A stretch of 64,000 nt of DNA from Paludibacteraceae bacterium (GTDB lineage: Bacteria; Bacteroidota; Bacteroidia; Bacteroidales; Paludibacteraceae): positions 1 through 64,000 of the forward strand of contig JAFTCC010000038.1 of NCBI GenBank assembly GCA_017454915.1, given 5' to 3'. Shown here one piece after another: positions 1 through 64,000 of the stretch. Position 1 is the first letter of the stretch; each line of letters begins with the position of its first letter. The notes under the pieces are model-generated. The model saw only the letters and a program-made list of their open reading frames with translations. It was not told the DNA's origin and did not search any database. The position numbers were made by a program, and so were the translations under genes.

Positions 1-742
1 CGCAGTCCGCGTTCTCGACCAAATGAGTGTACGTGCTGGACTTGTCCAATAGCTCGCCGTAGAAGTCGTACGGCTCGCCAAAGCAGACCTCTTCCGTGAG
101 CGTCTTGGCCGTCACGCAATGCGGAATCACCGTCAGGTGCAGGTATTCCGTGTAGGGGCAGCCGTGCGCGTCGGTAGTCGGGTACTCGTAAACGTCCGCC
201 TCGCTGGAATCCGCGCCGTGCCATTTATAGGTGCCGCCCTCGGCTATGCTCACTTCCAAATGCACGTCCTCGACTTTTGGCAAAACAGTCAGATTCAGCG
301 TTACCATCGTGTCGCAGTCGGCGTTCTCTACCAAATGCGTGTACGTGCTGGACTTGTCCAATAGCTCGCCGTAGAAGTCGTACGGTTCGCCAAAGCAGAC
401 CTCTTCGGTCAGCGTCTTGGTCGTAACGCAATGCGGAATCACCGTCAGGTGCAGGTATTCCGTGTATGGGCAGCCGTGAGCGTCTGTCGTCGGGTACTCG
501 TAAACGTCCGCCTCGCTGTAATCCGCGCCGTGCCATGGGTAAACGTCGCCCTCGGCGATGCTCACCTCGATATGCACGTCCTCAACTTTTGGCAAAACAG
601 TCAGATTCAGCGTTACCATCGTGTCGCAGTCCGCGTTCTCAACCAGATGCGTGTACGTGCTGGACTTGTCCAATAGCTCGCCGTAGAAGTCGTATGGCTC
701 GCCGAAGCAGACCTCTTCGGTCAGCGTCTTGGTCGTAACGCA
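1..742. repeat. 312-bp tandem repeats inside the surface-protein gene
   Basis: Bases 1-118, 313-430 and 625-742 are nearly identical, as are about 119-312 and 431-624, which gives a 312-bp unit (104 codons, so the frame is kept). The few differences include GGAATCCGCG versus GTAATCCGCG near 210 and 522. The array continues beyond the left edge. High identity at the DNA level indicates recent duplication or homogenisation, and copy number probably varies between strains. Confidence 0.9.
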
Positions 743-3718
743 ATGCGGTGGCACGACATTGAGGTGCATGGTTACGATGGAGTCGCAGCCGGTAACGCAC
801 GAATAACCCTTGATATAATCGCCTTTCTTGGTGAATGCGTCGCCGTCCCACAGGTACTCCTGCCCCTCCTCTATTGTTACCTCGAAGTATTCGGAATAGG
901 CGTTTTTGCGTGTGATATTGACATTGACTATGCTGTCGCAGCCGTTGGAGCCTTGCAGAATCACGGTATGCGGTCCTTCAGTGCGCAGCCGTTCCGTGCC
1001 AACCATATAGTACTCGTCGCTGCAGACTTCCACCTCAATGTTGGTTACCTGTTTTGGCAGAGCTGTAATGACGAGCGTGGCTATGCTGTCGCAGCCGCCC
1101 GATGATTTCAACTTCTTTGTATAGGTGTTTCCTGCCTCGCAGTCTATGCCGTTCCATGGGATATGCTCGCCGTCGCAGAGCGTCATATTGATTTCTTCCG
1201 TCACTTGGCATGGTTCGCCAATGCCGAGGTGGAGCGTTACAATGCTGTCGCAGCCCGCAACGTTGGTGAAAGTGGCAGAAACAGTGGTGGATTCGGTGTA
1301 AACGGTTCCGTTGAACTCATACGACCCGGTGGTCTGTACGCTGATGTCGGTGTGCGAGCGCGTGTCGGTCAGCGTGAGCCGGTATATCGCCTCTATGCCG
1401 GCTGGGGTGAACACCGTGTCGTTATACACTCCAGACTTATCATAGAACTTGCCACGGAACTCATAGCTGTCGGAAGTGCACAGCACAGCCTCGGTCTTGA
1501 TTATAGGGAACGGCAGCACGACGAGGTTTAACGTGTACTCCTGCTCGCAGCCCGCACCCTTGCTGATGGTCTTGCGGTAGGTGTCGGGCAGCGTGAGCTT
1601 GTCGCCGAAGAAGTCGTAGGTCTGCCCCTCCTGAATGGTGTCGTTGAGCGTAACGTCGCCGCTGCCGGGTGATATGGCGAGCAGCATCTGGTATGTTATG
1701 CAGTTCACGTTGTCGCGGTACTCCAGTGTGTAGTCCACATACTCCTTGTCCTTGTATGCCTCGACGGACGGCAGGGCGAACTCATGGTCGTGGAAGGTGT
1801 ATGTGGGTTGGTAGCAGATGGTGTCGTGCATGATTTCCGTGGGGTCGTTGAGCGTGAGGTGCAGCTCGAATATGCTGTCGCAGCCCTGCGATGACGTGAG
1901 CGTGTCGCGGTAGTAGCCCTCCTCGCGGAACCACTTCCAGTGCCAGCGGTACGACATGCCCTTGTTCACCGTCGCCTCCTCTGTTTTGAAATATGTTGGC
2001 GCGACATCGAGAATGAGCGTTACTATGCTGTCGCAGCCGCCTGCCGAGGTCAGCGTGACATTGTGCTTGCCCTTGCTGCTGAACTCCTGGCCGGCGATGG
2101 TGTATTTGTCACCGTCGCAAATGGTGGCATACACCGTGTCGCGCAGCGTGCTGACGAGGTGCAGGTTGGTGTATGCCGTGTCGCGGCCGTCAGTGTTCTC
2201 CACCGTCATCTGCACGCGGTAGTCGCCCGGGGCTGCGTAAGTGTGCGTCACCGTGGGTTTCGTCGATGTCGTGCCGTCGCCGAGGTCCCACTTGATTGCC
2301 GTGAACTCTACATTAGTGTGTGGCGAGAAAGTTATCGGCTCCTTGTAGCAGCGCGTCTCATTGTAATCGATGTCAGTGCGCGGTTCATCGTTGACCAATA
2401 TCTGCCCTTCAAGGGGTATGGTCGATGAGCCAAAAGTGTAGGCATAACTCTCGCAATGCCCCAAGCCATAGACATGCCCTACAAAGCCATCTTTTGTGGT
2501 CTGCAGCGTATGCGTGCCGTGGCTTATGTGTATCTGTGCGTAGCGGTACTGGCTGTTGCCTGTCACGGGCTGGAACTGCGAGGCAATAGACTGTCCGTCT
2601 AATGTGATGGATGCTGCTCCGGCCGCGGTGGTGACTATGTTGACGAAATGCGTGCGGCTAATAGAAGTCTGGAATGTTGCGAAGGTAAGCCGCTCAATCT
2701 GCTGCTCAAGCGGAGTGATGTGCACGCTGCTCGGGTCGCCTATGTTGTTGTTGGCGGTGGCACCCTCCAAATAAAGGTAGCACGCGGCAGCGGAATTGGT
2801 TTCGATGTACGCGCTGTTGTCCGTCAGGCGGAACTCATAACTCTCCAATGCCCGCAGCGTTGCCCTGACCGCTCCGTTGACTTTCACCTGCGTGCCGTCC
2901 TCGCGGGCTGTTACCATAACCCGGTCACCGCTCTGGCCGCTGGTTTTCGTGACCACAAACTGCTTGCCCCACATCAGCGTAGGTGTCTGCTGCTCCACTA
3001 TGTGGTCGCACCACGGATTGCCCGTCGGAATGTTGACACAAGAGTGTCCAGAAAACACTGCCACGAGTTTGTTGCTCTCTACACGCGAGCCAGAGAAGTC
3101 ATTGCCCGTGTCCTCTGACATCACTTGGTATGTTTCGCCCTTGTTGAGCGAGATTGTGAACGGAACATTCTTGAGCTTTCCGCCTGTGGTGCGGGCATGA
3201 GGCGTTATAGTAACTTGCGTGCCATCTTCCGTGGCAACAACAGCAAACTCGCGTGGGAACTTGTCTCCACTCACCAAAATAACATTCTCGTATGCCTGTA
3301 TGACGTAATCTGTGCCTATACCGTTGATTGGAAGCACTATTGTTGCGTCGTATGTATGTTCACGAAAGTTAGATGCGTAGAGCGCTATCGGCGATGACGA
3401 AGTAATAACCAATCCCCGTTTCTCCACCGTTTCGGCACTATAGGTGTAGCACTGATTGCGCGGCACCACCATTTCGGCAATCGTATTGGCACTAACCTGC
3501 ATCGACTGACTCCAACCAGTTTGCGGGTTTTGCACCATTACAGTGGTGTTCTGGCGCGAAGAGAAAATGAGCTTCAACTCCATCTCGCTTGAGCCGGAAG
3601 ATGTCCTGTAGTTATTCATGAACGTGAGCCAAAACTCCGTACCTTCAGTGGTAGGCTTCTCTGCCCAAAGAAGCAATGGCAGCAGAAAGGTTAATAGTAT
3701 GAGTAAATTGCGTTTCAT
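1..3718 (-). CDS. Large secreted repeat protein with PKD domain (C-terminus beyond left edge)
   Basis: The start at 3718 gives a clear signal peptide (MKRNLLILLTFLLPLLLWA), and the frame is open to base 1, at least 1239 codons. The mature start (TEGTEFWLTFMNN) resembles the N-terminal module of Bacteroidetes IgGFc-binding-like surface proteins. Around 2200-2310 there is a PKD domain (WDLGDGT...HTYAAPGDY). From about 2100 down to base 1 it is a chain of cysteine-containing repeats with the phrase CDSIVTLHL or CDTMVTLNL, ending in near-identical 104-residue units. It is probably an exported cell-surface or adhesin-like protein. A type IX sorting domain would be expected past the edge but cannot be seen. 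The function is unknown. Base composition is GC-rich compared with the next genes. Confidence 0.85.
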   Translation of the reverse strand, partial: MKRNLLILLTFLLPLLLWAEKPTTEGTEFWLTFMNNYRTSSGSSEMELKLIFSSRQNTTVMVQNPQTGWSQSMQVSANTIAEMVVPRNQCYTYSAETVEKRGLVITSSSPIALYASNFREHTYDATIVLPINGIGTDYVIQAYENVILVSGDKFPREFAVVATEDGTQVTITPHARTTGGKLKNVPFTISLNKGETYQVMSEDTGNDFSGSRVESNKLVAVFSGHSCVNIPTGNPWCDHIVEQQTPTLMWGKQFVVTKTSGQSGDRVMVTAREDGTQVKVNGAVRATLRALESYEFRLTDNSAYIETNSAAACYLYLEGATANNNIGDPSSVHITPLEQQIERLTFATFQTSISRTHFVNIVTTAAGAASITLDGQSIASQFQPVTGNSQYRYAQIHISHGTHTLQTTKDGFVGHVYGLGHCESYAYTFGSSTIPLEGQILVNDEPRTDIDYNETRCYKEPITFSPHTNVEFTAIKWDLGDGTTSTKPTVTHTYAAPGDYRVQMTVENTDGRDTAYTNLHLVSTLRDTVYATICDGDKYTIAGQEFSSKGKHNVTLTSAGGCDSIVTLILDVAPTYFKTEEATVNKGMSYRWHWKWFREEGYYRDTLTSSQGCDSIFELHLTLNDPTEIMHDTICYQPTYTFHDHEFALPSVEAYKDKEYVDYTLEYRDNVNCITYQMLLAISPGSGDVTLNDTIQEGQTYDFFGDKLTLPDTYRKTISKGAGCEQEYTLNLVVLPFPIIKTEAVLCTSDSYEFRGKFYDKSGVYNDTVFTPAGIEAIYRLTLTDTRSHTDISVQTTGSYEFNGTVYTESTTVSATFTNVAGCDSIVTLHLGIGEPCQVTEEINMTLCDGEHIPWNGIDCEAGNTYTKKLKSSGGCDSIATLVITALPKQVTNIEVEVCSDEYYMVGTERLRTEGPHTVILQGSNGCDSIVNVNITRKNAYSEYFEVTIEEGQEYLWDGDAFTKKGDYIKGYSCVTGCDSIVTMHLNVVPPHCVTTKTLTEEVCFGEPYDFYGELLDKSSTYTHLVENADCDTMVTLNLTVLPKVEDVHIEVSIAEGDVYPWHGADYSEADVYEYPTTDAHGCPYTEYLHLTVIPHCVTTKTLTEEVCFGEPYDFYGELLDKSSTYTHLVENADCDTMVTLNLTVLPKVEDVHLEVSIAEGGTYKWHGADSSEADVYEYPTTDAHGCPYTEYLHLTVIPHCVTAKTLTEEVCFGEPYDFYGELLDKSSTYTHLVENADC

Positions 3719-3725
3719 CGTTATA

Positions 3726-4187
3726 TTACCACAAATTTGATAGGTTTAATTGACTTTGAAATTGAGACTTATGTTGTTCATTTTGAAGAATTGGCAAATG
3801 AATTCCAATGGCTTCTGGCACAATCAATTTGTTTCGATTGGATGGATAAGCGACTATAACTGGTCTAAAATCAATAGATCCTCTTTCGTTTAATACCTTA
3901 TGCGAATCGATTGACACAAACCCCATAGAAGCGTATTCAACAAAAGTTTCCAAATAGAAATCCAAATCACCGCTTTTGCCCAAAACATTAGTTACTTCTT
4001 GCCCGATACTGACATCGCAAGTATCCAGATGAATTTCTGCAAGTCTTTTTTGTATCTGCCTATTTATTTTAGAATCTACTTCGTTTGGTAAAATATTACC
4101 ATTGGAAGCAACATGAATAGGAATTCCACAAACAACAGCAAACCAGTCAATGTCATGCGTAAGTTGATAATCAATCCTGTATTTCAT
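3726..4187 (-). CDS. Hypothetical protein, partner of the deaminase-like gene
   Basis: A 153-residue soluble protein without signal peptide. Recognisable phrases are DIDWFAVVCGIPIHVASNG near the N-terminus and a basic middle region. I do not know the family. Its start overlaps the stop of the upstream deaminase-like gene by four bases (ATGA), so the two are translationally coupled and probably act together. By analogy with toxin-immunity pairs it could be the protective partner, or a second subunit. This is inferred only from the arrangement. The gene is AT-rich, unlike the GC-rich surface gene that follows at 3718. Confidence 0.7.
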   Translation of the reverse strand: MKYRIDYQLTHDIDWFAVVCGIPIHVASNGNILPNEVDSKINRQIQKRLAEIHLDTCDVSIGQEVTNVLGKSGDLDFYLETFVEYASMGFVSIDSHKVLNERGSIDFRPVIVAYPSNRNKLIVPEAIGIHLPILQNEQHKSQFQSQLNLSNLW

Positions 4188-4615
4188 AGCTTAAATACGT
4201 TTTTGCAGTTTTTACAATATGCTATTTTTTCCAGTGTTCTAGGGCGTATCGTTTCGGTAAAACACAACTGGTTAAGACCACAACTAAAAGATATGATAAC
4301 ACTACGTGCCGCATTAGGCTCCGCGCACCACCCTATTCTATTGCCGTATGATACAGTCCCGATTATTCCTAAATTTTCTAAAGCTGTTTTAAGTGCTGGC
4401 GTTCGAGAATAATCAGTATGAGCTCTTGATGTCTCAATAAACAACTCATTAGATTTAATACGCCTACAACCTACAGCACACGATGGATAATCATAAATAG
4501 TAGAGTGATTCTTAATTCTATTAACTCTCCTACGGATATACTGACATTTTTCCTTAACTATTACAGTTGGCGATTGTCTGTTTATTATTATTCTATATGA
4601 AAAATTTCTTGACAT
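4184..4615 (-). CDS. Putative deaminase-fold protein (toxin-type zinc motif)
   Basis: 143 residues, no signal peptide. The C-terminal half carries WCAEPNAARSVI (about residues 95-106) and ends with YCKNCK (about 135-140). A C/H-A-E motif followed by CxxC is the zinc-binding signature of the cytidine deaminase superfamily, and the Cys-Ala-Glu form is common in bacterial toxin deaminases. The protein has no delivery domain, so it is free-standing. The usual Pro before the first Cys of CxxC is a Tyr here. It overlaps the next gene by four bases. It could equally be a non-catalytic zinc protein; the call rests on the two motifs and their order. Confidence 0.5.
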   Translation of the reverse strand: MSRNFSYRIIINRQSPTVIVKEKCQYIRRRVNRIKNHSTIYDYPSCAVGCRRIKSNELFIETSRAHTDYSRTPALKTALENLGIIGTVSYGNRIGWCAEPNAARSVIISFSCGLNQLCFTETIRPRTLEKIAYCKNCKNVFKL

Positions 4616-4656
4616 AATACAAACTAATTTCTAATTAACAGATTGAATAATGTAAA

Positions 4657-5535
4657 CTATGCATCTTCTTTTATTTCGAAACAAATTGAGTCAATCATTG
4701 GTTTTAGTTCTTCGTAAGATAAATAATATTTACCATAAGAAAGATGAAAAATCATGGTTTCCCACTTATGTGACTGCGCCTTATATATTAGGGTCGAGTC
4801 TGCATCATAAAGCAAAATGGATTGATCTTTAAATGAAACGATATTGATTGCATTGTCAATCTGAAACACCATGAAAGGAACTTCCTTTATTTCAAGTTCG
4901 TATTTATCTTTATCTGATTTCGCTTGCATTATTTTAATGTGATTGTAAGCAGGACGTTGCAGATAATTTATAATGTTTCTTATTGCATCCTTTCTGGTAC
5001 TATCGATATCACTATAATAATGTCCAGAATTACATCCGAATATCACGGCAGTAATAGCTTGAGGATTTATTGTCAACAAATTATTACACATTTGTTTTTC
5101 ATGCATAATGAGTCTTACCTCATTTTCATGTTCCCAACATGTGGCTTTTGTTAATAAAATTTTTAACGCATTCTCTCTGTTGATTGTTGTAATTATCGGG
5201 AATGAATTGGAATACTCAACTCTATATAGTGAATTTTCATTAAAAAAAATAGGGTCATTACTGGTATCAAACTCAATGCAAACGCCTCGATGTTTGTCTG
5301 CATAGTATGCCCACATTAAAATGCTTCTGTTATCCTCTGAAAAGCAGGCTACCCTGCATTCACTTTTTATCTCTTGTACATAATTTGGAATTTTCTCATC
5401 TAAACTGCTGCCCCTGCATTCAAATGGATCATTACAACGTGCAAGGTCAGAAAATTTTATTGTATGTTCTTTCAAGCAAAGTGCTGCGCTTTCTGCTGTG
5501 AAATACATATAAAGTTTTTGTGAAATTTTATTCAT
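4657..5535 (-). CDS. DUF2971 domain protein
   Basis: 292 residues, cytosolic. The family signature is visible: an N-terminal LYMYFTAESAALCLKEHTI stretch, then a CFSEDNRSILMWAYYADKH...GVCIEFD core (about residues 80-110), as in DUF2971 proteins. Their biochemical role is not established; they are frequent in accessory islands, often near defence or mobile genes. The gene is strongly AT-rich and lies between the deaminase-like pair and a surface gene, all on the minus strand. No TAnnTTTG promoter was found directly upstream. Confidence 0.75.
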   Translation of the reverse strand: MNKISQKLYMYFTAESAALCLKEHTIKFSDLARCNDPFECRGSSLDEKIPNYVQEIKSECRVACFSEDNRSILMWAYYADKHRGVCIEFDTSNDPIFFNENSLYRVEYSNSFPIITTINRENALKILLTKATCWEHENEVRLIMHEKQMCNNLLTINPQAITAVIFGCNSGHYYSDIDSTRKDAIRNIINYLQRPAYNHIKIMQAKSDKDKYELEIKEVPFMVFQIDNAINIVSFKDQSILLYDADSTLIYKAQSHKWETMIFHLSYGKYYLSYEELKPMIDSICFEIKEDA

Positions 5536-5722
5536 TTTCTATATATATAATTACCGTTTTGATCGTAATAAGCGTCCAATCCATTAGGCTGTGCTTACTA
5601 AACTCACCTCAATAAAATGAACCGTTCCAAATATCGAAACGTTTGAGATGGCAATTGCCACTACAATTTGGTACAGAATAACTCCATCTCATAATTATAA
5701 TAATTTGGTGTCTAAGTATATT

Positions 5723-6808
5723 TTATCGAACATCTTTCACAAGGCGAACACTAAAACCAACAGACCTTAGAAAATCGACACTAAAGTCATAATTAACATA
5801 AGCTCCATTGCTATTATATATCCTCCCAGCTCTAAAACAACCTGCTCTGTATTCATAATCATACCAATGCTCATATGGATTAGGGATTCTTTTTTCAGTT
5901 CCCTCGGGAAGCCAATACCCCATGCTATTGTTAAAATCAGTAACAGAGTCTCTACGGCCTGCCTCTGGTAAAAAAACAGCACCTAACTTTCCAAGTATTT
6001 GCCACTGGCTATCAGTAAAAAAATTATAATTAAAATTATTAAAACCATTATATTCAATCGTCAATTCTTCTGGTGCTACAAAATTATCACAAAACAATAT
6101 TATCCCATTTGTTCCATTAACATTAGCCAAGCACCACTTATTATGCATCATAATATAACTAAGTTCAGCTTGTTTAATCATACGCCACTCACCTATTGCA
6201 TAATCGTCTATGGTATTATATTGTCCCCAATCTGCATATACCCAACTAACAGAATAAGAAGAAGATAGAGAACAATTTCCACAATTTTTTGGCCGATAGT
6301 CTTCTGGATTAGTTGATACACTCCACGGCTGGTAGGCCTTAGCCTCACTGTCCCAGCCACTCGTGCCCCAGCCGAAAAGGTCTATCCAGCCATCGTAGGT
6401 CTCTGAAATGAGTAAATTATCGCATTTTACGCCATTCCAATAGACATTGCCGTAATCTGCATTACCGACGTAGTCCCACTGATTTTCCGCAAAACGCCAT
6501 GTTCCGGGCTGCGTCGTGCCGTCAGCGCAGAGGTGTGAGCCAAGAGCGGCATTATACTGCAAGTTGCCTGGAGAAAAATACACTTGGTCACCGTTTTCGT
6601 TGACAGTGAATGGCCTCGGTGTGTAATTGCCGCACTGCTGCGCCGGAATTTCGTCTGCCATGGCGGTAGGATATGCCAGATAGGTAGGATTAAGGGCACG
6701 CTGCTCCTCGGTCAGAGTCGTGGCGTTATACGGTAATACGAGTTCGTCTTGCGCATGCGACAAAACACAGAAGGTTACCAATAACAATAATGTGATTTTA
6801 CGAGTCAT
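5723..6808 (-). CDS. FISUMP-like exported protein with lectin-like C-terminal fold
   Basis: 361 residues with a signal peptide (cleavage likely after LSHA, residue 19). Residues 78-85 read FSPGNLQY and 140-152 GWIDLFGWGTSGW, and the end reads GFSVRLVKDVR. These phrases mark the large paralogous Bacteroidetes family related to the Fibrobacter FISUMP domain, thought to have a C-type-lectin-like fold. Ligands are unknown. The first half (to about residue 169) is GC-richer and the second half (below about 6300) is markedly AT-rich. Structured RNA copy A ends 72 nt upstream on the same strand. Confidence 0.8.
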   Translation of the reverse strand: MTRKITLLLLVTFCVLSHAQDELVLPYNATTLTEEQRALNPTYLAYPTAMADEIPAQQCGNYTPRPFTVNENGDQVYFSPGNLQYNAALGSHLCADGTTQPGTWRFAENQWDYVGNADYGNVYWNGVKCDNLLISETYDGWIDLFGWGTSGWDSEAKAYQPWSVSTNPEDYRPKNCGNCSLSSSYSVSWVYADWGQYNTIDDYAIGEWRMIKQAELSYIMMHNKWCLANVNGTNGIILFCDNFVAPEELTIEYNGFNNFNYNFFTDSQWQILGKLGAVFLPEAGRRDSVTDFNNSMGYWLPEGTEKRIPNPYEHWYDYEYRAGCFRAGRIYNSNGAYVNYDFSVDFLRSVGFSVRLVKDVR

Positions 6809-6880
6809 GGAAGTATTTGCTATTTACGAATTAACACTAAGTCTAATAAGTCCTTAGAAAGATACTAAAGGACAAGACAC

Positions 6881-6913
6881 AAAAAAAAGCGTGAAACACA
6901 TTTGTTTTCACAC
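6881..6913 (-). terminator. Intrinsic terminator of RNA copy A
   Basis: On the minus strand GTGTGAAA pairs with TTTCACGC (one G-U pair) around a 9-nt loop, followed by eight U. The homologous copy at 53213-53245 has G-C in place of the G-U pair. Confidence 0.85.
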
Positions 6914-7154
6914 TAATGAAGGTCTTCGCATACCCATGTCAAGTAGAAAACAGCAGATGCCTCACGCCCGATATGATAACCCACCCACTGTCCCCGAGGG
7001 GCGTGAGGAAAGGATATAACATATCCTACGCGGACATTCATTGCTGCTGTCACGTCTTGACATTAGAAAAGTTGCGAAGTTTTCATTAGTCGTGAACAGC
7101 TCCAATAAACGCCTTTAATTATGTCCTTTGCCACCGGAGTGCATGACTCCTATG
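6881..7154 (-). ncRNA. Structured RNA of unknown family, copy A
   Basis: Homologous over its length to 53213-53516. Transcription runs leftward from the promoter at 7161-7191 to a U8 tract at 6888-6881. Helices (plus coordinates): 7136-7140/7146-7150; 7046-7054/7091-7100 with one bulged base; 7012-7017/7021-7026 (GGATAT with a 3-nt loop); 6960-6969/6999-7008 (10 bp); terminator stem 6889-6896/6906-6913. Conserved unpaired blocks include AATAAACGCCTTT (7104-7116) and GTTGCGAA (7071-7078). No reading frame is open in both copies. The start of the FISUMP-like gene is 72 nt beyond the terminator, so the RNA could be a free small RNA or a leader. I could not match it to a known family. Confidence 0.75.
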
Positions 7155-7160
7155 ACAAGG

Positions 7161-7191
7161 CAAAGTTAATGATATTTTTTTATATTGCAAA
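7161..7191 (-). promoter_or_regulatory. Promoter of RNA copy A
   Basis: On the minus strand TTTG (7191-7188) lies 19 nt from TAACTTTG (7168-7161). This matches the Bacteroidetes consensus TTTG-N19-21-TAnnTTTG exactly. The start of transcription is expected near 7154. Confidence 0.8.
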
Positions 7192-7240
7192 ATGCCAATT
7201 GAAAACGTGGTTACGGGCTATAAAACGGAAACTAAAACCC

Positions 7241-7380
7241 ATTCGCTTAATTAGCGAACAAAAAATCTAAGGACTTAAAAGGACTAAAAGGAGAAAAAAC
7301 TTCGCCCAATTCGTGTCATTCGTGAACAATAACCAAAACCCGCAAACGTTCTTACGGACACGACATGTCGTGTCCCTACA
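7241..7380. repeat. Short repeats and 20-bp palindrome shared with 53590-53766
   Basis: This stretch contains AAGGACTTAAAAGGACTAAAAGG, CAATTCGTGTCATTCGTGAA and the perfect palindrome GGACACGACATGTCGTGTCC (7356-7375) followed by CTACAG. The same phrases occur in the same order after RNA copy B. No coding region is visible. They may be part of one mobile or duplicated intergenic module. Confidence 0.75.
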
Positions 7381-7400
7381 GGACAAATTCCGTAGCAATC

Positions 7401-7432
7401 AAAAAAACTGCCTCGCAGTGAGCAAGGCAGTT
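7401..7432 (-). terminator. Terminator of the C10 protease gene
   Basis: AACTGCCT (7406-7413) pairs with AGGCAGTT (7425-7432). On the minus strand the stem is followed by a run of seven U. It lies 27 nt after the protease stop codon. The same hairpin, including its loop, occurs at 12865-12898. Confidence 0.85.
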
Positions 7433-7458
7433 CTTTGAAATATGGTATCAATACTTAG

Positions 7459-10400
7459 TTACTTAACAATTACCTTTTCGGCGTAGGGGCCTGCTTGAAG
7501 GATATATATGCCTTTGCTGACCATCATCTGAATTGAATAGCCGTTGGCAGCAGCCGTTTGCAACAATCTGCCCGAAATGTCAAACAGCCTAACTACTGTT
7601 CCTTTTTCGAGTCCGCTGACGATTATCTCATCTGTTCTTAGCTGGATACTATAGGCATTAGCCACTTCTTCGGCGGTGTCAGTAGTTGTTATATTTTGTC
7701 TGATAGCCATCTGCGGGGTTTCATCAGAAGTTTCGTCCTGCTTCTGCACTTGATACCTGTAGCCTTGTTGGTAAAGGTCGCTTGCGGGCAGAAGTGCAAC
7801 GACATAGTAATCAGACTCTTTCTTTGGTGCGGTATATTTGTCGAGGTTGATGTTATGGCTGAACACTCCGCCCTGAACAAGTAAGGCATCTGAGGTTGCT
7901 GCAGTATTGACAGCCTTGGGGAGAGCACCATTGCTTGACAACTTGTAGTAGCCTCCGTTGATTGTAGCTTTGGGTGCCACGGTTTCTGTCAGAGCCTTAT
8001 TGACATACACTCCAATGGCTGCTTTACCTTGTGTTGCCACATTGAATGTGCCGCCATTGATGACGACAGTTCCGGCGTCTGCCAAAAGTCCGTAGAGCTC
8101 CGTATTCACGGCCGTTCCATAAACACATACACCGATGGCATTGTTGGTGCTGGCGGTTACATTAACCGTTCCGCTATTGAATACTACATAGCCGTTAAAT
8201 ACTGTACCTTTGGTTTTACTTGGATTGCCACCGCCTACCCTAATGCCGTGAACATTAAGAGTGCCGTTGACGGTTATGACTGTTGCGCCCGTTACTTCAG
8301 TATAACCCCCGAGCACATAAAGTCCAAAAGCCGCGCCACCGGCTGTTTCGGTTACATTTACCTTTGTATCATTTATATAAGCATCGCCGTAAATCACAGT
8401 GCCATACGCACCATGTGACGCAACAGCATTGAGCGTGGCGTCCGTCAGGTGCAAGCGTTTGTCACTAATGACATAAACAGGTGTTGCACTTACACTTGCT
8501 GTCTGCGATGTGTACGCCATAGTGTTTTCCGCTTCAATCGTACAATGGGTAATAAACAAATCGCCCGCACTTGAATATATAGTTTTCAGCATTTTGTTAC
8601 GTGATGCCTTTGCCCTTATGACACCTGCCTTATTCTGACTATTATCAGTAATAGTGAAAGAGCCTGCGCTTCCATTATCAACAGATTTGAGATAAAGCAA
8701 GGAGTCGGCTGCGCCTTCCAACAAGTGTCCGTTGAGGTCAAGAGTGCAGTTAACACCATCGGTGGCAACAATAAGTTTTCTGTCTATTCCGGTTACATCA
8801 TCAAGCAGCCTGACTGTTGGCTCATTCAATTTATGCGCATAATCAAATGCTTTTTGAAGTGAGGAGAAGAATGCACGATGCCCGTCACCGTCAGAAACGA
8901 CAGCCATTGCATTGTCAATCTTGTACCTGTAACCTTGTTTATATTCTTCTGAGTTCTTTAGAAGTGCATTCACAAAATAAGTGCAATCTTTTGTAGGTGC
9001 GGTATATTTGGCGAGGTTGCCGCTCACACTGAAGCACCCGCCTTCAACAATCAGCGCTTCGTCGGTTGCGGCATTGTTGACTGCCTTTGCCGACTGCTTA
9101 CTTGTTATCATGAACATACCACCGTGTATCGCGGCACTTGGCACAGCAGACTCGGCAACGGATTTGTTAACATATACTCCGTAGGCTGTTTTTTCTGTTG
9201 CTGTCACATTGAATATGCCACCTTTGATTATAGCCTTACCCGCATCAGACAGTAGTCCGAAATTAGGGCTAAGAGCAGACGAACCATAAACGCAAACACC
9301 TATTGCATTTTTTTGAGCCGTCACATTGAAAGTGCCACCTTCTACCGTTATTTCCCCATTATATACTACTCCTGTTGTCTTGTTTGGTGTTCCACCACCT
9401 ACCCTGATTCCGTGTATGTTAGCTCCACCGTCAACATTGACAACAAGCGAGCCTCCTGCTGTGGTGTTCCCGCTTGGTATATATAGTCCGAAAGAGCTGC
9501 CAAAGGTAGCCCCCTGAACGGTAACCGTACCACCCGTCAATTTCGACAGGCCGTAGGATACAACACCATATGCGGCACGCTCGGCTTTGCACACTATAGA
9601 ACCGCCGGTCATGTTGAACTGCATCTGAGGACATACTTGCACTCCGACAGCACTCACTTTGCTGTTCGCGGCGGAATAAGCAAGGGTATTGAATGCCTCT
9701 ATTGTTCCGCCTTCGAGATTGAAGATACCGTCATAGACATAAACTGCGCGCAACACGCCATCGAGGTCAGCACTGACGCTTAACTTACCATTCTTGGAAC
9801 GACTGTTATCAGTAAGGACAAACGTGCAGGGTGCATCTGCTACGGACTTGATATACAACAATGAAGTTATTGCTCCGGCAATCTGATGGCCGTTCAAGTC
9901 AAGCGTACATATATGGTCGTTAACATTAGTCTTATATACAATGCGTTTGCTAAGGCCGGTAACATCTTTAAGCAGTCTTATTTCCGCTTCTTTATTTTTG
10001 GCCGCGAAGTCGAGAGCATTCTCAAGAGAGGGGAACTGCGTGCTTGTTCCATTCACAATAACCTCCGCCACATTGTCTGTCGAATACTGTTCCACCATTT
10101 TGCACAATGGGAACATCTGATAGAACCCGCCACTAATCGGACGAACCGCTGACAGGCTGTCATAAATAACTTGTATGGCATAGACGCTATCAGTCATCAA
10201 GTCTTCAAAATCGAAATCATATACGACTGTATGACCTGTTTCAATCCGTTTGCTACCCTCGTTGACTGCTTTCGAGCTAACCAACATCATCTCGCCCGTC
10301 GAAGTATCCTGTCGCAAGAGTTGGACAGCAACCGGATAAGACATCTCCTCGGTGCCAATGTTTTTAACTTTTATGTTTCCTGCAAGGGCATTGCCCTCTA

Positions 10401-12363
10401 TCTCACTACCCGAAAGCCCATAAATGCTGTAATCTGCAACTTGCAAAGCATGCGACACAGTAGGAGCCGGAACGCCGAATCCAAAGTCCGCAATAATATC
10501 ATTTTCGTTAAACTCCTTACTTGCAAGTAAATATACATCATATTTCCCTCCGAAGCGCGGTGTCATACCCAAGGTAATCCAAGCAGACTTGCCAGCCTCG
10601 ATGAAAACGGTTTGAGTATTGATGCGGTGTTCGTAACCATTGCTGGTAATTGAATGTAAGTAGAGAGCGTCATTGTACGTCGCAGTGCCGTTGTTTCTCA
10701 CAAGCGCATTGATGGTATATAAGGAATCCACTTGAAGAACGCCTGTTGTGTTGTATTCTACAACTTCAAGATTTACGACATTATCACCGCAGGTTGCATT
10801 GCCGTTCTCGTCTATAGTAACCGTTACTATCGCCCTATTTTGGTTGTAGTTAGGACTTATTATCCATTCCTCCGTACCGCTCACACGGCTTACAAAAGCC
10901 ACATTATAAACGCCTTTGTCAGATAGATTGATAGCTAATCCGTGAGTCTTTATAGAGGTGTTGGTGTAGGCGATACTTTCCTTCATATCAAGGATACGCT
11001 CTATCTCGCGACTATCGTTTAGCAGCGCTATCCCGATGTCAAAAGTGGTTGAGACAGTGGTATAGTTACGTGAACGATAGAAAAGACTGTCCGCTGTATT
11101 CCGCTGCAATTCCATCATAAGTCTTGCCGGCACAGGTTCTATCGTTTCTGTCGTAATACCCATGATAGCTCCCGACGAAAGAACATACCCGTCACGTGTA
11201 CTGCTGGCTCCCGTTTTGTCATTGTTGCGTGGATTGAGTACATCAAGCAGGAAATATCCATCATACGAGCCACCCCAACCCCAATTCACATGATAGTATC
11301 CGTCAGCATCGTATCCGTCCACAATGTAGGCATGTCCGCCGCTTGTGGTCGAACCATGATAGACAACAGGGCGATTTGATGCTAACTCATTATATATGAG
11401 TTCGTCCCACTCCTCACTCGTGAAGCTCTCTCGCTGTTGGTGAATCACACTCGCCGGATAACCGAAATAAGTCTTCAGAGCTGTTGCCACATAGTATGTA
11501 TAAGCCCCCGAACTACTCGGCGTATATTGCATCTTCACCGACTTGCCGGCATACATCATCAGATTGGCGATGGCAGTGTCCTGCTGCGGGGTGTGCTGGT
11601 GAAGGGTGTCATAATAATCAACGATATTATCCCAATCGATAAACAACTTATTGGGCAAGGCCGGAACAGTAATCTTTGTGCTCACGCCTTCATAAGTACC
11701 TGTGTATGTGTATTTTGGTATGGCTTTTATTGTGTAATCGGGATAGCGATAATGCGACATTGCCATCGTCATTGCCGTAGCCACACATCCGGTTACGCTT
11801 CTTTTGCCTGTCTCAAGATATTCAGGACAAGTAAGGTTATATGGCTCGCGTTGATACCATTGGGCTGTAATAAATGGTTCAATGGCAGGGTGGTCGGAAC
11901 TAAGTCCCTGACTATGACGTTGTTTGAGTATTGGTCCTCCAGCATTATCGTATTGTTCTACGAGTATCGCGTAATCATCTAACCACGCTTCCAATGCCGG
12001 TGGCAACAACTCTTCGTCACTATGCCCAAACGGCTGTTTGTCTATTGAATAACCTAATATCGCAGGCAACCTGTCATCAGCAGCGGCAATAACCGTCACT
12101 ACAGGATTATCAGAAGCGCTTGCCAATGCCGAACCACTGCCGGAACGAAAGATGTAATACACATCTTGCTGACTTGCAGCGCCTTGCATGTTGCGACCAA
12201 CTTTTCGTCGTGCGATTTTTGCATGCCTGAACGAGACTGGACGATTATAATTTCTGGTTTGCATAAAAGTCTCTGCCGATTGGCGAGCCTCTTCAATACT
12301 TATACGATTGGCAAACAAGACTGCCGGCAATACCAAAAACAATAAGAGGAAAAGTTTTTTCAT
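7459..12363 (-). CDS. C10-family (streptopain-type) secreted cysteine protease with duplicated repeat modules and T9SS sorting domain
   Basis: 1634 residues. Signal peptide 1-18 (cleavage after LFA). Residues 19-140 resemble the inhibitory propeptide of streptopain-type proteases. The C10 catalytic domain spans about 160-385, with Cys193 in TGCVATAMTM and His344 in SGGHAYIVDGY, then WGWGGSYDGYFLL. Residues about 390-765 are beta-sandwich-like. Two homologous modules follow (about 767-1150 and 1152-1540), rich in GGTFNV and LDLNGH phrases, typical of a right-handed beta-helix. Residues 1555-1634 form a type IX sorting domain ending in YAEKVIVK. The protein is predicted to be secreted through the outer membrane and attached or released there. 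Substrate unknown. Confidence 0.9.
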   Translation of the reverse strand: MKKLFLLLFLVLPAVLFANRISIEEARQSAETFMQTRNYNRPVSFRHAKIARRKVGRNMQGAASQQDVYYIFRSGSGSALASASDNPVVTVIAAADDRLPAILGYSIDKQPFGHSDEELLPPALEAWLDDYAILVEQYDNAGGPILKQRHSQGLSSDHPAIEPFITAQWYQREPYNLTCPEYLETGKRSVTGCVATAMTMAMSHYRYPDYTIKAIPKYTYTGTYEGVSTKITVPALPNKLFIDWDNIVDYYDTLHQHTPQQDTAIANLMMYAGKSVKMQYTPSSSGAYTYYVATALKTYFGYPASVIHQQRESFTSEEWDELIYNELASNRPVVYHGSTTSGGHAYIVDGYDADGYYHVNWGWGGSYDGYFLLDVLNPRNNDKTGASSTRDGYVLSSGAIMGITTETIEPVPARLMMELQRNTADSLFYRSRNYTTVSTTFDIGIALLNDSREIERILDMKESIAYTNTSIKTHGLAINLSDKGVYNVAFVSRVSGTEEWIISPNYNQNRAIVTVTIDENGNATCGDNVVNLEVVEYNTTGVLQVDSLYTINALVRNNGTATYNDALYLHSITSNGYEHRINTQTVFIEAGKSAWITLGMTPRFGGKYDVYLLASKEFNENDIIADFGFGVPAPTVSHALQVADYSIYGLSGSEIEGNALAGNIKVKNIGTEEMSYPVAVQLLRQDTSTGEMMLVSSKAVNEGSKRIETGHTVVYDFDFEDLMTDSVYAIQVIYDSLSAVRPISGGFYQMFPLCKMVEQYSTDNVAEVIVNGTSTQFPSLENALDFAAKNKEAEIRLLKDVTGLSKRIVYKTNVNDHICTLDLNGHQIAGAITSLLYIKSVADAPCTFVLTDNSRSKNGKLSVSADLDGVLRAVYVYDGIFNLEGGTIEAFNTLAYSAANSKVSAVGVQVCPQMQFNMTGGSIVCKAERAAYGVVSYGLSKLTGGTVTVQGATFGSSFGLYIPSGNTTAGGSLVVNVDGGANIHGIRVGGGTPNKTTGVVYNGEITVEGGTFNVTAQKNAIGVCVYGSSALSPNFGLLSDAGKAIIKGGIFNVTATEKTAYGVYVNKSVAESAVPSAAIHGGMFMITSKQSAKAVNNAATDEALIVEGGCFSVSGNLAKYTAPTKDCTYFVNALLKNSEEYKQGYRYKIDNAMAVVSDGDGHRAFFSSLQKAFDYAHKLNEPTVRLLDDVTGIDRKLIVATDGVNCTLDLNGHLLEGAADSLLYLKSVDNGSAGSFTITDNSQNKAGVIRAKASRNKMLKTIYSSAGDLFITHCTIEAENTMAYTSQTASVSATPVYVISDKRLHLTDATLNAVASHGAYGTVIYGDAYINDTKVNVTETAGGAAFGLYVLGGYTEVTGATVITVNGTLNVHGIRVGGGNPSKTKGTVFNGYVVFNSGTVNVTASTNNAIGVCVYGTAVNTELYGLLADAGTVVINGGTFNVATQGKAAIGVYVNKALTETVAPKATINGGYYKLSSNGALPKAVNTAATSDALLVQGGVFSHNINLDKYTAPKKESDYYVVALLPASDLYQQGYRYQVQKQDETSDETPQMAIRQNITTTDTAEEVANAYSIQLRTDEIIVSGLEKGTVVRLFDISGRLLQTAAANGYSIQMMVSKGIYILQAGPYAEKVIVK
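7745..10062. repeat. Internal duplication in the protease gene (two modules of about 1.16 kb)
   Basis: The protein segments encoded by about 8907-10062 and 7745-8905 align along their length. Both run from a SLQKAFD or SLENALDF start, through LDLNGH, IHGIRVGGG or VHGIRVGGG, and NAIGVCVYG, to KYTAP and GYRY endings. Divergence is considerable, so the duplication is old. Confidence 0.85.
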
Positions 12364-12864
12364 ATATATGAGTTTATATTTTCTAAGTTTAACTTTTAGG
12401 AAGCGTAATATCTACCGTATGCCTGCGCTTACGCGTTGTTATTCGTTCGCTTTTATTTTTAGGAAGACATCTTCGCTATAGCGTCAGGCGCGGGAAGCGA
12501 CACAGTTCTATTGTTGTGGTAACATACACAATAGACAATGACGAGTGTCAGTTGGTTTTCATGATGCAAGTGTGCAAAATTTGTACAAAGATACGCTTTT
12601 TGTGACAGATATGCAAGGAATTACACATTTTATCGCTGATTTTCATCACGCCACACTCGCACTCTACACCCTTACGACGTGCAACACACATCGGGTGATC
12701 CTTTAACCCGAACCAGTCATTAGCATTTACATTTAGAGTTTTATTATTGAGCAGATTTGTGCCTTGGAGCAAAGAAATTATGCGGGCATAATGACCAAGC
12801 GAAAGTATAAAGATACCCAAAAGAAAAGACTGGACTAATGGCCGATTCGGGTTTAATTTTTGTC
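12364..12864. other. Intergenic stretch upstream of the protease gene
   Basis: About 500 bp without a convincing gene. A 90-codon minus-strand frame (12548-12820) has no recognisable features and would overlap the promoter candidate at 12586-12617. A leader of about 215 nt is implied between that promoter and the start codon. No defined structure was recognised in it. Confidence 0.5.
12586..12617 (-). promoter_or_regulatory. Candidate promoter of the protease gene
   Basis: On the minus strand CTTG (12617-12614) is followed after 20 nt by TATCTTTG (12593-12586). The -7 box fits the Bacteroidetes consensus and the -33 box differs by one base. Confidence 0.5.
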
Positions 12865-12898
12865 AAAAAAAAACTGCCTCGCAGTGAGCAAGACAGTT
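12865..12898 (-). terminator. Terminator downstream of the Tyr/Trp-rich protein gene
   Basis: AACTGCCT (12872-12879) pairs with AGACAGTT (12891-12898) with one G-U pair, flanked by A runs on the plus strand, giving U runs on the minus strand. Stem and loop are nearly the same as at 7401-7432. The flanking T run also makes it usable in the opposite direction. Confidence 0.75.
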
Positions 12899-13000
12899 TT
12901 TTTATATAAGATGATTAGTTAGTCAATAATCAGTCTGGTAAACGGATTTGGTTTGACAGGTCAGGTCGTTTGGACTTACCTTGAGATTTAGGAATTGACA

Positions 13001-14434
13001 TTAGCGTCTTCCTGTTCCGCCGCCGTGGCCGCCGCCGCTATGTCCGCCACCGCTATATCCGCCCCCTCCTGAGTAGCCGCCTCCTGAGAAGCCACCTGAG
13101 CTGCGACCGCCGCCACTGAAGCTGCCTGAGGAACTGCTGCGTGATGCTCCGCTGAAACTGCTTGAGCCTGCGCTGCGGCTACCTGATGAGTAGCTCCCAC
13201 TATAGCTTGACGATGTGCCGCGCGTGCCGCTGCTAAAACTGCTTGAGCCTGCGCTGCGGCTGCCTGATGAGTAGTTGCCACTATAGCTTGACGAAGTGCC
13301 ACGGCTGCCGGTGCTGTAACTGGTGGAGGTGCCACGGCCGCCGGTTGTTGCTACGCCGCTGCGTGAGCCGGTGCTGTAACTGGTGGAGGTGCCACGGCTG
13401 CCGGTTGTTGCTACGCCACTGCGTGAGCCGGTGCTGTAACTGGTGGAGGTGCCACGGCTGCCGGTTGTTGCTACGCCACTGCGTGAGCCGGTGCTGTAAC
13501 TGGTGGAGGTGCCACGGCCGCCGGTTGTTGCTACGCCACTGCGTGAGCCGGTATTATAACGAGTTGCCGTGTTGCCACCGCGAGATGCATTGAAATCGCT
13601 TTGCGAACGCACCATGCGCCCTGCTGTCTGCTGTTGTGCTCTACCGCCCTGTCCGCCCGATGATAGTGTACGGTTGGTGATAGTGCGGTTGGGAACTATG
13701 TCACGGCTATTATGCAGTCCTTCATTGCGCTGCGCGAACGAGCGTTCGGGCTGACGTGTAGCGAGGTCATTACGCGAAACATGATTGTGCATGTCCTCAA
13801 ATCCGCGTCTGTGATGCGGTACGTAGCGGTAACTGCAGAAGTGGTGATGACGATGGAAAGCGTTGATGTGCCACCAGTAGTCAGCCACTGCCCAACATCT
13901 GAACGGACTCCAATAGGTGGGCCAGAAGCCCCAGTAGTAAGGTGAAACCCAATAACTGTAGTAGGGACGCCAGAAATAGTCATAAATCACCGGAACATGG
14001 AGGTAAACCGGCTCTATTATATAACTGGGACCGTAGATGTATGCGTCACCAACGATTTGAACAACGGTCTGACCTGATGCGCGGTCTTTTTCAACCATGA
14101 TTGATGCCACATCCTGAAAGATGTCCTGTGCAAGAACTGCCTGAATAACGACGAGCCTTTTGTCGCCCTCACCGGTTTCCACAACGCGGAGGTAGTCAAC
14201 TTCACCGTCACCATTGAGGTCGAGGTTGTTGATGCGACTTTCGTAGTCGTTGAGGGCACGCTCAAATTGTTCCAGGTCTGACGACTGCCCGAACACAGTA
14301 GCTACGGCTTTGAGGTCGAGGTTTTGGCTGATGTCCTCGCTTTGTGCGTTAACGGTGATGGTCTCGTCCGCCCATGCACCTGCACTCATTGTTAACATGG
14401 CGGCTAAAAGCCAAAGAGTTAAACGTGTTTTCAT
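13001..14434 (-). CDS. Exported Tyr/Trp-rich protein with Gly/Ser/Thr tandem repeats
   Basis: 477 residues with signal peptide 1-22 (ends AGAWA). The conserved part (about 35-130) contains LDLNGDGEVDYLRVVE (71-86), a calcium-loop-like phrase typical of a Bacteroidetes family of unknown function. Residues about 140-185 are extremely rich in Tyr, Trp and Pro, followed by a His-rich segment. From about 292 to 372 there are four 20-residue repeats (GSRSGVATTG, RGTSTSYST), then a Gly/Ser tail (GGGYSGGGHSGGG). The low-complexity tail suggests a surface or periplasmic structural role. No promoter was found upstream, although the divergent lipoprotein gene has one. Confidence 0.75.
   Translation of the reverse strand: MKTRLTLWLLAAMLTMSAGAWADETITVNAQSEDISQNLDLKAVATVFGQSSDLEQFERALNDYESRINNLDLNGDGEVDYLRVVETGEGDKRLVVIQAVLAQDIFQDVASIMVEKDRASGQTVVQIVGDAYIYGPSYIIEPVYLHVPVIYDYFWRPYYSYWVSPYYWGFWPTYWSPFRCWAVADYWWHINAFHRHHHFCSYRYVPHHRRGFEDMHNHVSRNDLATRQPERSFAQRNEGLHNSRDIVPNRTITNRTLSSGGQGGRAQQQTAGRMVRSQSDFNASRGGNTATRYNTGSRSGVATTGGRGTSTSYSTGSRSGVATTGSRGTSTSYSTGSRSGVATTGSRGTSTSYSTGSRSGVATTGGRGTSTSYSTGSRGTSSSYSGNYSSGSRSAGSSSFSSGTRGTSSSYSGSYSSGSRSAGSSSFSGASRSSSSGSFSGGGRSSGGFSGGGYSGGGGYSGGGHSGGGHGGGTGRR
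13318..13557. repeat. 60-bp tandem repeat, four copies
   Basis: Four successive 60-bp units are almost identical, with differences only at single positions such as GCCACGGCCG versus GCCACGGCTG. Each encodes 20 residues of the exported protein, so copy-number change would keep the frame. The spacer-free array is coding repeat, not CRISPR. Confidence 0.9.
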
Positions 14435-14518
14435 AACCGTAATTTTTTATAGGGTTAAACATTACATTGTTTTTATATGGGAAATGCAAGTTTTATGCCA
14501 AAAAAAACGGAACATAGG

Positions 14519-14550
14519 TTTGGCTGTTTGCGTAATAATTTGTAACTTTG
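14519..14550 (+). promoter_or_regulatory. Promoter of the lipoprotein gene
   Basis: TTTG (14519-14522), 20 nt, then TAACTTTG (14543-14550): an exact match to the Bacteroidetes housekeeping promoter, 25 nt before the start codon. Confidence 0.8.
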
Positions 14551-14575
14551 CGATTGGTTTAAACTATAATCTATT

Positions 14576-15037
14576 ATGAAAAAGTTATTATTTTTTGCCA
14601 TTGCGACAGTTTTGACGCTTGCGATGGCATCTTGCAGCAAAAAAGACAGCACAGAAGACCCGTCGTATAACCTCGTAGGCTCATGGTCATTGACAGAAGC
14701 AAAAGCCACCCTCGGTCAGGGCGGCAACCAAATACCGCTCTCTGCCAGCAGTGTGGTGCTCAAAGAAGACCATAGTGGTGAAATCGCATACAAGAACCTC
14801 TTCGGTACCAACGAGACAGCCTTGTTCGCATGGTCAGTGGAAGGAAGCCAGCTTGTACTTAACGACTCTAACAACGAACTTGCTAAATTGTTCGTAGGCC
14901 TCAGTGTTCCATCGCCGCTCAAGTTTGACATCAAGAACTACAGCGACAACGGCTTTGACGTTGCGACCTCATTTACCGCTAAGCAGGGCGACAAAGATGT
15001 CGTAATCGCCCTTACCGGTCATTTCACAAGGAAATAA
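14576..15037 (+). CDS. Lipocalin-like lipoprotein
   Basis: 153 residues. The signal ends in a lipobox, LAMASC, with the lipidated Cys at 20 followed by SKKDS. The mature part begins YNLVGSWSLTEAK and has alternating short strands (VVLKEDHSGEIAY, FAWSVEGSQLVLND, ALTGHF), a pattern of small lipocalin-like Bacteroidetes lipoproteins. The function is unknown; these proteins commonly sit in the outer membrane. It forms its own transcription unit, with a promoter at 14519-14550 and a terminator at 15061-15103. Confidence 0.75.
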   Translation: MKKLLFFAIATVLTLAMASCSKKDSTEDPSYNLVGSWSLTEAKATLGQGGNQIPLSASSVVLKEDHSGEIAYKNLFGTNETALFAWSVEGSQLVLNDSNNELAKLFVGLSVPSPLKFDIKNYSDNGFDVATSFTAKQGDKDVVIALTGHFTRK

Positions 15038-15060
15038 GCCTATCTTCAAAACAGAAAAGC

Positions 15061-15103
15061 AACCGCATTGGCATGCCGGCAAGAGTATGCTAATGCGGTT
15101 TTT
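15061..15103 (+). terminator. Terminator of the lipoprotein gene
   Basis: AACCGCATT (15061-15069) pairs with AATGCGGTT (15092-15100), extended by GCAT/ATGC, and is followed by a short T run. Confidence 0.8.
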
Positions 15104-15130
15104 CATAAAAGCACGTAAAAACAGCTAAAT

Positions 15131-18100
15131 ATGTCATCAACCAAACAACTACGGATATACAAGGCCTCGGCAGGTTCGGGCAAGACGTTCACCATGGCCC
15201 GGGAGTACATCAGACTACTGTTTGGCAGCAGACTTGCGCATCCTCACGAGCATATCCTCGCCATCACCTTCACCAACAAGGCTACGGCAGAAATGAAGAA
15301 CAGGATACTCGATATGCTTGATGAGATAAGAAATGGCGCGGATGCTCAAAAAGACTTCATCGAACTGCTGGCGCACGAAAACAGCATGAAACCCAGCGAG
15401 GTAGAGCAAAAGGCGCAAAGCCTCTACGCCGACATTTTATGCGGTTACGATGACTTCATGATTTCAACCATCGACTCGTTTTTCGTCCGCATCATCCGCA
15501 GTTGCGCCTACGAGTTGGGCATAGCAGATGACATGACTGTGCAGATTGACACCCAAGACATAATTACACAAGCTGTCAACAAAGTGTTCTTGTCGCTCAA
15601 TGCGCAGGAAGGGAAAGAACTGCTTGAATGGTTCAAGAAATACAGCATTGAGCGACTGCAGCACGAAGAGACGTGGAACGTAAGAAAACTGCTCAAAAAC
15701 GTCGCCAGCCAACTCACGTCGGAAAAATACAAGGCCACGATGGGCAAGCACCCAACCCCGACGATAGACGATGTGGAACAATACAGCAAAATGCTGCGCC
15801 AAATTTGCGACTCATGGATTGGCGACCTGAAAGATAAGGCAAAAGAAGCGCTGAGCATGATAAACAACGCAGGACTAAGCACAGAGGACTTCAGCGGAGG
15901 CAAAAACAGTGGGTTGGGAGTGCTGCAGAAGATAATTGACGGCGAGAAAAAAAGCATTAAAGAAGGACTCAAAACAAAAGTCAAGGGTTATATAGAAGAC
16001 CACAGTTCGGCAGCCGCCAAGACTTCTAAAAAAAGAAACGAAATCATTATTCTGATGGACTCCGGGCTGGGCGACGTGCTGATGGCGATAGACGACATGT
16101 ATGGCACACGCGCCAAAGAATACCTGACCGCCAAAGCCATCCTCAAAAACGTCACCCTTGTGACACTCTTGGCTCACATCGAAAAGCAATACCGCGAATT
16201 GGCGAGCGAGGGACGCAAGATGATGCTGGAAAACAACGGCGAACTAATCAGGAAAATCATCTCTAACACCGATGTGCCATTCGTCTATGAGAAACTGGGC
16301 GTGTGGCTCCACAACTACATGATAGATGAGTTTCAGGACACATCGGACCTGCAATGGTCCAATTTGCGGCCTCTGTTGCTCGAAAGCCTTGGCAAAGGGC
16401 ACAAAAACATGCTTGTCGGAGACGTCAAGCAGAGCATATTCAGGTGGCGCAACAGCAATTGGCACCTCATGGCAGACGAAATTCCTAATGACCCTGAGTT
16501 CAGCAAGCACTTAGACACCCAACTGCCGCCACTCACCACCAACTGGCGCAGCCGCAAGTCTATTGTGGCATTCAACAACAGGCTGTTCGCTCACCTGAAC
16601 GACGATGTTGAGAACCTCAACGGCAACTACAGCGACGTGTGCCAAAACGTAAGCCCCAAGAACGAACAAAAACCTGAGGGATTGGTGAGTATCAAATTCA
16701 ACCCTGTGGTTAAATCGAGCAGCAAACCTTATGTCCCTGAAGAGGATAACGAGGACACAGAAGACATGGGCGAAGAAATCAGATGGCTGATTGAGCACAT
16801 AAAAGATTGCCAACGCCGCGGAGCAAAGCTTAACGACATGGCTATTTTGGTCAGACGCAACACAGAAGGTTCAGAAATAGCACAGGCATTAACCAGTAAC
16901 GGCATTTCCGTTACGTCGCCCAACGCACTGCTTCTCACACAATCACCCGCTGTGGTTTTCATCAACGCCCTATTGTCATACATCGCATTTCCGGACCCTG
17001 CCGTAAAACACACGCTACTGACCATCTATGCACGACACGCTCTTAAATTGGGCATTGAAGAAAGCATTGACTACGCATGGAAGCACCAGCAGGACGACAT
17101 TGACTCAGTGCTGAACATCAACACAGTGCAACTCTCTCACACTGCCATCCACGAAATGGTGCTGGACATGTACCATCAAATGCGGCTTGACGAATGGGAC
17201 AGCAACACGACACCGCACCTGCTGGCATTCATTGACACTGTGGAAGATGTCGCACCTACAGTAACATACAGCCTCACCAAATTTGTCAAGTGGTGGGAAG
17301 ACCACAAAAACACTTTGTTTGTTCCGCTGCCTGACCACGATGCTGTGCAAATCATGACCATTCACAAAGCCAAAGGATTAGCCTTCCCTATCGTTTTTGT
17401 GCCATTATGCCATTGGAGCACACAAGCAGTTCACAATGAAGAAATGCTTTGGCTGAGCACAGACAAATTAAACAAACCATTCAACACACTGCCTGTGGTG
17501 CCAGTCTTGCTCAACGACTGCAAAGACACCAACCTTGAGCCTGAACTACAGGCCGAACTTAATGAAAAACTAACCGACGCAATCAACGAATTATACGTCG
17601 CATTCACACGCCCGCAGTGCGAGCTGTACGCCTTTTCAAACATTGAGTTGGACAAAAATCACGTGCTCAAGCAAAACACATATGCCACCGTGGGCAATCT
17701 GCTTTACGATTTTGTGAGCAACTTGAGTGGCTATGAGAGTACACTGACAACCACACACCACGAGCTAAAGTCAACATTTGCCCAGATAGGCATCAGCGTC
17801 AGCATCAACAAAGACGCAGATTGGACCGACAGCGCCGAGTTTGGCAAACCTGTTGACACGTTTGACACCGACAACACAAGCCAACAGCCATACGTAATGG
17901 TGGACATAGCAAGTGTCAAGACTGACCACGAAACAATCGTCAGCAACTCCGCACTCCTGAATGCCGGCAAATTTCAAGGTCTCAAATTCCAGCCCCACAT
18001 CGCGGGTATGCCCCTTACTGATGATGATGACGATGCAATAACCGACATCGACAAACTTCCCAAAGGCGAAAACGGAAACCCGTGGCTCAACTATGGACTG

Positions 18101-18514
18101 CTGATGCATGAGGTAATGGCCAACATGACAAAATGCGATGACGCGCGACATAACATTGAGCAGATGCAAAACATGGGACACATCACCGGCAAAGAAGCGG
18201 AAATACTGCATAGCGCCATCGAAAAACTCTTCGGCATCAAGGGCGTGAAAGAACTACTTGACACACAGGGACGAGTGCTTAACGAGCACACCATTCTTGA
18301 TGGCAACGGAGGCAGCCCCAGACCCGACAGAGTTGTCATCACGCCCGACAATCACGCCGTAATAATAGACTACAAATTCGGAACTGAAGAACGCAAGAGC
18401 CACCATAACCAAGTCAGGCAATACGCCAGACTGTTCAACAAAATGGGCTACACAGCAGATGGCTATCTCATCTATGGTTCGCTTGGCAAACTCGTTAAAG
18501 TTCAATTACAATAA
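15131..18514 (+). CDS. AddA/RecB-like UvrD-family helicase with C-terminal nuclease
   Basis: 1127 residues. Walker A ASAGSGKT at 12-19, motif Ia ITFTNKATAEMK at about 50-60, motif II MIDEFQDTSDLQW near 396-408, NWRSR near 467, motif V IMTIHKAKGLAFP near 740, and motif VI LYVAFTRP near 818. The C-terminus carries a PD-(D/E)xK nuclease core (RPDRVVI...AVIIDYKFG, about 1063-1082). This is the architecture of AddA, which works with AddB to resect double-strand breaks for recombination. No AddB-type gene is in the window. The gene is followed after 2 nt by a serine hydrolase, so the two are probably co-transcribed. Confidence 0.85.
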   Translation: MSSTKQLRIYKASAGSGKTFTMAREYIRLLFGSRLAHPHEHILAITFTNKATAEMKNRILDMLDEIRNGADAQKDFIELLAHENSMKPSEVEQKAQSLYADILCGYDDFMISTIDSFFVRIIRSCAYELGIADDMTVQIDTQDIITQAVNKVFLSLNAQEGKELLEWFKKYSIERLQHEETWNVRKLLKNVASQLTSEKYKATMGKHPTPTIDDVEQYSKMLRQICDSWIGDLKDKAKEALSMINNAGLSTEDFSGGKNSGLGVLQKIIDGEKKSIKEGLKTKVKGYIEDHSSAAAKTSKKRNEIIILMDSGLGDVLMAIDDMYGTRAKEYLTAKAILKNVTLVTLLAHIEKQYRELASEGRKMMLENNGELIRKIISNTDVPFVYEKLGVWLHNYMIDEFQDTSDLQWSNLRPLLLESLGKGHKNMLVGDVKQSIFRWRNSNWHLMADEIPNDPEFSKHLDTQLPPLTTNWRSRKSIVAFNNRLFAHLNDDVENLNGNYSDVCQNVSPKNEQKPEGLVSIKFNPVVKSSSKPYVPEEDNEDTEDMGEEIRWLIEHIKDCQRRGAKLNDMAILVRRNTEGSEIAQALTSNGISVTSPNALLLTQSPAVVFINALLSYIAFPDPAVKHTLLTIYARHALKLGIEESIDYAWKHQQDDIDSVLNINTVQLSHTAIHEMVLDMYHQMRLDEWDSNTTPHLLAFIDTVEDVAPTVTYSLTKFVKWWEDHKNTLFVPLPDHDAVQIMTIHKAKGLAFPIVFVPLCHWSTQAVHNEEMLWLSTDKLNKPFNTLPVVPVLLNDCKDTNLEPELQAELNEKLTDAINELYVAFTRPQCELYAFSNIELDKNHVLKQNTYATVGNLLYDFVSNLSGYESTLTTTHHELKSTFAQIGISVSINKDADWTDSAEFGKPVDTFDTDNTSQQPYVMVDIASVKTDHETIVSNSALLNAGKFQGLKFQPHIAGMPLTDDDDDAITDIDKLPKGENGNPWLNYGLLMHEVMANMTKCDDARHNIEQMQNMGHITGKEAEILHSAIEKLFGIKGVKELLDTQGRVLNEHTILDGNGGSPRPDRVVITPDNHAVIIDYKFGTEERKSHHNQVRQYARLFNKMGYTADGYLIYGSLGKLVKVQLQ

Positions 18515-18516
18515 TC

Positions 18517-20016
18517 ATGCGCAGATTTACAGTTATCATCTTATTCATCACACAACTCACCGCCGCCCTGATGGCAGACGAAGCCGCATCGGTGCGCTCA
18601 CAATGGCTCATGAGGCCAGGTCCTGCCACAGCCCAGCGCGGTGATTTGCCCAGAAGCACACCTGAACAGCAAGGGATAAGCAGCAACACCATACGAGAAT
18701 TTTACGACACACTGCTCAACGTAAAACAGATAGACATACACGGCGTAGTCATAATGCGGCACGGCAAAGTCATTTCAGAACTTTATCCTAAACCCTACCG
18801 TCAGAATAGCCAGCTCACACTCTACTCTGTTTCCAAGACATTCACCGGCATTGCGGTAGGCATAGCGGCGGACAAGGGTTTGATTGACATTGGCAAGCCG
18901 ATAACAGATTATCTGGCTGACAGCCTTAAACAAAAAGCCGATACCCCCGTTCCCACAGTACGCGATTTGCTAACCATGCAGTCGGGCATAGTACCAGACT
19001 GGACGTTGCGCGACACGTGTGACAACTGGATGGCGCAACTGCTTGAGAAACCACGCGACAGCATAGGAGTGCGCTACGGATACGACTCCATGATGAGCTA
19101 CCTGCTATCTGCAGCAGTGCAAAACACGAGCGGAATGACCATGCTTGACTTTCTTGACCATTTCCTGTTCCGCCCGCTCGATATTCATGAAGCCTCATGG
19201 GAAGTGAGCCCCGAGGGATATAACACCGGCGGATGGGGACTCATGCTCTCAAACGAAGACATGGCTAAAGTGGGGCAACTGCTGCTGCAAGTCGGCAATT
19301 GGGGAGGACGACAAATTGTCAGCCGTAAATGGGTTACACAAATGATGGCAACACACTCCAACAACGGCAAAAGCGACTATGGCTACCAGATATGGGTCAA
19401 TCCAGACGGTATCTCATACCGAGCCGATGGGGCATTGGGGCAGTACATACTGATTCACCCCAAGCAGGACATGGTATGCGTAATCACAAGTTGCACCAAC
19501 AAGAGTCCCGTCAGCGCGGCATCGCTGTGGTGGCAATATGTTACGGCCAGGGACATGAGCGACACTCCCCTGCCGCCCGACACGCTGGCGCATGACCACC
19601 TGCTTGATAAACAAAACTTCGCAGCATTGCCAACAACAGGCGGCATGGCTAAATCACCGCTAATGAAAAGCAATGTGGAACGCGAGTTGAAAGTCAACGA
19701 CCAAGACAGCATACACAACTGGAACATCGTCAGCGTGACTCAGGCTGGCAGGGCATTGCGGCTTTGGATAAGAACTCGCGATGGCCGCAAAACGCACATC
19801 GACTGCGGGTTCGGCTACTGGCGTGACAACCGTTCAAGCCTCACACCACCCTATTACATCAACGCCCGCAATAGGCTCACAAGCCTCAAACCGACAGACG
19901 GCCGCGTCAGCGGATGCTACGGCTTCACAGCACCCGAAGACCTCTACATACAGCTGCAGTTCACCAACTTTGGCACGCGCTATGACACGCACATAAAACT
20001 CAAACGCAAGCATTGA
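18517..20016 (+). CDS. Exported serine hydrolase, beta-lactamase/penicillin-binding-protein fold
   Basis: 499 residues with an N-terminal signal (ends near LMADEAA). The catalytic SxxK motif is Ser104-Val-Ser-Lys107 in LYSVSKTFTGIA. The second motif, usually YxN, appears as RYGYDSMMSYLLS. GGWGLMLSNEDMAKVGQLLL is typical of the class C-like beta-lactamase family (PF00144). Substrates cannot be told; family members include carboxypeptidases and esterases. The last 130 residues have no recognised domain. It begins 2 nt after the AddA-like gene. Confidence 0.8.
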   Translation: MRRFTVIILFITQLTAALMADEAASVRSQWLMRPGPATAQRGDLPRSTPEQQGISSNTIREFYDTLLNVKQIDIHGVVIMRHGKVISELYPKPYRQNSQLTLYSVSKTFTGIAVGIAADKGLIDIGKPITDYLADSLKQKADTPVPTVRDLLTMQSGIVPDWTLRDTCDNWMAQLLEKPRDSIGVRYGYDSMMSYLLSAAVQNTSGMTMLDFLDHFLFRPLDIHEASWEVSPEGYNTGGWGLMLSNEDMAKVGQLLLQVGNWGGRQIVSRKWVTQMMATHSNNGKSDYGYQIWVNPDGISYRADGALGQYILIHPKQDMVCVITSCTNKSPVSAASLWWQYVTARDMSDTPLPPDTLAHDHLLDKQNFAALPTTGGMAKSPLMKSNVERELKVNDQDSIHNWNIVSVTQAGRALRLWIRTRDGRKTHIDCGFGYWRDNRSSLTPPYYINARNRLTSLKPTDGRVSGCYGFTAPEDLYIQLQFTNFGTRYDTHIKLKRKH

Positions 20017-20021
20017 ACACT

Positions 20022-20696
20022 ATGCATAAAACAAGCCTTGCCATACTCATTTGCCTAATTACCACCTTATGTCAGGCAGCTGACAACCATGAGATTTCTG
20101 CACCCGCCGTCTCTAATGTCAAATCGTCGGCATATCAAGGATTTTCGGGCGGAATGATGCTACACGCAGGCTATATGTTCGGCAAAGACGACAATGCCCC
20201 GGTAGCCGGCAACGGCCGCTTATGCAGCCCCCAAGGTGCCACATTAGGCATAGGCGGCAGCATGTACGTGCATCTGTTTAAGCATTTGAGAATTGGAGCA
20301 GAAGGGTTCGTGTCAACCATGTACAACAACGCAACCGATATGCGCAACGTGCTCGGCAAAGGCAGTTATCTCAGCATGGGCTACGGAGGCTTGTCGGCAG
20401 ACGCTTGTTGGAGGACAGAGAAGCTATGGCCATACATCGGAGGCACTATCGGAGGCGGGGTGCTCAAGGGACTTTACATCGTTGACGGAAATCAAGACGA
20501 CTGGCAACCTGAAACCAACAGCACATTTCATAAGCATAATTTTTTCTACATCGCTCCATACGCGGGCTTCAACTACTGCATGACACGGCGCGTCCACCTC
20601 ACGCTGCGTCTCGACTGGATGCTGGCAGTGCACAAGCGCTCTCTACAAATGCCAACAGGACCGCGGCTCTACGTAGGATTCATGTTCGTACACTAA
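20022..20696 (+). CDS. Small outer-membrane beta-barrel protein
   Basis: 224 residues from ATG 20022; a TTG nine bases upstream is also in frame but would weaken the signal peptide (MHKTSLAILICLITTLCQA). The mature chain has repeated amphipathic strands (GGMMLHAGYMFG, LRIGAEGFVS, YIAPYAGFNYCM) and ends YVGFMFVH, an aromatic-ending barrel strand. It is probably an 8-stranded outer-membrane protein. It starts 5 nt after the serine hydrolase stop and is presumably in the same operon. Confidence 0.7.
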   Translation: MHKTSLAILICLITTLCQAADNHEISAPAVSNVKSSAYQGFSGGMMLHAGYMFGKDDNAPVAGNGRLCSPQGATLGIGGSMYVHLFKHLRIGAEGFVSTMYNNATDMRNVLGKGSYLSMGYGGLSADACWRTEKLWPYIGGTIGGGVLKGLYIVDGNQDDWQPETNSTFHKHNFFYIAPYAGFNYCMTRRVHLTLRLDWMLAVHKRSLQMPTGPRLYVGFMFVH

Positions 20697-20706
20697 CAAT
20701 TAGTTC

Positions 20707-21264
20707 ATGCCTATCATCATTACATACCGCCGCACACAGCGCCTGTCAATGCGCATCGCAAAGAACGGCGACGTGCGGGTGTCTGCGCCAATAGGATACC
20801 CGCAAGCCAAAATAGAGCAGTTCGTCATGCAGCACCGCGAGTGGATAGAAAAAGCACGTGAAGTAACCTCTCAAAGGCAGAACAAACGTAAGGCATTTTA
20901 CGCCCGACTGCCGCTCGACACACGCCAGCAGTTCAAAGACGCTGTTCAGCGAACTAATGCGCTCGTGATGCCAATGATAGAGAAATATGAGAAACTCATG
21001 GGTGTGCGCCACACCGGCATACACTACAGCAACACCACATCAAAATGGGGCAGCTGCGCCAAAGCAACTGGCAAACTATATTTCAGCATTTATCTGCTGC
21101 TGTTGCCCGAGTGGTGCGTCGAGCACGTTGTCGTTCACGAACTTGCACACCTGATAGAACCCAACCACAGCCCGCGTTTTCACCAGATTGTGGAGCGTTA
21201 CTTTCCGCGCTGGCGCGAGGCCCGTGCCGAAACAAAACGCATAGCCGCCGGATTTGCCAATTAG
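20707..21264 (+). CDS. YgjP-type metal-dependent hydrolase (SprT-like, DUF45)
   Basis: 185 residues, cytosolic. Zinc-metalloprotease motif HELAH in VVHELAHLIEPNHS (about 144-157), preceded by SKWGSC (about 116-121), the hallmark of the YgjP/WLM-like group. The N-terminus (ITYRRTQRLSMRIAKNGDVRVSAP) is typical. Substrate is not established for the family. The last gene of the run that starts with the AddA-like gene; the restriction-modification promoter overlaps its final codons. Confidence 0.85.
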   Translation: MPIIITYRRTQRLSMRIAKNGDVRVSAPIGYPQAKIEQFVMQHREWIEKAREVTSQRQNKRKAFYARLPLDTRQQFKDAVQRTNALVMPMIEKYEKLMGVRHTGIHYSNTTSKWGSCAKATGKLYFSIYLLLLPEWCVEHVVVHELAHLIEPNHSPRFHQIVERYFPRWREARAETKRIAAGFAN

Positions 21265-21283
21265 CGGAAATTTCGTAACTTTG
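21253..21283 (+). promoter_or_regulatory. Promoter of the restriction-modification operon
   Basis: TTTG (21253-21256), 19 nt, TAACTTTG (21276-21283). The -33 box is inside the end of the preceding gene. The expected start of transcription is about 15 nt before the 57-codon ORF. Confidence 0.8.
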
Positions 21284-21303
21284 CAGAAAATGGGTAGAAG
21301 AAT

Positions 21304-21477
21304 ATGAAATACAAATTCAAGGCAACGCAAACCATTTACAAATACGTTACAATAGATGCAGCCGACGAGGAAAGCGCATTTGAGCAGGCAGAGGATATGT
21401 TAGCAGACGGAGATATCCGCTTTGATGACGAGCCGTACCTTGACATTGAGTGTGACATAAACATGGTAAAAATATGA
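21304..21477 (+). CDS. 57-aa acidic protein leading the RM operon
   Basis: A short frame from ATG 21304 to TGA 21477, sharing ATGA with the methylase start. Residues: MKYKFKATQTIYKYVTIDA at the start, then a run of acidic residues (DEESAFEQAEDMLADGDI) and DDEPYLDIECDINMVKI at the end. It resembles the small domain of DpnD/PcfM-like proteins known from other restriction operons, but I am not certain. It sits first after the promoter at 21253-21283, so it may tune expression or assist the methylase. No helix-turn-helix is visible. Confidence 0.7.
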   Translation: MKYKFKATQTIYKYVTIDAADEESAFEQAEDMLADGDIRFDDEPYLDIECDINMVKI

Positions 21478-22394
21478 AGCCAATTATAAAATATCGCGGT
21501 GGAAAGACAAAAGAGATTCCTTTCTTTAGGGCTCTAATTCCTAAATTCGAGGGACGGTACATAGAACCATTCTTCGGGGGCGGTGCGCTGTACTTTTATC
21601 TTGAGCCGGAAGCGGCCATTATCAATGACATAAACACCAAACTCATAGATTTTTATATCGGAGTAAGAGACAATTATTCAACATTGCGTAACGAACTTGA
21701 CGAGTTAGAAACAATTTACACCGCTAATCGTCAAGCCTTTGACGCTCTCAAGGCCCAATATCCAAACGAAAGGGTTGAAGACAAAAACGAAACTTTTTAT
21801 TATGCCCTACGCGATATGTTTAACAATATCGCACCAAAACAATACAGCGATGCTGCCTTATATTTTTACATAAACAAAACCGCTTATTCGGGCATGATAA
21901 GGTACAACGCCAAAGGGGAATTTAATGTGCCTTTCGGTCGCTATCCAAATCTTAACACACACATTTTAACAGCTGAACATAGCCAATTATTGCAGGGTGC
22001 AGAAATTTTTAACACCGATTATAGCAACATATTTAATATTTCACAACCAAACGATTTCATTTTTCTCGACCCACCATACGACTGTGCCTTTTCCGACTAT
22101 GGGAATGAGGAATACAAAGATGGATTTAATGAGGATAGTCATCGCCGTCTGGCGCAAGATTTCCGCAATCTGCCTTGCCCTGCAATGATGATAATCGGAC
22201 GTACAGGCCTTACAACAGAACTGTATGGGGACATGATAAAAGACGAATATGGGAAAAATTATAGCGTAAATATCCGAAACAGATTCAAGGCAGGTGCTTC
22301 ACACATTGTCGTTTGTAACTACGAATTGCCACAATATCAAGTCGTGGAAGTTCACGCACCACAAATTTTAGAACCTGCTCTGCAATTATTCTAA
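21474..22394 (+). CDS. Dam-type DNA adenine methylase (GATC, DpnIIA-like)
   Basis: 306 residues. N-terminus KYRGGKTKEIP (6-16), motif I EPFFGGGAL (31-39) and motif IV LDPPYD (about 199-204), in the order of alpha-class N6-adenine methylases such as Dam and M.DpnII. It would transfer methyl from S-adenosylmethionine to adenine, most likely in GATC. It is coupled by a 4-base overlap to the 57-aa ORF and followed after 12 nt by an AlwI-type endonuclease whose site contains GATC, so it is the protective member of the pair. Confidence 0.85.
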   Translation: MKPIIKYRGGKTKEIPFFRALIPKFEGRYIEPFFGGGALYFYLEPEAAIINDINTKLIDFYIGVRDNYSTLRNELDELETIYTANRQAFDALKAQYPNERVEDKNETFYYALRDMFNNIAPKQYSDAALYFYINKTAYSGMIRYNAKGEFNVPFGRYPNLNTHILTAEHSQLLQGAEIFNTDYSNIFNISQPNDFIFLDPPYDCAFSDYGNEEYKDGFNEDSHRRLAQDFRNLPCPAMMIIGRTGLTTELYGDMIKDEYGKNYSVNIRNRFKAGASHIVVCNYELPQYQVVEVHAPQILEPALQLF

Positions 22395-22406
22395 AACCTA
22401 TCACCT

Positions 22407-24086
22407 ATGGCATATATCGACAGCCGCACCTTATTTATCACCACATCCCCGAGAACACCAGAGAGGATGTTACCCGAAATAGCCTTGCTTTCAAAGCATT
22501 TTACAGGGCAGAAATGGGACGCCGACACACAAAGGGCATTTATGGATGTGTTGCGCGAGGAAAACTTTTTCAACGGCAAAGGTGAAAACGACCCTGCATT
22601 TTCTGCCCGCGACCGCATAAATCGCGCCCCTAAAGCCTTAGGGTTTGTACAACTCTCACCTACCATAAAACTTACGCCTGCTGGTGAAAATCTGCTGCAT
22701 ACACGCCGAACCGACGAGGCGTTTTTGCGGCAAATGCTAAAATTCCAGTTGCCATCCCCTTTCCACAAACCCACCAATAGAGCAACAACTTTTTGCGTTA
22801 AACCGTATTTAGAGTTTTTGCGGCTTATCCGCACTTTAGGTTCTTTACGATTCGATGAGTTACAAATTTTCGCCCTACAGTTGACTGACTGGCACAAATT
22901 TGAATCAATTATTACCAAAATTGAACAATTCCGCAAAGATTTAGCCACGACTTCGCTCCCCTACAAAAAGTTCAAGAACTCTTGTCTGACAAGCGAACTA
23001 TCTTGCATATACGTCGAGCGCATAAACATTGGCGACACTAAAACCCGTGAGTCACAAGATACAAGTTTGAAAAAGTTTCTGCATACACAAGCAAGCAATT
23101 TGCATGACTATGCCGACGCAACTGTGCGTTATTTACGTGCGACCGGACTTGTCAACGTATCGCACATAGGGCGCACTTTATCAATCGTTCCTGAAAGGGT
23201 TGATGATGTTGACTACATACTGAAAACCATAGACCGCACCCCACTGGATTTTAACACCGAAAACGAGTACATTTCCTATTTAGGAAATGCTAATTCCCCA
23301 TTACTGCTTACAGACAATAAAGAGGCTATATTAAAGAAGTTGCACACAGAATTCCCTAAACTCGAAATTGGCAGTTCATTAAGCATAGAGCAACTGAAAG
23401 ACATACTTACAGAACAACTCGAACAACGCAAAGCAAACATCATAAAAGAACAAGTAGAAAAAATAAAAGACTATCGCCAATATGATGATATACAAAACAC
23501 TTTCAAGCAAATAGAGGACAATGAACTCTACGATGCGCCACTTATGTTAGAATGGAACACATGGCGGGCGATGACTATGCTTGACGGCGGAGAAATTAAG
23601 GCTAACCTCAATTTTGACGATTATGGGCAACCTCTTTCCATAGCACAAGGCAACATGTCGGATATTGTTTGCGACTATGGTGATTTTTATGTGTCTGTGG
23701 AAGTTACTATGGCTTCAGGACAACGTCAATACGAAACCGAAAGTGAGCCTGTGAGCAGACATTTGGGCAAACTAAAAAAGTCCACAAATAAACCCACATA
23801 TTGCCTGTTCATTGCCCCCACAATTAACGATGCCTGCATCGCTCATTTTTATACGCTGCACCATTTGTCCGTTTCATATTACGGCGGAAAATCCACCATT
23901 ATCCCACTACCCTTAACAGTGTTCAAAAAAATGGTTGAGGACAGCTACAAAGCATCATACATACCCAATCCAAAACAAGTTCAGAATTTCTTTGAGCAGT
24001 CCAATGTACTTGCAAGCCAGTATAACAATGAGAAAGACTGGTATAGCGCCATTACTTCAGCTGCTCTTAACTGGCTTGAACAATAA
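22407..24086 (+). CDS. AlwI-family type II restriction endonuclease
   Basis: 559 residues. The N-terminus (TTSPRTPERMLPEIALL) and FSARDRINRAPKALGFV are signatures of the AlwI family (site GGATC, cleavage a few bases away). A PD-(D/E)xK-like core is DIVCDYGDF...VSVEVTMASG (about 418-437). AlwI cleavage is known to be blocked by Dam methylation, so the adjacent GATC methylase would suffice for protection on both strands. AT-rich and single-copy; probably horizontally acquired together with the methylase. The actual recognition site is inferred. Confidence 0.8.
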   Translation: MAYIDSRTLFITTSPRTPERMLPEIALLSKHFTGQKWDADTQRAFMDVLREENFFNGKGENDPAFSARDRINRAPKALGFVQLSPTIKLTPAGENLLHTRRTDEAFLRQMLKFQLPSPFHKPTNRATTFCVKPYLEFLRLIRTLGSLRFDELQIFALQLTDWHKFESIITKIEQFRKDLATTSLPYKKFKNSCLTSELSCIYVERINIGDTKTRESQDTSLKKFLHTQASNLHDYADATVRYLRATGLVNVSHIGRTLSIVPERVDDVDYILKTIDRTPLDFNTENEYISYLGNANSPLLLTDNKEAILKKLHTEFPKLEIGSSLSIEQLKDILTEQLEQRKANIIKEQVEKIKDYRQYDDIQNTFKQIEDNELYDAPLMLEWNTWRAMTMLDGGEIKANLNFDDYGQPLSIAQGNMSDIVCDYGDFYVSVEVTMASGQRQYETESEPVSRHLGKLKKSTNKPTYCLFIAPTINDACIAHFYTLHHLSVSYYGGKSTIIPLPLTVFKKMVEDSYKASYIPNPKQVQNFFEQSNVLASQYNNEKDWYSAITSAALNWLEQ

Positions 24087-24092
24087 TTACTT

Positions 24093-26534
24093 ATGCGCAA
24101 AACACTCACCATAACATTATTGTTTTTCAGTATCGCCGCGGCGGCCCAGTTCACGGTGCGGGGCGTGGTGTATGACCACAGCACACGGCAGCCGCTGGAC
24201 TTTGTGAACGTGGAGCTGAAAAAGAACGGCGAGTTTGTTGACGGCGCGACGACGGACAATAAAGGCGCATTCGCCATAAAGGTGCTGACCAGCGGCGAAT
24301 ATGAGCTGACGGCGAGCTTCATTGGCTACAAGGAGTTGACGCGCAAGGTCAGCGTGAACGCCGCCACGACAGATGTCGGCAAACTATATCTGAAGGAGGA
24401 CGCGCAGCAACTGGCCGAAGTGGAAGTAGTCGGGCAAGGCAGCACGATGCGCTTTGAACTTGACAAGAAAGTTTTCAGCGTTGACCAGAACCTCGCAGCC
24501 TCGGGCGGAAGCGCAACAGAAGCTCTGGAAAACATTCCGTCGGTGGATGTGGACCATGAGGGCAACATCTCGCTCCGCAACTCCGAAAGCGTGGAGGTGT
24601 GGATTAACGGCAAGCCACAGGGGCTGACCGAAGAGAACCGTGCGCAAGTGCTACAACAACTACCGGCCGAAAGCATAAAGGAGATTGAGATTATCACCAA
24701 CCCATCTGCAAAATACAACCCCGAAGGCACTGCGGGCATCATCAACATCGTGCTCAAAAAGGACAACCGCGCTGGCTACTACGGCAGCCTGTCAGCCGGC
24801 ATCAACTATCCCGAAGGAGCCTCGGCGCCGGGCTGGAACGCCAATGCCAGCATAAACTACAGCAAGGGAATAGTTGACACATATTTCAACGTAGGCTACC
24901 GACGGTTCCGCATGGCTAACCGCATGACGTCGGACCGCTACAACTACCGCGAACAAGACACCCTGTGGCTTGGGCAAAGCGGCAATGGCGACCGCAAAGC
25001 TGGCGGACTGTTTCTGCGAGGAGGCGTTAACATAAGGCTGGGAGAACGAAGCACTCTCGGATTTGGAGCGTTTGGAGTAGTGGCTGACAGAAGCAAGGGC
25101 ACAAGCGACTACTCATACAAGCAGAAAATAATGGGACAAGACGACTTGCTGAACCAATACAGCCGCACAGAGACACAGAAAGGCAAAAGGCCAAGCTACA
25201 GCGTCAACATCGACTACGGACTGCGAATCGACACAAGGCAGGACCTGCAACTATCAGCATCATTTCGGCAACACAATAGCGACGAGGACAAGGAGTTCAG
25301 GCAGACATACCAGATACCAGAACAAGAAGACGAGTATGAACTTCAGAACCAATACCGCAAAAACAGCAAATGGGAATTCAAAGTCGACTATACCTTTAAG
25401 ATAACGCAAAACCGACGCCTTGAGGCTGGCTGGAACACCACACTGCAGGACCAGAAGAGCGGGGCGGACGCGGAAGACGCTGACGGCAACGATTTGCCAT
25501 ATTTCCACAACAAGTTTGACTATCGCGAGCAAATACATGCCGTTTATGTTACATACGGTGACCGCTTCTGGGATCGGCTGAGCCTGCAGCTGGGTTTCCG
25601 TGGCGAATATATGCAGCGCAAAACAAAATCAGACGGCGTAAGCAACCCCACAAAAAACTACTGGCAATGGTTTCCGAGCGCATATCTCAACTACACATTC
25701 CCCGGCGGGCACGAACTGCAGGCCAACTACACGAGGCGAGTTGACAGACCGCGCGGAAGGCAGATTGATCCTTATAAAAACCTCGCAGACCCCGAAAATG
25801 TGACGTTCGGTAACGGCAGCCTAATGCCACAATTCACATCATCGGTCGAACTCAACTACCTCAAGACGTGGGAGAAGCACACGCTCAGCGCAGGATTCTT
25901 CTACCGCTTCACCGACGACTGCATACAGCAAATACGATACTTCAACACCGACCTTAACCGCATGGAAGCGACGTGGACCAACATGGGAAAGAAACAAGAT
26001 GCGGGACTTGAAGTGGTGTGGAAAGGACGTTTCAGCACATGGCTTCAACTCACCTTGTCTGCCAATGGCTACTGGCAAAGGCTACATGCCGGTGACTACC
26101 TCTTTGACGGTAAATATGACATCCATATTGCCGGACAACAGAGGTGGGCAGGCAGCGCGAAGCTCAATGCCAACTTCATGTTTACCAAGACGTTCAGCGG
26201 TCAAATCACAGCACGCTACGATTCGCCCACACTGGTGGCACAAGGCAAGCGCGCGCTAAGTTATGCCATCGACCTCGGACTGCGCAAGACGTTTCTTAAC
26301 CGCCAACTTGCACTCGCAGTCAACGTGCGCGACCTATTGGACAGCCGCAACAGGGCACAAGAAAAATGGGGCGACAACTTCTATCAGAAAGTGGACCGCC
26401 GTTGGCGTGGACGCTCCTATAGCCTAACGCTCACATGGAGCTTCGGCAACATGAAACGCGACAAGAATAAAGACAAAAAAGGTCAGGAAAGCGGCATGGA
26501 CGACGGTGGAGATGACATGGACTATGGAGAATAA
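24093..26534 (+). CDS. TonB-linked outer-membrane receptor (OMP_b-brl_3 type)
   Basis: 813 residues. Signal peptide 1-18 (AAAAQ). A carboxypeptidase-regulatory-like domain follows (about 20-100: FTVRGVVYDHSTRQPLDFVN), then a plug domain (EALENIPSVDVDHEGN, NPSAKYNPEGTAGIINIVLKK at about 210-230) and a long 22-strand-type barrel, with an unusual Lys/Asp-rich tail (DKNKDKKGQESGMDDGGDDMD). The barrel fits the OMP_b-brl_3 family (PF14905). No SusD partner is present, so it is not a classical polysaccharide locus. It begins 6 nt after the restriction gene. Confidence 0.85.
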   Translation: MRKTLTITLLFFSIAAAAQFTVRGVVYDHSTRQPLDFVNVELKKNGEFVDGATTDNKGAFAIKVLTSGEYELTASFIGYKELTRKVSVNAATTDVGKLYLKEDAQQLAEVEVVGQGSTMRFELDKKVFSVDQNLAASGGSATEALENIPSVDVDHEGNISLRNSESVEVWINGKPQGLTEENRAQVLQQLPAESIKEIEIITNPSAKYNPEGTAGIINIVLKKDNRAGYYGSLSAGINYPEGASAPGWNANASINYSKGIVDTYFNVGYRRFRMANRMTSDRYNYREQDTLWLGQSGNGDRKAGGLFLRGGVNIRLGERSTLGFGAFGVVADRSKGTSDYSYKQKIMGQDDLLNQYSRTETQKGKRPSYSVNIDYGLRIDTRQDLQLSASFRQHNSDEDKEFRQTYQIPEQEDEYELQNQYRKNSKWEFKVDYTFKITQNRRLEAGWNTTLQDQKSGADAEDADGNDLPYFHNKFDYREQIHAVYVTYGDRFWDRLSLQLGFRGEYMQRKTKSDGVSNPTKNYWQWFPSAYLNYTFPGGHELQANYTRRVDRPRGRQIDPYKNLADPENVTFGNGSLMPQFTSSVELNYLKTWEKHTLSAGFFYRFTDDCIQQIRYFNTDLNRMEATWTNMGKKQDAGLEVVWKGRFSTWLQLTLSANGYWQRLHAGDYLFDGKYDIHIAGQQRWAGSAKLNANFMFTKTFSGQITARYDSPTLVAQGKRALSYAIDLGLRKTFLNRQLALAVNVRDLLDSRNRAQEKWGDNFYQKVDRRWRGRSYSLTLTWSFGNMKRDKNKDKKGQESGMDDGGDDMDYGE

Positions 26535-26967
26535 AATCATCATAATCAACGGCCCGAACCTCAATCTGCTCGGCAAACGCAAGCCCGAGATTTACGGCAA
26601 CACGCCGTTTGAACACTATGTCACAGAATTGCGGACAGCATTCCCCAACGTTCAGCTGACATGCCTGCAGAGTAACCATGAGGGCCAACTAATCGACTGG
26701 CTGCATGAGTATGGTTTTGGCAAAGCGGACGGCATCGTGCTCAACGCCGGCGGCTACACACATACTTCGGTGGCATTGCACGACGCTGTGGAAGCCATAG
26801 AAACACCCGTGGCGGAAGTCCACATCACTGACATCACACACCGTGAGTCATTCCGCCGCACATCGCTGCTCACAGATGTGTGCGCACACACAATCATAGG
26901 ACACGGACTCAAGGGTTATGAAGAGGCAATACAATGGCTTAGTGAACATTGGAAAAAAAACAATTAA
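26524..26967 (+). CDS. aroQ: Type II 3-dehydroquinate dehydratase
   Basis: 147 residues from ATG 26524; a start at 26506 would add six residues not found in the family. Signature GPNLNLLGKRKPEIYG, catalytic Tyr in IYG, NAGGYTHTSVALHDA and VAEVHITDITHRESFR are all present. It converts 3-dehydroquinate to 3-dehydroshikimate in the shikimate pathway, as a dodecamer in characterised members. The start lies inside the end of the receptor gene (11-base overlap), implying translational coupling of unrelated functions. Confidence 0.93.
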   Translation: MENKIIIINGPNLNLLGKRKPEIYGNTPFEHYVTELRTAFPNVQLTCLQSNHEGQLIDWLHEYGFGKADGIVLNAGGYTHTSVALHDAVEAIETPVAEVHITDITHRESFRRTSLLTDVCAHTIIGHGLKGYEEAIQWLSEHWKKNN

Positions 26968-26999
26968 ACAACCGTTAATAATCACTTAAACATCCAATT

Positions 27000-27614
27000 A
27001 TGAAAACTTATGCAATTATCATCGCGCTATTGTGCTGCGTTATTTGTGTGCTGTGCTATCAGTTGCTGAGCGGCAACAAGCCCTGCCAGCCCGCTAAGAT
27101 GGACGCCATCAGTGCCATCATGACCCGCACTTCTGTCCGGGCATTCACTTCCGACCTCGTGAGTGACCAACTTGTTGACACCCTTCTTCGCGCAGGTCTG
27201 GCAGCCCCCACAGCCCGCAATCTGCAGCCGTGGCACCTCGTGGCGGTAAGCCGCAGGGAAACACTGGACGCACTTGCCGACGCCAACCCACACGGCGGCA
27301 TGCTGCGCAACGCTCCGCTCGCCATAGTGGTTTGCGGCGACATGAACAAGGCCATGGAGGGCGACGGCCACGACTTCTGGATTCAGGACTGCTCTGCCGT
27401 GACCGAAAACATCCTGCTTGCCGCACACGCATCCGGACTGGGAGCCGTATGGACTGGAGCCTACCCTATCCAAGAACGCTGCCAAAGCATTGCCCAAGTG
27501 CTTGAACTGCCAGAAAACCTTATCCCGCTGGCCACTATTGTCATCGGATACCCCGCCGAAAACCCGCAGCCAAAAGACAAATACAAAACCGAAAACATCA
27601 CTCTGATACAATAA
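27000..27614 (+). CDS. Nitroreductase-family flavoprotein with N-terminal membrane anchor
   Basis: 204 residues. Residues 5-23 are hydrophobic and Cys-rich (AIIIALLCCVICVLCYQLL), acting as a signal anchor or lipoprotein signal. The nitroreductase domain follows: TRTSVRAFTSDLVSD, AAPTARNLQPWHLVAV (FMN contact), ENILLAAHASGLGAVWTGAY, IGYPAE. Such enzymes use FMN and NAD(P)H to reduce nitro compounds or quinones. Export of a flavin enzyme in this family is uncommon but known in Bacteroidetes. It follows aroQ after 32 nt and ends before a terminator at 27679. Confidence 0.85.
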   Translation: MKTYAIIIALLCCVICVLCYQLLSGNKPCQPAKMDAISAIMTRTSVRAFTSDLVSDQLVDTLLRAGLAAPTARNLQPWHLVAVSRRETLDALADANPHGGMLRNAPLAIVVCGDMNKAMEGDGHDFWIQDCSAVTENILLAAHASGLGAVWTGAYPIQERCQSIAQVLELPENLIPLATIVIGYPAENPQPKDKYKTENITLIQ

Positions 27615-27678
27615 CGGGAAACGCTTTTTGCACAGGGCTTTGTTTTAATTGATTTGGCAACATCAAAACTAACCAACA

Positions 27679-27716
27679 GGGCTGATACCAAACAAAAGAT
27701 ATCAGTCCTTATTTTT
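27679..27716 (+). terminator. Terminator after the nitroreductase gene
   Basis: GGGCTGATA pairs with TATCAGTCC (one G-U pair) with a 12-nt loop, followed by TTATTTTT. Confidence 0.8.
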
Positions 27717-27749
27717 GTCGCAGAATTAGCATTTTAGCGGACATTAAAA

Positions 27750-27781
27750 TTTGCGTATGTGGATTTTTTTTGCTTACTTTG
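27750..27781 (+). promoter_or_regulatory. Promoter of the sugar permease operon
   Basis: TTTG (27750-27753), 20 nt, TTACTTTG (27774-27781), one base off the -7 consensus. Its position rules out the in-frame start at 27751 and supports ATG 27823. Confidence 0.7.
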
Positions 27782-27822
27782 TAGTTGAAAAAAATCATAT
27801 AGTCAAAATCAAATCTAATATT

Positions 27823-29103
27823 ATGCAGCAAGGATATTCAAAATCCAACATTCTGCCCATAGCAGTGATGTTTCTTTTGTTTTTTATGATAGCCTTTGTG
27901 ACCAATCTCGCAGGCTCGATGGGCGTGATTGTCAAAAATCAGTTTGAGGTTAGCGATACCCTATCCCAATTAGGCACGGCAGCAAACTTTATAGCCTATG
28001 CATTTATGGGCATACCTGCCGGTTATCTGCTTAGGCGTCGAGGCTACAAAGTTACCTCACTCATGGCAGTTGCTTTTGGCCTTGCCGGTGTTGGAATTCA
28101 GTGGTATTCCGGGTCAGCCGGTTCATTCGCCATATACCTTGTCGGAGCATTTATTGCAGGCTTCTCTATGTGTATGCTTAATGTGGTTGTCAATCCGATG
28201 CTTAACACTCTTGGAGGCGGTGGAAACCGCGGCAATCAACTTTGCCTGATTGGTGGTTCGTTTAATTCTGTTGGCGGTACGATAACCCCTATTCTGGTTG
28301 GTTACTTGATAGGCAATGAAGTGGCTAAAGCCAACATAGAGGACGCAGCGCCGGTTATGATTATCGCTTTGGTAACATTCGTAATCGCCGGATTAGTCAT
28401 TTTCTTCACAGCGATACCAGAGCCTCACATGGAAACAGCCGAAGAGAAAAAAGAACGCCTTGCCAACAGACGTCAGCACAGGAGGGAACAATATGGTCCG
28501 CTCGCATTTCTGCACTTTACACTCGGTGCGATAGCAATATTTTTCTACGTGGGCGTAGAGGTCGGCATTCCTAATTTTGCAAACCTGTATATGTCAAATG
28601 ACCCGCTCATAGGTCCTAAAGTTGCTGGTAGCGTAGTGAGCGTCTATTGGCTTCTAATGCTTTGCGGACGTATGATTGGCGGTGCCATAGGAGCAAAAAT
28701 TTCTGCAAGAACGATGCTTACAACGGTTAGTGCCACAGCAATCTGCTTCCTCATACTCGTCATGGTTCTTCCATCAACTCTCACCGTCAACCTGTTTGGT
28801 CAACAACTTCCAGTGTCAATGATATTTGTCATGTTGTCTGGTTTGTGCACCTCGGTGATGTGGGGCAATATATTTAATCTATCCACTGAAGGGTTAGGCA
28901 AATACACTCCTGCCGCATCAGGCATATTCATGGCACTTGTTTGCGGAGGTGGCATCTTACCTCTAATTCAAGGCTTGGTGGCAGACCACGCACACAATAT
29001 GCTGCTGTGCTACATAGTACCAATTGCGGCACTGGCATACATTCTCTTCTATGCGACGACTGGCAGCAAAAATGTCAACGAAGACGCCGCACAAAGCAAA
29101 TAG
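27823..29103 (+). CDS. Major-facilitator sugar permease (FucP-like)
   Basis: 426 residues, about 12 transmembrane segments. Start chosen at ATG 27823 because the promoter ends at 27781. NRGNQLCLIGGSFNSVGGT (about 135-155) and GIPAGYLLRRRGYK are typical of the FucP/GluP proton-sugar symporters. A charged cytoplasmic loop (EEKKERLANRRQHRREQYG) separates the two halves. It is followed 34 nt later by a ROK kinase, so the pair probably imports and phosphorylates a hexose or amino sugar. Confidence 0.85.
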   Translation: MQQGYSKSNILPIAVMFLLFFMIAFVTNLAGSMGVIVKNQFEVSDTLSQLGTAANFIAYAFMGIPAGYLLRRRGYKVTSLMAVAFGLAGVGIQWYSGSAGSFAIYLVGAFIAGFSMCMLNVVVNPMLNTLGGGGNRGNQLCLIGGSFNSVGGTITPILVGYLIGNEVAKANIEDAAPVMIIALVTFVIAGLVIFFTAIPEPHMETAEEKKERLANRRQHRREQYGPLAFLHFTLGAIAIFFYVGVEVGIPNFANLYMSNDPLIGPKVAGSVVSVYWLLMLCGRMIGGAIGAKISARTMLTTVSATAICFLILVMVLPSTLTVNLFGQQLPVSMIFVMLSGLCTSVMWGNIFNLSTEGLGKYTPAASGIFMALVCGGGILPLIQGLVADHAHNMLLCYIVPIAALAYILFYATTGSKNVNEDAAQSK

Positions 29104-29137
29104 GCGAAAGATTAAGACAAACTAAAAATAAATTATC

Positions 29138-30106
29138 ATGGAAAAACCTTATGTAGTCGGAATCGACATAGGCGGTCAGACCGCCAAAATCGGGCTTGTG
29201 GACGCCCGCGGTTCAGTATTAACCCAAACAGCCATCCGTTCTGACGACACATCAGACCCCAATGAGTTCATCCACAACCTCTCGGAAGCCGTAAAAAAAT
29301 TAGTCAACAAAGAATATAGCATGTCTGATGTCCGCGGAATCGGCATCGGGGCACCCAATGCCAACTTCTACAAAGGCACGATAGAGAATGCCCCTAACCT
29401 TAAATGGGCAGGACATGGTGTGATACTCAATTTCACCGACATGATGTCAGCAGAGGTTGGGCTTCCAGTTCGCATAACCAACGACGCCAACGCCGCCGCG
29501 ATGGGTGAGATGGCATACGGCGTGGCACGCGGCATGAAGAACTTCATCATGATTACACTTGGCACTGGTGTCGGCAGCGGCATCATCGTCAACGGTGAGT
29601 TACTTTACGGACACGACGGCTTTGCCGGCGAATTGGGGCATGTGACCATGGTCCGCAACAACGGCCGTCAATGTGGTTGCGGCAAGACCGGCTGCCTCGA
29701 GGCGTATGCTTCTGCCACTGGCGTGGCACGCACAGCTCGCGAGCAACTGGAAACGACCGACAAACCAAGCCTGCTCCGCCAAATACCAGCCGAAACCATA
29801 AGCTCAAAAGACGTGTTTGACGCAGCCTCACAAGGCGACGAACTGGCTCTTGACATCTTCAAGTTCACCGGCCACATGCTCGGAGCGGCACTTGCCGACT
29901 TCGTGGCATTCTCCTCGCCCGAAGCAATAGTGCTTTTCGGCGGGCTCACACGCTCGGGGGACCTGATAATGAACCCTGTAGTGGAAGCCCTCAACGACAA
30001 TGTAATGCCGCAGTGGAAAGGCAAAATCAAGGTACTGTTCTCAACCCTCAAAGAGTCGGATGCCGCCATCCTCGGAGCGTCAGCACTCGCATGGGACTTG
30101 AATTAA
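29138..30106 (+). CDS. ROK-family sugar kinase
   Basis: 322 residues. ATP-binding DIGGQTAKIG (10-19; the usual Thr is Gln), NDANAAAMGE, GTGVGSGIIV, ELGH (about 168) and the ROK zinc motif CGCGKTGC (about 178-185) are present. Members phosphorylate glucose, N-acetylglucosamine, mannose or fructose. Its place behind a FucP-type permease suggests glucose or a related hexose as substrate; this is inference. Confidence 0.87.
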   Translation: MEKPYVVGIDIGGQTAKIGLVDARGSVLTQTAIRSDDTSDPNEFIHNLSEAVKKLVNKEYSMSDVRGIGIGAPNANFYKGTIENAPNLKWAGHGVILNFTDMMSAEVGLPVRITNDANAAAMGEMAYGVARGMKNFIMITLGTGVGSGIIVNGELLYGHDGFAGELGHVTMVRNNGRQCGCGKTGCLEAYASATGVARTAREQLETTDKPSLLRQIPAETISSKDVFDAASQGDELALDIFKFTGHMLGAALADFVAFSSPEAIVLFGGLTRSGDLIMNPVVEALNDNVMPQWKGKIKVLFSTLKESDAAILGASALAWDLN

Positions 30107-30128
30107 CAGACAAGACTTCAACAGGCAA

Positions 30129-30163
30129 AATTTGCGGGCATGCCAATAGCGTGTCCGCAAATT
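30129..30163 (+). terminator. Hairpin after the ROK kinase gene
   Basis: AATTTGCGG (30129-30137) pairs with CCGCAAATT (30155-30163). There is no clear T run afterwards, so it is a weak or bidirectional terminator at best. Confidence 0.45.
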
Positions 30164-30187
30164 AGCCCCCTAAATAGGCACTGACTG

Positions 30188-30682
30188 ATGGCAGACCGCA
30201 TGACGCCAGAGCAGCGGCATTACTGCATGAGCCGCATACGCTCCGAAGATACCCGCCCAGAAATGCTGGTTAGGCGTTTCTTGTGGAAGCACGGCTACCG
30301 CTACCGCCTGCACGTCAAGTCTTTGCCAGGCAAGCCCGACATAGTTCTGCGCCGTCTCAATGTGGCAGTGTTTATCAATGGTTGCTTTTGGCACGGACAC
30401 GAATGCCAAAGCCGCATGCCAAGGTCGAACACCGCGTTCTGGCAGGATAAAATCCGCCGCAACTGCGAGCGCGACGCACGCAACAACGACTTGCTCCGCA
30501 CCATGAACTGGTATGTATTCACCATCTGGGAGTGTGAACTGTCAAGCTCGAAACGCGACGAAACACTCAATCGCCTGCTCACCACACTGCGACTCTACGA
30601 AGTGGCAAGCAAGGAGTATCGCCTGCCTGTCAACGAAAACGTGTCTATCGCCGCCGAAAACGACGTGTCATACAACCCTTAA
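30188..30682 (+). CDS. Very short patch repair endonuclease (Vsr family)
   Basis: 164 residues. MSRIRSEDTRPEMLVRR, LPGKPDIVL with Asp51, and FINGCFWHGHEC (62-73, with Cys66, His69, His71 and Cys73) are the family motifs: the Asp cleaves, and Cys/His bind zinc. Vsr nicks 5' of the T in T:G mismatches created by deamination of 5-methylcytosine. It normally accompanies a C5-cytosine methylase; none is present in the window. It lies alone between the kinase and the polysaccharide operon. Confidence 0.9.
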   Translation: MADRMTPEQRHYCMSRIRSEDTRPEMLVRRFLWKHGYRYRLHVKSLPGKPDIVLRRLNVAVFINGCFWHGHECQSRMPRSNTAFWQDKIRRNCERDARNNDLLRTMNWYVFTIWECELSSSKRDETLNRLLTTLRLYEVASKEYRLPVNENVSIAAENDVSYNP

Positions 30683-30706
30683 TAACAAATAGTTTGCAAA
30701 TTCAAT

Positions 30707-31588
30707 ATGGTGCGCTGCGCCTTCATTATTCTTACATATAAGACCTATCTACGGACCGAAACACTTGTTGACGAATTGCTGTCTGACTTTCCGGAACACG
30801 ATAAGATAATTGTTGTTGACAATGCGTCTCCAAACGATGCTTTCGGATATCTGTCTGCTCGCTATTCCAACTGCAAACAGGTAGATGTAATCCAGAGTCC
30901 AGAAAATGGCGGCTACGCAGCCGGCAACAATGTTGGACTACGTTATGCAAAAAAATATTCACCTGAATATGTGTGTATAATAAACAACGACATCCGGTTC
31001 AACATTAATGTCATAGACAAACTTATAAAACGTTTTCTTGCTATTGACGATATAGGTTTTATCGCCCCGCGACAAGTGGACACAAATGGTAATGACACCA
31101 TTTTCCAAACACTAAAAGTGCCTGATTTTGCATATGACATACGCAGTTACTGTTTCTTGTTGCAAAACAAAAAACATAAATATGAAGAAAACTGCGGCAT
31201 AGAGTCAACACAACGAGTAGGAATAATTCCAGGAGCATTTTTGTTTACTGATTATAAATTGTTTGAGAGTATAGGTTTTTTTGACGAAATCACATTCTTA
31301 TATTGCGAAGAAAGATTTTTGGGACAAAAAATCATGGATTTTGACAAGCATTGCTATATTGCTTTTGACCTTTCATACATCCACGATCATGGCTTAACAA
31401 TATCAAAATTATATGACAGCAGTTCACAAAGCGAAATGATATTGAATGCCCGTAAAAAATATATCAAAGCATATCGCAGACTACCTGCAATACAAAATGC
31501 AATACTAACATGCTTTTACCATTATCATGCCATGGTTAGCAAAATCATAAACCATCTAAAGAGTATTAGGCAGGTCAACAATTCATGA
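30707..31588 (+). CDS. Family 2 glycosyltransferase (rhamnosyltransferase-like)
   Basis: 293 residues. GT-A fold motifs: IILTYKTYLRTETLVDELL, VVDNASPND (about 36-44), ENGGYAAGNNVGLRYA, and INNDIRF (about 90-96) as the metal-binding region. Later IIPGAFLFTDYKLFESIGFFDE. It would add a sugar to a growing surface polysaccharide. It is the first of seven plus-strand genes joined by short overlaps. The sequence is AT-rich relative to wecB. Confidence 0.85.
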   Translation: MVRCAFIILTYKTYLRTETLVDELLSDFPEHDKIIVVDNASPNDAFGYLSARYSNCKQVDVIQSPENGGYAAGNNVGLRYAKKYSPEYVCIINNDIRFNINVIDKLIKRFLAIDDIGFIAPRQVDTNGNDTIFQTLKVPDFAYDIRSYCFLLQNKKHKYEENCGIESTQRVGIIPGAFLFTDYKLFESIGFFDEITFLYCEERFLGQKIMDFDKHCYIAFDLSYIHDHGLTISKLYDSSSQSEMILNARKKYIKAYRRLPAIQNAILTCFYHYHAMVSKIINHLKSIRQVNNS

Positions 31589-32805
31589 AGGATCTTTTTA
31601 ATAAGATAGTAATGATGAGTCTGCTGTTAGCACCGCTTTTGCAGACCTATGGTTGGGGAAAATTTGATTTTGCCTTTATTTTGCTCACACTTCTAATCAT
31701 TCCATATCTTCTATTTTATGGCTATGACAACAAGCTGCCACGCATACTTTCACTATATTTTATCTTCTGGTTTTTAACGCACTTCATGCATGCCAGCAGC
31801 ATCAGGACTACAGTTTCGTTAGGATGGGGACGAACTTTTTTAATGTTTTTGATGTTCTACAGTTGCGTAAAGAGGGAAACTTTTCTTAAATACTATCGGA
31901 TTATTAGCACTATATGCATTGCGTTTCTCTTTTTGCAAGAGTTTTCTTTCTATACAACAGGTGTAAGGATTAGAGGTATCATCACATCACTCCCATTGGC
32001 TCTAAACGTTCAAAACGCATTAGAGTACTACGATTATATGACATATACGGGCCGTTCAGCGTCTTTTTTCAGTGAACCCGCCATTTTTTGTCAATATGTT
32101 CTTCCATTGTTCTGCATTGAATTATTTGACCGCAGCCGAGTTCTCCATTTCTTTTATGCTGCCATCATTGCTGTCGCGATTCTTCTATCTCAATCTGGAA
32201 ATGGATTAGTTGGAATAGGCGTTATCGGAACGCTTTACTGCGTTTTTGAAATTTTTGATAGAGGTATTTCTATTAAAAGGCGTTTGATTGTAGTTTTGCT
32301 ATTCACCATAATCGCAATTGCATCAACGCTATTTTTCATTGAAACAAACAAGGGTAAAGAAATGCTTGAACGTCGGAGCGAAATCGAAAACATTGGTGGT
32401 AACAACAAAGACACGCACTTATCGGGATTTATCAGAATTTTTAGAGGCTACTACGTTTTCCAACACTTTTCAACTTCTGAAAAGATATTTGGTCAAGATA
32501 ATACAGACAAAATTAAGCAGCACATTATAGGTTCAAACATGTACCTATTTTTCGAAGATGATGAACTGTATTTCAACACAATCCAAGAATTTATGATACG
32601 CACGGGAATCGTAGGACTTATATTTTATATACTATTCCTTTTTCACTCTGCAAAGAAGACTGATTTGTGCGGTAAAACATTAATCTTAACCCTATTCATA
32701 CTATCTTTCATATCATCAATGTTCTTTACTCCAATAATGGCAATGTTTATACTTCTCGCCAAAGCAGAAGATAAAGAACACGCAAAAATTGCTGCAACAG
32801 AATGA
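31585..32805 (+). CDS. Wzy-like polysaccharide polymerase
   Basis: 406 residues, strongly hydrophobic with about 10-11 predicted membrane segments, and a large loop between about 240 and 330. No strict sequence motif exists for Wzy. The call rests on topology and on position inside the glycosyltransferase operon; an O-antigen ligase-like role is the alternative. It overlaps both neighbours by 4 bases. Confidence 0.65.
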
Positions 32806-33956
32806 CAATAAAAAAGGTACTTATAGTATTTGGCACTCGTCCTGAAGCAATAAAAATGTGCCCTTTGGTCAATGCCCTTAAAGGTTGTCCTGACAGATTT
32901 ACCACCAAGGTATGCGTTACAGGGCAACACCGCCAAATGCTTGACCAAGTACTGCACCTTTTTGGCGTGAAACCCGACTATGACCTCAACATCATGCACG
33001 AGGGTCAGGACCTGTACGACATCACCTGCCGCGTGCTCACAGGAATGCGCAGCGTGCTTGAGGACTACAACCCAGACCTTGTGTTTGTGCATGGCGACAC
33101 CGGCACATCAACCGCGGCAGCACTCGCCGCATTCTACAAACGCATTGCGGTAGCTCATGTCGAAGCCGGATTGCGGACAAACGACATCTACAGCCCGTGG
33201 CCTGAAGAGATGAACAGGCAACTGACATCACGCATTGCCTCACTGAACTTCGCGCCGACAGAGCTGAGCCGACAAAACCTTCTAAAAGAAAACATTAGCG
33301 ACAGCAAGATATTCGTTACCGGAAACACCGTTATCGATGCTCTGCAATGGGTGCGCAAAAAAATAGAACAAGATTACGCATTACAGGCTAACACGAAAAA
33401 AGAGTTGGCGGAAGCGGGCTATGACACCTCAAGACTCATTAACGGCAGACGACTCGTGCTGATTACAGGCCACCGGCGTGAGAACTTTGGACAAGGCTTC
33501 ATCAACATCTGCGAGGCCATCAAACAGTTAGCCGAACACAATGCCGATGTGGATTTCGTGTATCCCATGCACCTCAACCCCAATGTCCGTAAACCTATTA
33601 ACGATGTTTTTAGCAAAACGAGGCATGACAACCTGTTCTTCATTGAGCCACTCGAATACCTCCCGTTCGTTAATTTGATGTCGGAGTGCACACTTGTGCT
33701 CACCGACTCGGGCGGGATACAGGAAGAAGCTCCAGGACTTGGCAAGCCCGTTCTTGTTATGCGTGACACCACAGAGCGCCCCGAAGCTGTCGAAGCCGGG
33801 ACTGTCAAACTCGTGGGAACCGACAAGCAGCTAATCGTCAGCGAAGTACAACGGCTGCTTGACGATGAGCAATACTATTCCGTCATGGCTACAGCTGTCA
33901 ATCCATACGGTGACGGCAAAGCCTGCGAACGAATAATAAAATTCTTAACCAAATGA
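32802..33956 (+). CDS. wecB: UDP-N-acetylglucosamine 2-epimerase (non-hydrolysing)
   Basis: 384 residues, close to the usual length. [16 protein letters not shown] near the N-terminus, [42 protein letters not shown] and [16 protein letters not shown] are diagnostic. It interconverts UDP-GlcNAc and UDP-ManNAc, giving the operon a ManNAc-type precursor. GC-richer than its flanking genes, so the operon is a mosaic. 4-base overlaps on both sides. Confidence 0.93.
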
Positions 33957-35020
33957 CTGCTGCATTAATAACAATACACGTTGGGTTCAACGCTGGGTCT
34001 GCATTGCAAACAATAGCGTCATATAACACGCTAAAACAGGTAGGCATTGACGATGTAATAGTCATCAACTACATTCCTGAACGCGTAACTCACCAACGAT
34101 ATTGGAAAGATGCCAAACGAAGCTTTAGCCGATTTTTAAGGCGCATATTCTATTATCCGATATATAGACACGAAGAAAAACTTTTCAGCAATTTCATAGC
34201 AAGGTATTGCAAACTAACTCCTCCTATAAACAGCAGTGATGATTTTGCGCAAGTGATTCCGACAACGGATTTATACATTACAGGAAGTGACCAAGTATGG
34301 AATTTCTTTTGGAATGAGGGAGTTGACCGACATTATTTTTTTGAAGGAATCATAGGTAAAAAAATAGCATACGCGTCTTCAATCGGCATGAAGGCTCTTG
34401 AACCGCAACAACAAGACTATCTACGAGAGCAACTAAATAATTATAGTGCTATATCTGTTCGTGAATTTTCAGCAAAAAAAATGCTTGACAAGATTGGTAT
34501 TTCCAGCCAAGTACTAATTGACCCGACATTTATGCTAACTGCTGAAGATTGGAAACACTACGCACTCCCACGCATCATCAAAGACGATTACTTATTTTTA
34601 TACACACCTTATAACATTGCAAACAGTGATAAGATTTTTGATTGTGCACGACATATTGCAGCTGAAAAAAAATTGAAGGTGGTAGCAATGAGCACATCTA
34701 TCCTTAACGACAAGTTAGCCGACATCACAATCAAACTTTCTGGCCCGCAACATTTCCTTTCGCTAATGTTGCACAGTAGCCATGTAATAACAAACTCATT
34801 TCATGGCACAGCGTTCGCCATCAATTTTGGCAAAGAACTTAACATCTTTATGCCCTCTCAGTTTGCCTCACGCATAACGGACTTACTCACACTTCTCGGC
34901 ATATCAGATTTACATGCTGTCAGGTCATCCGATTATCTTAAGATTCAAAAGACGCTTAACATTCAGCGCATTAAAACAATAAACTTCTTGAAGAATGCCA
35001 TCACCGCTGACATATCTTGA
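33953..35020 (+). CDS. Polysaccharide pyruvyl transferase family protein
   Basis: 355 residues. [41 protein letters not shown] and [15 protein letters not shown] fit PF04230. The domain adds ketal-pyruvate from phosphoenolpyruvate to sugars in characterised members. In Bacteroidetes it is typically followed, as here, by an FrhB-like iron-sulfur protein. The next gene begins 26 bases before this stop. Confidence 0.87.
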
Positions 35021-36200
35021 CACTGTGGATAAACACGCTTGCTGTGGCTGCGGAGCATGTATTTCTGTATGCCCTGTTAATTGTATCTCAATGAAAGCGG
35101 ATGCCGAAGGTTTCCTTTATCCCAAAATAGAAACTGACTCATGCATTAACTGCAACACCTGCAGAGCAGTATGCCCAATGCCTTCCGCAGTAAGCACTAG
35201 TTCGCAGCCGCAGCACATATATGCATGTCAATTAAAAGCATCGGAAGAACGTAAACGCAGTTCGTCTGGTGGAATTTTTTATGCTATTGCCAAATGGATA
35301 ATCCAAAATAGTGGAATCGTATATGGTGCGGCATTTGACAACAAACTCAAATTACGCCATACAACTGCCACTACATTAGAAGAACTTGAAGCCCTAAGAG
35401 GTTCAAAATACATACAGAGTGAAATTTCAGATGTAACTTTTAAAGAAATTAAGGCACATTTACAAGCACAACGCTGGTGCTATTTTGTGGGAACAGGCTG
35501 CCAAGTAGCCGCATTGAAATCGTTCATCAGCAAAGACAAACAACATCCATACCTCATCACCAGCGATATAATATGTCATGGTGTGCCAAGTCAATGGTTA
35601 TTTGACACACACATTAGACATTTAGAAAAACAAAGAGGCAGTAAAGTTACACAATACCAATTCAGAGATAACAGCCAATGGGGAGGGGCAGAAATCGTGG
35701 ATTACGAGAATGGTGAACGCTCTACTCTACCATCATACAGTCTGTCGCCTTACCTATACGCATTTATGAATGGTTTCGTTAGCAGAGAGTCATGTTACGA
35801 GTGCCCTTTCGCCACACAACATAGAGTTTCGGACATTACGTTGGGCGATTTTTGGGGCGGAGCGAAACTTTTCAAAACTTTAGATGCAACCACAGGCATA
35901 TCTTTTTGCGCAGTCAATACCGAACAAGGAGCAAATATGTGGCAAAACATTGTCAAAGATATTGATTATGTGGAAACAGATATTCTAGCTGCTATACCAA
36001 ACAATTCTAACTTGGTAAGACCGACGCCAAGACCAATAATTCGAGACTCAATTTTTGAAACTATCCGCACAAAAGGTTATGACTATACAGCCAAGACAGC
36101 CTTCAAGCCGCAAAATTATATGAAATTACGGATTATTTACTTTTTTCTGCGTTTCAGTTTTATTAAGCGCATTAAAAATCTACTGCAAGCAGCACTATGA
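34995..36200 (+). CDS. FrhB-like protein with two 4Fe-4S clusters
   Basis: 401 residues. Two ferredoxin motifs: Cys16/19/22/26 and Cys50/53/56/60 (CCGCGACISVCP, SCINCNTCRAVCP). The rest matches the F420 hydrogenase/dehydrogenase beta subunit domains (GTGCQVAALKSFI, SDIICHGVPSQW, DITLGDFWG). Polysaccharide operons commonly encode such proteins next to pyruvyl transferases. A redox role in sugar modification is inferred; F420 use is unlikely in this lineage. Confidence 0.85.
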   Translation: MPSPLTYLDTVDKHACCGCGACISVCPVNCISMKADAEGFLYPKIETDSCINCNTCRAVCPMPSAVSTSSQPQHIYACQLKASEERKRSSSGGIFYAIAKWIIQNSGIVYGAAFDNKLKLRHTTATTLEELEALRGSKYIQSEISDVTFKEIKAHLQAQRWCYFVGTGCQVAALKSFISKDKQHPYLITSDIICHGVPSQWLFDTHIRHLEKQRGSKVTQYQFRDNSQWGGAEIVDYENGERSTLPSYSLSPYLYAFMNGFVSRESCYECPFATQHRVSDITLGDFWGGAKLFKTLDATTGISFCAVNTEQGANMWQNIVKDIDYVETDILAAIPNNSNLVRPTPRPIIRDSIFETIRTKGYDYTAKTAFKPQNYMKLRIIYFFLRFSFIKRIKNLLQAAL

Positions 36201-37294
36201 ACCATCGCCTACTCTATATTACCCACACGCCATGGGGGTGGATTAAGCAGCGCCCGCAGTTCATCGCTGAAGGACTTGACAAGTTCTTCGACATTGACGT
36301 GCTTTACCGCAAGTCGAACCATGCCGGGCAAGGGCTAAACACCCGCGGAAACGAAACATTGAGGATAAGAGGGTTCCGTCATCTGCCTTTCGAGAGGATA
36401 CCAATGTTACCCATAAAACCAATGTACACCGTCAACCGATGGCTATGGAACAGAATGAACATAAGGCTTGAGGACTACGATTATGTATGGGTAACGGACC
36501 CGCTGCTGTGGTGGAATGTGTCTGAAGGAAAAACACCAACAGTGATATATGACTGCATGGATGATGTGCTGGAGTTCCCTTACACGCTCAAATACCCCAA
36601 GCTGAAGCAGTTCACCGAAGAGTGTGAGCAAGATTTAGTGACCCGTGCTGATCATGTTTTCTGCTCGTCATCATACCTCGCCTCGCAACTCCAGAAGCGT
36701 TACGACACCAAGCGGCACATTGACATCATCAACAATGCCATTTCAGACGACATGTGCGCCCAATACGCCACACAGCATGCGACAGCCAACAACGCCTCCG
36801 CTGCTGAACCCTGCATAGTGTATATCGGGACCATTTCCGAATGGTTTGACTTTCCCCTGATATTGCGCGCGCTTGATCGCTACCCTACTTTGCGGGTCAA
36901 ACTCTATGGGCCGATACGGACCTCCAACCTGCCTCAGCACGAAAGACTGGAGTTCATGGGGGCAATAGCGCACGACAAGGTCTATGATGCGATGAATAGC
37001 GCCACGGCACTCGTAATGCCATTTGTGGTCAACGACCTGATACGCTCTGTCAACCCCGTCAAACTCTATGAATACATATTGTCAGCTAAGCCTGTGGCGG
37101 CAACCCGATACGGTGAGACATTACAGTTTGCCGACCACGTGACGCTCTACTCGTCTGACGATGAATTTTATTCGTTCATCGAGGAGTGTGTTATGCGCCC
37201 TGCACGACTCGACACAACTGCCATGCGCGACTTTGCAAAAAAGAACACATGGTCGGCACGATGCCAACAGATAGCGGATATCATCAAGCATTAA
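36197..37294 (+). CDS. Glycosyltransferase (GT-B fold)
   Basis: 365 residues, cytosolic. ITHTPWGWIKQRPQFIAEGL, VIYDCMDDVLEFP, ADHVFCSSSYLASQLQKR, IVYIGTISEWFDFPLI and NPVKLYEYILSAKPVAATR fit a GT1/GT4-type, TuaH-like glycosyltransferase. The EYILSAKPV region is the nucleotide-sugar binding part. GC-richer than the preceding two genes. 4-base overlap with the FrhB-like gene. Confidence 0.8.
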   Translation: MNHRLLYITHTPWGWIKQRPQFIAEGLDKFFDIDVLYRKSNHAGQGLNTRGNETLRIRGFRHLPFERIPMLPIKPMYTVNRWLWNRMNIRLEDYDYVWVTDPLLWWNVSEGKTPTVIYDCMDDVLEFPYTLKYPKLKQFTEECEQDLVTRADHVFCSSSYLASQLQKRYDTKRHIDIINNAISDDMCAQYATQHATANNASAAEPCIVYIGTISEWFDFPLILRALDRYPTLRVKLYGPIRTSNLPQHERLEFMGAIAHDKVYDAMNSATALVMPFVVNDLIRSVNPVKLYEYILSAKPVAATRYGETLQFADHVTLYSSDDEFYSFIEECVMRPARLDTTAMRDFAKKNTWSARCQQIADIIKH

Positions 37295-37335
37295 AAACTC
37301 TACCGCTCATTAGACCGATTGAGGTTAAACAGAGA

Positions 37336-38139
37336 ATGAGAATACTAATGAAATCTATCCACTTTATAGCAGTCAATTACAAAAGTTACGCCGCCGCAGA
37401 ACGTTTTATCCGCTCTGTTGATGCGGCTGCCGCCGCGTGCAAAGATTTCAATGCTGTAGTTAGCGTGATTGACAACGGCGCTGCAATAACGTGGCAGCCG
37501 CCAGTTGCCGAACACATCAAGTGCGAACTAATTGCTTTCGAGGAAAACTTAGGTTATCTGGGAGCCGCACAACAGGTTTGGAACACGACATCAACAGACT
37601 ACGATTTCACGGCTATATGCAATGTTGACCTTGAGCTGGCTCCTGACTTTTTGCAGCAGCTGTATGCTCTTGAGGCCATTGACAACTGCGGCTGGCTTGC
37701 ACCAGATATCTACACAACTGCCACACAACGGCACGAGAACCCATTCATGAACAGGCGGCCGAAGAAAATCAATTTTATCATCTGGAAGGCAATCTACAGT
37801 TCCACACTGCTCTATCGTATCTACTCCGCCATATCTGCGCTCAAACGCCGTGGAGCGCACAACAGCAACGTTTGCGACATATATGCCGGACACGGGTCTT
37901 TTATGCTTTTCACTAACGAATTTGCAAAACAAAACCCCGAGATTCATTTCCCGGGGTTCATGTACTGTGAAGAATTGTTTTTGGCGGAACTTATACGAAC
38001 TTGCTCGATGCGCACTATCTACAATCCTCATCTCCGAATCGTCAACATCGGCAAGGTCAGCACTGCTCTAATAAGCCAAACGAAGAAATCGAAATGGAGT
38101 CTCGCAAGTCTAAAGGAAATAGAAAAACAATGGTTTTGA
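37336..38139 (+). CDS. Family 2 glycosyltransferase, last gene of the operon
   Basis: 267 residues from ATG 37336 (or 267 minus 4 from 37348); an in-frame start inside the previous gene would add 50 unrelated residues. SIHFIAVNYKSYAAAERFI, VSVIDNGAA, ENLGYLGAAQQ and AICNVDLEL are the GT-A motifs. It would act on the same surface glycan. No flippase or priming transferase is encoded in the operon. Confidence 0.8.
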   Translation: MRILMKSIHFIAVNYKSYAAAERFIRSVDAAAAACKDFNAVVSVIDNGAAITWQPPVAEHIKCELIAFEENLGYLGAAQQVWNTTSTDYDFTAICNVDLELAPDFLQQLYALEAIDNCGWLAPDIYTTATQRHENPFMNRRPKKINFIIWKAIYSSTLLYRIYSAISALKRRGAHNSNVCDIYAGHGSFMLFTNEFAKQNPEIHFPGFMYCEELFLAELIRTCSMRTIYNPHLRIVNIGKVSTALISQTKKSKWSLASLKEIEKQWF

Positions 38140-38162
38140 TTTTCTAAAACAACACTCAATTT

Positions 38163-38378
38163 TCAGCGTGCGAGTTTACGATATTCCTCAACATAAAAGT
38201 CGAAGAAATTATGGTTTAATGCGACAGAAATTCGTAGCAGGTTATCCGTGTCAATGCTTTTGTTGTTAAAGATGCGATAGATTAGCGTTCTGTCTCGCCC
38301 TATCTGCTTCGCAAGCCACGTTACACCACGTCCTTGACGCTGCATTTCCTGCTTGATTAGGGAACCGATATCAACCAT
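38163..38378 (-). CDS. Small XRE-type helix-turn-helix regulator
   Basis: 71 residues from ATG 38378. The family starts with a phrase like MVDIGSLIKQEMQRQGRGV and continues WLAKQIGRDRTLIYRIF, SIDTDNLLRIS, HNFF. These are common Bacteroidetes DNA-binding proteins of unknown target. An upstream ATG at 38429 would add 17 residues that the family lacks. Promoter at 38443-38473. It converges on the polysaccharide operon. Confidence 0.82.
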   Translation of the reverse strand: MVDIGSLIKQEMQRQGRGVTWLAKQIGRDRTLIYRIFNNKSIDTDNLLRISVALNHNFFDFYVEEYRKLAR

Positions 38379-38442
38379 ACATTCACCAATAAAAAATTGA
38401 ACAATTATTTTACTTTTGTCAAAAGTCATAGTTTCGACTTTG

Positions 38443-38473
38443 CAAAGTTATTGATTATTTTTCAATTAGCAAA
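38443..38473 (-). promoter_or_regulatory. Promoter of the small HTH gene
   Basis: On the minus strand TTTG (38473-38470), 19 nt, TAACTTTG (38450-38443). It implies a leader of about 60 nt to ATG 38378. Confidence 0.78.
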
Positions 38474-38563
38474 TTATTTTGTATTTTGCAACATTATAGT
38501 TACAAATCTACTACAGTTTTGATTTATATATTGTCTATGGTGCACAATAGCAACACGTTATAA

Positions 38564-40234
38564 CTACTTTCGCTGTCGTTTTGCTTTCAATCCCACCGGA
38601 ATTATTTCCACCCTCCGGTCTTTTGCCAATTGGTGTTCTCCAGTGTAGTAAAACGGTTCCGTAGCCCCAAACGATGCCACTATCATCTGGTCCTTTTGAA
38701 CGCCTTTTTTCTCAAGTAGAGCCGCTACAGCCTGCGCACGTTTAAGCGCAAGTTTCCGGTTATATCCGTCAGTGCCAAGCTTGCAGGCATGGCCATTGAC
38801 ATGGATTTTGAGTTCGGGATGCGCAACCAGAATAGCGGCTACCGAATCTATAATGTCAGCAGGCTCCAAAATCGGGACATAAGAGTCGAGCGCAAACCAA
38901 ATAACCGTTTCCAAAAGCAGGTCATGCATCTGCTGGCGCGCTTGCTTAGCTTCGGTAGATAGCGGAACTGACTGGTCTGCCAAAGTGTCGGGGCGAACGT
39001 AAATCGTGTCGTGGACATAGATGTCATTAACGACATAAATCGTGTCAGGCACATAAATCGTGTCAGGTATTGACGTGCATTCGGGCATATATTCGGCCCA
39101 CCGCTCATAGATTTTCTTTGCCTTCTGTTTCTTTTGTGCCTCGGTGAGGCGGTTGGTGAACATCACCCCAAACTTCAGCCCTACCTGCCATGGGTGAGAG
39201 TTGCTCGTCAGGTTGGTGCCGAACACACCGCTATATTCGTTCATCGGAAGATTGTTAGCCGCAGTGCGGAAACCTATATCATCTTTGCTCTTGCCATCCC
39301 AGCGGTCGGCGTTGTTCATCGTTACGTCGGCATAGAGCCCAAGAGTGAGATTAACTCGGGGAGTAACCTGCATTAGCATCCCAAGCTCCGCGTGAGCCAT
39401 GGCATTGACAGGAGACAGGGCCCGCATCTTGCCTTGCTTGTCTGATATTTCCTCTACTGTGAAACCATGCGTCGGGACATCGCGAATAGTGAGGTCCCAT
39501 TGCTCATAATAAGCGGAATGCTCAATCTTGGCATCGTCAAGCCGATAGTTTCTGCTCAAGGCTATACCGAGTTTCAAACCCATATCAGCATACATTCCTA
39601 TTTTCCGAGGCTTATACTTGAAAGACGCAAGAATAGGTATCTCAAGCTGATAGAGCCGCTGTTTTTCTGTGAACTTCTCAAAGTCAATGCGGTGGTCATA
39701 GAGTTGACCCTGATAATCTGTAAACTGAAGCCTTCCGACAAACGGGTCGGTGAATTTCATATTATTGCCGTAAGAGGACACTTCGAGTCCTGTCTTCAGT
39801 CCGAAATATGGCTTAAAGAAATAGCTATAGCCAAAACCAACATTAAACGCAGGTCTGACAATTTTCGAACCGACGTCAAGTTTGTAGCCAAGGCTGCTCA
39901 CTCCCATGCCAGCCCCGAAACTGAAAAACGAGCCGGTGTCAAGGTTGTCTTTGGGCTCTCTGCTGCGCTGTTGAATTGTAGTTGTGTTTACATCTGGACT
40001 GTTTTTTGCTTTAGTGGCTTTCCTTTTCTGTTTCGCAGCCTGTTTGCGTTTCTTGGCAGCTGCCTTCCGCCTTTTAGCAGCGGCTTTCTTTCGCGCGGCT
40101 GCGCTCATTGGAGTTGACGCGGTATTTTTTGTTACTGCGGTAGTCTGCGCGGGACGGCGGTACTGCGCAAACGACACCGTAGAAAAACTTGCGAATAGGA
40201 GTATGATAAAAAGTATTTTTAATATCTGTTTCAC
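38564..40234 (-). CDS. OmpA-family outer-membrane protein
   Basis: 556 residues from a GTG at 40234. This start is set by an AGGAGG sequence 8 nt upstream and by the signal peptide that begins there (KQILKILFIILLFASFSTVSFA). A Lys/Ala/Arg-rich segment (about 42-80) follows, then a beta-barrel with WQVGLKFGVMF near its end, a DTIYV repeat (about 386-412), and an OmpA C-terminal peptidoglycan-binding domain (about 438-553: NGHACKLGTDGYN, LALKRAQAVAALL). It probably anchors the outer membrane to peptidoglycan. It follows the T9SS gene by 16 nt. Confidence 0.85.
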   Translation of the reverse strand: MKQILKILFIILLFASFSTVSFAQYRRPAQTTAVTKNTASTPMSAAARKKAAAKRRKAAAKKRKQAAKQKRKATKAKNSPDVNTTTIQQRSREPKDNLDTGSFFSFGAGMGVSSLGYKLDVGSKIVRPAFNVGFGYSYFFKPYFGLKTGLEVSSYGNNMKFTDPFVGRLQFTDYQGQLYDHRIDFEKFTEKQRLYQLEIPILASFKYKPRKIGMYADMGLKLGIALSRNYRLDDAKIEHSAYYEQWDLTIRDVPTHGFTVEEISDKQGKMRALSPVNAMAHAELGMLMQVTPRVNLTLGLYADVTMNNADRWDGKSKDDIGFRTAANNLPMNEYSGVFGTNLTSNSHPWQVGLKFGVMFTNRLTEAQKKQKAKKIYERWAEYMPECTSIPDTIYVPDTIYVVNDIYVHDTIYVRPDTLADQSVPLSTEAKQARQQMHDLLLETVIWFALDSYVPILEPADIIDSVAAILVAHPELKIHVNGHACKLGTDGYNRKLALKRAQAVAALLEKKGVQKDQMIVASFGATEPFYYTGEHQLAKDRRVEIIPVGLKAKRQRK

Positions 40235-40242
40235 TGTTTCGC

Positions 40243-40248
40243 CCTCCT
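40243..40248 (-). promoter_or_regulatory. Shine-Dalgarno site of the OmpA-family gene
   Basis: AGGAGG on the minus strand, 8 nt before GTG 40234 and within 3 nt of the upstream stop codon. Strong sites like this are unusual in Bacteroidetes; it decides the start codon here. Confidence 0.75.
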
Positions 40249-40250
40249 TT

Positions 40251-43200
40251 TTATTTAACCACCAGTTTTTGGAACGCGCGCTGCCCATTAGCCGCATCCA
40301 CGCGAACAAGATATGTCCCAGCCGTGTTAGGCGCGGCAATGATATAATGCTGCGAGCCGTTGAGTTTAAATGAGTTTACTAATCGGCCGGTAACGTCCAA
40401 AACCGAGGCGGTCCCCACCACTGGAGTGTCAAGCGAAAATGACTGCCCCACGCTAACCGGCACAGGATAGAGCGCGAAGCCGGCTGCGTCATTCAAACCC
40501 GTAAAGGATGACGGACGGAAATCGCAAGTGTAGTAACTTGTGCCGTCATTGCCTACTAATTGAACCGTATAAACCGCGTTAAGGTCGTTTTGCAAATACG
40601 GGTCGTAATACATCTGCCCCGTGGCGCCGGGAATAAGTTCGCCGTTTTTGAACCACTGGAATGACACGAACCGTTTATCGTCATCGCCCTGTTCATGGTT
40701 GTTAGGATTGTTATCGACAAAGAGCACATCGCCCCACTTTTGATATACGAAACCCTGCAGACTGATGTTAAAATGGAGCGACACCACATACGGTGCACAT
40801 CCCACTTGCGATTCCGTTTCAAAAAATTCTGCCGTAACCTCATACTCACCATAGCCTGCCGTTTCCGGTATGTCAACCACTATTGGATCACCGGTGAGTT
40901 CAGCAGACTCGTTTTGGAATCCGGCTGATAATGCGGCATCATTGAACGTGAGGCGGTAAGCGTTAGGACTACCGTCTGCAATCTGATAATTAATCGTGAG
41001 TTTAGTGTCATCCTCACAGATATTGCCCAGCGGCTGCACATCAACCTTGGGCGCAGGATAGTGCTTACACGTCAGAGTAACGTTAAGCGCACAGCCGTCT
41101 GCCTGACTGTCATTGACGGTTTTCTGCTCATCGGTCGCGGTAAATGTGACAACGCCAGTCCGCCCGTCTGAATAGCGATAGGTATAGTCATACGGTAGTT
41201 CACCACCGCAAACATACACGTCTTGTTGCTCGTTCACATCTTTGCCAAGTGTTATTATCGCCTCCCCTTCCGCGGTTTTCCATCCGCCGGTACACAACTG
41301 GGATTTCACTTGCCGCTTAAATACTATCGTAGTCGGGAAAGTGATATCCGACACGTCAAATTCGTGGTGAAGGTCAGAGGTGTTTTCGTCGATGTCCCTG
41401 ATTTTTGTGTCGGAGCCATTGAGACGCTCATAGGCATTCCACCTGTATTTCAAATCTCCCTCTCCGCTTGCCGCTGCTACATTGTTGATGTCAACCATGA
41501 ACGTTTGCGCATCCGCAGCAAGGCAAACCTTAGACTGTGGCGAGGCTATCTTACCTGCCATAACTTCCTCATAAATAGTCACTGTAAACGTGTTATCAGA
41601 AAAAGTCCAGTCGGTAAATCCAGAACCCTCTTTAGCCTGACGCTGGAATTGATAGGTGCGTCCATATTCAAACGTCATGGTTGAAAGTTTGAGTTCAGCC
41701 GTTGTGGCTCCTTCTATCACATTACCATCGCACAGCCACCTGTACTCTATTCGTCCGTCGCCGCCACGCGCGTCTTCAACACTGCCTATCGAACCGCTCA
41801 CCGCTGTCGTGCAATACCCGTTTTCCTTGTTTGATATTACTCCTGGCTTAAATTCGTCATACACAATGAACAATTTTACGCCTTCACTTTGAGTGTACGA
41901 TTGAGTAGAACAGAACTTGTCGAGCGAGCCGCGATAGAAATAGTATTCGCCAGGCTGTGTGATTTCCAGCGTGTATTCGGGGTCAGTGTGGTTAAATTCA
42001 TCGGGCCACGGCAACTGAACACTATCTTTAACTATTGTTTCTGTTCCAGTCACATAATTGACCGACTTCTGCGTCAAGTGCCAATTATAGTCGTATGGTC
42101 CTTCACCGCCTTTAGCTTCGCGCACGTTCTGAATGTGAAGTTCGCGAGGCACGCCGAACAACACCTCCACTTCACTATCAATCTCGCCGGCGTCAAAACT
42201 ATCAAACACTGTGAGGTAGTATGCGCCACCCGACTCCACGTACTCGAGTTGGCACATGCTATCATGAACATATCGTTTGTACATAAAATGCCCGTTCTCA
42301 TCCGCAAATATCATAAAGTCTTTATAATCTACTGACGTAACGAACTGGGTGCCAATAAGCGTGGTATCTTCTAAAATGCCGTCGCCATCAAGGTCTTGAA
42401 GCACATATTTCTCAAACTTATAATGGTATGGGAACAGTCTTGTGTTGTCGTCGCGTCCGCCAGAAGCATTCCTCACCTCTCCACCTTTTTCTTTGTGGCT
42501 GAACTTGAATATATCCCCTCTACATGCCTTTGCCCTATTGCCTATTATGCCCGGAGTAAAGCGGTCATAGCCCTTTACCTTAATAAGTACCGTGCGTGAA
42601 TGTCCGTTTTTTGTTACTGTCAGTCTAACATCGGTCAAAGAACATGGACGCGAGACCACGGCGCTGCCACCATTTATTTTCACAATCTCCTCTCCAAGCG
42701 ACGTCATCTCACCGCCGTTGAACCATTCGACGTCATTAAGTACGCATAGTGAGAAAGATTTTGTCACGCTCTCTGCGCGCTGAGTTGAACCGTTGTTTTG
42801 GGTGGGCATTATCACTGGCGACACAGCAACGATTGACGCATCAGGCGACTTTTCGGCAAAGCATGCCAACTGCGGATACAAATCACTATCAGTTAGCCAA
42901 TCGGGGTCGTTCTTGAAAATGTCGTACATATCTGTTGTGAATGCAGCCACCACAATACCTTCTACCAGTCCGTCTTTGCCCGGCTGCATAGGACCCATCT
43001 GCTGGTCTAAATACACATTAGTGAACGTGCCCTCATTGATGCCCACCACGCCACCTGCACCAACGGCATAAGTAAAGCCCGAAACATAGCTGTTAGAAAC
43101 CACGCCAACGTTATGCCCCACAAGTCCGCCTACATTATCACGCGCGAATTCGATGTAACCGCCCTGAAAACAATGGTCTATCGTTCCACGGTTTTCACCA

Positions 43201-43724
43201 GCAATACCTCCTACAATGTCAGTCTGATCGACAAAAATTCGTATAAGAGAAAAACAATGGTCAATTGTCCCGTTGTTCCTGCCGGCAAAGGCACCCACAT
43301 ATCGTTTGAAGTCGAAAAAGATATTACCGCTTTCAATAGCAAGGTCATGAACACGGCCATTCTCGCCAATCACGCCGAATAGTCCGTAGTCGGTCATCCT
43401 GCCCGATATACCATTAAGCGTCATATTGCTTATAGTGAAGCAATTGCCGTTAAAATCCCCCTCAAACGGAATGGCCTCACTGCCTATCGGGGTCCATGTC
43501 ACTTGGTCTTGTCCACCCAAATCCAACGACTGGGTCATGACAAATGAGTAGCCCGCAAAAGTCTGTTTTTGAGCCGCTATCCACGCCAATTCCGCAGGGG
43601 TGTTAATCGTATATTCAGTACCGTTCAACGCAGGTGCCTTTACAGTAACGCCGTCCCAAGCCTGCGAAAAAACATGAACAGAAAATATAAATAACAAAAA
43701 AAGTGGAAAAAAACTTTTTTTCAT
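40251..43724 (-). CDS. T9SS-exported surface protein with GLUG-like repeats
   Basis: 1157 residues. Signal peptide 1-20 (HVFSQ). Residues about 85-245 contain GLUG-like repeats (NNGTIDHCFS, GGIAGENRGTIDHCF, GGLVGHNVG, GGVVGINEG). A long middle part has several Ig-like or SprB-type segments. The last 80 residues form a type IX sorting domain (LYPVPVSVGQSFSL, VLDVTGRLV, GTYLVRVD, QKLVVK). It should be secreted and attached to the surface. A promoter lies at 43767-43797; the OmpA-family gene follows directly. Confidence 0.87.
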   Translation of the reverse strand: MKKSFFPLFLLFIFSVHVFSQAWDGVTVKAPALNGTEYTINTPAELAWIAAQKQTFAGYSFVMTQSLDLGGQDQVTWTPIGSEAIPFEGDFNGNCFTISNMTLNGISGRMTDYGLFGVIGENGRVHDLAIESGNIFFDFKRYVGAFAGRNNGTIDHCFSLIRIFVDQTDIVGGIAGENRGTIDHCFQGGYIEFARDNVGGLVGHNVGVVSNSYVSGFTYAVGAGGVVGINEGTFTNVYLDQQMGPMQPGKDGLVEGIVVAAFTTDMYDIFKNDPDWLTDSDLYPQLACFAEKSPDASIVAVSPVIMPTQNNGSTQRAESVTKSFSLCVLNDVEWFNGGEMTSLGEEIVKINGGSAVVSRPCSLTDVRLTVTKNGHSRTVLIKVKGYDRFTPGIIGNRAKACRGDIFKFSHKEKGGEVRNASGGRDDNTRLFPYHYKFEKYVLQDLDGDGILEDTTLIGTQFVTSVDYKDFMIFADENGHFMYKRYVHDSMCQLEYVESGGAYYLTVFDSFDAGEIDSEVEVLFGVPRELHIQNVREAKGGEGPYDYNWHLTQKSVNYVTGTETIVKDSVQLPWPDEFNHTDPEYTLEITQPGEYYFYRGSLDKFCSTQSYTQSEGVKLFIVYDEFKPGVISNKENGYCTTAVSGSIGSVEDARGGDGRIEYRWLCDGNVIEGATTAELKLSTMTFEYGRTYQFQRQAKEGSGFTDWTFSDNTFTVTIYEEVMAGKIASPQSKVCLAADAQTFMVDINNVAAASGEGDLKYRWNAYERLNGSDTKIRDIDENTSDLHHEFDVSDITFPTTIVFKRQVKSQLCTGGWKTAEGEAIITLGKDVNEQQDVYVCGGELPYDYTYRYSDGRTGVVTFTATDEQKTVNDSQADGCALNVTLTCKHYPAPKVDVQPLGNICEDDTKLTINYQIADGSPNAYRLTFNDAALSAGFQNESAELTGDPIVVDIPETAGYGEYEVTAEFFETESQVGCAPYVVSLHFNISLQGFVYQKWGDVLFVDNNPNNHEQGDDDKRFVSFQWFKNGELIPGATGQMYYDPYLQNDLNAVYTVQLVGNDGTSYYTCDFRPSSFTGLNDAAGFALYPVPVSVGQSFSLDTPVVGTASVLDVTGRLVNSFKLNGSQHYIIAAPNTAGTYLVRVDAANGQRAFQKLVVK

Positions 43725-43766
43725 ACTGAATGAGATAGATTGGTTACCGCAAATATATACTTATTG

Positions 43767-43797
43767 CAAAGTTACTTTTTTTTTCTAAAACAGCAAA
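43767..43797 (-). promoter_or_regulatory. Promoter of the T9SS surface gene
   Basis: On the minus strand TTTG (43797-43794), 19 nt, TAACTTTG (43774-43767), 43 nt before the start codon. Confidence 0.8.
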
Positions 43798-43845
43798 AAA
43801 ATATAACTGGTTGGAAAATAAATCCAATATGCGCTAACCGAACTG

Positions 43846-43878
43846 ATTACACACAAATTACACACAAATTACACACAA
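43846..43878. repeat. Three 11-bp direct repeats
   Basis: ATTACACACAA three times in a row between two transcription units. It lies just outside the terminator at 43879-43916 and upstream of the T9SS gene promoter. Role unknown. Confidence 0.8.
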
Positions 43879-43916
43879 AAAAAAAGTGGCACTGCCACAG
43901 CATTAGACAGTGCCAC
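43879..43916 (-). terminator. Terminator of the transglutaminase-like operon
   Basis: GTGGCACTG (43886-43894) pairs with CAGTGCCAC (43908-43916); on the minus strand a run of seven or more U follows. It lies 31 nt after the stop at 43948. Confidence 0.88.
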
Positions 43917-43947
43917 AACAAAATCAAGTAAACTCTTCTTCAAATGC

Positions 43948-44451
43948 TCATTCTTGACGCCTGAAACGAAATACCGTGTCTTTGAATTTCTTGTCCGTAA
44001 GAATCAGTTCCCCTCGCCCGCTGAATTCAGACCTATAACTTTTAGGCACTTTCACGTCTGAGCCGTCCATGCAGTGCAGTTCGCGGAGCATTTTGTCTTC
44101 AACTTTCCATAGAAACCAGCCGTTACCGTGAAACACGAGGTCCTCCTCCTCGATGTTCTCGTCCTCGTGCCACTCTTTGCCCCAGTAGTATCCATCAGCC
44201 TCATAATCATCGTAATAGACACGGTGCCAACTGGGATTGTCCGCATTTTGCCATTCACCCACAAAGCGTTTGTCGGCAGGTGGCATGCCGTCGTCATAAG
44301 TGCCGTAAACATCGGTTGAGTGCGTTATATCGCCTGTATTGTGCAGTTTTTCACTCTGACGCACGAGGTGCCATGCGACAGCGGAGGTCGCTGCGACCAC
44401 AACCGCCGCAACAACCGCTGCCATCAAATATATCTTTTGTTTGTGCGTCAT
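43948..44451 (-). CDS. Membrane-anchored protein of unknown function
   Basis: 167 residues. One N-terminal membrane segment (YLMAAVVAAVVVAATSAVAW, about 8-27), then a soluble domain with FVGEWQNADNPSWHRVYYDD, WFLWKVEDKMLRELH and KFKDTVFRFRR. It resembles small lipocalin-like proteins but no family is assigned. Its start overlaps the stop of the transglutaminase-like gene by 4 bases, so both are made together and may interact in the envelope. Confidence 0.65.
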   Translation of the reverse strand: MTHKQKIYLMAAVVAAVVVAATSAVAWHLVRQSEKLHNTGDITHSTDVYGTYDDGMPPADKRFVGEWQNADNPSWHRVYYDDYEADGYYWGKEWHEDENIEEEDLVFHGNGWFLWKVEDKMLRELHCMDGSDVKVPKSYRSEFSGRGELILTDKKFKDTVFRFRRQE

Positions 44452-46127
44452 TTACCGAGCACTATGATTTTTGCCTGCACATTGCGGAAATCAGGCATGG
44501 TCTTCCCGACATTGGCATTGATGAAAGTCGGGTCGCAAACCGTGAATTTCCTATTATTATATGTCAGGTAATCGCCTTTCACGTCGGTGTTGAAATGCAC
44601 TGCCGCGGCAAGGTGGTTAGGATAGTAGAGCAGCACTACCTCGAGTCCCGTGAGGTCGCGCACCAGTCGCGAGAACAGTATAGCGCGGTCCTCACAGTCG
44701 CTATAGGGATAGTAGAGTGTTTCCTGCGCAAAAAACGCTCGGTCGTGTCCCCAGACCTTGTCGTCGTAGCCATACACGAACGCCGTCTGCACCCAGTTGA
44801 GCAGCAGGTTTACAGCCGTGAGTTCGTCCTTGCCCTCTATCGCCTTCTTGAGCGGAGGGTATAACTGATCCTTGACGGCCTGTTCAATAGGCGTGTTAGC
44901 ATACGCCGCCCAGCGCGACGTGAAGTTGTTGACAACCTGCGAGGTTGGGTATGCGCTAAAGAAGTCGAGCAGGTTCTTGTTGACGCTGGCCGTGGCGGTG
45001 AGCCCCTTGTCCGATGTCATTTTGCGTGCAGGAGTGGCCTCCATGCCGAACAGCGGCAGTTGACCAATCTGCATGGCAAGCGACTTCTCGTTGTCGAATT
45101 TTGCCTCACAGATTTGCATCCTTTGGTCTTGACAGCCGTCTATAAGGTAGAAACGCGTGTCACCGAGCAGGAAATAGCTCATGTTGTAGATGAAATAGTT
45201 GCTGGCTATCAGCAGGTGAAGTTTTCCGTTGCCCATAGCCATGCGAATGCGGTAGCCGGACTGCGACATCAGGAACGCCTGCACCAGCACTGCCTCGTTA
45301 GTCTTGCCATACTGTTTTTCGGTTATGTGGCGCAGAGCGTCGAGGTATGCCCAGTCGCAGAGCTTCTTTGAGCTGCGCATGCTAAGCGCATATTTCACTG
45401 TCGCGTCATACGCCGGCTTCGACAGCTGCTGCCATGCGTCCGCCAGCGCATTTTCGTTTAGTGCCTTCAGTTTCAGAGTCTCGTTGGCGGGGAACGGCAG
45501 GGTCAGAAGAGTGCCGTAGTAAGAGACAGACACTTTCTTTGTCGGAGTGTCTTCTTTCGGCTTCACCGGTGCTATGGGCTCGGGAGCCGGAGCCGGCGGC
45601 GGCACTACCACCACGTCCTTCTGCACAGGTATCTGCGCTGGCTTTGGATTTGTCGGCGGAGCCGTTTGTTCCTGCGGCTTCGTGTCCTGTTTAGGTTGAG
45701 GCTTTGTTTCTCCTTGAGGCTTTACGTCGGGCGTTGGCTTGTTGTCAGGCGCGGGCTTTGTTTCACCTTGAGGCGTTGGCTTTACGTCCGGCGCAGGCTT
45801 TGTTTCTCCTTTTGGCTTGGGCTGCGGTTTCGGAGCTGGAGCGGGCGCAGGCTCCTTATACACCACAGGCGGCAACGTCTTCTCTTCTTTTGGTTTCTCC
45901 GCCTCGTGCGACTGATAGGGTTTCCACGCATTACGCATAAAGTTGGCGTAATCCTCGTTCATCTGCTTGCGGAACGCGTCATACTCCTCCTGCGTCTTCT
46001 GTTTGAAGTCATTGAAGTCTTTGTGCATCTGCTGACGATACTTCTGAAAGTCGTCAGACCGCTGCGCAAACAGCGACGGCATTGCCGCCACTAAAATCAT
46101 AAAAGAAACGATTGATTTTTTCATCAT
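44448..46127 (-). CDS. Exported transglutaminase-like protein with coiled coil and Pro-rich linker
   Basis: 559 residues. Signal peptide 1-21 (SLFAQ). Residues about 25-70 are a charged coiled coil (FQKYRQQMHKDFNDFKQK). Residues about 75-205 are a Pro/Lys repeat (GETKPAPD, DVKPTPQ). The folded part ends in a papain-like/transglutaminase triad: Cys in YPYSDCEDRA (about 478), His in HLAAAVHF (about 503-508) and Asp in CDPTF (about 532). It probably acts in the periplasm; activity (protease, amidase or cross-linking) is unknown. The Pro-rich linker could span peptidoglycan. Confidence 0.8.
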   Translation of the reverse strand: MMKKSIVSFMILVAAMPSLFAQRSDDFQKYRQQMHKDFNDFKQKTQEEYDAFRKQMNEDYANFMRNAWKPYQSHEAEKPKEEKTLPPVVYKEPAPAPAPKPQPKPKGETKPAPDVKPTPQGETKPAPDNKPTPDVKPQGETKPQPKQDTKPQEQTAPPTNPKPAQIPVQKDVVVVPPPAPAPEPIAPVKPKEDTPTKKVSVSYYGTLLTLPFPANETLKLKALNENALADAWQQLSKPAYDATVKYALSMRSSKKLCDWAYLDALRHITEKQYGKTNEAVLVQAFLMSQSGYRIRMAMGNGKLHLLIASNYFIYNMSYFLLGDTRFYLIDGCQDQRMQICEAKFDNEKSLAMQIGQLPLFGMEATPARKMTSDKGLTATASVNKNLLDFFSAYPTSQVVNNFTSRWAAYANTPIEQAVKDQLYPPLKKAIEGKDELTAVNLLLNWVQTAFVYGYDDKVWGHDRAFFAQETLYYPYSDCEDRAILFSRLVRDLTGLEVVLLYYPNHLAAAVHFNTDVKGDYLTYNNRKFTVCDPTFINANVGKTMPDFRNVQAKIIVLGK

Positions 46128-46180
46128 ATCTTGTATTTTATGTTAATAACCAAATTTCCAATTAAACTGTTACACCCGAC

Positions 46181-46233
46181 TTAGTACCTGCAAGTACTAA
46201 ATTTGCACCGATTTTAGTACTTGGAAGTACTTT
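46181..46233. promoter_or_regulatory. Two palindromic operators of the toxin-antitoxin operon
   Basis: TTAGTACCTGCAAGTACTAA (46181-46200) and TTAGTACTTGGAAGTACTTT (46214-46233): two inverted repeats with AGTAC half-sites, centres 33 bp apart (about three helical turns), just upstream of the -33 region. This suits cooperative binding of an antitoxin or TA complex. Confidence 0.75.
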
Positions 46234-46246
46234 TTTGCCCCATTTC

Positions 46247-46278
46247 CTTGCACAAATGAAAACTTATCAATATCTTTG
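46247..46278 (+). promoter_or_regulatory. Promoter of the toxin-antitoxin operon
   Basis: CTTG (46247-46250), 20 nt, TATCTTTG (46271-46278). It excludes a start at 46235 and supports ATG 46334. Confidence 0.65.
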
Positions 46279-46333
46279 CAGTCGAAATAACATCACTATG
46301 CTATCAATTAGCAGTCTAAAAGCAATCAAAATT

Positions 46334-46639
46334 ATGGCACTATCAACGATGACTATACGAGTAGATGGTAATATCAAGACTCAGTTTGACGCACTCTGCG
46401 CACAGTTTGGCATGAGTGCTAATGCGGCAATGAATGTTTTCATTAATGCTGTCGTACGAACACGTACCATTCCTTTTAAGATTAGCGCCGAGGACGGTAA
46501 TGCCGGACAACGTGCGTTAAGAACTTTATACTCTACTGACCGCAGCAACCGCCCTGAACTCACTCTGGAGGAGATTAATGAAGAGATTCGAAAATCTCGA
46601 CGTGAACGTAAAGAACGTCAACAAAAAACGACGGTATGA
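46334..46639 (+). CDS. RelB/DinJ-family antitoxin
   Basis: 101 residues from ATG 46334. The N-terminal ribbon-helix-helix reads TMTIRVDGNIKTQFDALCAQFGMSANAA, as in DinJ/RelB. The C-terminus (LTLEEINEEIRKSRRERK) is the flexible toxin-binding part. It should neutralise the downstream PIN toxin and repress its own promoter through the two palindromes at 46181-46233. The stop overlaps the toxin start by 4 bases. Confidence 0.88.
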   Translation: MALSTMTIRVDGNIKTQFDALCAQFGMSANAAMNVFINAVVRTRTIPFKISAEDGNAGQRALRTLYSTDRSNRPELTLEEINEEIRKSRRERKERQQKTTV

Positions 46640-47043
46640 TATATGCTGTAATCGACACTAACGTTTTTGTGTCAGCGTACCTAACTCATAATTTAGACTC
46701 TGCCACCACAAAAGTTGTTGCACATCTATTCAATGGTCACATCAAACTTCTCTATAATGACGAAATACTTTCGGAATATAGGGACGTTCTTTCGCGCTCA
46801 TATCTACATATCAGTAAAGAAGAACAAAGCACCTTATTAGAATACATTGTCCAATCTGGAACTAACGTAGAACGGACACCTTCCGAAAAAAATTTTATAG
46901 ATGAAGATGACCGCATTTTCTATGAGGTAGCATTGTCCAAAGAAGACTCATTTCTTGTGACTGGTAATCTTAAGCACTACCCAAATGAGCCACATGTTGT
47001 GACACCGGCACAGATGCTTCAAATCATTGAGACCACTCATTGA
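46636..47043 (+). CDS. PIN-domain toxin
   Basis: 135 residues. PIN fold: acidic residue in VIDTNVFVSAYL (Asp7), Glu in EILSEYRDVL (about 43-47), and Asp in DEDDRIFYEVAL (about 89-93), then LVTGNLKHYP. It belongs to the COG1569-type putative TA toxins. PIN toxins cleave RNA using Mg2+ or Mn2+. Pairing with a DinJ-type antitoxin is less usual than with VapB or RelE partners. Confidence 0.85.
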   Translation: MIYAVIDTNVFVSAYLTHNLDSATTKVVAHLFNGHIKLLYNDEILSEYRDVLSRSYLHISKEEQSTLLEYIVQSGTNVERTPSEKNFIDEDDRIFYEVALSKEDSFLVTGNLKHYPNEPHVVTPAQMLQIIETTH

Positions 47044-47356
47044 CTAACATAAATTTCAAAGAATCTTTTGGATAAGCTTCCATGCATAAAGTTAGTTTCC
47101 TTGCCGTTGACAATACCGACATCGGTTACCAAAACCGCATACCACTGTACCTGTTTGGAATGTTGTACTGACTCCACAAAGTGACAACCTTTTTTCAGTT
47201 GAGATCAAAATCTACGGACTTAAAGGACCTGTCAGAGAAAAGAAGGCAGGTATTTTCTGGATTATCCCCTTGGATTTTGGCAAAGCACCTGTGTAATACC
47301 GTGTTTATCAGTCATTTGAGTAGGAAATAGAATCGGGATTGCTGATTTACACTAAA
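47044..47356. other. Gene-free stretch after the TA pair
   Basis: No convincing gene. A 28-codon frame from ATG 47083 (MHKVSFLAVDNTDIG...) may be a gene remnant. It also contains ACGGACTTAAAGGACC, related to the AAGGACTTAA phrases at 7270 and 53640. No clear terminator for the TA operon was found. Confidence 0.4.
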
Positions 47357-48190
47357 TCATTTGTAAGTGTAACTCCTAGTTGTTTGAAAATTATATTCAA
47401 CACCATTTTTTAAGACAGTTCTCCCCTGTCTATAAATCCAGTTGCCATAACTATCATATTGATATTCAAATGTAGTTACTCTTTCAGATTCATAGGCTCC
47501 CCTTTTGCCTGTCGAAGTGACAGAAGAAATATCTCCATGCGTATTATATTCAATCTTGAATGAAGCGTCAATGCCGTCTCCCCAAAAACCCTTAAGGACT
47601 ATACTTCGTAATTGATTTGAGATATAAGTAAAGAAGAACTCTGTAGTTCCCAATTCGTAAATGGAGCGAATTAATTGATTATTGTTGTCATATTGGTGCT
47701 TGATTGTATATTGCAAATCAGGTGTCGTAACATATTCGCGTACCACTTTTCCGTTGTCACCAACTTCATAATTGTATGATGTAACGCCTTCATTCTGATT
47801 GCCATATTCAGAACGGGCATCTCTTTCTCTTACACGTTGGTTCCTGTCGTATGAATAATATATTTCCCCTCCGTCCTCCCAGACTGATTTTATGGATATT
47901 ATATTGCCAAATTCATTAAATTGGATTTCGCAATCTGAAATTTGTGACATAAACCATTTTCTGTCAATAGCTCTTCCCATGTGCTCGTTTGAATAAACAG
48001 CTGAAAAAAAACTGGCATTGTCAAATAGCCCTCCCTTTACATCAACAAGTGTATTGGATTTGTCAAGATACTTGCTTCTTTCATATATTTCCGTCACATT
48101 TCCACGTATATTCATCTCACTCCTATCGTTGGCTATAGCAGGCAACGATAGGAGGAATAGCAATAAAGCAAAAAATATTGATTTCTTCAT
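47357..48190 (-). CDS. Exported protein with YD-repeat-like pattern
   Basis: 277 residues, signal peptide 1-20 (LPAIA). Several segments of the type YSYDRNQRVRE, YNYEVGDNGKVVREY, YQYDSYGNWIYRQ follow a YD/RHS-like beta pattern. Bacteroidetes have many short exported proteins of this type with unknown role. It follows the frameshifted lipoprotein gene by about 95 nt on the same strand; no separate promoter is seen. Confidence 0.7.
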   Translation of the reverse strand: MKKSIFFALLLFLLSLPAIANDRSEMNIRGNVTEIYERSKYLDKSNTLVDVKGGLFDNASFFSAVYSNEHMGRAIDRKWFMSQISDCEIQFNEFGNIISIKSVWEDGGEIYYSYDRNQRVRERDARSEYGNQNEGVTSYNYEVGDNGKVVREYVTTPDLQYTIKHQYDNNNQLIRSIYELGTTEFFFTYISNQLRSIVLKGFWGDGIDASFKIEYNTHGDISSVTSTGKRGAYESERVTTFEYQYDSYGNWIYRQGRTVLKNGVEYNFQTTRSYTYK

Positions 48191-48285
48191 TTTAGTGGTT
48201 GCCTGTTATTACCCATCGGCACGTCGGGGTTAAATGAGTTTTTACAATAAGTTTTATAGAAATTAAGAAATGATAAGTATTAATA

Positions 48286-50575
48286 TTAATATGTAACAAA
48301 TTGATTGAAATGCAAAGTAAAACCACATGCTTCGCCTCCAATGTTTAAGAAAATGTTTTGTTGACACACCGCAACACAATTGTCATATCCTATTTTCCAA
48401 GTTACTCCGACCTTTGCTCCACCTGAACTTGTTATCCCTACCTCATACACATAGGCTCCTGTTGCAAGGTATTCCCAATTCCAAACATAAGCTTTAGAGC
48501 CATAAACACAATCAGATAATTGCATCAATTGTGAATTATTAGTTGCTGGATATGTAAATGTTACATTTACTGATATCTCACTGTTAGGGGGAATAGTTCC
48601 ATTTGTTTGAGAAAATATAATTCCATCAGATGGAACGTTAGTAATACTCCATGGAACAGGAATAGAGCGATAATTTTTAATCCTCATGTTTTTTGAAGTA
48701 GTTCTACCTGCTAAACTTGGTTGTTTACATTCAAAAAGCATATATGATGCTCCATCTGCCCAATATCCAGTTCCAAGATCTACATCAAATTTTGCAGATA
48801 ACGTCAGATAAAAATCATGCTGATTACTTTGTTGAGGTGTAATTGAAATCGTCTTTTGTAATGTTTCATAGCCACCAGCACTCACGGAAAATGTATTGGT
48901 ATTTTTTGTCGTATAGAATGATAATTCGTAATACCCCTTGTTATTGGAAACTGCCTGATAACTACCGCATTGAATTTGTGCTCCATTTATTGGCATATTG
49001 TCTTGGTCATAAATATACCCTGTCAATGTAGTCATTTTACTTTCAGTTGAAGCAGATATCACCTTTCCATATCCTACTGAATACTCATTTTCCGCAAATG
49101 CCCTACAATAGTATTTTGTACCACTTTTAAGTCCTGATATTTGGCATGAGAAAGGAGAAGACAAGTCAGACGCAATAACAACCAAATCATTTATTGTTGG
49201 AACAGAAGAAGAACTACTATAGCATATTCCTTGCCTTATTATAGGAATGTTGTCAGGAGAACTTGAAGTTCCTGATATTGTCAAATAATCTATTCCGGTA
49301 GAAGCAGGATAACTTGCTGTTGTTACAGTAGGCGTACCATCTAATGTCTTTCTCGTATATTGATTACTATATACTTCCCCTTCAGAATTTTTAGCATAAG
49401 CTCGCAGATAATATGTTGTATTAGGCGTTAAACCAGTAATAGTAGTACTACTGTTAATTGCGGCCTTAATATAATTTTTGTCTTTTGTCGGCAACGGTTC
49501 TGTATTCCAACAAATCCCCGTTTCTTCAACTGGATTTCCACCATTAGACTCAACACTAAATCTAATACCAGCAATTGTAGATGCGGTTGCAGTCGCGTAT
49601 ATCAACGATATTTGTAGAGAATTTGTACCTGTTGAAAATTCTATCTGTTCACCATATAATATCTCCACTTCGTTTTTTACAAAAGCACGAACATAGTAAC
49701 GCGTTTCTTTGTCAAGATTATCTGCCAAGAACGAATAATTGCCCATTTGAGGCGTTCCTGTGCCACTTTTTTTTGATGGCGCCATTAGTTAGCGATGGAG
49801 ACGGCTTCTTGCTATATACAAAACCATATTCTACTATAGCAGGCTGCATATTACGTACAATTCTTGCGTTTAGGGCAGCACTTTGCGAACTAATATTACT
49901 TGGCTGTAATGTTTCTACTACGTTAACAGTTGAAGCAAGGATTTTTAATTCTTTGCTGCCATTATTTGATGTGATGTGCACAATAGCGGAATTTGTTCCT
50001 AAACTTAACTTATTTCGTTCAATAATGACGACTATCGATTGACTTTCATTAGCCTCAAGATTTCCTTGCTCTTTGCTGAATTTTATCCATTGGCAATCGT
50101 GCGAAATCTCCCAGTTCAATTTTTTTTCACTTTTATTGAAGATATTGAATGAGCGCATGGTTACTCCGTCGTCAGAACCAAAATCAACGCTGTCAATCTC
50201 CTTTTTATTATCATCCACAACAGTAAGAGCAGGAGGAAGCATTTCAATTTGAATACTTACTGGCTTATCATCACTATTTCCCTTTACGACAATTTCATTG
50301 CTTCTAAAATCCTTGTAACCTGATTTAGTGACAATTAGATTATACTTGCCTGCCTCGACTTTAGTAAATTCAAATGTTCCATCACTGCCTGTCGTATGTT
50401 TAAGGCCTGTAGGCGAGAGTTCCACATCTGCATTTCCAACTGGTTCACCTGTAATTTTGTCAACCACTGTTCCGTAAACTGAGCCAAGTGCCGCATGCAG
50501 GTCTTCGCCCTTTTTGCATGAGTAAACGCATACTACTAATTCAAGACAAAAAACAATATAAAAATATTTATTCAT
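48286..50575 (-). pseudogene. Frameshifted lipoprotein gene with carboxypeptidase-regulatory and Fn3/Ig-like domains
   Basis: Two overlapping frames (49718-50575, 285 codons; 48286-49785, 499 codons) make one continuous protein if one A is removed from the A8 run on the minus strand (49767-49774): EYGFVYSKKPSPSLTNGAIKK then joins SGTGTPQMGNYSF. The first part has a lipobox VYSC (Cys20), a regulatory-like domain (VYGTVVDKITGEPVGN) and a BACON/Ig-like domain (WEISHDCQWIKF). The second has Fn3-like domains and another regulatory-like domain (LTGYIYDQDNMPINGA). It may be a true mutation, a phase-variable switch or an assembly error. Function unknown. Confidence 0.75.
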
Positions 50576-50607
50576 ATCACTTTGGCTTTAACATTAGGAT
50601 ATTTTTG

Positions 50608-50937
50608 TTACTTTTTATTAAGAGCAAATGATACGTTTTCGCTCTCACCAGCTATGAGAGTAACTTCCTTGCTGTCAGGGGCGTAACCATCCTTTGTCGC
50701 AGTAATTTTGTATTGACGGGCTTCTAAATCATCAAACTGATATGTTCCATCGCTTCCTGTGTATCTATTTTTTGCACTGGGCATAAGGGTTAACATTACA
50801 CCTTGTATGGGGGAGTTGGTCTCAGCATCTACCACTGTACCATAGATTGATATAGAAGTGTCGACAACTCGTTTTTCACATCCGGTGAAAAATATAGGCA
50901 GACAAACAAGCACTGCCAAATAAAAAAACTTTTTCAT
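50608..50937 (-). CDS. Small lipoprotein with carboxypeptidase-regulatory-like domain
   Basis: 109 residues. Lipobox FTGC with Cys20. The rest is a single domain: IYGTVVDAETNSPIQGVMLTL, TGSDGTYQFDDLEARQYKITATKDGY. This is the same type of domain as in the larger lipoprotein just downstream, which suggests local duplication. Probably sits in the outer membrane. Part of the minus-strand operon at 47.4-53.1 kb. Confidence 0.8.
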   Translation of the reverse strand: MKKFFYLAVLVCLPIFFTGCEKRVVDTSISIYGTVVDAETNSPIQGVMLTLMPSAKNRYTGSDGTYQFDDLEARQYKITATKDGYAPDSKEVTLIAGESENVSFALNKK

Positions 50938-50961
50938 TGTTGTAAATATTTGTTTTATTGA

Positions 50962-51699
50962 TTAAAAATTGACACGCATAGCCAAGCCTAAATCACCGCG
51001 TGTAGTTACTATCGGTGCTAAGGCATAGTTATAACTTTTAGATCCTATTTGGATATGCTTCTTACCTGGAGCAATTGCGCCATCTATTATGCTATATACA
51101 TAAATAGCAGCAGTAAAAGCTATGGCTCCAAAGCCTATGTTTTGCCACATATCAGCTCGATCAGTGTAGTATTGGACGTCTTTCGCTTTCGACGATTCCC
51201 GTGCCCACCTTTCATTTTGACCTTTCATACTGAAACTAGTCACAATACCAGCTACACCGAGAACCTCGCCACCTATAATAAGACCACCTTTTACTTTGCT
51301 TCCTTTGTAAATTTGTGCCATACCTGGTACAAAACAACGTGCCGAGAAAGGATATTTTGTGGTATTCATTTCCACATGTTCCCAATTAGTACATTTGAGA
51401 TCATTGGATATCTGCACTAAAAAATAGCCATATGCCCAATCTGGAGTAAATTCCCAGTATTCCTCAATAATACGGTATCCTTCATTTAATTTCTTTCCTT
51501 GGGCTTCTATTTTGTTAAATGCACGGGATTTTGTGCTTTCTTTTGTACGACCATATTCGCTGATAGTAATTAGCTTGGAAGTTTTTCCTTCAATATGAAT
51601 TGGATTAATCGCCCACTCCGGTTTTGCTTTCTCCACTTGACCAAATGTAAGTGGAGAAAGCATTGCGAGTAACAGTAATAAAAAAAATATTCTTTTCAT
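50962..51699 (-). CDS. Exported protein with DUF5683-like membrane region
   Basis: 245 residues from ATG 51699 (MKRIFFLLLLLAMLSPLTFG signal); an upstream in-frame start would run through the preceding gene. The C-terminal half contains FVPGMAQIYKGSKVKGGLII and two hydrophobic segments (GGEVLGVAGIVTSF, GFGAIAFTAAIYVYSII), a DUF5683-like pattern found in Bacteroidetes envelope proteins. The N-terminal half has EYWEFTPDWAYGYFLVQ. Function unknown; it follows two LPP20-like genes. Confidence 0.75.
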   Translation of the reverse strand: MKRIFFLLLLLAMLSPLTFGQVEKAKPEWAINPIHIEGKTSKLITISEYGRTKESTKSRAFNKIEAQGKKLNEGYRIIEEYWEFTPDWAYGYFLVQISNDLKCTNWEHVEMNTTKYPFSARCFVPGMAQIYKGSKVKGGLIIGGEVLGVAGIVTSFSMKGQNERWARESSKAKDVQYYTDRADMWQNIGFGAIAFTAAIYVYSIIDGAIAPGKKHIQIGSKSYNYALAPIVTTRGDLGLAMRVNF

Positions 51700-51706
51700 A
51701 ATACAA

Positions 51707-52315
51707 TTATTGTTGAGATTTATCCTCTTCAAAAACTTTAAAAGCCGCATCTCTAAATTTCTTTTCGTTAAAGCGAACTTTTGCTTCTGCGTCATTTTGG
51801 ATACCATCCACAATTTCTTGAACAAGTTCTTGCTTTTTTACACGAATGGACATATAAAGAATAATCTTGCCTTTCTCATAGATAGAAGGCCTTTCTCTAC
51901 GACAATACTCTCGTGTCTCATTAATGATTTGTTCTACAACCATCTGACTAGCGCCTTCTATGTGTTCTGCAGCTTTGCTCTTGCCATCAATATCCATTTG
52001 ATCAAAATAGGTAGTGGTAATTGCTTGTACCTTTCCAGCTAACTTGTCTTTTAATTGTTCTTGACAAGTGCGGAGAAGGCTATTAGCCAATTGAGGATCT
52101 CCCTCCACTCCGATTTTTTCATTAAATGCGGTATACCATTGGTCATCATCATAAAGTGCACAAGGTTTCTCATATGCATTATTGTTTAACTTGTTTGTTC
52201 CGTCTGCAACTTGGTTAAGTGCATCCCAATCAATATCATAACTTGTTTGTGCAAACATCACTTGCACACTGCACGATATAAACACTAATATGGCTAAAAA
52301 TTTAATTGCTTTCAT
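51707..52315 (-). CDS. Exported LPP20-like protein 2
   Basis: 202 residues from ATG 52315 (a TTG six bases upstream is less likely). Signal peptide to about residue 22 (VMFAQ). The domain TLLRTCQEQL-like (SLLRTCQEQLKDKLAG), TTTYFDQMDIDGKS, VVEQIINETREYCRRE, ILYMSIRVKKQELVQEI is shared with the gene upstream. Such domains resemble the LPP20/FlgP type. Paralogue formed by tandem duplication; the two have about one third identical residues by eye. Confidence 0.75.
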   Translation of the reverse strand: MKAIKFLAILVFISCSVQVMFAQTSYDIDWDALNQVADGTNKLNNNAYEKPCALYDDDQWYTAFNEKIGVEGDPQLANSLLRTCQEQLKDKLAGKVQAITTTYFDQMDIDGKSKAAEHIEGASQMVVEQIINETREYCRRERPSIYEKGKIILYMSIRVKKQELVQEIVDGIQNDAEAKVRFNEKKFRDAAFKVFEEDKSQQ

Positions 52316-52371
52316 ATTCAATTGTACATTTTAAATTGGTTATTATTGTTTACTATGAATCTCATTGCATA

Positions 52372-53133
52372 TCATTTATTTTCCTCAAATACCTTAAATG
52401 CACTATCACGGAATTGTTTTTCATTAAAACGGACTTGCATTTCTTGTTCATGGCTAATTGTATCAACTACTTTTTCCACAACATCTTTTTTACTGACCTT
52501 TATCGCCATGTACATAGTATAAAAGCCCTCCGCATCTGGTAATTGGGTTTGTTTACGGCATACCTCATATGTCTCATTTATCAATTGTTGGATAACCTGA
52601 CGGCCTGCACTTTCTATATGTTGACGTGCATATTCACCATCTTCTGTTTCCATCTGATCAAAATAATCATCTATTACTTGCTGGTATTTGCCCTGCAATT
52701 TTTGCAAAAGTTGTTGGCGAGTAGAACGAAGTAATGTAGTAGGTGTTAAATTGGTTTGACTTGCTTTAAAACGTTTTACGCCTGTTGCATAGAACCAGTC
52801 CGCATCATCATAGGTCTGACAAGGCATTTCTGCTACCATATTCATTTTGCGAATTTGCTCTTCTTCTGCTTCTCTTTGAGCTTGCTTAGCAGCTTGTTTT
52901 TCTTGCTCTAAAGCCGCCTTAGCTTTCGCTTCGTCTTTCTCGCGTTGGACATTTTTGAGACTATCCATCTTCATCTGATGGCGAAGTTCTGCTTCTTCTT
53001 TTTGCTGTTGTTGCAGCATTTCCCATTGAACCTTTTTAGCGTTTTTTTTGTCTTTACGACTTTGCGCATTTATTGGCATTGCGATTGCCAATGACATTGC
53101 TACCATAGTAGCGATTAATGAAAACTTTTTCAT
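52372..53133 (-). CDS. Exported LPP20-like protein 1 with coiled-coil insert
   Basis: 253 residues. Signal peptide 1-23 (PINAQ). Residues about 25-95 are a strongly charged coiled coil (KKNAKKVQWEMLQQQQKEEA, KQAAKQAQREAEEEQI). The C-terminal domain (TLLRSTRQQLLQKLQGKYQQ, DDYFDQMETEDGEYA, IQQLINETYEVCRKQ, MYMAIKVSKKDVVEKV) matches the next gene. It is the first gene of the minus-strand operon, 80 nt after the terminator of RNA copy B, with no other promoter evident. Confidence 0.75.
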   Translation of the reverse strand: MKKFSLIATMVAMSLAIAMPINAQSRKDKKNAKKVQWEMLQQQQKEEAELRHQMKMDSLKNVQREKDEAKAKAALEQEKQAAKQAQREAEEEQIRKMNMVAEMPCQTYDDADWFYATGVKRFKASQTNLTPTTLLRSTRQQLLQKLQGKYQQVIDDYFDQMETEDGEYARQHIESAGRQVIQQLINETYEVCRKQTQLPDAEGFYTMYMAIKVSKKDVVEKVVDTISHEQEMQVRFNEKQFRDSAFKVFEENK

Positions 53134-53212
53134 AATGTTAAATAATTTTATTTGTTTGTGCCTACTCTTGGGGATTTTCGGCGGCTTCCGTTTTTAGTTG
53201 AGGTATAGACAC

Positions 53213-53245
53213 AAAAAAAAGCGTGAAAAACATTTGCTTTCACGC
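53213..53245 (-). terminator. Intrinsic terminator of RNA copy B
   Basis: GCGTGAAA pairs with TTTCACGC (8 Watson-Crick pairs) followed on the minus strand by U8. Confidence 0.87.
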
Positions 53246-53516
53246 CAATCAAGGTATTCGCAGAACCTAAACCATGCAATAAAAAACAGATGAATCCCAC
53301 GCCCGATATGTAAACCCACCTCCCACCATCAGGCGTGAGACCCGGATATGACATATCCACGAGAGACATTCATTGTTACTGTTGCGACATGGTTTTGATA
53401 GAAGTTGCGAATTTCTGATTGGTCGCAAAACAGCGTCAATAAACGCCTTTTAATATGTCCTCACGTTTTACGTCAGCGAGCGACGGCTTGCATTTTAGCC
53501 CGCAAGTTAGGCTTTG
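53213..53516 (-). ncRNA. Structured RNA of unknown family, copy B
   Basis: Homologue of 6881-7154 and more GC-stable. Helices (plus coordinates): 53471-53474/53482-53485; 53487-53491/53502-53506; 53379-53388/53422-53433 with two bulged bases; 53344-53349/53353-53358 (GGATAT, 3-nt loop); 53295-53307/53328-53340 (13 bp with two G-U); terminator 53221-53228/53238-53245 followed by eight U. The helix at 53384-53388 is GCGAC/GTCGC where copy A has CACG/CGTG, a two-sided change. A 73-codon frame overlaps it but is not kept in copy A. The RNA ends 80 nt before the LPP20-like operon. Confidence 0.78.
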
Positions 53517-53522
53517 ACGCTG

Positions 53523-53553
53523 CAAAGATACAAAAAAATTACTATTTAACAAT
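53523..53553 (-). promoter_or_regulatory. Promoter of RNA copy B
   Basis: On the minus strand ATTG (53553-53550), 19 nt, TATCTTTG (53530-53523). It occupies the same place relative to the RNA as the copy A promoter, although the sequence between the boxes is unrelated. Confidence 0.75.
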
Positions 53554-53589
53554 TATTTCGTTCAATTCGTTCAATAATAATATACTGAA

Positions 53590-53766
53590 GGATTTGTATT
53601 CGCTTAATTCGTGTAATTCGTGAAAAAAAATCGAAGGACTTAAAGGACGCGCTTTTTCTCCCTAAGGACTTAAAGGACTGGAAGGACTTCGAGGAGTATA
53701 ATTAGGGAAATTCGCGAACCAAGACACGCAGACATTGTTAGGACACGACATGTCGTGTCCCTACAG
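53590..53766. repeat. Short repeats and 20-bp palindrome shared with 7241-7380
   Basis: Contains TTAATTCGTGTAATTCGTGAA, then AAGGACTTAAAGGAC twice with GGAAGGACTTCGAGG, and the palindrome GGACACGACATGTCGTGTCC (53741-53760) followed by CTACAG. The order matches the block next to RNA copy A. No gene is visible between here and miaA. Confidence 0.75.
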
Positions 53767-53878
53767 ACCATCACCAAACACGCACTAATGACTAAATTCT
53801 TTGCAAATTCAAATTGCTGTCAAGAAATACTTTTTTAATAAACTGACAAACTTATCGTGAAAAAGTGTAAGTTGGGTG

Positions 53879-54772
53879 TCAGATTTGTATATCGTCGGGA
53901 TTGAGGTGCTGGGAGGCATCGAGCCAGCGGATGTCGCTGTCGGCACGAAACCATGTGAGTTGGCGCTTGGCATAGCGACGGCTGTCGGTCTTGACTTGCT
54001 CCACCGCCTGCTCAAGGCTGACCTCACCTCGCAGGTACGGGAACAGTTCTTTGTACCCCACGGTGTTGAGGCTGTTGAGATGCGAAAACGGCATTACGGC
54101 GCGTACTTCGTCAAGCAGCCCTTGCTGGAGCATGATGTCCACGCGGCGGTTGATGCGTTCATATAGTTCGGCACGCGGTCGGTTGAGTCCTATCTTGACG
54201 ATGCGGAATGGGCGTTGCCGAGCCACGCCACTGCGGAAGGAGGAATATGTTTGCCCTGTCTGATAGCAGACCTCAAGGGCACGCATTACGCGCTGGTGGT
54301 TTTGCCTGTCAACGCGCTCATAATGTTCAGGGTCAAGCCGTTGAAGTTCACCGAGCAGGGCTTCCAATCCTTCGCTGTGGAACAGTTCCTGAACTTTGCG
54401 CCTGGCATCATCTGCTACTGCCGGTATATCGTCAAATCCGCGACAGACGGCATCAATGTACATCATGCTGCCCCCTGTGAGCAGAAGCGTGTCGTGAGCA
54501 GTAAACAGTTCGTCGAGCAATCGCAGGCAGTCTGTTTCATACTGACCAGCCGAATAATTGTCGGTAATACTGTGGGTGCCAATGAAATAGTGTTTCACGC
54601 GCGCCTGCTGTTCTGCCGTGGGCGCGGCGGTGCCGATGGGCAGTTCGCGGTATATCTGACGGCTGTCGGCAGAAATCACGGGACTGCCCAAACGCTCGGC
54701 AAGACCTATACTCAAGTCGGTCTTGCCCACGCCTGTGGGACCAAGCAATATTACGAGAGTTTTAGTTTGCAC
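53879..54772 (-). CDS. miaA: tRNA dimethylallyltransferase
   Basis: 297 residues from GTG 54772. A GTG at 54847 is also in frame, but the added 25 residues come from an intergenic repeat. P-loop GPTGVGKTDLSIGLA, then ISADSRQIYRELPIGTAAP, LTGGSMMYIDAV, and the C-terminal NTVGYKELFPYL and RRYAKRQLTWFR. It adds dimethylallyl to N6 of A37 in tRNAs reading UNN codons. Lies next to lipid A genes as in other Bacteroidetes. Confidence 0.93.
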   Translation of the reverse strand: MQTKTLVILLGPTGVGKTDLSIGLAERLGSPVISADSRQIYRELPIGTAAPTAEQQARVKHYFIGTHSITDNYSAGQYETDCLRLLDELFTAHDTLLLTGGSMMYIDAVCRGFDDIPAVADDARRKVQELFHSEGLEALLGELQRLDPEHYERVDRQNHQRVMRALEVCYQTGQTYSSFRSGVARQRPFRIVKIGLNRPRAELYERINRRVDIMLQQGLLDEVRAVMPFSHLNSLNTVGYKELFPYLRGEVSLEQAVEQVKTDSRRYAKRQLTWFRADSDIRWLDASQHLNPDDIQI

Positions 54773-54791
54773 AACCTTGCGCGGATTTGTT

Positions 54792-55055
54792 TCACCACTA
54801 ACGCGGTTTTTATTTTGATTGGGGTTCCGTGTTCCGTGGGTTATCACCCACGGCTAATTCTGTGTCGCCCCTACGGGGCTGTTTGCGGCACAACGGTTTG
54901 CCAGTTTTTTTGTATCACCGCTAACGCGGTTTTAATTTGAACGGGCTCCCGTTTTTCCGTGGGTTCTTTGTCGTTATACTCCAAAGCGTCTCTTCAAGCC
55001 GAGCATCACCCACGGAAATTTTGTGACGCCCTACGGGGCAGTTTGCGGCAAACCG
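54792..55055. repeat. Two copies of a hairpin-containing intergenic repeat
   Basis: 54792-54895 and 54915-55055 share, in order, TCACCACTAACGCGGTTTT (or TCACCGCTAACGCGGTTTT), CCGTGGGTT ... CACCCACGG, CGCCCCTACGGGGC (or CGCCCTACGGGGC) and GTTTGCGGCA. The second copy has about 37 extra bases inside the hairpin. The 54773-55109 interval holds no gene. Confidence 0.8.
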
Positions 55056-55109
55056 ATGCTCATTTGATTTTACACGGCAATTTTGCGACGCCACAACAGG
55101 GCTTATAAC

Positions 55110-56489
55110 TTATCTATTTTTGATGATTTGCGCGGTTAGGTGACACTCTGTTGTGATTTTACCACCTACGAAAGCATAGCCTCTCATCTGCGCGACACCA
55201 CGTCGCACGGGTTCAAGGAGTTCCACTCGGAACAGCAAGGTGTCTCCCGGCACTACTTTCTGGCGGAACTTGACTTCCTCTATTTTCATAAAATATGTCG
55301 AATAGTGCTCAGGGTCGGGCACTTGCGAGAGCACGAGCAGTCCGCCGGTCTGAGCCATTGCCTCTACGAGCAGCACACCGGGCATCACAGGCTCTTCGGG
55401 GAAGTGTCCTTGGAAGAAAGGCTCGTTGACGGTAACGTTTTTGACTGCAATAATGGTGGTATCCGTCATGTCAACAACTTTGTCAACCAACGCGAACGGG
55501 AAGCGGTGAGGCAGACGGTGGCGAATCTGGTTGATGTCCATAACCGGTTCGGCAGCGGGGTCGTAGTGCGGCACCATGACTTCGAGGCGTTTCCACTGCT
55601 TGCGTATCATTGAGGCGCATGCTGTGTTGGTTGCGTGCCCCGGGTGATATGCTATCACACGCCCTTGAATGTGCTTGCCTATCAGCGCAAGGTCTCCCAT
55701 GACGTCAAGCAGTTTGTGGCGCGCGGGTTCATTTTGCGCAAGCAGGTCACTGTTGAGGTAGCCCAAACGCTCGGCATTTTGGGGCGGCTGATGCAGGGTG
55801 TCGCATATCTCGTTCATCTCGTCCTGCGAAATCAACTGGTCGTAAATCACGAGCGCATTCTTGAGGTCTCCGCCCTTGATGAGCCCTTTCTTGAGAAGCG
55901 GCATAATTTCGCGCACAAAAACGAAAGTGCGCGCCGGGGCTATCTCTGTAGCGAAGTCCTCTATGTTGTCGAGTGAGGCATACTGGTTGCCAAGTATGTC
56001 GCTGGGGTATGCCACATGCACGTCGATTGAGAATTTGTCGTCGGGCAACAGCACGATGCGCGAGCCTGTTTCAGGGTTTACGTACTCCATTCTTTTGCTG
56101 ACCACGAACACATCGGTGTCTGGCCACTGGTCAACAACGCCCGCAGTGTACAGTGCCTCGATAAAAGGCTTTGCGCTTCCGTCAAGAATAGGAAATTCGG
56201 GGGCATTGACTTCAACAACCACGTTTGTGACGCCAGTAGCGAAGAAAGCCGCCATAGCATGCTCAATTGTCGAAACCTGCCAGTCTCCGCGCTTGAGGAC
56301 TGTGCCGCGCTCGGTGGCTGACACGTAGTCAGCAAGAGCCTGGTATGTGGGCTGACCCTCCATGTCAACGCGGCGGATAAGAATGCCGGTGTTGGGTTCT
56401 GCAGGAAGGCATTTGAATTCTATGTCAAGACCCGTGTGGAGACCTTTGCCACACAAGGTAAAAGATTTGGAAATAGTACGTTGTTTCAT
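55110..56489 (-). CDS. lpxC/fabZ: LpxC-FabZ fusion: UDP-3-O-acyl-GlcNAc deacetylase / 3-hydroxyacyl-ACP dehydratase
   Basis: 459 residues. LpxC part 1-300: KSFTLCGKGLHTG, His77 in STIEHAMAAF, and HKLLDVMGDLALIG with His and Asp near 258-262 for zinc. FabZ part 315-459: PHRFPFALVDKV, GHFPEEPVMPGVLLVEAMAQ with the catalytic His and Glu. The fusion is a known feature of Bacteroidetes. LpxC makes the committed step of lipid A synthesis and FabZ dehydrates 3-hydroxyacyl-ACP, so one chain controls the split of hydroxyacyl-ACP between lipid A and fatty acids. Overlaps the lpxD stop by one base. Confidence 0.95.
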   Translation of the reverse strand: MKQRTISKSFTLCGKGLHTGLDIEFKCLPAEPNTGILIRRVDMEGQPTYQALADYVSATERGTVLKRGDWQVSTIEHAMAAFFATGVTNVVVEVNAPEFPILDGSAKPFIEALYTAGVVDQWPDTDVFVVSKRMEYVNPETGSRIVLLPDDKFSIDVHVAYPSDILGNQYASLDNIEDFATEIAPARTFVFVREIMPLLKKGLIKGGDLKNALVIYDQLISQDEMNEICDTLHQPPQNAERLGYLNSDLLAQNEPARHKLLDVMGDLALIGKHIQGRVIAYHPGHATNTACASMIRKQWKRLEVMVPHYDPAAEPVMDINQIRHRLPHRFPFALVDKVVDMTDTTIIAVKNVTVNEPFFQGHFPEEPVMPGVLLVEAMAQTGGLLVLSQVPDPEHYSTYFMKIEEVKFRQKVVPGDTLLFRVELLEPVRRGVAQMRGYAFVGGKITTECHLTAQIIKNR

Positions 56490-57529
56490 TATTCTTTATT
56501 TATTGATTTCAATTTTCTCTCATGCTCCATGACCATTTGGCGCAACTCGGGCAGTTGTTTCATTATCACGGAATTTTTGCGGAACGTCAAAACGTCAAGC
56601 ACAGGCGAGCCTTGATAGATGCCCTGTTTTTTGATGCTGTTAGCCACTCCGCCCTGCGCGCCTATTATCACGTTGTCAGCGATTTCGAGGTGTCCTGCCA
56701 CGCCGACTTGTCCGGTCAGTATGCAATGTTTTCCGACCGTAGTTGAACCTGCAAGTCCCACTTGTGCGCAGAGCACCGTGCTCTCTCCAACTACGCAGTT
56801 GTGAGCCACCTGCACGAGGTTGTCAATCTTGGTGTTGCGATGCACGATCGTGTGTCCCATCATGGCACGGTCAATGGTTGTATTAGCCCCTATTTCCACG
56901 TCGTCCTCAATAATCACATCACCTATTTGCGGCACTTTATGATACACGCCGTTCGCATCGGGTTCAAATCCGAAGCCGTCGCTGCCAACCACAACTCCCG
57001 CATGGAGCACGCATGATTGACCAATTTGGCTGTTGTAATATACTTTAACGCCATCGTACAGGATGGTGTTGTCACCGATGCGGACATTGTCGCCAATATA
57101 GCAATGCGGATAAATTTGCACGCCTTTGCCGATGCGGACATTCTTTCCAATGTACGCGAATGCGCCTATGTACGAGTCGTCTGGCACCTCAACGCCTTCG
57201 GTCACGAAACTCGGCTGCTCTACCCCACGGCGACGAGGATTGATTGTTTCTTCAACCATCGTGAGCAACTGCGCCATGCTTGCGCGCGCGTTATCAACAC
57301 GAATCAACGTGGCAGACGTGGAACCAGAAAATTCCACATCACGGTTGATGAGCACCACCGAGGCTTTAGTATCTGCCAAATAGTGGGCATATTTAGAATC
57401 CATCACAAAGCAAAGCGCACCGTCTTGCGCCTCTTCTATCTTGGCAAAATTGTTTGCCATAGCGTTGCCGTTGCCGACAACTTCTCCGCCCACTGCCTGG
57501 GCTATCTGATTGGCTGAAAATTGTAACAT
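56489..57529 (-). CDS. lpxD: UDP-3-O-acylglucosamine N-acyltransferase
   Basis: 346 residues. The N-terminal part (FSANQIAQAVGGEVVGNGNA) is the LpxD domain. A left-handed beta-helix follows with hexapeptide repeats (IGKGVQIYPHCYIGDNVRIG, VGSDGFGFEPD, HNCVVGESTVLCAQVGLAGS), including the catalytic His in QVAHNCVVG. It adds the second hydroxyacyl chain in lipid A synthesis. TAATG coupling to lpxC-fabZ. Confidence 0.95.
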   Translation of the reverse strand: MLQFSANQIAQAVGGEVVGNGNAMANNFAKIEEAQDGALCFVMDSKYAHYLADTKASVVLINRDVEFSGSTSATLIRVDNARASMAQLLTMVEETINPRRRGVEQPSFVTEGVEVPDDSYIGAFAYIGKNVRIGKGVQIYPHCYIGDNVRIGDNTILYDGVKVYYNSQIGQSCVLHAGVVVGSDGFGFEPDANGVYHKVPQIGDVIIEDDVEIGANTTIDRAMMGHTIVHRNTKIDNLVQVAHNCVVGESTVLCAQVGLAGSTTVGKHCILTGQVGVAGHLEIADNVIIGAQGGVANSIKKQGIYQGSPVLDVLTFRKNSVIMKQLPELRQMVMEHERKLKSINKE

Positions 57530-57573
57530 TATTTACTATTTGACAATTTACTATTTCATTATTGTTTGCGAAG

Positions 57574-58299
57574 TTATTGCACCTGTCTGCGGAATTCGGC
57601 TACTGTAATGGCTGTGGCGATGGCTACGTTGAGCGACTCTGCGGTAGTTGCGCCTGCGGGATAAGGATTGATTTTAAGTTTTGCGGTTAGAAGTTTTCTT
57701 ACTTCATTAGAAATGCCGTGCCCTTCGCTGCCCATGACTATGACGCTGCGGCAATGCAGGTCTTGACTATAGATGTCGTTGCCGTCAAGCAGCGTTCCGT
57801 ACACTGGCAAATCGTGTGGCAGGGCTTTTAGCCACCGGGCAAGACTGTCAACGCTAACCACATTAACACGTGCCAGAGAACCCATTGTTGCCTGCACCGT
57901 CTTGGGATTGTAGCAGTCGGCGGTGTCTTGACCACACACGACATGACGTATGCCATACCAGTCTGCGATGCGGATGATTGTTCCGACGTTACCGGGGTCC
58001 TGCACACCATCAAGCGCAAGCACCATGTCGTCGAACGAGACATCTTCGGACCGTCGTTTTTCAAACAGCGCCAAAGCGTCTTGAGGTGTTTGCAGCAAGG
58101 ACAAGCGGTCTAACTCATCACGACTGACCTCCACGACTTCTACTCCGGTGTATTCCTTGGCGTCAATTGAACAAGAGGGAGTAATGAACAGTGTACGGCA
58201 GCGAAAATGAGGCAGCAATTCGGAGATGGTTTTAGAACCCTCTGCAACAAAAAGCGAGAGCCTGTCGCGTTCTTTCTTACGCTGCAGGCTTCGTATCAA
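57574..58299 (-). CDS. TrmH/SpoU-family RNA 2'-O-methyltransferase
   Basis: 241 residues from TTG 58299. The SPOUT knot motifs are LALDGVQDPGNVGTIIRIAD, VIVMGSEGHGISNEV and NPYPAGATTAESLNVAIAT. It methylates ribose 2'-OH in rRNA or tRNA; the target cannot be told. The reading frame is open upstream with residues that fit the family (VSKSQIALIRSLQRKK), but no ATG, GTG or TTG occurs there before the stop at 58332. It follows the chorismate mutase gene by 30 nt. Confidence 0.85.
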   Translation of the reverse strand: MIRSLQRKKERDRLSLFVAEGSKTISELLPHFRCRTLFITPSCSIDAKEYTGVEVVEVSRDELDRLSLLQTPQDALALFEKRRSEDVSFDDMVLALDGVQDPGNVGTIIRIADWYGIRHVVCGQDTADCYNPKTVQATMGSLARVNVVSVDSLARWLKALPHDLPVYGTLLDGNDIYSQDLHCRSVIVMGSEGHGISNEVRKLLTAKLKINPYPAGATTAESLNVAIATAITVAEFRRQVQ

Positions 58300-58329
58300 T
58301 GCTATTTGAGATTTGCTGACCGTAACCGT

Positions 58330-58593
58330 CTATGATTGTTGTTTACTAACCGCCTCATCGTGCAACGCGGTCCACACCTTGCGAACACAATCCGCCGACA
58401 CACCCATGCGTAGCCCGTTATCCTCAAGCCGTCTGACGACTTCTTTGAATCGAGTCGGCTGCACGACAGGCAATCCATTCGTACTTTTTATGTTACCTAT
58501 TGCCCGAACCACATCTCCACGGCGAGCTATCAGCCGCAGGATGTCATCGTCAATGGAATCTATATTGCGACGAAGAGTTGCAAGGTCTTGCAT
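58330..58593 (-). CDS. Chorismate mutase (AroQ fold)
   Basis: 87 residues from ATG 58593; an upstream ATG at 58710 lies inside the LolA-like gene. The helical bundle signature is LATLRRNIDSIDDDILRLIARR with RGDVVRAIGNIK (Arg and Lys for the transition-state analogue), then RFKEVVRRLE. It converts chorismate to prephenate for Phe/Tyr synthesis. Being stand-alone, it may also serve an aromatic-lipid pathway with its upstream neighbours; this is speculation. Confidence 0.87.
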   Translation of the reverse strand: MQDLATLRRNIDSIDDDILRLIARRGDVVRAIGNIKSTNGLPVVQPTRFKEVVRRLEDNGLRMGVSADCVRKVWTALHDEAVSKQQS

Positions 58594-58597
58594 TTTG

Positions 58598-59233
58598 TTA
58601 TTTTTTGCTTCTGCCCTTCTTGGGGGCGACGAATTTTGAGGCATCAATGTTGCCATTGATTTTCTTGGTGCCACTGAATGTATAAAGGCTGTAGCTGCCC
58701 ACGCGGTCAATCATCTTCATCGAATAGAGTGTCCCGTCTTTCTTATCATAAACAAGCACCAGTTCGGATATCAAGCCATGTTTCTTGGGCTTGGTGATGG
58801 TGAATGTGTAGTGTTTGCTGTCCTCTTTGAAATTGGAGATCTTGCCTTGGTTTTCTTTCACCACTTCTGCCACCTTGCCAGCCATAGAATAGAGAAGCGT
58901 GTAATGAAGGTTATGAAATGTTTCGTTTTTTTCTATGTTAGGCGTCAGCACTTTGCCGTCAGGTTTGGACTGCGTAAAGTTGGTGCCGTCAAGCACAAGC
59001 ACTTCACCTTTGGGGTCAGAATAAATCATGCTCATCTGTGTCCCTTTGAAATAGAGAACGCCCATGGAGCGTGTGGCAGTTTTCGTTGCCCCTACATAGC
59101 TGTCGCGGGTGAAAGCTCCCTCAAAGCAAGTAACGCTGGCGTTGAGCTTGAGCAGTTTCTCAAGTGCTACCTGTTGCTGACCGAACACAAGCAACGACAT
59201 GCACAAGAATAATGATGTAAAAATCTTTTTCAT
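58598..59233 (-). CDS. LolA-like periplasmic protein
   Basis: 211 residues. Signal peptide 1-18 (LLVFGQ). RSMGVLYFKGTQMSMIYSDP, VLVLDGTNFTQSKPDGKV and KHYTFTITKPKK fit the LolA/LolB fold (half-barrel that carries lipid-modified molecules). It ends 4 nt before the chorismate mutase start and follows fabG. In aryl-polyene and flexirubin clusters a LolA-like protein appears next to FabG-type reductases. Confidence 0.72.
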   Translation of the reverse strand: MKKIFTSLFLCMSLLVFGQQQVALEKLLKLNASVTCFEGAFTRDSYVGATKTATRSMGVLYFKGTQMSMIYSDPKGEVLVLDGTNFTQSKPDGKVLTPNIEKNETFHNLHYTLLYSMAGKVAEVVKENQGKISNFKEDSKHYTFTITKPKKHGLISELVLVYDKKDGTLYSMKMIDRVGSYSLYTFSGTKKINGNIDASKFVAPKKGRSKK

Positions 59234-59263
59234 GAAATATAATGTTTCTGAATTGACAATAAG

Positions 59264-59986
59264 TTAGTTAAGTCCACCAGTGATTGCTATTGTTTCACCG
59301 GTTATGTAAGCGGACTTTTCGGATGCGAGGAAGCCAATCAGCTCTGCCACCTCCTCCGCCTCGCCAAACCGCTTGGCTGGTATGGTTTTCTTAAGTTCCT
59401 CCTCGTCAAGTCCTTCCACCATGTCGGTTTTAATAAATCCCGGTGCGATGGCATTTACGGTAACATTCTTTGGCGCTACTTCTTTTGACAAAGCTTTTGT
59501 AGCCGCAATGATGCCGCCTTTTGCTGCCGAATAGTTTGTTTGTCCTGGCAGTCCGATGAGGCCCGATACCGACGCAACGTTGATTATTCTGCCGAATTTT
59601 TTGCGGCACATCGGCTGTATGAGCGGTTGAGTAACATTGTAGAACGCGTTGAGGGCTGTTCCGATGACTTTGTACCAGTCTTGGGGCTCCATCCAGAGCA
59701 AGAGGTTGTCGCGGCGGATGCCGGCATTGTTGACTAACACAGCAATGTACTCGCCTTTGTGGTCAGCCTGCCATTGCTCAAGAGCCTGCTGCGAAGCTGC
59801 TTGGTCGCTCACGTCAAACTTGAGCAACTCGCCCTCCCCGCCATTGGCACGTATTGCAGAGAGTGTTTCCTCGGCCTTAGCATCGTTTGACACATAATTG
59901 ATTATCACTTTATAACCCATCTGGGCCAATTTTATTGCGGCTGCGCGGCCTATGCCACGGCTGCCACCTGTTACGAGTGCGTACAT
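59264..59986 (-). CDS. 3-oxoacyl-[ACP] reductase (FabG family)
   Basis: 240 residues. Nucleotide site GGSRGIGR (7-14), NNAG (about 87-90), catalytic Ser in NVASVSGLIG (about 138) and YSAAKGG (Tyr and Lys about 151-155), and the C-terminal YITGETIAITGGLN. It reduces 3-ketoacyl-ACP with NADPH. The genomic setting with a FAD oxidoreductase and LolA-like protein suggests a dedicated pathway rather than general fatty acid synthesis. Confidence 0.88.
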   Translation of the reverse strand: MYALVTGGSRGIGRAAAIKLAQMGYKVIINYVSNDAKAEETLSAIRANGGEGELLKFDVSDQAASQQALEQWQADHKGEYIAVLVNNAGIRRDNLLLWMEPQDWYKVIGTALNAFYNVTQPLIQPMCRKKFGRIINVASVSGLIGLPGQTNYSAAKGGIIAATKALSKEVAPKNVTVNAIAPGFIKTDMVEGLDEEELKKTIPAKRFGEAEEVAELIGFLASEKSAYITGETIAITGGLN

Positions 59987-60025
59987 GATTATTGTTTGAA
60001 TTATTTATTTTTTTTACGAGAATGT

Positions 60026-61453
60026 TTATTTTATCGCATCAGTCACCTCAACCGCCGCCGCGGTCATCAAAGCAGTCATTGACGTTCCCAAAATGCCATG
60101 CAGATTAAGGTTTTGCCCTGTGAGCAGCAGATTAGGGGCAGATGTGCGCGGCGAGAGGAGTGTGAGCATCACATTGTTGCAGTCCTTACGTATCCCGTAT
60201 GCCGAGCCTTGCGCGGTGCCCGTGTAGTCGCGGTAGGTGAGAGGTGATGAAACATACGTCTTCTCAACCATGTCTCCTAAAGCAGGTATCACAGATTGTG
60301 CCAAACTTATCGCCTGCTGCGCCCTGCGCTGTTTCCAATCATCATATTCCGCCCCTCTGCGCATGACTTTTGAGTCCTGCCATTGTTCCACTTCGCCCCA
60401 CATGACAGGCGTGAGCAGGTCTATCTGCCGGCAATGGTCTGTGCCGTCATATCTTTCGCTGATGAGCAACGCTCTGCCTTGGGCGAGTTCTGCGGGGTTC
60501 CATATATCAGATACGTCCTTATAGATGTATGTATTGCGATTAGTATATGGCAGTCCACTATCCTTAAGCACTATGCTCACGGTCAGCATTCCATAGGTAT
60601 TGTCGAGCCGTGACAAACGTCCACGCTGTATGCGTTTCACAAGTTTGCTGTCGTCGAGCAACGCCATCGTAGCAGCAGGGTGTATGTCGGAAATAAACAC
60701 TTTGCCCTCAACCCGCGTGCCGTCACTGAGCACTGCTGCTGTGACTTGTACACTATCTTCCTCTAAACGAACAACATCAGCATTAGTCTTCACTACTCCC
60801 CCCAGACTCTCAATTCGCATTTTGAGGAGGTCTGCAACCTGCTGCCCACTTCCTTTAAGCCTCCATGACGATTGTATGAAACTGCTGTTAATTTGTGCGA
60901 ATGTATAGAGCGGCAACTGCGGTGTGAGCTCCAGTTTCAGGGATGTGCCGCACAACACTTTGATTAGCGTCGGGTCGCTTATTCGCTCCTCGAGCCACTG
61001 CTTTGCCGACACGCCAAACAGCGGCAGGCTTTTCTCGCTGTCACCGATGTTGGCCGCCACGCTGCGCAAAAGGTCAACATACTCTCTTATACCATGGGCC
61101 TGATGAGGAAAATAACCTGACATGCGGTTTTCAAATTCATCGAAACCCATCGCATAATCATAAACTTGGCCGTCTATCACAACACGGTCAAAAGCATTGA
61201 CATCCATCTTATGCCAAGGCAATTCCATCAACCCTAATCCATCGAAGATCTCGTGCAGCTTCTGACCCTTGCCGAGTCCGCCGACATAATGAAAGCCTGT
61301 GTCCAAATCCCACGAGCCGCGGCGGTAAGACTGCAGACAGCCACCCACAACACGCTCTTTTTCAAGAACGCACACGCTGAGTCCGCGGAGCGACAAAATA
61401 ACGCCGCATTCCAAGCCTCCCAACCCAGATCCTATGATAACTACGTCGTACAA
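60026..61453 (-). CDS. FAD-dependent oxidoreductase, CrtI/phytoene-desaturase-like
   Basis: 475 residues. N-terminal dinucleotide fold VVIIGSGLGGLECGVIL (4-20) followed by VLEKERVVGGCLQSY. Mid part KGSGQQVADLLKMRI and VFISDIHPAATMALL, and the C-terminal ATG motif NLLLTGQNLNLHGILG. This matches the carotenoid desaturase/isomerase-type flavoproteins, which in Bacteroidetes also occur in aryl-polyene-like clusters. First gene of the operon; a -7 box is at 61481-61488. Confidence 0.82.
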   Translation of the reverse strand: MYDVVIIGSGLGGLECGVILSLRGLSVCVLEKERVVGGCLQSYRRGSWDLDTGFHYVGGLGKGQKLHEIFDGLGLMELPWHKMDVNAFDRVVIDGQVYDYAMGFDEFENRMSGYFPHQAHGIREYVDLLRSVAANIGDSEKSLPLFGVSAKQWLEERISDPTLIKVLCGTSLKLELTPQLPLYTFAQINSSFIQSSWRLKGSGQQVADLLKMRIESLGGVVKTNADVVRLEEDSVQVTAAVLSDGTRVEGKVFISDIHPAATMALLDDSKLVKRIQRGRLSRLDNTYGMLTVSIVLKDSGLPYTNRNTYIYKDVSDIWNPAELAQGRALLISERYDGTDHCRQIDLLTPVMWGEVEQWQDSKVMRRGAEYDDWKQRRAQQAISLAQSVIPALGDMVEKTYVSSPLTYRDYTGTAQGSAYGIRKDCNNVMLTLLSPRTSAPNLLLTGQNLNLHGILGTSMTALMTAAAVEVTDAIK

Positions 61454-61480
61454 ACTAATTTACATTATTCACCTGATTTG

Positions 61481-61488
61481 CAAAGTTA
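61481..61488 (-). promoter_or_regulatory. -7 box of the oxidoreductase operon
   Basis: TAACTTTG on the minus strand, 28 nt before the start codon. No good -33 box at 19-21 nt. Confidence 0.6.
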
Positions 61489-61662
61489 CGAAGAAAATCA
61501 CAAACTAAAAAATCTGACGCACAAGGCACAATGATATTGCAAAAAATCATGTGCGAAGGGCTTCAAATTACGAAAAATACCAAAATGCCGCGAAAAAGTA
61601 ACAAAAAAGTTGTTTTACGACACATTTAATTACAAAATAGTAGTTAAATCACATTTTTTTTG

Positions 61663-61670
61663 TAACTTTG
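61663..61670 (+). promoter_or_regulatory. -7 box of the surface gene at 61775
   Basis: TAACTTTG, about 105 nt before ATG 61775. No clear TTTG at the -33 position. Confidence 0.55.
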
Positions 61671-61774
61671 CAACTTGATTTAGAAATTGCTCATCAGTTC
61701 TTTAATTAAGGTATCAAGGTCAATTATTATTTGTGCACACAACTGCATTAAATTAATCATACAATACATATTTT

Positions 61775-64000
61775 ATGAAGAAAAGTTTTACTCTTATCAC
61801 ACGATGGCTAACATGCGCTTTAGTGTCACTTTCGCTGTTACCATTGTCAGTCAATGCGCAGTGCAACCCTGTTGGCGAAACAGACCTGCCATTGACATTG
61901 AATTTTAACGACGCCGCTCTTCCGCCAGAATGTTGGTCAACAGACGGCCAAGTCAATTTGAGTTCTACCGCTTACGGCGGCAGTGGCTTTGCCATCAACT
62001 TCATGGTAAGTTCTGATGCCGGTGCTTATCTCATTTCACCCATCATCTCTGGCGACATAAGCAAACTGGCTGTCTCATTCCGCGCCTATGGCGTGGCTGG
62101 CCGCAAGCTGTCTGTTGGGGCCCTTTTGACCCAAGGCGACCTTAGTTCATTGGAGCAGGTGGGCGTTGCGGAACTCAGCGCAGACGACACATGGACTGAC
62201 TTCTACATCCCTGTAGGCGCTGATTTTGAGGGTACGTCTAATGTTTCGCTCGTCGTGTATGCCGGTTCTGGTGACGATGCCACTCCGATATACCTTGACG
62301 ACCTTGCTATAGAAGTTCAGTCGGCGTGCCCGCGCGCGAGAAACATAACGCTGCAAGACTATTCAGCGGATGCAGTATTCACATGGGACGCAAACGAAAA
62401 TGCAACAGCGTGGAACGTTGTTGTGCGGCTTAACGGCACCGAGGCCTTCAATGAGCAGGTGAACGAGCCCGTTGCAAGAGTTGGAGGTCTGGCAAGCTCA
62501 ACAGAATACAACTTCGAGATTGAAGTTACGGCATTGTGCGACGGCGAGAGCGCCTCAACCACAACGGCCACAGGCAATTTCAAGACAGCATGCGGGGCAC
62601 TGCCGCTCCCATTCAGCGAGGACTTTGAGGACCTCACAACACTGCCCGAATGCTGGACTTTCTTCACCACATCGCAAAACTATGCGAAATTCCGCGTACG
62701 TACTACAGCTAACGTAGATGTTAACGGCAAGGGCCTTGATTTCCAAAACAGTAGAGGCAAGAACATAATGCACGCTATCTTGCCTCCGCTTGCAGGTCAG
62801 GATGTCAGCAATTACACCGCCACATTCCGCTACTCGCAGGACCGCAAAACAGGCAAACTACAATTCGGCTATCTGACCAATGCCAGCGACACCGCCACCT
62901 TCATCAGCCTGACTGGCGAACTGCCCCAGTCTGGCTCTTATCTCCCCACAAGCCTCTACTTGGCAGAAGTACCCCTCGCTGATGTTCCGGCAGCAGCCCA
63001 AGCCCTCGCATGGCGCTTCTATGCTCCGGGCGAAGACATTAACGCCGCTATTGACGACATTCGCATCGAGGCAAATCCTGACTGCGGCAAACCTGCCGGA
63101 ATAAGCGTTTCTGCTCTCACAAGCGCAGGAGCCACATTGCTTATCAACGATCCTGACGCAAGCCATTTCCAGTGGGAAGTAGCCGCAATTTTGGGCACCG
63201 ACAGCATCAAACAAATTACAGGCCAACGCTCGGTTACCATCAGCGGACTTGCCGCTGCCACAACCTACTCACTGGCTGTGCGCACACTGTGCCAAGACGG
63301 CAAATCACCTTGGGTAGCCGGAGATAATTTCACCACCGGATGCCTGCCGCAGGGCAATGCCGAAACAGGCTTTAGCGAAAACTTCGACAGTTTCAAGAAT
63401 GTCGCTGAAATGATTTGCTGGACATTCTCCGACCCGTCAAAAGCAGTGATATTCCGTGGCGATGACGAAGAAGAGGCCGAATACGTGTCTGACTATGTAG
63501 AGTCAAAACGTTCTTTGGCTCTCGTTTATTCGCAGACATACGCCATAGTGCCCGAACTTGCCTTCCCGCTGTCAAACAGCATCGTCAAATTCTGGCTCTA
63601 CCTTGCTGACGACAACCTTCGCGTTGGTCATGCTGACCCCGCAAATGTTGACGGCACTTTCGTTGAAGTCAAACTCATAGAGCCTCAAGTAGGTGAAGTA
63701 ACCGTATCGTTTGAGGGCGTTGAAGTTCCCGAAGGCCACAGACTGGTGCTCTATTACAACGCTGCTGAGCGCGGTGACTGGAGCCCGTGCGCATTCGACA
63801 ACCTGTCAATCATGCCATCTTCAGGGTGCTCAACACCTTCAGACCTTATCGTTAGCCGCGTAGAAAGCACCAGCGCTGACATCAACTGGTATGGCGAGGC
63901 GCCGAGCCACAAGGTGCTCGTGTTTGAGGGCAATGTGCAGTACAGCGCTCTTGGCACTGCAACACCCAAACAAGAACTTGACATTGACGGTCAACTCAAC
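61775..64000 (+). CDS. Multi-domain surface protein with Fn3 and MAM-like domains (C-terminus beyond right edge)
   Basis: 742 codons from ATG 61775 with no stop before the edge. Signal peptide about 1-29 (LSLLPLSVNAQC). Repeated jelly-roll-like domains each begin with a phrase such as LPLTLNFNDAALPPECW, LPFSEDFEDLTTLPECW and FSENFDSFKNVAEMICW and end in YLDDLAIE or IDDIRIE; Fn3 domains lie between (ARNITLQDYSADAVFTWDAN, GLASSTEYNFEIEV). This architecture is usual for T9SS cargo of the MAM/cleaved-adhesin type. A sorting domain would lie past the edge. Function unknown. Confidence 0.87.
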   Translation, partial: MKKSFTLITRWLTCALVSLSLLPLSVNAQCNPVGETDLPLTLNFNDAALPPECWSTDGQVNLSSTAYGGSGFAINFMVSSDAGAYLISPIISGDISKLAVSFRAYGVAGRKLSVGALLTQGDLSSLEQVGVAELSADDTWTDFYIPVGADFEGTSNVSLVVYAGSGDDATPIYLDDLAIEVQSACPRARNITLQDYSADAVFTWDANENATAWNVVVRLNGTEAFNEQVNEPVARVGGLASSTEYNFEIEVTALCDGESASTTTATGNFKTACGALPLPFSEDFEDLTTLPECWTFFTTSQNYAKFRVRTTANVDVNGKGLDFQNSRGKNIMHAILPPLAGQDVSNYTATFRYSQDRKTGKLQFGYLTNASDTATFISLTGELPQSGSYLPTSLYLAEVPLADVPAAAQALAWRFYAPGEDINAAIDDIRIEANPDCGKPAGISVSALTSAGATLLINDPDASHFQWEVAAILGTDSIKQITGQRSVTISGLAAATTYSLAVRTLCQDGKSPWVAGDNFTTGCLPQGNAETGFSENFDSFKNVAEMICWTFSDPSKAVIFRGDDEEEAEYVSDYVESKRSLALVYSQTYAIVPELAFPLSNSIVKFWLYLADDNLRVGHADPANVDGTFVEVKLIEPQVGEVTVSFEGVEVPEGHRLVLYYNAAERGDWSPCAFDNLSIMPSSGCSTPSDLIVSRVESTSADINWYGEAPSHKVLVFEGNVQYSALGTATPKQELDIDGQLN

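Follow-up and report, generated by a model that had tools for sequence, protein, structure and literature searches.

The window, a stretch of 64,000 nt from the genome of a Paludibacteraceae bacterium (2.19 Mb in 66 contigs, 88% complete), contains two copies, A and B, of a structured leader RNA. Both are located on the (-) strand between a promoter and a gene for an exported protein:

7161-7192 (-): promoter of copy A, with TTTTG at 7188-7192 and TAACTTTG at 7161-7168 (from the sequence)
6873-7126 (-): conserved leader RNA of copy A, from GGACAUA to slightly beyond the U-run (from alignment and homologue search)
6881-6913 (-): intrinsic terminator of copy A, hairpin 6889-6913 and U8 6881-6888 (family covariation z -12.3)
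5723-6808 (-): gene downstream of copy A, 361-aa exported protein, 70 nt past the leader
53523-53552 (-): promoter of copy B, with TTG at 53550-53552 and TATCTTTG at 53523-53530 (from the sequence)
53205-53460 (-): leader RNA of copy B, with P1, P2, P3a, P3b, P3c, P4', P5 and the anti-terminator (see below) all there
53213-53245 (-): intrinsic terminator of copy B, hairpin 53221-53245 and U8 53213-53220 (from the sequence)
52372-53133 (-): gene downstream of copy B, 253-aa exported protein, ~76 nt past the leader

Copies A and B share 75% identity over ~250 nt (E=2.8e-38 in a whole-genome sequence search), and no ORF of at least 80 aa overlaps either of them. This agrees with the preliminary description, which had recognized two related noncoding copies, each ending in a hairpin followed by U8. 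It had also correctly seen that one pair of the terminator stem changes from G-U to G-C between the copies. Promoters had been assigned to the same place in both. Each copy does have one, but the spacing to the conserved part is unequal, with a longer 5' extension in copy B. The folding energies lie well under those of dinucleotide shuffles (z -6.9 for copy A, z -4.3 for copy B). No Rfam 15 model reached its gathering score in the window, and even a search with E up to 10 gave nothing close to threshold, which bears out the view that neither copy belongs to a known RNA family. An ARAGORN scan of the window found no tRNA or tmRNA. For the products of both downstream genes, no Pfam or NCBIfam family was found. 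A 25-nt repeat that contains a perfect palindrome (GACACGACATGTCGTGTC) is present in identical form at 7357-7381 (+) and 53742-53766 (+), ~200-280 nt upstream of copies A and B; by chance, none would be expected.

The RNA family and its position in front of genes

Only the two copies of the window had been counted at first; in the source genome, a sequence search revealed seven clear copies and a model-based search a total of ten. Wider searches employed a sequence-only model built from 12 members (R1), whose E-values are rough. R1 matched in 281 of 358 Paludibacteraceae genomes belonging to 26 of 33 genera. Sixteen fully scored genomes carry 4-16 copies each; copy numbers from the large searches are lower bounds, because only about five candidates were scored per genome. 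Order-wide, 76 of 393 Bacteroidales genomes from some thirty families had matches, with E-values down to 1e-22 outside Paludibacteraceae. Of 296 genomes sampled across the phylum, nearly all from outside the order, the source genome was the sole match. Related named contigs belong to Paludibacteraceae or to uncultured Bacteroidales and come from rumen and gut. The cultured species Bacteroides finegoldii has a member as well, which was found with another member as query. It is situated at about 28284-28543 of record NZ_OY725942.1. R1 covers this element completely (E=1.1e-14), and the pairings of P1, P2, P3a, P3b, P3c and the anti-terminator are kept with altered sequence. Viral contig and phage collections contained no member, and plasmid searches returned a single record labelled plasmid, in B. 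finegoldii; phage or plasmid cargo was rejected on these grounds. Two loci are arranged unusually. In L167, two same-strand elements (about 1189-1435 and 1650-1895) lie ~220 nt apart before one gene, and the second carries its own promoter-like site. In L072 (5943-6248, (-)), a long insertion in the apical loop divides the element; both flanking halves are conserved.

The gene following the element (gene calls were simple ORFs) is co-oriented in 201 of 210 members, at a median distance of 57 nt past the element. Against a one-to-one expectation, this amounts to ~1e-48 by our own arithmetic. The gene upstream of these 210 members can have either orientation. Within the 150 nt preceding the element, 170 of 207 members carry the motif TAnnTTTG (19 in shuffled sequences), and 125 of 207 the full promoter TTG-N17-23-TAnnTTTG (2.3 in shuffled sequences). 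The 60 nt behind the terminator contain TAnnTTTG in one of 207 members; they lack it after copy A. U-runs of at least 5 are found in 182 of 210 members. The family members are cis-acting 5' leaders of the genes downstream. Gene orientation and promoter position thereby speak against the free-standing structured RNA that the initial view implied, and a stand-alone sRNA was rejected for the same two reasons. Since the promoter lies upstream of the element and almost never between terminator and gene, the gene appears to require read-through: Most probably, its transcription begins ahead of the element and continues past the terminator. ATG-started ORFs inside the element scatter in length and stop position. 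As none is conserved, leader-peptide attenuation is unlikely, and the absence of a conserved short ORF led to the rejection of a coding element or a ribosome-mediated leader-peptide attenuator.

In a subset of loci, a small H-type pseudoknot precedes the element at a distance of 0-2 nt. At copy B, it comprises 53460-53485 (-) with the sequence CGUCGCUCGCUGACG-UAAAAC-GUGAG. It consists of a hairpin, an A-rich linker and a tail that pairs with the hairpin loop, and changes in the loop are accompanied by changes in the tail. The same type is found in L031, L033, L036, L038, L163, L049, L027 and L167, sometimes as two in tandem. A scan for upstream pseudoknots detected 40 in 213 compared to 19 in shuffles. 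The pseudoknot is an optional upstream module, real in a subset and not a fixed part of the element. It had no Rfam match in the loci scanned. When 12 other loci were scanned with Rfam, only DUF805b RNA (RF02914) was detected, at a separate place, and together with the lack of a match in the window this excluded a known Rfam RNA. DUF805b RNA is situated at L033:1463-1497 (-) and L099:2947-2982 (-), between the terminator of the element and the start codon, and DUF805b-like sequences are present in about ten loci (L004, L032, L040, L044, L054, L064, L089, L095).

Alternative helices and their covariation

Two sets of helices were found, a go fold and a stop fold. In the 249-column model, the go fold comprises P1 (13-23:83-93), P2 (about 28-37:71-80), HP1 (43-47:57-61) and the anti-terminator (156-163:230-237). 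The stop fold contains P3a (37-45:205-213), P3b (48-54:195-201), P3c (62-70:178-186), P5b, P5 (88-94:161-167) and the terminator. P4' (100-106:148-154; z -13.3) is compatible with both. In copy A, the helices are located as follows (segment-swap z unless stated otherwise):

7103-7113 (-): 5' strand of P1, GGCGUUUAUUG, partner 7033-7043 (CAAUGAAUGUC); z -10.7
7090-7098 (-): 5' strand of P2, partner 7046-7055; z -20.0
7066-7084 (-): HP1 hairpin (GAAAA/UUUUC) with loop CUUCGCAAC; z -10.9
6924-6930 (-): partner of the HP1 loop CUUCGCAAC in P3b; z -18.3
7082-7090 (-): 5' strand of the long-range helix P3a, partner 6912-6920; mutual information z 34, z -42.7
7056-7065 (-): 5' strand of the long-range helix P3c, partner about 6938-6946; variable in sequence with pairing maintained; z -37.1
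7032-7038 (-): 5' strand of P5, AAUGUCC, partner about 6957-6963; bases common with P1; z -10.5
6961-6968 (-): anti-terminator strand GGCGUGAG, partner 6888-6895 (UUCACGCU), which is the terminator 3' arm; z -8.6

The two sets compete at several places. P1 and P5 require one common strand, P5 and the anti-terminator another, and the terminator 3' arm is common to terminator and anti-terminator, which are mutually exclusive by sequence and energy alone. RNAalifold on the first 13 sequences returned partial helices only, because the two folds overlap; therefore, mutual information (139 aligned members) and a segment-swap permutation test (102 sequences below 75% identity) were needed. A single static structure was discarded in view of the partial helices and the overlap. 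In the segment-swap test, both sides of each competition yielded signals: P1 (-10.7) versus P5 (-10.5), the terminator (-12.3) versus the anti-terminator (-8.6), and P2 (-20.0) and HP1 (-10.9) versus P3a (-42.7) and P3c (-37.1), with P3b at -18.3. Six control segment pairs gave z between -0.3 and +1.9. The anti-terminator is 96% paired, and its column pair 161:232 reached z 16.4 in mutual information. For P6 and P3ext, covariation is weak (z -2.5), and they were not relied on. Pair counting found 75% and 85% of the cells of the two folds paired, with 492 and 295 two-sided changes compared to 222 and 138 in shuffles. The pair counts of each fold exceed those of nearly all shuffles and of all slid versions, the latter being far lower. 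This covariation supports two mutually exclusive folds. A subgroup formed by L057, L088 and their relatives is atypical in that the 5' arm of the terminator is not clean; it would need a different stop structure.

Among ~100-200 homologues, at least ten helices covary far over the controls, which substantiates the selection on RNA structure that had been proposed from two copies. The helix in which a two-sided change had been noticed is P2, confirmed by its family-wide z. The three fixed blocks regarded as possible binding or recognition sites are, on the (-) strand, both strands of P1 (GGCGUUUAUU, CAAUGAAUGUC) and the HP1 loop (UUCGCAAC), i.e. mostly strands of alternative helices. The preliminary description was right about structured helices and overlooked the second, competing fold.

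Constrained folding placed both folds ~27-30 kcal/mol under shuffles in 60 of 60 sequences. Energies that disregard pseudoknots and tertiary contacts put the median gap between the two folds at 0.0 kcal/mol across 216 sequences, with the middle half spanning -4.3 to +3.4. In the calculated energies, the two folds thus appear balanced, and such a balance is a requirement of a switch. P2 and P3 could partly coexist as a pseudoknot, and HP1 and the G+C-closed HP2 could kiss through P3b.

Downstream genes and proposed mechanism of control

Pfam, NCBIfam and PADLOC scans of ~180 downstream proteins revealed no common pathway, which ruled out a metabolic regulon and is unusual for a metabolite riboswitch. 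By a simple heuristic, signal-peptide-like starts occur in 51% of the first genes and in 31% of the other genes of the same loci (p=5e-6). Recurrent surface or secreted kinds are BspA leucine-rich proteins, Lcl_C/Fib_succ_major secreted proteins and sulfatase-type envelope enzymes. Defence genes recur, too (type III methyltransferases, DndC, BrxP, HKD+Snf2); the categories behind the element include restriction, Dnd and BREX. Other recurrent kinds are small helix-turn-helix proteins and CXXX radical-SAM target peptides (TIGR04117). Genes for such Cys-Xaa-Xaa-Xaa repeat peptides follow the element in four genera (L011, L052, L121, L192), and TIGR04117 was confirmed in the two loci tested, L011 and L052. 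Helix-turn-helix proteins of 70-90 aa are encoded behind the element in several families (L117, L218, L225, L241, L248:4182-4415); by eye, the small protein behind the element in B. finegoldii resembles this family. The overall picture seems to be one of accessory, surface and defence functions that share a general control. Such a mixture argues against a feedback-type metabolite riboswitch; the likely trigger would then be either a protein regulator or a small signal of a general nature.

The best explanation, as judged from comparative sequence analysis, would be a riboswitch-like attenuator of Bacteroidales that is apparently undescribed. We consider it likely that the element attenuates transcription in cis from the 5' leader and uses two mutually exclusive folds to do so. 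The local 5' hairpin (P1-P2-HP1) could arise first during transcription. In the go fold, this hairpin would hold and leave the GGCGUGGG strand free, which would then pair with the terminator 3' arm as anti-terminator and allow RNA polymerase to read into the gene. In the stop fold, the 5' part would open and pair lengthwise with the 3' part, forming a long rod (P3a-P3b-P3c-P5b-P5). The rod would consume the GGCGUGGG strand in P5, whereupon the terminator hairpin with its U-run would form and transcription would stop. A putative signal would tip the balance, most likely a ligand or a protein bound by the conserved core, for which the HP1/HP2 loops and the P5/P4' junction are candidates.

A possible, less favoured reading is a leader for processive or local antitermination controlled by a protein (UpxY/RfaH/NusG-type or another RNA-binding protein) instead of a ligand-binding RNA. 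Its anatomy would be identical and only the trigger would differ; functionally mixed targets, exported proteins and defence genes among them, are easier to reconcile with a globally acting regulatory protein than with a metabolite, and in Bacteroides, UpxY proteins are known to regulate antitermination. However, conservation is strongest in an extensive RNA with two folds, a terminator and an anti-terminator of its own, which exceeds what a protein target would need. It is improbable that the element is passive and constitutive, i.e. an insulating or stabilizing 5' leader with a leaky terminator that responds to no signal: This would fit targets without common pathway and the fact that no ligand or regulator has been identified, but a passive leader would need only one helix set, whereas here two exclusive sets, balanced in energy, are each kept by compensatory change. 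Free-standing trans-acting small RNAs that merely happen to lie upstream of genes are very unlikely, since despite a promoter and a terminator at each copy, many paralogues per genome as in the FopS family and a short leader transcript that could act in trans, too, nothing would require them to point towards the next gene in 201 of 210 cases at a median of 57 nt, with a promoter motif in the 60 nt after the element in just one of 207.

Relation to known RNAs and significance

The attenuator proposed here resembles terminator/anti-terminator riboswitches and attenuators in its 5' leader position, its conserved structured core and the competition between terminator and anti-terminator. In contrast to these in general, nearly the whole 250-nt RNA refolds, the targets are functionally unrelated, no ligand is known, and 4-16 copies per genome occur within one order. 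DUF805b RNA, too, is cis-regulatory and occurs in leaders of organisms that carry the new element, but it is a small separate element (35-nt model) that does not overlap the new one. Bacteroidales-1 RNA (RF01693) and 6S-type RNAs have the same promoter type as the new element. They are known structured RNAs of Bacteroidales (PMC2864571). The new RNA differs from them as a leader with a gene behind it and without Rfam match. FopS sRNAs, a further multi-copy RNA family in Bacteroidales, are reportedly trans-acting and bound by RbpB, which by description sets them apart from the new element. FopS is a paralogous sRNA family of Bacteroides thetaiotaomicron (PMC11697453). An unnamed entry such as HMP2_1881, a 108-bp Bacteroidetes motif close to radical SAM domains (PMC8040213), could conceivably be a fragment of the new element.

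In open-licence full texts on Bacteroidetes leaders and structured RNAs, no account of the element was found. Its kind, a terminator/anti-terminator leader, is known, and the family is absent from Rfam 15. With neither an Rfam 15 family nor a paper found, the element therefore most likely constitutes a new candidate class of attenuators or riboswitches. Tentatively, it might represent a riboswitch class that is new and very common in Bacteroidales, with a general signal as ligand, related to stress, envelope, phage or community. On such a reading, defence systems, surface proteins and secreted peptides might perhaps be coordinated via refolding of nearly the whole RNA.

With its two covariation-supported folds, the element is a good model for bistable RNAs. 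If our interpretation is right, it would be among the commonest regulatory RNAs in a dominant order of gut and rumen bacteria. Restriction-modification, phosphorothioation, BREX, BspA, CXXX peptides and envelope enzymes would share one switch, and identifying its trigger would tell which cue these cells perceive before investing in defence and an altered surface.
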